Virus record (IMG/VR): IMGVR_UViG_3300022937_000164
Location: 1-22,254 of that record
Direction: 5' to 3' (one strand)
Length of the DNA stretch: 22,254 bases
Source of the DNA: a virus
Below are positions 1-22,254 of this stretch, in pieces; the first letter of the stretch is position 1; each line of letters begins with the position of its first letter. A program made the position numbers and the translations under genes. The notes under the pieces are model-generated. The model was not told the origin of the DNA. It saw only the letters and a list, made by a program, of their open reading frames with translations, and made no database searches.

Positions 1-569
1 TGGCTTCTTGTCTGCCCAGTCTGAACGCCGTCGCCGTCTGCATCTGGCTTTTTCTTTTCAGCTAGTGCTTTCATTAGCTCTGCTTTGATTGTTTCAACAG
101 CCATTGCGTTATCACCGTCTTGTGCTTTTTTATACGCTTTCTTTTCTCTGTTGATACCGCCTGCTAGATCTTTAGTCATGTAGTGTTGATCTTTATAATC
201 AATGTCTGGCTCGTTATCATATGCTTCGTCTTGCTCATCGCAGCAGCAAGGTGTTTCGCCGCAATCTTCACAAGGTGCTTCTTCCATTTCAAGATCTTCG
301 TGCTCATGATCTGGCTCGCCTACAATATCACGTAGTCTTTCCATATCCATACGCATCGGCATCATATCTGGCTGTACTGGTTTTGCATCCATGCCTGCAT
401 TTTTCATCATGTTAATTAAATCTTCAACATGTTCTTTACCGCTTGCGTTTAAAGAAACATTCATTGTAACTGGATTGCCTTCGTCTTTCATTGGCATTGG
501 CGCAGGCATAGCTCCCATCGGACCTTCCATTGCATCTAATGATTCTAGTAATTTTTTAATATCTGACAT
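1..569 (-). CDS. Acidic Met/Cys-rich phage protein, C-terminus cut by window edge, probable frameshift near the edge
   Basis: Start ATG is at 569-567, one base after the stop of the upstream gene; an AGGAGG Shine-Dalgarno overlaps that stop. The frame stays open for 189 codons to the window edge. The N-terminus is a short helix (MSDIKKLLESLDAM), followed by a Met/Pro-rich stretch (residues 14-28), an acidic middle, and a cysteine cluster (Cys100, 103, 108-110). Proteins starting this way next to the 185-aa neighbour are, from memory, common in marine T4-like phages and are probably virion or scaffold associated; I do not know the function. Residues 176-181 read DADGDG, but the expected continuation (DWADKKP) lies in another frame from about position 23 leftward. 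That indicates a one-base deletion or a sequencing error. The gene is co-transcribed with the 185-aa gene. Confidence 0.75.
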   Translation of the reverse strand, partial: MSDIKKLLESLDAMEGPMGAMPAPMPMKDEGNPVTMNVSLNASGKEHVEDLINMMKNAGMDAKPVQPDMMPMRMDMERLRDIVGEPDHEHEDLEMEEAPCEDCGETPCCCDEQDEAYDNEPDIDYKDQHYMTKDLAGGINREKKAYKKAQDGDNAMAVETIKAELMKALAEKKKPDADGDGVQTGQTRS

Positions 570-570
570 T

Positions 571-1128
571 TTAGCCTCCTACGACCGATTTTGTATTTTC
601 TTTCATATCAATATCAGCCGACTCTCCTTGTGGAGCAGCTTCTGCTGGATCATGTCCTCTTTCCTTACGGGCCGCCTCTAGTTCCTTTAGCAGGTCCATT
701 ACTCTGTTTCCTGCTACACCGTCTTGGCCGCTTTCGCCACCTAGCTCTTCAGTTGTAAGCATAGGCTCATAAGGTGAGTCATCCTTTTCATCTTGATATT
801 CTTCTCTCGGATCGTTTGCATTGCGTACAATTACGTGTGACTGATCAATACCACAGCACTGTCCTACGTATTCTTGTAATACTTGGCTAGTTGTCGGGTA
901 TTCAACTTCAACTTCGTAATATGTTACTTCTGTGTTTTGTAATTGTGGAAAATCTAAAGGACGTTCTTGGATAGGTGTTTTCTTGCCTGCACTCATTTTT
1001 GCAACTGAAAACTTTTTCATTGCTGTTTCTAATTGATCAGCAAAGCCTTCTGGCAATACGCCTGCTACGCCTATTTTAAATTCATAGGTTTTTTTAGATT
1101 CGTTAAGTATTTCTACAAATGTACTCAT
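571..1128 (-). CDS. Conserved hypothetical late phage protein (185 aa), probably virion-associated
   Basis: It begins MSTFVEILNESKKTYEFKIGV and has a compact alpha/beta-looking N-terminal half (about residues 1-110, with alternating hydrophobic strands and a GVLPEGF turn). A low-complexity acidic C-terminal half (about 110-185) follows, including a charged helix around MDLLKELEAARKE. I recognise the type from marine T4-like phage genomes, where it is usually annotated as hypothetical or structural, but I cannot assign a function. It is the first gene of a late unit: a GATAAATA promoter lies at 1152-1159 and an AGGAT Shine-Dalgarno about 8 bases before the ATG. The acidic partial gene follows one base after its stop, so the two are likely translated from one mRNA. 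Confidence 0.8.
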   Translation of the reverse strand: MSTFVEILNESKKTYEFKIGVAGVLPEGFADQLETAMKKFSVAKMSAGKKTPIQERPLDFPQLQNTEVTYYEVEVEYPTTSQVLQEYVGQCCGIDQSHVIVRNANDPREEYQDEKDDSPYEPMLTTEELGGESGQDGVAGNRVMDLLKELEAARKERGHDPAEAAPQGESADIDMKENTKSVVGG

Positions 1129-1150
1129 TTCAATGATCCTGTTATATAAC

Positions 1151-1666
1151 TTATTTATCTTTATCTAGCCCTTTGAGGCGTTCTAGTAGACTGTTTCTAT
1201 CAGTAACAACATACCCTTCACCGTTTACTATATCGCCTGTATCCGCAGAACTATCTCTATCCATTTTTTCTTTTTTAAGTTGTAGTTCAATCATTTTTAA
1301 TTTTTTATCTAGTTTTGCAGTTTTAGCATCAAGTGATGTTTTTAGCATGCCTCCAGCAACTTCAAAAACACGCCCACTATAACGACTTTCAACATTCATA
1401 CCAAGATCCATTAAGTCTTCGTATGCTTGCATTGCTTTATCTGCAACTTCATTTAATTCTTTGTCAGCTGCTTCTCCCAATCCTTTAACGCTAGGTAGTG
1501 CTGCTGCAATTTTATCAAATTCTGCTATGTCTCTAAAAGTTTTTTCTTGTTCTTGAACTTCATATTGCTTTTGATCAGCTTCTTGCGCTTCAGCAGTTTC
1601 TATTATTTCTTTTGCGTCTGGCAAGTTTAATAAATCTTCTAGTTTTTTTGTCATAGGACTTTCCAT
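1151..1666 (-). CDS. 16: Small terminase subunit, gp16-like
   Basis: The 171-aa size suits T4 gp16 (about 164 aa). The pattern also fits: a variable acidic N-terminus, then a long helical hairpin (about residues 66-134) with an FEVAGGMLKT segment followed by a Lys-rich helix, and a short C-terminal tail. In T4, gp16 forms a ring that recognises concatemeric DNA and regulates the large subunit gp17. No gp17 gene lies beside it here; the halogenase precedes it and a conserved 185-aa gene follows. The first ATG (1666-1664) overlaps the halogenase stop as TAATG. A second ATG four codons later (1654-1652, MTKKLEDLL) has GGAAAG just upstream and looks more natural, so the true protein may be 167 aa. 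Its last codons, GAT AAA TAA, coincide with the late promoter of the next gene. Confidence 0.72.
   Translation of the reverse strand: MESPMTKKLEDLLNLPDAKEIIETAEAQEADQKQYEVQEQEKTFRDIAEFDKIAAALPSVKGLGEAADKELNEVADKAMQAYEDLMDLGMNVESRYSGRVFEVAGGMLKTSLDAKTAKLDKKLKMIELQLKKEKMDRDSSADTGDIVNGEGYVVTDRNSLLERLKGLDKDK
1152..1159 (-). promoter_or_regulatory. T4-type late promoter for the 185-aa gene
   Basis: GATAAATA on the minus strand, overlapping the last codons and stop of gp16 (GAT AAA TAA). The predicted +1 is near 1146, an 18-base leader with AGGAT. Confidence 0.75.
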
Positions 1667-3141
1667 TATATGCTATTATTATTTAGCACATGTTGCATGA
1701 ACTTTTGATATCTTAAATTAAATTCGTAAGTTTTGTGTACATTTTGTTGCACTGTTGATAAACGATCTTTCCATGACGCAATTTTATCTGCTGATAAAAT
1801 TAGACTATTTTTTACAACCTCTTTTGACAGTACATTTGTACCTGCTAATACATATATCCATAAATCGTAGCCTGCAAAGCCAAACTTGTAATCAAAGTCT
1901 TTAGCAGTAGGCATTCTATATTTGCATAAGTCTTTTATTTGTTTAATTGCATCTGTATCTATTTCTCCACTTGAAACGTAACGCCAAAATTCAGAATCAG
2001 TTCTATTACCTTGATAGTGTAAATTTAAAAAATCTTTAAAGTTATCGTACATTAGTCCAACATCATAATTATATTGATATACATTAGATTCGTTATGATT
2101 GTATGAAGGTGTTTCTGTAATACTGTCAAAAACAAACTTTATTAGTTGTACTATTGTTGAGTGTATACTTGTTGCTTCTAGCGGTTCTGCAAATGCTGCT
2201 GATAACCCTATTGCTAGGCAATTTTTATTCCAAAATTTGTCAAGTCTACCTGTATCAAATTTTAATATTCTTATAGGATCAATGCTGTGTCCTAGTACAG
2301 TTTCTATTTCTTCTTGTGCTTTATCTGGTGTTGTAAATCTATCATCAAAAACATATCCGCAACCTATACGTTCTGTTGTTGGTATTTGCCACATCCAGCC
2401 AGCTGTTTGTGCCCAAGCAGTTGTCCAAGGTTCAAACTTTTCTTTGCTAGGAATTAAAAAAGGCATAGCACTGTTTACTGGTAAATTGTAACTGTAACTT
2501 TGCCATTTGGAATCTGTAAGCACTCTTGCAAATCCTGTTGCATCTATGAAAAAATCACCTTCTATATTTGTATTGTTGTCTAAATCTAAACTAGTAATAA
2601 AACCTTGCTCGTTTCTGTTTACAGATTTTACTACGGCATCAATTGTTGTTGCATTAGATCTTTTTGCAAAAAATTGGCCAACTTTGTGTGCGTCAAAATG
2701 AAAACTAAAGCTACTATCTATAAATGTTTTACCGTTATAAGGACTATAATCATTATCATACATTATGCCTAAATTAGCACTAGTATGCGTATTACCTTCT
2801 AAATATTGTAATGCAAAAAAGTAATCTTTAATACTGGTTGCAGTATCACTACCTCCTAACGGTCCAAAATAATCAGTTCCTGGGCCTGTCCAATCTTTAT
2901 GCTTTATCCCGTACTTTAGTGTACTACCAGTTTCACGCATAAAATCTAATATGCTAAAATCAACCTCAAATAAATTACCATCAAGAATAGATGTAAGTAA
3001 GCCTGTACTGCCTTCGCCTGCTCCTACTATACCTATTTTACTAGATTCGATTACTGTAATTTTATGACTTGGTTGGACTTTGTTTAACATAAATGCTGCA
3101 AGCCAGCCTGCTGTGCCGCCGCCCACTATTACTATGTGCAT
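1666..3141 (-). CDS. Flavin-dependent (tryptophan-halogenase family) halogenase
   Basis: The family oxidises halide with FADH2 and O2; the resulting hypohalous acid is guided by an active-site lysine to an electron-rich substrate. Visible signatures: N-terminal FAD-binding GGGTAGW (residues 7-13); a lysine at position 80 in YGIKHKDW that aligns with the catalytic Lys79 of PrnA/RebH; the family-specific WxWxIP motif (Trp249-Met-Trp251-Gln-Ile253-Pro254); and an EPLE segment (319-322) in the region that carries the catalytic glutamate. The 491-aa length is close to the family norm of about 500-540, and no frame break is seen. The gene sits inside the packaging/head-completion cluster between gp4 and gp16. 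It has its own late promoter (3167-3174) and a CGGAG Shine-Dalgarno. A cyanophage relative, VirX1, has been shown to halogenate, with a preference for iodide. Substrate and halide here are unknown. Confidence 0.93.
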   Translation of the reverse strand: MHIVIVGGGTAGWLAAFMLNKVQPSHKITVIESSKIGIVGAGEGSTGLLTSILDGNLFEVDFSILDFMRETGSTLKYGIKHKDWTGPGTDYFGPLGGSDTATSIKDYFFALQYLEGNTHTSANLGIMYDNDYSPYNGKTFIDSSFSFHFDAHKVGQFFAKRSNATTIDAVVKSVNRNEQGFITSLDLDNNTNIEGDFFIDATGFARVLTDSKWQSYSYNLPVNSAMPFLIPSKEKFEPWTTAWAQTAGWMWQIPTTERIGCGYVFDDRFTTPDKAQEEIETVLGHSIDPIRILKFDTGRLDKFWNKNCLAIGLSAAFAEPLEATSIHSTIVQLIKFVFDSITETPSYNHNESNVYQYNYDVGLMYDNFKDFLNLHYQGNRTDSEFWRYVSSGEIDTDAIKQIKDLCKYRMPTAKDFDYKFGFAGYDLWIYVLAGTNVLSKEVVKNSLILSADKIASWKDRLSTVQQNVHKTYEFNLRYQKFMQHVLNNNSI

Positions 3142-3166
3142 GAAATCTCCGATAAACTGCGTATAT

Positions 3167-3174
3167 TATTTATC
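3167..3174 (-). promoter_or_regulatory. T4-type late promoter for the halogenase
   Basis: GATAAATA on the minus strand, with the gp4 stop TAA (3172-3170) inside it. The predicted +1 is near 3161, a 20-base leader with CGGAG. Confidence 0.75.
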
Positions 3175-3607
3175 TGCGTCTACCGTTGTGAAAAATATCT
3201 TCTTCTGTAACAATTCTAAACAGCATTTTATTTTGCTTTGCATAAGCTCTAGCTGCTTCCCATTTTGCTTGATTTACAATCCAATGAGCTTGATTATGCT
3301 TAGATCTGCCTAGTTTGTCTTTACGTGCTTGATTACTAGGCTTAACTTCTATTAGCTCTATACGTTGCTTGCCTTTTCTGTCATTATAAACAATAAAAAA
3401 GTCAGGAACATAAATTGTGTGCTTTCCACTTAGCGGATTTCTATAAGGTATTCGTATTGCTTCACTTGCCCATTTTGCAACTGCTGGATGCTCATCGCAA
3501 AATTTCATAAAGGTAAATTCCCAACCAGATCTATATGTAGGAGTTCTATTACCTATGTATTTCTCAGGGTTTTTTAGATTGAATTTTCCTTGTGCAAAAC
3601 GTGACAT
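3170..3607 (-). CDS. 4: Head completion protein gp4-like (PD-(D/E)xK nuclease fold)
   Basis: This 145-aa protein matches T4 gp4 (head completion, about 150 aa) in its opening pattern: KFNLKNPEKYIGN, then TYRSGWE, then WASEAIRIPY. A PD-(D/E)xK nuclease core is visible: Glu30 in SGWE, Asp69 in VPDFF, and Glu87-Val-Lys89 in LIEVKP. A conserved KWEAAR helix follows at about 115-120. gp4 acts after DNA packaging to prepare filled heads for tail joining; its fold is related to TnsA-type endonucleases. The start overlaps the upstream stop by one base (TAATG), so it is translated as part of the gp54/48-like unit. Its TAA stop (3172-3170) lies inside the late promoter of the halogenase gene. Confidence 0.85.
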   Translation of the reverse strand: MSRFAQGKFNLKNPEKYIGNRTPTYRSGWEFTFMKFCDEHPAVAKWASEAIRIPYRNPLSGKHTIYVPDFFIVYNDRKGKQRIELIEVKPSNQARKDKLGRSKHNQAHWIVNQAKWEAARAYAKQNKMLFRIVTEEDIFHNGRRR

Positions 3608-3978
3608 TATACAACGATATTTCTCTGTTCTAATTTAGTTACAGGGTTATCTACACGAAATCCTAGTGTACTAGTTTTACCTCTATTAATATTTAGAATT
3701 TGCGCAACAACATTACTAAGCTGAACTTCAGTAAGACCTTTTAATGTGTCAATAATTTTAAAAACAGGAACATCTTCTAATTGTGCTTGTTGTAAAAGAA
3801 CTACTGCTGTATTTGTTGCAGATATTTCATCAAATCCTCTTGATAGGAAATAACTAATCGCTGCATCTACTTCTTCTGCACTGTAATATATGTCTTTTTG
3901 ATAGTATTGGTCAAAAAACTTTTTAGTTTTATTTGCACTGTCTACTACACTTTGTCCTGGGTAATCTGATACTGCCAT
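3607..3978 (-). CDS. Conserved hypothetical structural-cluster protein (123 aa)
   Basis: A small, mostly helical protein with an SVVDSANKTKKFF opening, a YFLSRGFDE segment, and a C-terminal half rich in regular helices (VPVFKIIDTLKGL, then VVAQILNINR). I recognise this pattern from cyanophage and pelagiphage late regions, where it is annotated only as hypothetical or virion-associated; it is not T4 gp53, whose sequence differs. It follows the gp54/48-like gene by one base, with an AAAAGGATT Shine-Dalgarno inside that gene's 3' end, and overlaps the gp4 start by one base. A role in tail or baseplate assembly is inferred from position only. Confidence 0.8.
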   Translation of the reverse strand: MAVSDYPGQSVVDSANKTKKFFDQYYQKDIYYSAEEVDAAISYFLSRGFDEISATNTAVVLLQQAQLEDVPVFKIIDTLKGLTEVQLSNVVAQILNINRGKTSTLGFRVDNPVTKLEQRNIVV

Positions 3979-3979
3979 A

Positions 3980-5167
3980 TTATAATCCTTTTATAACGTT
4001 ACTGCCTATTTGTTGTAATTTTTTATTACCTGCATCTACTGCATCTATTAAATTATTAGTTATTGCTGTTTTTTGTGTGCTAGGTAAACTATTGAACGCA
4101 TTTAACGTTGTAACTGCAAATCCTGCAACTTGTCCTGTTAAAACTGCTTGATTTGTAAATGACCTTTTTGCGCTTTCATTACTTCTTAAAATACGTGTAA
4201 CTTCTGATGCAGGAAGGATTTTATTACTACTAGTTGATAATGTAGAAGCATTAGATGCTGCGGCAGGCTTTGGAAATAATATATTAGGGAATCCACCTGG
4301 ATTTTTTAGCAAGTCACCTATTATTGATCCAGATCCTGGAATAATATCGTTAGCAAATTTAACCAAAGGTCCTGTATCACCGGGTATTTCAGTTGGCTCT
4401 TGCAGTCTAATATTCTGTGCAACTGAATATATAGGTCCGTTTTTAAGATAACTATCTGTTAAGTCGTACCCTGTATCTGTGTCAGCAAATCCTGGTGGAT
4501 CTCCGCTTTCGGTTACTGCTCCTCTACTATATAGGACACTTTCGTATAGAACTGTAATAGCATTTTGTGTAGTTCCTGCGCCGTCTGATGCATCTACGCT
4601 ATCGTGTTGCCATTTTTCTACTAAAGGATTAACAAGTGTGTAACCGATCCACTCATGTCTTGCTAATTGAAATATCTTAATACTCTTAAAAAAAGGAGTT
4701 GCAGGTCCGCCATCTAGTCCATATCTAGGTACACTTTCTCTGTATTTGTCTCTTGGACCAAAATCCTTAGGCGTGCCTGCTGAGCCAAATTTACTACCAT
4801 CTTTAAAATAATATCTGTAGTATTCTTCAAGTAGTTTAGATGTAATACCTACATTGTCATCATGGAAAGCAATATTAATAGGATCATAATCAATCCTAGT
4901 TTGCATGTGTTTAGTTCTATTGTATTGTTTCTTTGTTTCTATTGTTGAGCTATAGCTAGGTAAATCTGCTGTTTTAACAAGAACATTGATAACTTTATTA
5001 TACTGTGCTGTTGTACTTGCAAATTGTCTTGCTTCGTCAGTAAGTTCGAAACTTACATGATAAAGGAATTTAACTTTTGGAGCCCAGTCGAATCCGCCCT
5101 TTGTATAAAGGTTGTGAGCATGACGTGCATCTCTAAGGTTTTGTCTATCTACTACTTGTTGTGCCAT
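3980..5167 (-). CDS. Baseplate tail-tube initiator/cap-like protein (gp54/gp48 type)
   Basis: A 395-aa protein. The N-terminal part (about residues 30-130) looks like a tail-tube-fold protein: FLYHVSFELTDEA, then VLVKTADLPSYSS, then MQTRIDYDPINIAFHDDN. This order of strand, loop and DPxxIxFxDD is shared by tube proteins and by the T4 initiator/cap proteins gp54 and gp48, which sit on the baseplate and nucleate the gp19 tube. The position directly after gp18 and gp19 supports this. The C-terminal part is Gly/Pro/Ala-rich and then helical. I cannot decide between gp54 and gp48. The ATG has no Shine-Dalgarno and lies exactly five bases after the late promoter 8-mer at 5173-5180, which predicts a leaderless mRNA. 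There is no alternative start nearby: an in-frame TAG lies a few codons upstream, and the next in-frame ATG is 89 codons in. Confidence 0.65.
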   Translation of the reverse strand: MAQQVVDRQNLRDARHAHNLYTKGGFDWAPKVKFLYHVSFELTDEARQFASTTAQYNKVINVLVKTADLPSYSSTIETKKQYNRTKHMQTRIDYDPINIAFHDDNVGITSKLLEEYYRYYFKDGSKFGSAGTPKDFGPRDKYRESVPRYGLDGGPATPFFKSIKIFQLARHEWIGYTLVNPLVEKWQHDSVDASDGAGTTQNAITVLYESVLYSRGAVTESGDPPGFADTDTGYDLTDSYLKNGPIYSVAQNIRLQEPTEIPGDTGPLVKFANDIIPGSGSIIGDLLKNPGGFPNILFPKPAAASNASTLSTSSNKILPASEVTRILRSNESAKRSFTNQAVLTGQVAGFAVTTLNAFNSLPSTQKTAITNNLIDAVDAGNKKLQQIGSNVIKGL

Positions 5168-5172
5168 ACTAA

Positions 5173-5180
5173 TATTTATC
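5173..5180 (-). promoter_or_regulatory. T4-type late promoter for the gp54/48-like unit
   Basis: Reads GATAAATA on the minus strand (T4 late consensus TATAAATA, about -13 to -6). Five bases (TTAGT) separate it from the ATG at 5167, so the expected +1 is the A of the start codon. Confidence 0.75.
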
Positions 5181-5206
5181 TATATTTAAAAGTGCGTATA
5201 ATAAGT

Positions 5207-5236
5207 AAAAAGGAGGCTACAAACGTAACCTCCTTT
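5207..5236 (-). terminator. Rho-independent terminator after gp19
   Basis: On the minus strand AAAGGAGG and CCTCCTTT close a 12-bp stem (one G-T wobble) with a GTTT loop; the 3' arm runs into a five-T tract. It lies 29 bases after the gp19 stop and before the next late promoter, so it should end the tube transcript. Confidence 0.8.
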
Positions 5237-5264
5237 AATAACAGGATAGATGCTTTAATTAGAA

Positions 5265-5912
5265 TTAGCTCTGGCCAGTAACTAGAACCTGAGGTCCGTC
5301 TGTACCGCCTGATGCTCTTCCTACTGAGTCGCCAACACCGCCGCCAATTGCGCCGCCTGGCTCTGTTTGTATAGCATTATCGTAACGTATAGTCAGTGAA
5401 ATTGTAACTGGATCGTTAGTTGCATATGCTAGTGAATTATAGTTTGCTGCTTCAACATAGCAACCAACTAGTTCATATCTATCTAGAACGTTTGCTTCTA
5501 AGTTTCCGTTACCACCGTCTAAGATTTCAATTTTTGTTTTAAATTTGTATGTGCCGCCTGCTGCTGCTGATGCTTGCTCGAAGAAATCGAACTGCTTCTG
5601 TAACTGCTGTCCAACTACACGTTGAATGTTATTATTAACATCTTCACGCAATGTTAGTGTAATTGGATCCCAAGTGTGTTTACCAGCTAGGTAACTTCTT
5701 GAGTTATAAGCGTCAATTGTAATTTGTTCAAATGTCAAGTTAGGTCTTGTAACATCTACAACCTGACGTGTCATTTCTCTAAGGTCAGCACCTGCTCCAA
5801 ATCCTTCTAGGATTACACGGAAGCGATACTGTAGTTTTGGCATCAACAAGCTCTGGTTACTGCCAGCGCCTTCTGTTGGGACCGAAATATTGTTTAATGA
5901 TGTGATTGGCAT
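5265..5912 (-). CDS. 19: Tail tube protein gp19
   Basis: The 215-aa protein opens with a Ser/Asn-rich strand, then LQYRFRVILEGF, then VTRPNLTFEQITIDAYNSRSY, then KHTWDPITLTLRED. This is the usual order in gp19 proteins of marine T4-like phages: an N-terminal strand, a PxxTFExxxIxxYNS strand, a WxPIxLTLRxD strand and a Tyr-rich final strand, here YELVGCYVEAANYN and VTISLTIRYDNA. Hexamers of gp19 stack into the DNA-conducting tube inside the gp18 sheath. The Gly-rich last 30 residues (GGAIGGGVGDS) exceed the T4 protein (163 aa) and are probably flexible. It has its own late promoter (5935-5942), an AGGAGAGG Shine-Dalgarno about 6 bases before the ATG, and a terminator downstream. Confidence 0.93.
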   Translation of the reverse strand: MPITSLNNISVPTEGAGSNQSLLMPKLQYRFRVILEGFGAGADLREMTRQVVDVTRPNLTFEQITIDAYNSRSYLAGKHTWDPITLTLREDVNNNIQRVVGQQLQKQFDFFEQASAAAGGTYKFKTKIEILDGGNGNLEANVLDRYELVGCYVEAANYNSLAYATNDPVTISLTIRYDNAIQTEPGGAIGGGVGDSVGRASGGTDGPQVLVTGQS

Positions 5913-5934
5913 TCTATCCTCTCCTGTTCACAAG

Positions 5935-5942
5935 TATTTATC
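5935..5942 (-). promoter_or_regulatory. T4-type late promoter for gp19
   Basis: GATAAATA on the minus strand. The predicted +1 is near 5929, giving a 17-base leader with AGGAGAGG. Confidence 0.8.
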
Positions 5943-5944
5943 TA

Positions 5945-5976
5945 ATAACTGGTGCTATTTTTCAAGCACCAGTTAT
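5945..5976 (-). terminator. Strong hairpin between gp18 and gp19
   Basis: A perfect 12-bp inverted repeat (ATAACTGGTGCT / AGCACCAGTTAT) with an 8-base loop, just after the gp18 stop and two bases upstream of the gp19 late promoter. No T-tract follows on the minus strand, so it may be a weak terminator, an mRNA 3'-end stabiliser or a processing site rather than a classical terminator. Confidence 0.6.
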
Positions 5977-5987
5977 GTGCGTAGTTT

Positions 5988-8900
5988 TTAGCCAAGTGCA
6001 GCTATTTCACCTGTATTTTTCAAACGCAACGGAATGTAAATAAATTCAATTGCCTTGACTGGTTCAATCGCAATATCTAAGTATAGCTCGTTACGATCAA
6101 TTCTTGCAGGTGTGTTGTTTGTTTCATCACATACTGCAATAAAGTCGTATATTGCTCTTAGACTTACTAACTCTAGCAAGAATGCATCTGCTGCTGCTTT
6201 AACTTGATCTCTTGTGATCTTATCGTTTGGTTCAAACAAGTAAGGTCTTGCAAGTAACTCAAGTTGTCCACGCATGTAAACAGTTAAACGTGCAACGTTA
6301 ATTCTGTCTAGCGCACTTGCATTTCTAGCACGAGTTTTCTGACCAAATACAACTAGTCCGCTACCACTAATAAATGTGATTGGGTTAATTGCGTTTGAAT
6401 ACAGTGTATCACGCTGTCCTGTGTTTAGTGCGACACTCTTGAACTCGCCTTCGCTTGTTACATAACCTGTAGCACTTGCGTTTGTAACGCCACCGCGTCT
6501 TGTACCTGCTGGTGCAAACCATGGATAAGCAACTTGGTCGTTTAGTACAAGTGTACGTAGCGCCATGTGACTTGGTGGAACAACAATGTTGTTACCTTCG
6601 TTATCACTTGTAAATCCAGCTGGGTAGTAAATGCCTAAATACTCATCTCTTGAAACAAGTCCTCTGTCATTGTCTTCTACTGCTAGGTTAACGTTAGTTG
6701 CCCACTCGTTAAGCGAAGTTGCATCAGGTGTTAAGCGGAACGGTGTATCACCAACAACAAATGCTGTTAAGCGTCTGTCGTAGTTTAGTGAAATCATTTC
6801 ACCGATTAGCTCAGGATAACCTGGGCAAGCAATAATATTAAACTGACGTGATTCTTCGTCACGTATGTCTTGGTTGCTGTTTACTTCAGCTTGTAGTGAT
6901 TGTGTTACACTCTTACGCTGTGCATGACGTCCAAATGTGCCTGAACCGTCTGGCTGGTTGCCTGAGTCAGTTACCCAACGGTGTGGATAGTAACTTTGCA
7001 TTGATTCGTCTGCATTACGATCGTTAGTACCACTTACGTCAATGTAGTTACGCTCAAAACGTTTTACGTTAAAGCCAGAACGTCTTAGGTTCCAAAGCAA
7101 CATACCTTTTGGATATAGTGCTGGATCTGGAGCATCTGGATCTAGATAATCATTTGAAAGCATATCTACAATATCAGCTGCATCTTCATCTGAGCCTGCT
7201 ATAGACCAACGTGCATCTGCAAATAGTACACCGTTTTCTGATGTTTGATCAGTTTTATCAACTAGTGCCCATTCGCCGTTTGCGCCCCAACGATAAATTG
7301 TTGGGAAGTTTTCAATATCAGCTGTGTCAATCCAAAGATCACCTGTTGCTAACGCATTACCGTTGCTTTGTGTTGTTGGTTCTGAAGCTGCTACGATAGG
7401 ACCTGCTGGATCTGTAAGACCTGTGCCGTCACCAAAATCATAGTTTAGGTATCCTGACCAAGAACTACCGTCGTGGATCATAATATCAATTTCGTCAACA
7501 ACCGAACTATACCATAGTTCACCTTGTGGTGCTAGTGCAGTCGGAGCATCATCGTCTGCTGTGTAAGTTAATACTCTCCAGTTGCTTCCTAAGTACTGCG
7601 CTGGTGTAGTTGTATTATCTGTGCCAAATGCATACATTAGGTTCAATGTAGTTGTTGCTGCATTGTCTGGATCATAAGGAGCAAAACCTGCTATTGCAAG
7701 GTGTCCTGATGTATCTGTTAGATGAATATCACCGCCACCTGTGTGTTCGATAATAACTCTGTTTTGTCCGTCTACACTTGCAACAACACTTGTTAATCCT
7801 GCGCTGTTGATTGCACCTGCAAAATCATCAGCATCTGCTGTAGTTCCGCTACCGTTAAATGTTACAGTTTTTGTTGATCCAAATGCATTCGAACCTACTA
7901 CTGTTTCTTTGATATCAAAACTTACGCTTGCTGCTGCTAGTTGCGCTGCAATTTTAGCACTTTGGATTTTGGTTGTGCCTGTTGTGCTTCTGCGGAAGAT
8001 TTTATATGTAGCTTCTACAGGAACTGTGTCACTTACGTTTGCATTTACATACAAATCACCAATTGCAAGATTCTTACCGCCACCAGTTCTATCTAACTGG
8101 TATAGTGCTTCTTCTTGCTTATCGTATAGTGGTGCTGGTTGAGTTTCCCAAAGTTTTGTATCTTCGTTCCACTGTTTTACTGTAAATGTTGCACCACCGT
8201 TTGGAGGTGTTGTTTGCATCCAAACTGAACCAGTTGGTCTTGGTTCTGCATCAGATGTTTTATATGTTGGTACGCTTGTGTGCGGAGCAACTGTTACTAG
8301 CGGAGCATAATATGTTCCAGCTGTAAGACCGACTGCTGTAAGCAATGATGCGTCAGATGCAGGAGCTGCATCAATCTCTACACTATCAGCTGTTGTGTAA
8401 ATTTCCAAAGCACCGTCAACTGCTGCTGCTGTTACACCTGCGGTTGCCAAGTTTACATTAGCGTTAATGTCAGCTGCTAGTTGGGTTACAGTTACGCCTG
8501 TAGCAGTGACCACTTCACCGTCAATACTCAATTGGTCACTTGCTGTAACAGTTGGAGAGTTTACTGTGCCTCTTAAAGCCGCCCAAGCACTTCTCCAAGC
8601 GTCTGTACCTACTTCTACCCATGCACCTGCTGTGTTCTTATACCACAATCTGTTCATTGTTGTTACAGCAACTAGTGCATAATCACCAATAGCACCTACA
8701 GATGTTTTTGGTGTATAGTCGCCGCCAGCATAGTCAACTACTTGACTTGTTGCAACAATAATGATCGGTTCTTGTGATGTAAAGCTCTGGCCTCCAGTTG
8801 TTGTGATTGAAGCGCCGTTCCACTCTTTAACACCTACATTTGTGTTAAGTGTATCAAACCAGTATGTACCGTCTGCTGGCTCACCACCTGGAGGTGTTGC

Positions 8901-9266
8901 GCTTGCTTCAAGTTTTGTTAGGTCGATATCTGCTCTGCAGACGTATACTCTGTTAGTTACGCCGAGTAATGAATATGCAGTTTGTAAGCCATATTCGTTA
9001 AGCTCTCCTGCATGAATCATGTTGCCGTTATTGTCTGAGTAGAATAACGGATCTCCGAAAGTTTCTACAAGTTCTCTTTGACTTGTAATAAGGTAAGGTC
9101 TGCCTTGATTTACTGTTGTCGTACCTTCTGCTACACCGGCTCCACTACCTTTTACTTTATTAGCAGCCGTTGCAACAAATATCATTGGTACGGTACCAGC
9201 AGCCGCCGGAGTGTAAAAACTCTCGTCGATTACATTGACCTCTACACCTGGTGATACTAATGCCAT
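5988..9266 (-). CDS. 18: Tail sheath protein gp18, strongly enlarged
   Basis: The N-terminus (MALVSPGVEVNVIDESFYTP, TAYSLLGVTNRVYVCRADID) and the C-terminal domain are canonical gp18. The C-terminal part includes NPITFISGSGLVVFGQKT, then ARPYLFEPND, then DFIAVCDETNNTP, then IEFIYIPLRL. The sheath contracts around the gp19 tube to drive it through the envelope. T4 gp18 has 659 residues; this one has 1092. The extra length is a block at about 118-690 made of Trp-rich short units (GTYWFDT, GDYALVA, GSVWMQT, GELWYSS, GDLWIDT) alternating with two similar domains (about 232-320 and 448-530) of the form INxx..VxxxVDGxxxIxxT. These insertions should project from the outer sheath surface. The gene has a late promoter (9303-9310), a TAGGAGAAA Shine-Dalgarno and a hairpin after its stop. 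Confidence 0.95.
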   Translation of the reverse strand: MALVSPGVEVNVIDESFYTPAAAGTVPMIFVATAANKVKGSGAGVAEGTTTVNQGRPYLITSQRELVETFGDPLFYSDNNGNMIHAGELNEYGLQTAYSLLGVTNRVYVCRADIDLTKLEASATPPGGEPADGTYWFDTLNTNVGVKEWNGASITTTGGQSFTSQEPIIIVATSQVVDYAGGDYTPKTSVGAIGDYALVAVTTMNRLWYKNTAGAWVEVGTDAWRSAWAALRGTVNSPTVTASDQLSIDGEVVTATGVTVTQLAADINANVNLATAGVTAAAVDGALEIYTTADSVEIDAAPASDASLLTAVGLTAGTYYAPLVTVAPHTSVPTYKTSDAEPRPTGSVWMQTTPPNGGATFTVKQWNEDTKLWETQPAPLYDKQEEALYQLDRTGGGKNLAIGDLYVNANVSDTVPVEATYKIFRRSTTGTTKIQSAKIAAQLAAASVSFDIKETVVGSNAFGSTKTVTFNGSGTTADADDFAGAINSAGLTSVVASVDGQNRVIIEHTGGGDIHLTDTSGHLAIAGFAPYDPDNAATTTLNLMYAFGTDNTTTPAQYLGSNWRVLTYTADDDAPTALAPQGELWYSSVVDEIDIMIHDGSSWSGYLNYDFGDGTGLTDPAGPIVAASEPTTQSNGNALATGDLWIDTADIENFPTIYRWGANGEWALVDKTDQTSENGVLFADARWSIAGSDEDAADIVDMLSNDYLDPDAPDPALYPKGMLLWNLRRSGFNVKRFERNYIDVSGTNDRNADESMQSYYPHRWVTDSGNQPDGSGTFGRHAQRKSVTQSLQAEVNSNQDIRDEESRQFNIIACPGYPELIGEMISLNYDRRLTAFVVGDTPFRLTPDATSLNEWATNVNLAVEDNDRGLVSRDEYLGIYYPAGFTSDNEGNNIVVPPSHMALRTLVLNDQVAYPWFAPAGTRRGGVTNASATGYVTSEGEFKSVALNTGQRDTLYSNAINPITFISGSGLVVFGQKTRARNASALDRINVARLTVYMRGQLELLARPYLFEPNDKITRDQVKAAADAFLLELVSLRAIYDFIAVCDETNNTPARIDRNELYLDIAIEPVKAIEFIYIPLRLKNTGEIAALG

Positions 9267-9302
9267 TTTATTTCTCCTATAGGACGGTTTGTGTATTACA
9301 TG

Positions 9303-9310
9303 TATTTATT
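9303..9310 (-). promoter_or_regulatory. T4-type late promoter for gp18
   Basis: AATAAATA on the minus strand. The predicted +1 is near 9297, a 31-base leader that contains AGGAG just before the gp18 ATG. Confidence 0.75.
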
Positions 9311-9339
9311 ACTTTACAAGAAAAATATAGTACAAAACC

Positions 9340-9352
9340 CCCTTAAAAAGGG
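9340..9352 (-). terminator. Possible short terminator hairpin upstream of the gp18 promoter
   Basis: Arms CCCTT/AAGGG (5 bp, 3-base loop) lie in the 111-base gap between gp18 and the HNH gene. On the minus strand the 3' arm continues as GGTTTTG. It could stop leftward transcripts from the gp13 unit, but the stem is short. Confidence 0.3.
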
Positions 9353-9377
9353 ACCGAAAAGGTGAGGTAAATACAGT

Positions 9378-9713
9378 ATGAGACCTTTGTGCGTGTGTGG
9401 CAAAAGACCTGCTGCAATAAATTATTATAAAGATGATAAAACTTACTATAGAAAGTTTTGCGAAAGGTGTTTACGCAACGGAGTAAATCACGGTATACCT
9501 AAATGGGAACAAAAAGGTTATAAGAAAAAAGATACTTGTGAAAAATGTAATTATACGAGTAAACACCAAGAACAGTTTAACGTATACCACATGGACGGAG
9601 ACTTAAATAATTGCCGTCCTAGCAATCTTAAGACAATTTGCGCAAATTGTCAGCGTATTCTTCAAAAAGAGGGAGTTGCGTGGCGACAGGGAGACTTACG
9701 CCCTGATTTTTAA
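9378..9713 (+). CDS. HNH-type zinc-binding protein / putative endonuclease
   Basis: A 111-aa protein with four cysteine pairs or near-pairs: Cys5/Cys7, Cys28/Cys31, Cys54/Cys57 (CEKC) and Cys88/Cys91 (CANC). The segment VYHMDGDLNNCRPSNLKTIC has the beta-beta-alpha HNH spacing: H-x-D-G-D, then N, then NLKT followed by the last Cys pair. Similar small Cys-rich HNH proteins ending in a W-x-QGDL-x-PDF tail recur in marine T4-like phages, usually annotated as hypothetical. It may be a nicking or homing-type nuclease, or a DNA-binding protein that lost activity. The Shine-Dalgarno is GGTGAGG, about 10 bases before the ATG. It is a lone rightward gene with no recognised late promoter, and its last 86 bases overlap the 3' end of the opposing kinase-like gene. 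Confidence 0.82.
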   Translation: MRPLCVCGKRPAAINYYKDDKTYYRKFCERCLRNGVNHGIPKWEQKGYKKKDTCEKCNYTSKHQEQFNVYHMDGDLNNCRPSNLKTICANCQRILQKEGVAWRQGDLRPDF

Positions 9714-10206
9714 ATATTGTTTTGATTAAGATATCTACATTTCTTTTTAATCTAGATAAGTCGCCATTGTTGTCAATTGTATAATTGCACATCCATTGTT
9801 CGATGCTCATTGAGCTAGGATCTTCTTTAGGCAAGTGATCAGTGCGATCTACCCAAATAGCGTAATCAAAAATTTCTTCATTTTGCATTGCAAAAAATTC
9901 ACGCTTATTTCGAAGCCCACAATAAATGTCATGCTTTGCAAACAAGTTTCGTCCTAGTCGTGCTAAGTCGTCCTTACAATAATCATGAATCATATTATAC
10001 CATTCGGTGCGGTGATTATGTCTATCTGTATAGCACTCTTCTTCGTTAGCATAACCGTACTTGTCTTTTAGATCGTTGTAAATAAAAAGTTCTGAACAAA
10101 ATTTTGAAGATGATTGAAAAGTATATCCGTATTCATTTAGCATTTCACAGACAGTGTCTTTGCCGTGTCTGCCATGTCCTACGACTAAAAGTTTGGGTAA
10201 TCTCAT
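9628..10206 (-). CDS. P-loop nucleotide kinase, dNMP-kinase-like (T4 gp1 type)
   Basis: Residues 10-18 are a Walker A motif, GHGRHGKDT, whose GKDT ending is typical of the T4 gene 1 deoxynucleoside monophosphate kinase and related small kinases. Later segments fit that fold: YAIWVDRTDHLP (about 115-126) and NNGDLSRLKRNVDILI near the C-terminus, matching the NDGDLxxL region of gp1. Such enzymes phosphorylate dNMPs for phage DNA synthesis. Length is 192 aa against 241 in T4. The start has AAGGATTTG upstream. The last 28 codons lie antisense to the conserved tail of the HNH gene, suggesting the kinase reading frame was extended after loss of an earlier stop. It lies in the gp13/hydrolase late unit, unusual for a nucleotide-metabolism gene, which in T4 is early. 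Confidence 0.72.
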   Translation of the reverse strand: MRLPKLLVVGHGRHGKDTVCEMLNEYGYTFQSSSKFCSELFIYNDLKDKYGYANEEECYTDRHNHRTEWYNMIHDYCKDDLARLGRNLFAKHDIYCGLRNKREFFAMQNEEIFDYAIWVDRTDHLPKEDPSSMSIEQWMCNYTIDNNGDLSRLKRNVDILIKTIFKNQGVSLPVATQLPLFEEYADNLRKLS

Positions 10207-10244
10207 TTACAAATCCTTTATAATATAGTTATTATATAAGAATT

Positions 10245-10820
10245 TTACTCCAATGTCAACCGTTTTTTTATTAAACTTACAACACGTTTTGACAAAACTA
10301 TTTCATAATGATTTCTGTCAATTTCTAAATATTCTACATCGTTTCTGCAAGTCATGCTTGATTGGGTAACAATACCGTCATTGGCTCCAGTAATCCAAGG
10401 AACATCGCCTACAGTTGTTACAACTTGTAACCAAGGACATTTTATTTCTATTTTTCTACTATTTCTTATAAAACTACTGTGTGTTGTAATATCTTGAAAT
10501 AACTGATAACCAGGATTTAACATAGCACCCCAAGTTGCAATCTCACTACCGTTAAAAGGTGTTGCTAAACTAATAACACCCTGAACTGCGCCAAATTCTT
10601 GCTGCAAATATGTTGCGTATACTCCACCTAAACTGTGTGCTATAATATAAAACGGACCATCTTCAAACTCTAATGTTTCTATCATAGAGTCTAAGTTTTC
10701 TTTGGCTGTTGTATTTTTTTCGTAGTTTAAATAAATTGGATCTTTAGCACGGATGCTTTTTTGTATGAACGCAAAGCTACGTTCACTTGCTGTTGCACCA
10801 TGAATGTAAACAACTCTCAT
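10245..10820 (-). CDS. Alpha/beta hydrolase (lipase/esterase-like)
   Basis: A 191-aa single-domain serine hydrolase. Numbering from the ATG chosen here: an HG oxyanion motif in VVYIHGATAS (His7-Gly8), the nucleophile elbow AHSLGG with Ser63, the acid Asp148 in ANDGIV, and His171 in RNHYEIV. This completes a Ser-Asp-His triad in the right order. ATP-independent phage hydrolases of this type have been noted in marine myoviruses; the substrate is unknown (lipid, ester or peptide). The start at 10820 is preferred over a TTG three codons upstream because the ATG lies one base after the neck-gene stop (TAACATG). There is no signal peptide or membrane segment, so it should act in the cytoplasm. It is co-transcribed with the gp13-like gene and the kinase. 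Confidence 0.85.
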   Translation of the reverse strand: MRVVYIHGATASERSFAFIQKSIRAKDPIYLNYEKNTTAKENLDSMIETLEFEDGPFYIIAHSLGGVYATYLQQEFGAVQGVISLATPFNGSEIATWGAMLNPGYQLFQDITTHSSFIRNSRKIEIKCPWLQVVTTVGDVPWITGANDGIVTQSSMTCRNDVEYLEIDRNHYEIVLSKRVVSLIKKRLTLE

Positions 10821-10821
10821 G

Positions 10822-11580
10822 TTACCCAATCAAGAAACTATAGCCTGTTCCGCCTGATACTTGCGTTGAAACTTCAGTTTCTAGCTTTTCCATCTCTTGT
10901 TGTGCTTCTGCTTTTAGTGCGTCACCGTTTAGTGTTGATCCACCTTGTGGGCCAGCAATAGTAGCAAACTTTGAACGTGCTTCGCCTAGCATATATTTGC
11001 AGCCTGCTAGTGTATAATCTTTTACCCACTGTTTAGCAAGATAGTCGTCTAATATTTGTGCATCTGGTCTGTAGTTGTAACAAAATAACAAAAGTGTTTC
11101 TTCTGCTCTAGGACGTTGTAATAGTGTTAATTTTTTTGTTGTTGAATTCCAAGTAAACTCAATAAAACTACCAAACATTCTTCCTACTAGTTCTTGATGT
11201 TGTGAGAATAAATCGTATGTAGCTAAGCCACCCATTTTAGAACTAGATAGCAAATATGTGTTTGTATAAGCTAAGTTAAACGGTTCAAATAGACTGCCGC
11301 CATCGCCGCCGCCTGTTCTTGATCCAATTGATCTTCTAAATAATTTTCTTACTTCTACCACTTCATTTGGTAGTGTATATTCGTTCTGGTCTACTACTGT
11401 AGGCATAAACATATAAGATTCTTCTACACTATTATCAGAACGCTGCCTAAAACGTGTAAGTGCTTTGGTTAAAGCAGTCTCATAATGTATAGGATCCAAT
11501 TCTACATCAACCATGCCACCGCCTAAAAATGCATGTACATAGTCAAATACTTCTTGTTTTTGGGTTGCGATATCAGCCAT
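10822..11580 (-). CDS. Neck / head-tail connector protein, gp13-like
   Basis: A 252-aa protein from MADIATQKQEVFDYVHAFLG, a helix followed by an LGGGMVDVELDPIHYETAL segment. That pattern (short helix, LG, V-x-VEL, then an Ala-rich helix of the RALxRFRQ kind) occurs in neck and adaptor proteins such as T4 gp13. Later come TLPNEVVEVRKLFRR, a Gly-rich loop, a QELVGRMFG helix, a beta strand pair (FTWNSTTKKLTL), and a C-terminal helix with GPQGGSTLNGDALKAEA. The divergent neighbour is gp14, its expected partner in the neck. It might instead be a gp13 paralogue. The start is at 11580, with GGAG eight bases upstream; the in-frame ATG at 11595 lies before the predicted +1. Confidence 0.7.
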   Translation of the reverse strand: MADIATQKQEVFDYVHAFLGGGMVDVELDPIHYETALTKALTRFRQRSDNSVEESYMFMPTVVDQNEYTLPNEVVEVRKLFRRSIGSRTGGGDGGSLFEPFNLAYTNTYLLSSSKMGGLATYDLFSQHQELVGRMFGSFIEFTWNSTTKKLTLLQRPRAEETLLLFCYNYRPDAQILDDYLAKQWVKDYTLAGCKYMLGEARSKFATIAGPQGGSTLNGDALKAEAQQEMEKLETEVSTQVSGGTGYSFLIG

Positions 11581-11597
11581 ATATATTCTCCACATAG

Positions 11598-11605
11598 TAT
11601 TTATC
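11598..11605 (-). promoter_or_regulatory. T4-type late promoter for the gp13-like unit
   Basis: GATAAATA on the minus strand. The predicted +1 is near 11592, a 12-base leader with GGAG. It forms the left arm of a 9-bp palindrome with the gp14 promoter. Confidence 0.8.
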
Positions 11606-11610
11606 GTTAC

Positions 11611-11618
11611 GATAAATA
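11611..11618 (+). promoter_or_regulatory. T4-type late promoter for gp14
   Basis: GATAAATA on the plus strand, five bases (TGTAT) before the ATG at 11624. The predicted +1 is therefore the first base of the start codon. It is the right arm of the palindrome 11598-11618. Confidence 0.8.
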
Positions 11619-11623
11619 TGTAT

Positions 11624-12781
11624 ATGCCAAGACTATCATTATATAAACCAGAACGCGGAGCAGATTACACATTTTTAGATAGACAAATCTTAGAAATGTT
11701 TACTATTGGTGGAACTGATATCAACGTTCACAAATACATCGGAAGTACTAATCCTGCTGAAGGAGAAGGTACCGCTGTTAATCCTACATATGCAACAGAG
11801 TCGGAAACAAACATACAAGACTTACTGTTTTTAGAAAATCGAGATCGTAAGTACGATCCTGATATTTACTCAATGCGCGGAATATACAATGTACAAGATA
11901 TTGATTTTGATCTTAGCCAATTTGGATTGTTTTTAAGTAACGATACACTTTTCCTTACAATACATATTAATAGTAGTGTTAAGACGCTTGGTAGAAAAAT
12001 TATGAGCGGGGATGTTATTGAATTGCCGCATCTTAAAGATGAGTATGCTGCTAATGACTATGAAATGTCTCTGAAACGATTTTATGTTGTAGAAGATGTA
12101 AACCGCGCAAGCGAAGGTTTTTCGCCTACTTGGTATCCGCATCTTTACAGATTAAAATTAAAGCAAATATACGACGGACAAGAATTTAAAGATATTTTAG
12201 ATCTTCCAGCCAGTGAAGATAATGATACAACACTGCGTGATATGCTTTCAACTTATGAAAAAGAAATGCAAATTAATAATGCCGTTGTGCAACAAGCAGA
12301 AGCTGATGCTCCTCTAAGTGGATATGATATAAGTCACTATTATTCTGTTGCATATAACGACGACGGTACTGTTAATTTAAACACAGCTGACCAAACAGAA
12401 TTAGATGCAAGCAATATAAGCAACGATGCATCAGAAATTACTAATCGTCCGGAACGCGAAGGGTATACTGGATACTTGTTAGGAACCAAAGATGCACCAA
12501 ACGGAGCACCTTACGGAATGGGAAATAGTTTTCCCAGAGTTAATCAACAAGGTGATTATTTTTTAAGGACAGATTTCTTGCCAAACAGACTATTTAGATA
12601 TGACGGTAGAAAGTGGGTTAACCAAGCAACAGATGTTAGAATGACAATGACTAACGATATTGTTAGAAGAACTTACAAAACAGACTTTATTAACAACACA
12701 AATACAAATACAATCGATGGCGAAGAGATTCCAGAAAGACAAAGCCTGTCAAAAGCACTTAAACCTAAGGCGGACAACTAA
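11624..12781 (+). CDS. 14: Neck protein gp14
   Basis: A 385-aa protein. The central region carries the gp14 signature: RKIMSGDVIELPHLKDEY, then KRFYVVEDVNRASEG, then WYPHLYRLKLKQI. With gp13, gp14 closes the packaged head and joins the tail. T4 gp14 has 256 residues; the extra part is at the C-terminus (about 200-385). It is hydrophilic and contains a Trp/Tyr motif, GDYFLRTD...FRYDGRKW (about 310-331), also found in the sheath and fibre proteins. The start is taken at 11624 because the earlier in-frame ATG (11618) overlaps the promoter and would lie before the predicted +1. There is no Shine-Dalgarno, so a leaderless mRNA is likely. The stop overlaps the gp15 start as TAATG. Confidence 0.87.
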   Translation: MPRLSLYKPERGADYTFLDRQILEMFTIGGTDINVHKYIGSTNPAEGEGTAVNPTYATESETNIQDLLFLENRDRKYDPDIYSMRGIYNVQDIDFDLSQFGLFLSNDTLFLTIHINSSVKTLGRKIMSGDVIELPHLKDEYAANDYEMSLKRFYVVEDVNRASEGFSPTWYPHLYRLKLKQIYDGQEFKDILDLPASEDNDTTLRDMLSTYEKEMQINNAVVQQAEADAPLSGYDISHYYSVAYNDDGTVNLNTADQTELDASNISNDASEITNRPEREGYTGYLLGTKDAPNGAPYGMGNSFPRVNQQGDYFLRTDFLPNRLFRYDGRKWVNQATDVRMTMTNDIVRRTYKTDFINNTNTNTIDGEEIPERQSLSKALKPKADN

Positions 12782-14202
12782 TGCTATACTTTTATGACGG
12801 ACAAATTAGAAGATATATTACACAAATAATACGGCTGTGTAGTAACTTTTCTGTAGATATGGACGGAACAAAAAAACAGGTTCCTGTTATGTACGGAGAT
12901 TTAACAAGACAAGTTTCAAATATTATTAGAGACAACAGTGAAAATAAACTTCCAAGTGCGCCTCGTATGGCTGTTTATATTACTGCATTAGAAATGGACA
13001 GAGATAGATTAGCAGATGCGACATATGTAAGAAAAACAAATATTAGAGAACGTGCTTATGATGAAACAAATGAAGAATATTTAAACTTTCAAGGAAAAAA
13101 TTATACGGTTGAACGTATAATGCCAACACCTTACTTGTTACGAGTAAATGTAGATATATGGTCAAGCAATACCGATCAAAAATTACAAATACTTGAACAG
13201 ATATTAGTATTGTTTAATCCTAGTTTAGAAATACAAACTACAGACAATTACATAGACTGGACAAGTTTAACTGTTGTCAATTTAGAAAATTTACAGTTTA
13301 CTAATAGAAGTATTCCAGTAGGTGTAGATAGTGAAATAGATATTGCAACACTTACACTTACTGCACCAATTTATATTAGTCCGCCTGCAAAAGTAAAACG
13401 TATGGGTGCTATTACAAATATTATTACAAGTATGTTTGACGAATCTAGAGGTACTATTGACTTAGGAGAAAGTTTCCCTGAGCTTAGTGCATACGACGAT
13501 TACCCAACTCCGGGTGCTGTTGTAGGTTCGTTTGGCAGTGCAGCACAAACAGAAGTTAATGATCAAATGGCAAATGCAAACTATCAACGTATGGGTGTGT
13601 ATGTGTCAGGCAATACTGCACAGATTATACACAGAGGTGCAGTAGGACAATATAGCTGGAGAGGATTGTTTGAAAATCTTCCAGGACCTTATTCAGCAAA
13701 CGTGTCAAGAATTTTTCTTACAAATAAAAGTAGTGATGTTTTAATTACCGGTACTATAGGTATCAACACACTTGACGAAACGCAACTAATAATAAATTGG
13801 GATATAGATAGTTTTCCTGACGATACAGTAATTACAGGTCCAACGGGTGACAGAACTAGTATAGATTATATTATAGATCCGTTAAGATTTAATCCTACAT
13901 CTGTAAAAACTTCCGGTACTAGACTATTACTATTAGAAGCAATTGGTGATCCAGACAACACTAATGCGGCGCCGGCATGGGCAAATGCTGGAGGTGCTAA
14001 CTTTGTTGCAGACGCTAACGACATTATTGAATGGGACGGTTCAAATTGGCACATAGTATTTGATAGCAGCGAAACAACAGATGTTGTTTTTACTACTAAT
14101 CTAAATACCAGTAAACAATATAGATTTACTGACGGTACTTGGTTCGAAAGCGTAGACGGCGAATATCCAGTTGGTACTTGGAGAATAGACCTGTACGGCT
14201 AA
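12781..14202 (+). CDS. 15: Tail sheath stabiliser / tail terminator gp15, C-terminally extended
   Basis: The N-terminal about 210 residues match gp15: YFYDGQIRRYITQI at the start (T4: FYNSSFRRYATLM), then VPVMYGD, LPSAPRMAVYIT, PTPYLLRVNVDIW, then QILEQILVLFNPSL and IYISPP. gp15 hexamers cap the tail tube and sheath so the tail can join the head. T4 gp15 has 272 residues; this has 473. The added C-terminus contains an Ig-like-looking stretch (about 270-350) and Trp motifs EWDGSNWHIVFD and RFTDGTW near the end, like those in gp18, so it may be surface decoration. It overlaps the gp14 stop by one base and depends on the gp14 promoter. Confidence 0.88.
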   Translation: MLYFYDGQIRRYITQIIRLCSNFSVDMDGTKKQVPVMYGDLTRQVSNIIRDNSENKLPSAPRMAVYITALEMDRDRLADATYVRKTNIRERAYDETNEEYLNFQGKNYTVERIMPTPYLLRVNVDIWSSNTDQKLQILEQILVLFNPSLEIQTTDNYIDWTSLTVVNLENLQFTNRSIPVGVDSEIDIATLTLTAPIYISPPAKVKRMGAITNIITSMFDESRGTIDLGESFPELSAYDDYPTPGAVVGSFGSAAQTEVNDQMANANYQRMGVYVSGNTAQIIHRGAVGQYSWRGLFENLPGPYSANVSRIFLTNKSSDVLITGTIGINTLDETQLIINWDIDSFPDDTVITGPTGDRTSIDYIIDPLRFNPTSVKTSGTRLLLLEAIGDPDNTNAAPAWANAGGANFVADANDIIEWDGSNWHIVFDSSETTDVVFTTNLNTSKQYRFTDGTWFESVDGEYPVGTWRIDLYG

Positions 14203-14234
14203 CTACATATATGAGCAACAAAATCATATGTAGT
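14202..14234 (+). promoter_or_regulatory. Inverted repeat enclosing the Nudix start codon
   Basis: Perfect 9-bp arms ACTACATAT (14202-14210) and ATATGTAGT (14226-14234) enclose a 15-base loop that begins with the ATG. No clear Shine-Dalgarno precedes this gene. The hairpin could control initiation after gp15 termination, but it is AT-rich and may be chance. Confidence 0.35.
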
Positions 14235-14645
14235 GGCGCACTATTTTATGCACTAGAAACAAAAAGATTCTTGTTATTACATCGTGCAAACGGAAAACGT
14301 AATAACATGTGGGGTCTTGTAGGTGGGACAAACGAAGATGCAGAAACACCTTGGCAGGCCCTACAAAGAGAAATTAAAGAAGAAATCGGATCCTTACCTA
14401 AAATTAAAAAAACAATACCTCTAGAAACATTTATATCAAATGACGAACAGTTTTTGTTTCACACATATCTGTGTGTAATTGATAAAGAATTTTTACCTAT
14501 ATTAAATGAAGAACATAACGGGTATGCTTGGGTAGAATTAGGTAAATGGCCAAAACCTCTACATCATGGGTTGCGTAATACACTAACTAGTAAGACAAAC
14601 TTAACAAAGCTAGATACAGTTTTTAAACTTATAGGATATATGTAA
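14211..14645 (+). CDS. Nudix hydrolase
   Basis: A 144-aa single-domain protein with a perfect Nudix box, G39-x5-E45-x7-R53-E54-x-x-E57-E58-x-G60 (GGTNEDAETPWQALQREIKE...). These residues bind Mg2+ and cleave nucleoside diphosphates linked to a moiety X. The LLLHR and NMWGLVGG strands flanking the box are normal. Substrate class cannot be read from the sequence; phage members have been linked to nucleotide pool cleaning, ADP-ribose/NAD metabolism or mRNA decapping. The start at 14211 lies eight bases after the gp15 stop; an upstream in-frame ATG (14139) would put 24 basic residues inside the gp15 gene and is not convincing. It is part of the gp14-gp15-Nudix-cupin unit and should be expressed late. 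Confidence 0.93.
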   Translation: MSNKIICSGALFYALETKRFLLLHRANGKRNNMWGLVGGTNEDAETPWQALQREIKEEIGSLPKIKKTIPLETFISNDEQFLFHTYLCVIDKEFLPILNEEHNGYAWVELGKWPKPLHHGLRNTLTSKTNLTKLDTVFKLIGYM

Positions 14646-15001
14646 TGCAAGGTAAAGTAATTCAACATAAATGGGGTAATGAATTAATATGGGCTGATAC
14701 AGAGTCTTACAAAGGAAAGATTCTTGTGTTTAATGATCCAGGTAGTCAGACACCTATGCAGTTTCACAAAGAAACTAATAAAACTTTTTTTGTAAACACA
14801 GGTGCATTTAAACTAAGACATATTGACACAAACGACGGACAAATGTACGATGTTGAACTTACAGAAGGTAGCACCTTTTTTATAAATACATTAAAGCCAT
14901 ATCAGCTTACGTCATTGAATGCTCAAAGTAGTATTTCTGAAGTTAGCAACGGTGTGGAAAACGATGTATATTATATTGTACCCGCGGAAGTTAAGGAATA
15001 A
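14645..15001 (+). CDS. Small cupin-domain protein (sugar-phosphate isomerase-like)
   Basis: A 118-aa one-domain cupin. The pattern KWGNELIWADTESYKGKIL, then TPMQFHKETNKTFFVNTG, resembles the C-terminal cupin of mannose-6-phosphate isomerase / mannose-1-phosphate guanylyltransferase: GxxTPMQFHKxxxKTFFVxxG with a metal-ligand His41. Only one obvious histidine of the usual HxH...E motif is present at the first motif (QFHKE; Glu43 could be the next ligand). The second motif (LKPYQLTSL) has no His. Metal binding is therefore uncertain and the role may be carbohydrate binding. It starts by overlapping the Nudix stop (TAATG), with AGGAT upstream, and continues two bases before the next gene. Confidence 0.8.
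   Translation: MQGKVIQHKWGNELIWADTESYKGKILVFNDPGSQTPMQFHKETNKTFFVNTGAFKLRHIDTNDGQMYDVELTEGSTFFINTLKPYQLTSLNAQSSISEVSNGVENDVYYIVPAEVKE
14881..14888 (+). promoter_or_regulatory. Candidate internal late promoter in the cupin gene
   Basis: An exact T4 consensus TATAAATA within the cupin coding sequence, 115 bases before the 89-aa gene. It could boost that gene, but it also encodes Ile-Asn in frame and may be coincidence. Confidence 0.3.
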
Positions 15002-15003
15002 AG

Positions 15004-15273
15004 ATGCTACCAAAGCTAAGAAAAGAATCTAAGTTTTTACAAGATGTTAAAACACTAAGAGATGAAATTAAAAAAGTAAAGAACGAATCTCTTAAAGAAG
15101 AATGTACAAAACTTGTTAATAAATTAGTTGACCTTGCAGATCTTATTGATGTGGGTCATACTGCTAACCCAAACGGTCATATTAAACCTGGCCTAATGCA
15201 AGATTCAAGAACACAAATGTCTATCATAAGACAAACTGTTAGACGTAAACTTGATGATTACAAAAGAGGTTAA
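15004..15273 (+). CDS. Small helical hypothetical protein (89 aa)
   Basis: I do not recognise the family. The protein is highly charged and predicted mostly helical: a Lys/Glu-rich helix (about residues 8-48, heptad-like LxxxIxxVKxxSLxxxC) and a second basic helix (about 65-89, MSIIRQTVRRKLDDYKRG), separated by a Gly/Pro/His loop (VGHTANPNGHIKPG). This is compatible with a helical hairpin that binds nucleic acid or protein. It starts two bases after the cupin stop with AAGGA upstream, last in the gp14 unit. Its TAA shares a TTAA with the stop of the opposing fibre-type gene, a convergent overlap of 4 bases. Confidence 0.7.
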   Translation: MLPKLRKESKFLQDVKTLRDEIKKVKNESLKEECTKLVNKLVDLADLIDVGHTANPNGHIKPGLMQDSRTQMSIIRQTVRRKLDDYKRG

Positions 15274-16145
15274 ATTACACTCAATCTTTTAAGTGTTATA
15301 GCACCTACCATTGATGCGTGTGACTGGCATTGATATCTATAGTTGCCAAACAATGTCTCACGTATTCTCCAGTAAAGTACTCCGCTTGATTTTCCTTGGG
15401 CACTTGCTCCTGTACTTACAGTACCGTCTGGTGCAACATGTACAAGGCCGGTGTTGTATGCTGTACCCGAACCGTCTTGTATTTCAAACGGATGTCCAGC
15501 TACATTAGTTAAATCAAATGCTATTGTTGTTCCAGATAATGCATAAATTGTAGGATTGTCACCCTGGTAATGTGAATCAAATGTATATGCTGTTGCACCA
15601 GTATTGTCAACTCTTAACATTGCAATTGCTGGTTCGTATATATCTGCAACAGAAATTCCTGCTGCTGTCGCATCGTCAGTTCCGCTAAAAGTTGAGCTTC
15701 CGCCTTCACCGCCAGAACCTGTATAAGCAATTGTTAGTGTATCTCCGCTAACCGAAGTTGAAATATCTGTGCCACCGGCAATTGTTAGATTGTCTGTTGT
15801 GCTATCTGCTGTTGTAGAACCTGTATCGCCTGTGATAGTTGCCCAAAGATTCTGTTCAACGCCACCACCGCCGTCGCCGCCGGTGCCTGTGTAATTAATT
15901 GTTAAAGTATCATCTGTAATACTTGTGGCAATATCGGTGCCACCTGCTATTGTTAAAACATCAGCTGTTGTATTTGCACTTGTCTGTCCTGTATCTGCAT
16001 CAATTTGTGTCCAAATGTTTTGTGCTACTAAAGGTGCTGATGCAGTTACAACATTCCATGCTATACCATCCCATTGCCATGTTGTGCCTCCGGATGTATA
16101 TACATCGTTTATTTCTGGTGCGCTTGGAAAATCAAATTTGGCCAT
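15270..16145 (-). CDS. Fibre-type virion protein with tandem beta repeats and a cupredoxin-like C-terminus
   Basis: A 291-aa protein in three parts. Residues 1-35 contain the Trp motif VYTSGGTTWQWDGIAWNVV. Two tandem 45-residue repeats (43-87 and 99-143) follow. Each opens with N-[IL]-W, carries a DTG turn, then LTIAGGTDI and DTLTI strands, and ends in a TG(T/S)GG linker. The C-terminal part (about 165-290) resembles a cupredoxin: GHPFEIQDG (His218) followed by YQCQSHASMVG (Cys273, His276, Met279). Such domains recur in fibre and structural proteins of marine viruses. A role as tail fibre or appendage is inferred from repeats and context. It has its own late promoter (16162-16169) and AGGAT Shine-Dalgarno. 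The first ATG after the promoter is used. Confidence 0.82.
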   Translation of the reverse strand: MAKFDFPSAPEINDVYTSGGTTWQWDGIAWNVVTASAPLVAQNIWTQIDADTGQTSANTTADVLTIAGGTDIATSITDDTLTINYTGTGGDGGGGVEQNLWATITGDTGSTTADSTTDNLTIAGGTDISTSVSGDTLTIAYTGSGGEGGSSTFSGTDDATAAGISVADIYEPAIAMLRVDNTGATAYTFDSHYQGDNPTIYALSGTTIAFDLTNVAGHPFEIQDGSGTAYNTGLVHVAPDGTVSTGASAQGKSSGVLYWRIRETLFGNYRYQCQSHASMVGAITLKRLSVI

Positions 16146-16161
16146 AATCTATCCTTTTTTA

Positions 16162-16169
16162 TATTTATC
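16162..16169 (-). promoter_or_regulatory. T4-type late promoter for the short fibre-type gene
   Basis: GATAAATA on the minus strand. The subtilase stop TAA (16167-16165) lies inside it. The predicted +1 is near 16156. Confidence 0.78.
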
Positions 16170-17760
16170 CTGCGTTTAAACTTGTATTTGTAATCGATGC
16201 TGTTGTAGTAACTGGTTGTTTTCCGTATCTACTGTATAACATTCTATTTGGTGATCCCATGATAGATACTGTATAAGCATCATAGTCATTATCTAGTCCT
16301 GTGCTATATAATACAGGTTTAGCATCATTTGTAATTGTTTCTAGTAATTTGTCTGTAGTAATATAAGGTTTAACTTGACAATGCAAACACAATACACCTG
16401 CAACCTGTGGTGCTGCCATTGAAGTTCCGCCTATATTTGCTAGATTGTACGTGCCGTCGTAATCTCCTGTAGAACTACCAAACACCGTTACATTGCTTGC
16501 TGAACTAATAATATCAGTGCCAGGTGCCCAAATATTTACTCCAGGTCCTTTACAACTACTTCCAGCAGTTTTATCTCTTGCAGTACCTGCATCATCTTCA
16601 GTGGCGCTGTCTATATTTCCTGTCATAAAAGCACGTAATGAATAAGGACTGCTACCTCTATGATATGCTTCTTGTCCGCCTCCCAAATCAACAGTGTTAT
16701 CATAATCTGCGCCAGTAGGAATATCAATTTTATGATAGTTATTTCCTGAGGCAATGCACACATGTACTCCTGCATCTATAAGTTCTTCTATATCTACATC
16801 TACACTTGCTACTCTTACTGGAATGTTTCTAAATTGTGTGAATCCGTCACTTAGTAAGGGTACTATTCCATATTGTCCCCAAAGTTGGAATCCACTTTCT
16901 CCTGCATAATTCCACGGTATACCTCTATATACTCCTCCTGTTGGATTAGTTTGAAAGCGTGTACCCGAATAACCCCAACTCATGTTAACAACAGTTGGAC
17001 GCTTGTAACCTGTAACAGGATCAACTGGCTTGTTGTTGTGCCATTCTTTAATTGTGTCAAAACAATCACTAACAGGTATTCCTCCGTTAGGATCTGTTGG
17101 TCCTTCTAAGCCGTCTACTTTCATTGCGTATATTGCTGCACCTTTTGCAAACCCGTAAGTTTTGCCTGCACTTATTCCTGCGCAATGTGTGCCGTGTCCG
17201 TGATAGTCTGTATAGTGATCTGCTGGCATTGTTCCTGGTAGACCGCTTGCTGCGTACCAATCAAGTTCTACAAGCCTGCTAACTCCTTCACTATCGTGTA
17301 GCTCTGGATGATCTGCTTGTATGCCAGTATCTTGTATTACAATATCTACACCTGTACCGTCTAGTGCATATTCATAGTTCTGATCTGTAGGGTTAGAACC
17401 GGCACCGTAAATATTTGTTTCAGCATTAACTCTGCGTAAGCCCCAATTAGCTCTTCCATTATCAGGATCAGAGGTTTTAGTAAAATCAAATGTTTGAGTT
17501 AAGTTTAATCCTATTTTTATATCGTCTCTATGTTGTGGCGGAATTTCAACTTCTAACACTCTTGGGTCATTGCGTAATTCTGCTGCTTCTTCGTCAGTAA
17601 GCATCCAATGTGTCATACGCTTTGATCCTGGTCGCGGATTTGCTACAAGCACTGATCTAGCAGGTATTGGACCTGCGCCTGTTTCGGCAGCAAGTTCTGC
17701 ATCAAAGGCTGCTAAATCAACATCTTTGTTTACAATAACAATATATTCTTTTTCAGTCAT
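16165..17760 (-). CDS. Subtilisin-like serine protease (peptidase S8)
   Basis: A 531-aa protein with a complete S8 triad: Asp144 in VIQDTGIQADHPEL, His189 in YHGHGTHCAG, Ser447 in GGTSMAAPQVAG, and the oxyanion Asn340 in IASGNN. Residues 1-75 look like an inhibitor-I9-type propeptide (YIVIVNK at the start, then LTDEEAAELRNDPRVLEVE), so autoprocessing is expected. There is no signal peptide; the enzyme would act in the infected cell or as part of the virion. An insertion at about 215-320 includes the GYKRPTVVNMSWGYSG strand of the fold. It lies between the two fibre-type genes with a TAAGGTAAGTTATG junction, one unit from the 19035 promoter. Fibre or prohead maturation, or host-surface cleavage, are possible roles (inference). 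Confidence 0.92.
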   Translation of the reverse strand: MTEKEYIVIVNKDVDLAAFDAELAAETGAGPIPARSVLVANPRPGSKRMTHWMLTDEEAAELRNDPRVLEVEIPPQHRDDIKIGLNLTQTFDFTKTSDPDNGRANWGLRRVNAETNIYGAGSNPTDQNYEYALDGTGVDIVIQDTGIQADHPELHDSEGVSRLVELDWYAASGLPGTMPADHYTDYHGHGTHCAGISAGKTYGFAKGAAIYAMKVDGLEGPTDPNGGIPVSDCFDTIKEWHNNKPVDPVTGYKRPTVVNMSWGYSGTRFQTNPTGGVYRGIPWNYAGESGFQLWGQYGIVPLLSDGFTQFRNIPVRVASVDVDIEELIDAGVHVCIASGNNYHKIDIPTGADYDNTVDLGGGQEAYHRGSSPYSLRAFMTGNIDSATEDDAGTARDKTAGSSCKGPGVNIWAPGTDIISSASNVTVFGSSTGDYDGTYNLANIGGTSMAAPQVAGVLCLHCQVKPYITTDKLLETITNDAKPVLYSTGLDNDYDAYTVSIMGSPNRMLYSRYGKQPVTTTASITNTSLNAG

Positions 17761-17768
17761 AACTTACC

Positions 17769-19013
17769 TTAAACTATCGGCTCTGTACTCACAATAACCC
17801 ACGAACCGTTTACATACATTTCAGGACGATTATTTTGAGAGTTATAAATCAAATCGCCGTTCACTGCTGCAATTGCATCTCTTCCAGTGTCGTCAAAACT
17901 TGGTAATCTAAAAGGTCCGCTAGTTACAATCACTCCGTCTGGAGCAGTTAATGTAAGACTGCTTGCACTTTCAAGCACAGCAGCACCAACACCGCTGTTA
18001 GTAAAACTCGGTGCTGTGACACTATTAAATGTTACATCATCTGTAGTGTTAAGATCTTGGTCGTATGTAGCGCCGCCGCCACCAGTTGCAGCAATAGTAA
18101 TTGTATTTCCTGCATCATCTGCGGTAAGTGTTACGTTGGAACCTGCTACAAAAGTAAGTTCGTCTGCACTATCACTGGGCGCAAGTGTTGTTGTGTCTAC
18201 AGTAAATTGTGTAAATGCATTTGTCTGCGGAACACTAGGCTGCACCCAAAATTCGTCTCCTGATTCATCATCTGACCTAATGTAAAGTACACCTGTCGAA
18301 TTGTTAAACCAAATATTACCTACTACTGGTTCTTCTGGTGCTGTTTCACCTACTGCAATACTTGCTGCTTCTGCTGCACCTCCGCCAGGTTCAACAACAG
18401 AAATAGTGTTACCCATATTTAAATGTCTAGAACAATAATAGTATAGTGTAGTTGGAGTATCTGCTGTAACTAATAAAAATACTTTACGTTCTGTTGCCGC
18501 AGCAAACTTTGAACCGTTATAAATTTCTTTTGTAACTTCTTTGCCGTCTAGTTGATACTTAACATTTGTTTCGTACACAGTGCCTGCGCCTAGTTCCCCG
18601 TTAGGATCGTCTGCACTTAAATTAATCGGATGCTGATTGTTTGCTCCACCTTCTGGATTTGGATAGTACTCGTTAGTTTGATTGCTTTGATCAAACACAT
18701 AGGTATATCCCATAACCATTTGTAATTCAGGCTTGTAAACACCACTAAGAATATATTTGTTGCCTGTATCAACTCCTTGCGGACCAGCTACTGTAACTGT
18801 ATACTCTAAACTTGCAACACCGTTTGTGCCAAGTATTGTGGATATGTTAGCATCACTTACAACAGTAAATCCGCCTCGATTGTTTCCGTCATACAGACGA
18901 AGTGTGTTTTCATCTCTGTTAAAAAATATTTCACCACTAGCCCCTACGATTCTATTTAAAAAATTCTCATCGCGTGGAATAATTCTGATACTGTTTGTAA
19001 TAGATTGTGCCAT
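17769..19013 (-). CDS. Fibre-type virion protein with cupredoxin-like domain and Trp motifs
   Basis: A 414-aa protein. Residues 14-50 hold FLNRIVGASGEIFFNRDENT...RLYDG, the opening common in marine phage structural/fibre proteins (GEIFxxxxxxxLRLYDG). About 68-210 is a domain with His128 (QHPINLS) and YYYCSRHLNMG (Cys194, His197, Met200), a cupredoxin-like copper-site pattern. The motif GNIWFNNSTGVLYIRS follows (232-247), then a repeat (266-310) similar to those in the short fibre-type protein, then GDLIYNSQNNRPEMYVNGSW (386-405). I infer a tail fibre or decoration role. It has a late promoter at 19035-19042 and an AGTAGGAG Shine-Dalgarno. The ATG abuts the opposing gene's ATG in CATATG. The stop is followed closely by the protease gene. 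Confidence 0.82.
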   Translation of the reverse strand: MAQSITNSIRIIPRDENFLNRIVGASGEIFFNRDENTLRLYDGNNRGGFTVVSDANISTILGTNGVASLEYTVTVAGPQGVDTGNKYILSGVYKPELQMVMGYTYVFDQSNQTNEYYPNPEGGANNQHPINLSADDPNGELGAGTVYETNVKYQLDGKEVTKEIYNGSKFAAATERKVFLLVTADTPTTLYYYCSRHLNMGNTISVVEPGGGAAEAASIAVGETAPEEPVVGNIWFNNSTGVLYIRSDDESGDEFWVQPSVPQTNAFTQFTVDTTTLAPSDSADELTFVAGSNVTLTADDAGNTITIAATGGGGATYDQDLNTTDDVTFNSVTAPSFTNSGVGAAVLESASSLTLTAPDGVIVTSGPFRLPSFDDTGRDAIAAVNGDLIYNSQNNRPEMYVNGSWVIVSTEPIV

Positions 19014-19769
19014 ATGATAGTTACTCCTACTATGTATTTATTCAAAAAACATTTGCAGCCACACTTGGTTAGCATAAGTAGATATATGCACAATCACGCT
19101 TTTAGTAACTTCTTTTGCTGTCAAGATAACTTTCTTGTCAATCCAGACAAGGTAGTAGACCTTGCTGGTACTTTAGAATTTATTCCTTCAGAAGTACATC
19201 CAGGAAAGCGAACTGAAAACTTATTTCAAATTAATGATACTTGTAGAGAGTTTGCTACTTATTTTGCAAAGCGTATAGCAGACGATGTATTTCCAGGTAT
19301 GTACAACATGCTGATAGACATACGTTTTCATATGAATGATGTGTACGATGATGAAATGTGCAACAAAGGATGGATACACAACGATCCAGCATCTGTAGCC
19401 GGTGTTTTATATTTAAACAAAGATACAAGAGATTTTGATACAGGTACTAGTATGTTTGACAAAGTATCTCTAGGAGGATTTAAAAATCCTGATGTAAAAT
19501 CTAGGAATGATTTCAATTTAAATAAAATTGTATCAGACCAATACAAAAAAGACTTAGAAGACAACCACAGCCATTTTTATGAAACGTTGCGTAGTGGCAA
19601 CAAATACAACAGATTAATTGCATATGACTCGAGTATTTGGCATAGACCTAACAACTACAAAATGTCCAACGGAGAAAATAGATTGTCTATAATTTTCTTT
19701 ATTGAAAAATATGAATTCCAAAAACACAATAGTATGCTTAAGGTGCAGCCAACTTGGAGAGATGTATGA
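19014..19769 (+). CDS. 2OG-Fe(II) oxygenase-like protein
   Basis: Residues 39-230 form a double-stranded beta helix candidate with the ligands HxD (His122-Asn-Asp124 in GWIHNDP), a distal His210 (SSIWHRPNN) and a 2-oxoglutarate-type Arg223 (GENRLSIIFF). The VLYLNKD strand between them is normal for this fold. Such enzymes use O2 and 2OG to oxidise an unknown substrate. The start is uncertain. The ATG at 19014 abuts the opposing ATG in CATATG, and no Shine-Dalgarno is visible; an ATG at 19086 with AAGTAG upstream would place the start after the opposing late promoter and just before the conserved domain. The stop overlaps the next gene as ATGA. No own late promoter was found, so it is probably read from elsewhere. 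Confidence 0.78.
   Translation: MIVTPTMYLFKKHLQPHLVSISRYMHNHAFSNFFCCQDNFLVNPDKVVDLAGTLEFIPSEVHPGKRTENLFQINDTCREFATYFAKRIADDVFPGMYNMLIDIRFHMNDVYDDEMCNKGWIHNDPASVAGVLYLNKDTRDFDTGTSMFDKVSLGGFKNPDVKSRNDFNLNKIVSDQYKKDLEDNHSHFYETLRSGNKYNRLIAYDSSIWHRPNNYKMSNGENRLSIIFFIEKYEFQKHNSMLKVQPTWRDV
19035..19042 (-). promoter_or_regulatory. T4-type late promoter for the fibre/subtilase unit
   Basis: AATAAATA on the minus strand. The predicted +1 is near 19029, giving a 16-base leader with AGGAG. It lies within the N-terminal codons of the opposing oxygenase gene if that gene starts at 19014. Confidence 0.75.
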
Positions 19770-20395
19770 TTATAAAAAGCGCAATGTTTAATGTGCCAAT
19801 GTATAAATTTAAGGCACGTAATCATAAACTAATTAAAGAATACTTTCAAGATGAACTTATTGCAAATTTACCACCTAAGCCGAATGTAGATAATCTTAAA
19901 TTATACAGTGATTATTTTGGTGGCATAAAATCATTAGGTAAAGAAGTTTATGATTTGTATCAAGAAGACTTAAACGCATTCCATATTAAAGCAGGATTTA
20001 ATACAAAACTTAACTGGGCTAATAAGGTACACGCATGGTATAACATCGGTTACGAAGGACATATGCAAGAAGAGCATGATCATATTGGTGGATTTCCTAG
20101 CACAATTTTTAGTGCTATACACTATGTAGTTTTTAATAAAAACGAACATACCCCTACACAATTTTTAAATCCTATTCACTCTTTATTCTGGGGTAATACT
20201 CAAAATACATATCTTAGTGATAATTTGCCTAATGACTGGCAGAACAGGCAATATTTACCCGATGTAGAAGAAGGAGATATGATATTCTTTCCGGCATTTA
20301 TTAGACATAGTGTTCCTATGCAAACTTCTTCAATGTTACGTGCTACTGTTGCCTTAAACATAAACACCCACGAGGCTCCAAACAATGCAATTTAA
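19766..20395 (+). CDS. 2OG-Fe(II) oxygenase-like protein with H-D-H metal motif
   Basis: A 209-aa protein of the small marine-phage 2OG-Fe(II) oxygenase type. The metal motif region reads MQEEHDHIGG (His104-Asp105-His106), followed by a beta strand SAIHYVVFN; the distal motif is FFPAFIRHSVP (His181) with Arg192 in SSMLRATVALN. The arrangement and the EEGDMIFFPAFIRH strand are those of the family, but the first motif is H-D-H rather than a clean H-x-D. The start at 19766 is preferred over an in-frame TTG at 19754: the ATG overlaps the previous stop as ATGA and has GGAGAG upstream. It is a paralogue of the gene at 20987. Substrate unknown. Confidence 0.82.
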   Translation: MIIKSAMFNVPMYKFKARNHKLIKEYFQDELIANLPPKPNVDNLKLYSDYFGGIKSLGKEVYDLYQEDLNAFHIKAGFNTKLNWANKVHAWYNIGYEGHMQEEHDHIGGFPSTIFSAIHYVVFNKNEHTPTQFLNPIHSLFWGNTQNTYLSDNLPNDWQNRQYLPDVEEGDMIFFPAFIRHSVPMQTSSMLRATVALNINTHEAPNNAI

Positions 20396-20990
20396 TTTAA
20401 TTAACAGCCTTGCGGAACAAGAAAACATTTATGAATTTGAATGTTTTCCTAACTGGATGATAGAAGCAGGTGTTGAGCAATTCAAACACTTTGGGTTTGA
20501 ATACGGGCATCACGGAGACACACTAAGTGACGGTAAACCGTATTTTGGTAAAATGTTATTTTTGTTAGAAAGCAACCACGATATACAAAAGCCACACATG
20601 GTAATGAATTTGTGTGATGCAATTAAATATAAGCTGTTACCAGAAATAGATCCAAACGGAAAATTTGAAGGCTGGCAGCGTATTGCTGTTAACGGACAAA
20701 TGCCTGGACAAAGTCCTGAAAAGCATGTAGACTCTGAAGAAAACGATCTTATTTGGACTGCTGTATACTATGTTACAGATAGTGACGGTGATACTGTGTT
20801 TTACCAATCAAAGAAAAATCCGGATAATGAGATATATCGATCCAAATATAAACAAGGAAAAGTTGTTGTATTTCCAGGAAGGTACTTGCATCAAGCACAT
20901 AGTCCTACAACAGATTGGCGTGTTTCAATAGGAATTAGTTTTATGTTTAATACAAACATTAATAAAAAATTAAAGGTTGATGTAAAATGA
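20385..20990 (+). CDS. 2OG-Fe(II) oxygenase (prolyl-hydroxylase-like)
   Basis: A 201-aa protein with a canonical facial triad: H114-V-D116 in PEKHVDSEE, distal His169 in FPGRYLHQAHSP, and Arg179 in DWRVSIGISF, which binds the 2OG carboxylate. The intervening WTAVYYVTDSDGDTVFY strands match prolyl-4-hydroxylase-type phage oxygenases (YYVN...GGxTxFY). It oxidises or hydroxylates an unknown substrate (protein, nucleobase or small molecule). It overlaps the preceding gene by 11 bases and the following by 4 (ATGA), so the cluster appears translationally coupled. It is less similar to its two neighbours than they are to each other. Confidence 0.85.
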   Translation: MQFNLINSLAEQENIYEFECFPNWMIEAGVEQFKHFGFEYGHHGDTLSDGKPYFGKMLFLLESNHDIQKPHMVMNLCDAIKYKLLPEIDPNGKFEGWQRIAVNGQMPGQSPEKHVDSEENDLIWTAVYYVTDSDGDTVFYQSKKNPDNEIYRSKYKQGKVVVFPGRYLHQAHSPTTDWRVSIGISFMFNTNINKKLKVDVK

Positions 20991-21622
20991 GTGTAGAAAA
21001 ACTAAATTTATTTCCGTCTCATGTTTACAAAATAAAATGCTCTAATCATGAAAAGATTAAAGATCATCTAATGAAATTTGTATATCCAAAATTTAAAGAA
21101 AACGGGCCTAACGGTGGTGCCCAAAGTATTTTTACTGATTACATACCTAGCAGTGGAGCAATGGTTAATTGGGAATTTTTGCACAAACTGTACTTGCCTG
21201 ATATAAAAGAGCTACTTACGGAAATAGGGTTTGACTTTAGCGTTTGGCAGATGAGGCAGCGTAGTTGGTATAACTTTAGTACTGACAATACAGAAGAATG
21301 GAAGCATGATCACGTGGGCGGCAGCAGTACTATCAATTGGAGTTATGTACACTATGTACATTTGGAGGAAGAAAACGCAGGAACTATTTTCTTCAATCCA
21401 GATTCAAAAAACTTAAGAGCGTTTTGTCCAACTAAAGACCTTGCTTACTTACCAGATATGTATTTGTATGAAAGAGAGCAACCTCAAGTAGAAGAAGGAG
21501 ATATATTATTGTTTCCTAGCTGGTTAGAACATAGTAGTCCAGCACACCGCGAAAATAGGTTGCGAATTACTGTAGCCTGTAATATAATGTTAAAAACGCC
21601 CAACGACACAGACGGCTATTAG
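20987..21622 (+). CDS. 2OG-Fe(II) oxygenase-like protein with H-D-H metal motif
   Basis: A 211-aa paralogue of the 19766 gene. Motifs in order: a MRQRSWYNF strand, EEWKHDHVGG (His107-Asp108-His109), a VHYVHLEEENAGTIFF strand, then EEGDILLFPSWLEHSSP (His182) and ENRLRITVACNI (Arg191/Arg193). FPSWLEH is the family's typical final metal motif. As in its paralogue the first motif is H-D-H, so which residue supplies the carboxylate or second ligand is unclear. The start overlaps the previous stop by 4 bases (ATGA). The next gene begins eight bases after its stop with AGGAG upstream. Confidence 0.85.
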   Translation: MSVEKLNLFPSHVYKIKCSNHEKIKDHLMKFVYPKFKENGPNGGAQSIFTDYIPSSGAMVNWEFLHKLYLPDIKELLTEIGFDFSVWQMRQRSWYNFSTDNTEEWKHDHVGGSSTINWSYVHYVHLEEENAGTIFFNPDSKNLRAFCPTKDLAYLPDMYLYEREQPQVEEGDILLFPSWLEHSSPAHRENRLRITVACNIMLKTPNDTDGY

Positions 21623-21630
21623 GAGATATA

Positions 21631-22254
21631 ATGAGAGTAGATGACGATTTAGCTGGTATAAATATGAACCTCGAAGATAAACAGGTAGGTGTTTATATTT
21701 CAAAATTAAATGACTTTGTATTCAAGTCTTTACAAAAAGAAGCATTAGATGGTATCGAAAATGTACAGAAGTCTTCAGGAAAACGCCGACACGATTTACT
21801 AGACATGTTTGAAGAGGATTATCCTAAAGACATGTTTTTCCAGATGCCTAATAAGTCAAGACAAGCACTTGAAAATGAAGTTATAAACAAATCGTGGCAC
21901 TATCTAAATTTGTATCCTGAAATGTTGTCAAAAATGATGGTAAGTGATATTGAAGATTACACAGACGGAGAATTATGGATTGAAAGAAATTGGATTAACT
22001 ATCAAAGACCTACAGAATTTTTACCTCTGCACTTGCATACAGGATTATTAAGTTATGTAGTATGGACTTATATTCCGTTTAATTTAGATGATAACAAATT
22101 AGGTGCTAATGCATTTAGTGCAAGCAAAGACAGAGTAGGTAAATTTGAATTTGTTTATAACAATTCTTTAGGAAATATAAGAACGCTTGATTTGCCTGTG
22201 GATAAATCTTGGGAAGGAAGAATTGCTATTTTTCCAGCAGAAATGTATCACCAA
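21631..22254 (+). CDS. 2OG-Fe(II) oxygenase-like protein, C-terminus cut by window edge
   Basis: The first 208 codons are present and the frame is open to the edge; ATG at 21631 with TAGGAG nine bases upstream. The N-terminal about 110 residues are a helical, charged region (KSSGKRRHDLLDMFEED...) absent from the neighbours. The oxygenase part starts at about 113 with ELWIERNWINYQRPTEF, then LPLHLHTG (His134-Leu-His136) followed by SYVVWTYIPF, and ends at FPAEMYHQ, which carries the distal His207. The H-x-H form of the first motif, without the usual Asp, is recurrent in this phage protein type (for example HNHSG), so it need not mean inactivity. The Arg and the last strands lie beyond the edge. 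Confidence 0.8.
   Translation, partial: MRVDDDLAGINMNLEDKQVGVYISKLNDFVFKSLQKEALDGIENVQKSSGKRRHDLLDMFEEDYPKDMFFQMPNKSRQALENEVINKSWHYLNLYPEMLSKMMVSDIEDYTDGELWIERNWINYQRPTEFLPLHLHTGLLSYVVWTYIPFNLDDNKLGANAFSASKDRVGKFEFVYNNSLGNIRTLDLPVDKSWEGRIAIFPAEMYHQ

Follow-up and report, generated by a model that had tools for sequence, protein, structure and literature searches.

Five oxygenase-like genes adjoin a tail gene

The window, meaning the whole 22,254-base stretch of DNA analysed here, is the entire virus record and belongs to a contractile-tailed marine phage. The closest matches to its tail sheath, at 36–49% identity, are in jumbo phages such as Agrobacterium Atu_ph07, Sinorhizobium Phosso and the Pseudomonas PA5oct type, and an assignment to the cyanophages (Kyanoviridae) was rejected on this ground. 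Positions 19014–22254 are occupied by five consecutive rightward ORFs, every one with 2OG-oxygenase-like motifs and family matches; no nucleotide similarity between the DNA of this array and known phages was detected. The array, its neighbours and a halogenase gene in the same window are as follows.

1666–3141, minus strand: flavin-dependent halogenase homologue (PF04820, 6e-92; GGGTAGW and WMWQIP motifs; VirX1, 4e-36)
17769–19013, minus strand: baseplate/tail-fibre-connector-like structural protein, divergent neighbour of the array (phrog_708, 2e-14; phrog_677, 1e-10)
19035–19042, minus strand: AATAAATA, putative late-promoter-like element of the divergent tail gene at 17769–19013
19073–19080, plus strand: CATAAGTA, putative late-promoter-like element, 13 nt before the ATG at 19086, recurring in relatives
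19086–19769, plus strand: P0001, DUF6445 (PF20043) oxygenase, HxD..H..R (profile matches, orthologue alignment, AlphaFold2 model)
19766–20395, plus strand: P0002, PF13759-type oxygenase-like protein, HDH..H..R, paralogue of P0004 (profile match, tree, motif conservation)
20385–20990, plus strand: P0003, phrog_274-type oxygenase, HVD..H..R (phrog_274 match, motif conservation)
20987–21622, plus strand: P0004, PF13759-type oxygenase-like protein, HDH..H..R, paralogue of P0002 (profile match, tree, motif conservation)
21631–22254, plus strand: P0005, divergent PF13759/phrog_81 oxygenase-like protein, HLH..H (phrog_81 match; the contig end cuts it before the distal Arg)

Three kinds of gene make up the array: DUF6445 (P0001), phrog_274 (P0003) and the PF13759 type, to which the paralogues P0002 and P0004 and the more divergent P0005 belong. 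The distal H...R strands reported in an earlier note on this DNA are present in all five, P0005 showing its distal His just before the contig stops, and the motifs given there, H-N-D in P0001, H-D-H in P0002 and P0004, H-V-D in P0003 and H-L-H in P0005, are likewise borne out. That note described the genes as overlapping, which holds for the first four (by 4, 11 and 4 nt, from left to right) but not for the fifth, which begins after an 8-nt gap.

The same note had the first gene start at 19014; judging from the sequence, the ATG at 19086 is probably the true start. The ATG at 19014 abuts that of the divergent gene (CATATG), and the extended reading frame would overlap both the promoter-like AATAAATA of that gene and its ribosome-binding site. 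Moreover, L015, the nearest relative at 67% identity, lacks the upstream start, and the first residues of homologues align close to the 19086 ATG.

No late promoter had been seen ahead of the array, from which the earlier note suggested a timing distinct from that of the flanking late genes. We found a NATAAGTA element 13 nt ahead of 19086, one base different from the NATAAATA motif seen upstream of other genes in the window, and an element of this type closely precedes the homologous start at each of the five loci in which the P0001 gene leads the operon (the window, L015, L016, L026 and L105). While the total count of NATAAATA in the window is not above chance, 9 of its 11 sites stand 7–44 nt upstream of correct-strand gene starts. 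The recurrence of the former and the placement of the latter make the absence of a late promoter insecure, and a separate timing of the array is not supported.

Family membership and fold of the array proteins

All enzyme functions were assigned via homology, and the enzyme classes of the cassette genes are well supported. P0001 matches DUF6445 (6e-8, 33.3 bits) above the curated cut-off of 24, and P0002 (1e-9, 39 bits) and P0004 (3e-11, 44.2 bits) match PF13759 above its cut-off of 27 bits. P0003 (0.0045) and P0005 (0.0059) match PF13759 weakly, under this cut-off, and are assigned through phrog_274 (9e-23) and phrog_81 (2e-10), respectively. The HxD..H metal motif of the 2OG-Fe(II) superfamily is invariant across P0001 and P0003 orthologues; H98, D100, H186 and R199 of P0001, numbered from 19086, do not vary. 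P0002, P0004 and P0005 depart from the canonical HxD/E and carry HxH..H instead, which is invariant in their orthologues and is also seen in two relatives of known structure, 3bvc and 2rg4, so that going by motif 'oxygenase-like' is the safe name for these three. The distal Arg for 2OG is invariant in the P0001 to P0004 families and is present in the P0005 relative in L015. Since orthologues share these metal and Arg residues without exception, the motifs of the array are not chance occurrences.

Structure models cover two proteins, P0001 and the phrog_7084 protein described below. The AlphaFold2 model of P0001 (pLDDT 90.3, pTM 0.86) matches the double-stranded beta-helix folds of protein hydroxylases with Z-scores of 12.7–14.1 over about 146–167 residues, among them PHD2 (Z 14.1, rmsd 3.0 over 156 residues), OGFOD1 (Z 13.8), a Pseudomonas P4H (Z 13.7) and the viral vCPH (Z 12.7). 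The nearest solved folds are thus those of protein prolyl hydroxylases (Z about 14). The modelled resemblance is one of fold and leaves the substrate unshown.

A conserved block extends beyond the array

A search of viral contigs that used P0004 relatives as queries revealed fragmentary loci in which the array forms the left part of a larger block, a set of about a dozen enzymes that includes halogenases. The genes keep their order across about ten other viral lineages (about a dozen contigs in addition to the L015 virus). The order was taken from L015–L020, L022–L024, L104, L105, L108, L109 and L111, some of which are cut by contig ends, and reads: DUF6445 – PF13759 – (F3) – PF13759 – [halogenase] – P0005-type – three to four phrog_7084 – PF13759 – one or two halogenases. 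A search for a contig of the window's own species running beyond 22254 found none, and the nearest relative stood in for it. This one virus, present as three assemblies (L015, L234 and L235), has the order P0001-P0002-P0003-P0004-P0005, three phrog_7084 genes, PF13759 and two halogenases, L234 stopping within the phrog_7084 genes; in all three assemblies the baseplate/tail-fibre-connector-like gene again adjoins the cassette. Single-protein scans of viral contigs gave only one near-identical short contig with P0001 and no match with P0004, and the P0003 alignment contained no conserved stretch that could serve as a query.

P0001 homologues in the block are about 45% identical. In the tree, the 15 rows of P0004 orthologues group as a clade (100/99) and the 9 rows of P0002 orthologues as another (84/85). 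Together with a single additional row, the two clades unite (98/97) to the exclusion of cyanophage homologues, so the two genes stem from an old duplication inside the block. The paralogy of P0002 and P0004 proposed in the earlier note is thereby upheld. Its proposal of a multi-enzyme oxidation system is supported by the ordered co-occurrence of the genes in other lineages, a result opposite to the independent acquisition without co-occurrence that it had named as counter-evidence. Of the partners that it anticipated to the right, additional oxygenases are present in relatives; glycosyltransferases were not found there.

Halogenases and dUTPase-fold proteins are the main partners

In relatives, the array is accompanied chiefly by flavin-dependent halogenases and by a family with the dUTPase fold. 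The window halogenase carries the GxGxxG and WxWxIP motifs of PF04820, and its orthologue (about 50% identity) is flanked by the P0004 and P0005 homologues in L019, L020, L022–L024, L108 and L109. Halogenases of the block match PF04820 and keep GxGxxGW, with WxWxIP in most and a candidate catalytic Lys present; halogenating activity is predicted for these proteins and for the window halogenase. VirX1 of cyanophage Syn10 (PDB 6QGM, PMC8407142) is likewise a PF04820 enzyme with FDH motifs, but the window halogenase is only its distant homologue. In Syn9, a relative of Syn10 that carries the same gene pair, the VirX1 locus has as neighbours genes for fibre assembly, one of phrog_7084 and an array of oxygenases. 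Halogenase linkage is seen in two phage lineages, and it extends to DUF6445 in some Alphaproteobacteria, where a strong halogenase match lies within about 4 kb of DUF6445 (PF20043) at 4 of 16 loci, two of them adjacent. These bacterial loci pair the same two families, DUF6445 and tryptophan halogenase, but differ in that neither an oxygenase array nor phrog_7084 was detected.

The phrog_7084 family, DUF6065-like and found in relatives beyond the extent of the window, has three or four copies per block. Its structure model (pLDDT 86.5) matches dUTPases with Z up to 12.2, and one copy matches Pfam dUTPase (8e-6). The dUTPase PRSG motif is replaced by a QPFY-like one and the motif-3-like Asp is retained; the proteins probably lack dUTPase activity. 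The family also occurs without cassette partners in halovirus HSTV-2, where it adjoins thymidylate synthase and is close to DNA polymerase, and on rhizobial plasmids, where relatives carry a DUF6065 annotation. One phrog_7084 gene, in a prophage-like region of Devosia, comes after a tail-fibre-looking gene (by inspection), and short versions in L156 and L167 consist of a halogenase, one or two small genes and phrog_7084, followed by fibre-like genes.

Related gene sets lie near tail-fibre genes in cyanophages

We inspected the neighbourhood of halogenase genes in thirteen cyanophages, which were picked by halogenase similarity rather than sampled at random; neighbours described as found by inspection were identified without a profile scan. 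Halogenase and oxygenases adjoin tail-fibre, fibre-assembly or large structural genes in nine of the thirteen (Syn9, P-RSM6, S-SZBM1, P-TIM40, Sf-FP1, S-RIM44, S-WAM1, S-CREM1 and Sf-CH11). The halogenase is distant from fibre genes in three (S-H35, S-MbCM6 and S-H38), and S-SSM7 groups halogenase and oxygenases with carbamoyltransferases and sugar genes. A phrog_7084 gene directly follows the halogenase in 5/13. The 'collagen-like' neighbour in S-CREM1 is glycine-rich and matches fibre-assembly families; a collagen-like repeat domain as a prolyl-hydroxylase target was looked for in ten relatives, and none was found.

Oxygenase arrays are known in Kyanoviridae (PMC3037559, PMC9964418), where several PF13759, phrog_274 and phrog_1644 members often form tandem runs close to genes of the tail or neck, as here; S-CREM1 has ten 2OG-Fe(II) oxygenase copies and S-SCSM1 has 24 (PMC9964418). 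The window differs from these in phage lineage, its sheath being nearest to Atu_ph07 and Phosso, and in the fixed order of its block type, with halogenases and repeated phrog_7084 genes. The predicted halogenated-metabolite cluster of S-SSM6a (Iyer et al. 2021, PMC7824862) shares a halogenase and oxygenases within a phage cluster, but its carbamoyltransferases, sugar genes and HemK-like methylase have no recognised counterpart in the window-type block, which for its part has DUF6445 and phrog_7084.

A possible role in modifying virion proteins

The conserved gene order and fixed partners suggest one joint process. We tentatively propose, with slightly less than even confidence, that the cassette performs redox tailoring of virion proteins; the likeliest targets are the tail-fibre or other receptor-binding proteins encoded alongside. 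A virion-protein substrate is favoured because the block adjoins receptor-binding genes and because the P0001 fold is like that of protein hydroxylases; of the substrates raised by the earlier note, virion proteins fit the genomic position better than glycans or nucleobases do. The three kinds of 2OG-Fe(II) oxygenase would hydroxylate residues of phage virion proteins, and the flavin-dependent halogenases would put halogen on such residues, most likely in tail-fibre or other receptor-binding proteins. Several phrog_7084 dUTPase-fold proteins may assist, perhaps via substrate binding. The modifications could tune or diversify adsorption, or make the fibres more stable.

Several other readings deserve consideration. 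The cassette might instead make a halogenated, hydroxylated amino-acid or indole derivative affecting the host or rival microbes, as Iyer et al. 2021 (PMC7824862) interpret the related cluster of the jumbo cyanophage S-SSM6a. The S-SSM6a-like arrangement in S-SSM7 is consistent with this, as are the usual PF04820 substrates, free tryptophan or small aromatics; however, neither L015 nor L023 has a recognised synthetase, ligase or carbamoyltransferase gene in its block, and the block adjoins fibre genes in most cyanophages examined, which leaves a small-molecule product fairly unlikely. Sugars provide another candidate substrate. A P0005-like oxygenase in AG-345-E08 (L014) sits among genes that look by inspection like glycosyltransferases and sugar enzymes, and sugar genes lie near the S-SSM7 set. 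Yet the L015 and L023 blocks are without a recognised glycosyltransferase and the folds nearest to P0001 are protein hydroxylases, making decoration of virion or host-surface glycans improbable.

A similarly low probability attaches to a nucleotide or DNA pathway, in which the dUTPase-fold proteins would bind a nucleotide that is then altered by oxygenases and halogenases. This would fit the dUTPase matches of phrog_7084 and its neighbours in HSTV-2, but not the loss of the PRSG motif or the placement of the block in the tail/neck region in both phage lineages; moreover, kinase, glycosyltransferase and thymidylate-synthase-like genes were not recognised in the block. The least probable reading, and a very doubtful one, is that the array has no joint function and consists of accessory oxygenases that act separately or change 2OG/nitrogen status, along the lines of Sullivan et al. 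2010 (PMC3037559), who proposed for the 2OG enzymes of cyanophages a role in adjusting 2OG levels or in DNA repair. Conserved order at about 45% P0001 identity, fixed partners and the ancient in-block duplication all speak against it.

Returning to virion-protein tailoring, a broader version holds that at least two phage lineages halogenate and hydroxylate their own receptor-binding tail fibres, and that this is the native role of viral FDHs like VirX1; we consider it rather doubtful. In the literature found, no paper mentions DUF6445 and none brings halogenases and oxygenases together with tail fibres in a single system. The fixed cassette offers one testable hypothesis for the native substrates of viral FDHs and of many marine-phage 2OG oxygenases, and phages to which it applies can be grown (Syn9, Syn10 and S-CREM1). 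If true, virion protein chemistry would be an added layer in host recognition.

The analysis also corrects two misleading annotations, 'minor coat protein' for phrog_1644 and 'DNA endonuclease V' for phrog_274. An identification of P0003 as T4 DenV/DNA endonuclease V was rejected, as it has no PF03013 (Pyr_excise) match at E<=1 and carries the invariant HxD..H..R. In seven of eight phages bearing phrog_274-type genes, a PF03013 match lies at a separate locus, and the motif and profile evidence says that the phrog_274 family is an oxygenase family.

Family names and gene neighbourhoods

Two family names are misleading. Cyanophage genes of phrog_274, the family of array gene P0003, carry the name DNA endonuclease V (for example L006:3679-4212 and L188:15415-15933), yet they are oxygenase-like, and most of these phrog_274-bearing cyanophage genomes encode the true DenV domain at another site. 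Genes of phrog_1644 (for example L186:10974-11738) are called 'minor coat protein' in phage databases, and the window member of this family, P0001, is predicted to adopt a 2OG oxygenase fold.

In AG-345-E08 (L014), a marine virus contig of single-cell origin, oxygenases alternate with genes that resemble those of glycosyltransferases, one sulfotransferase and sugar enzymes. Homologues of phrog_7084, the dUTPase-fold partner family, adjoin thymidylate synthase in haloarchaeal viruses (L183:5902-6771 and other Hafunaviridae); phrog_7084 homologues of the DUF6065 type are carried by rhizobial plasmids (L236 and 95 rhizobial plasmid records), and in Rhizobium sp. K102 the nearby genes include one for an S8 protease and another for a sugar transferase.

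Other features of the window

Two tail or baseplate-like proteins contain a CxxHxxM stretch that, judged by sequence, looks like a cupredoxin copper site:

17769-19013 (-), YYYCSRHLNMGNTI
15270-16145 (-), YRYQCQSHASMVGAI

A putative subtilisin-like (S8) serine protease gene, recognised by inspection, lies at 16165-17760 (-), flanked by two tail-protein genes. Within the 22-nt gap separating divergent genes at 11596-11617, GATAAATA is present on both strands.
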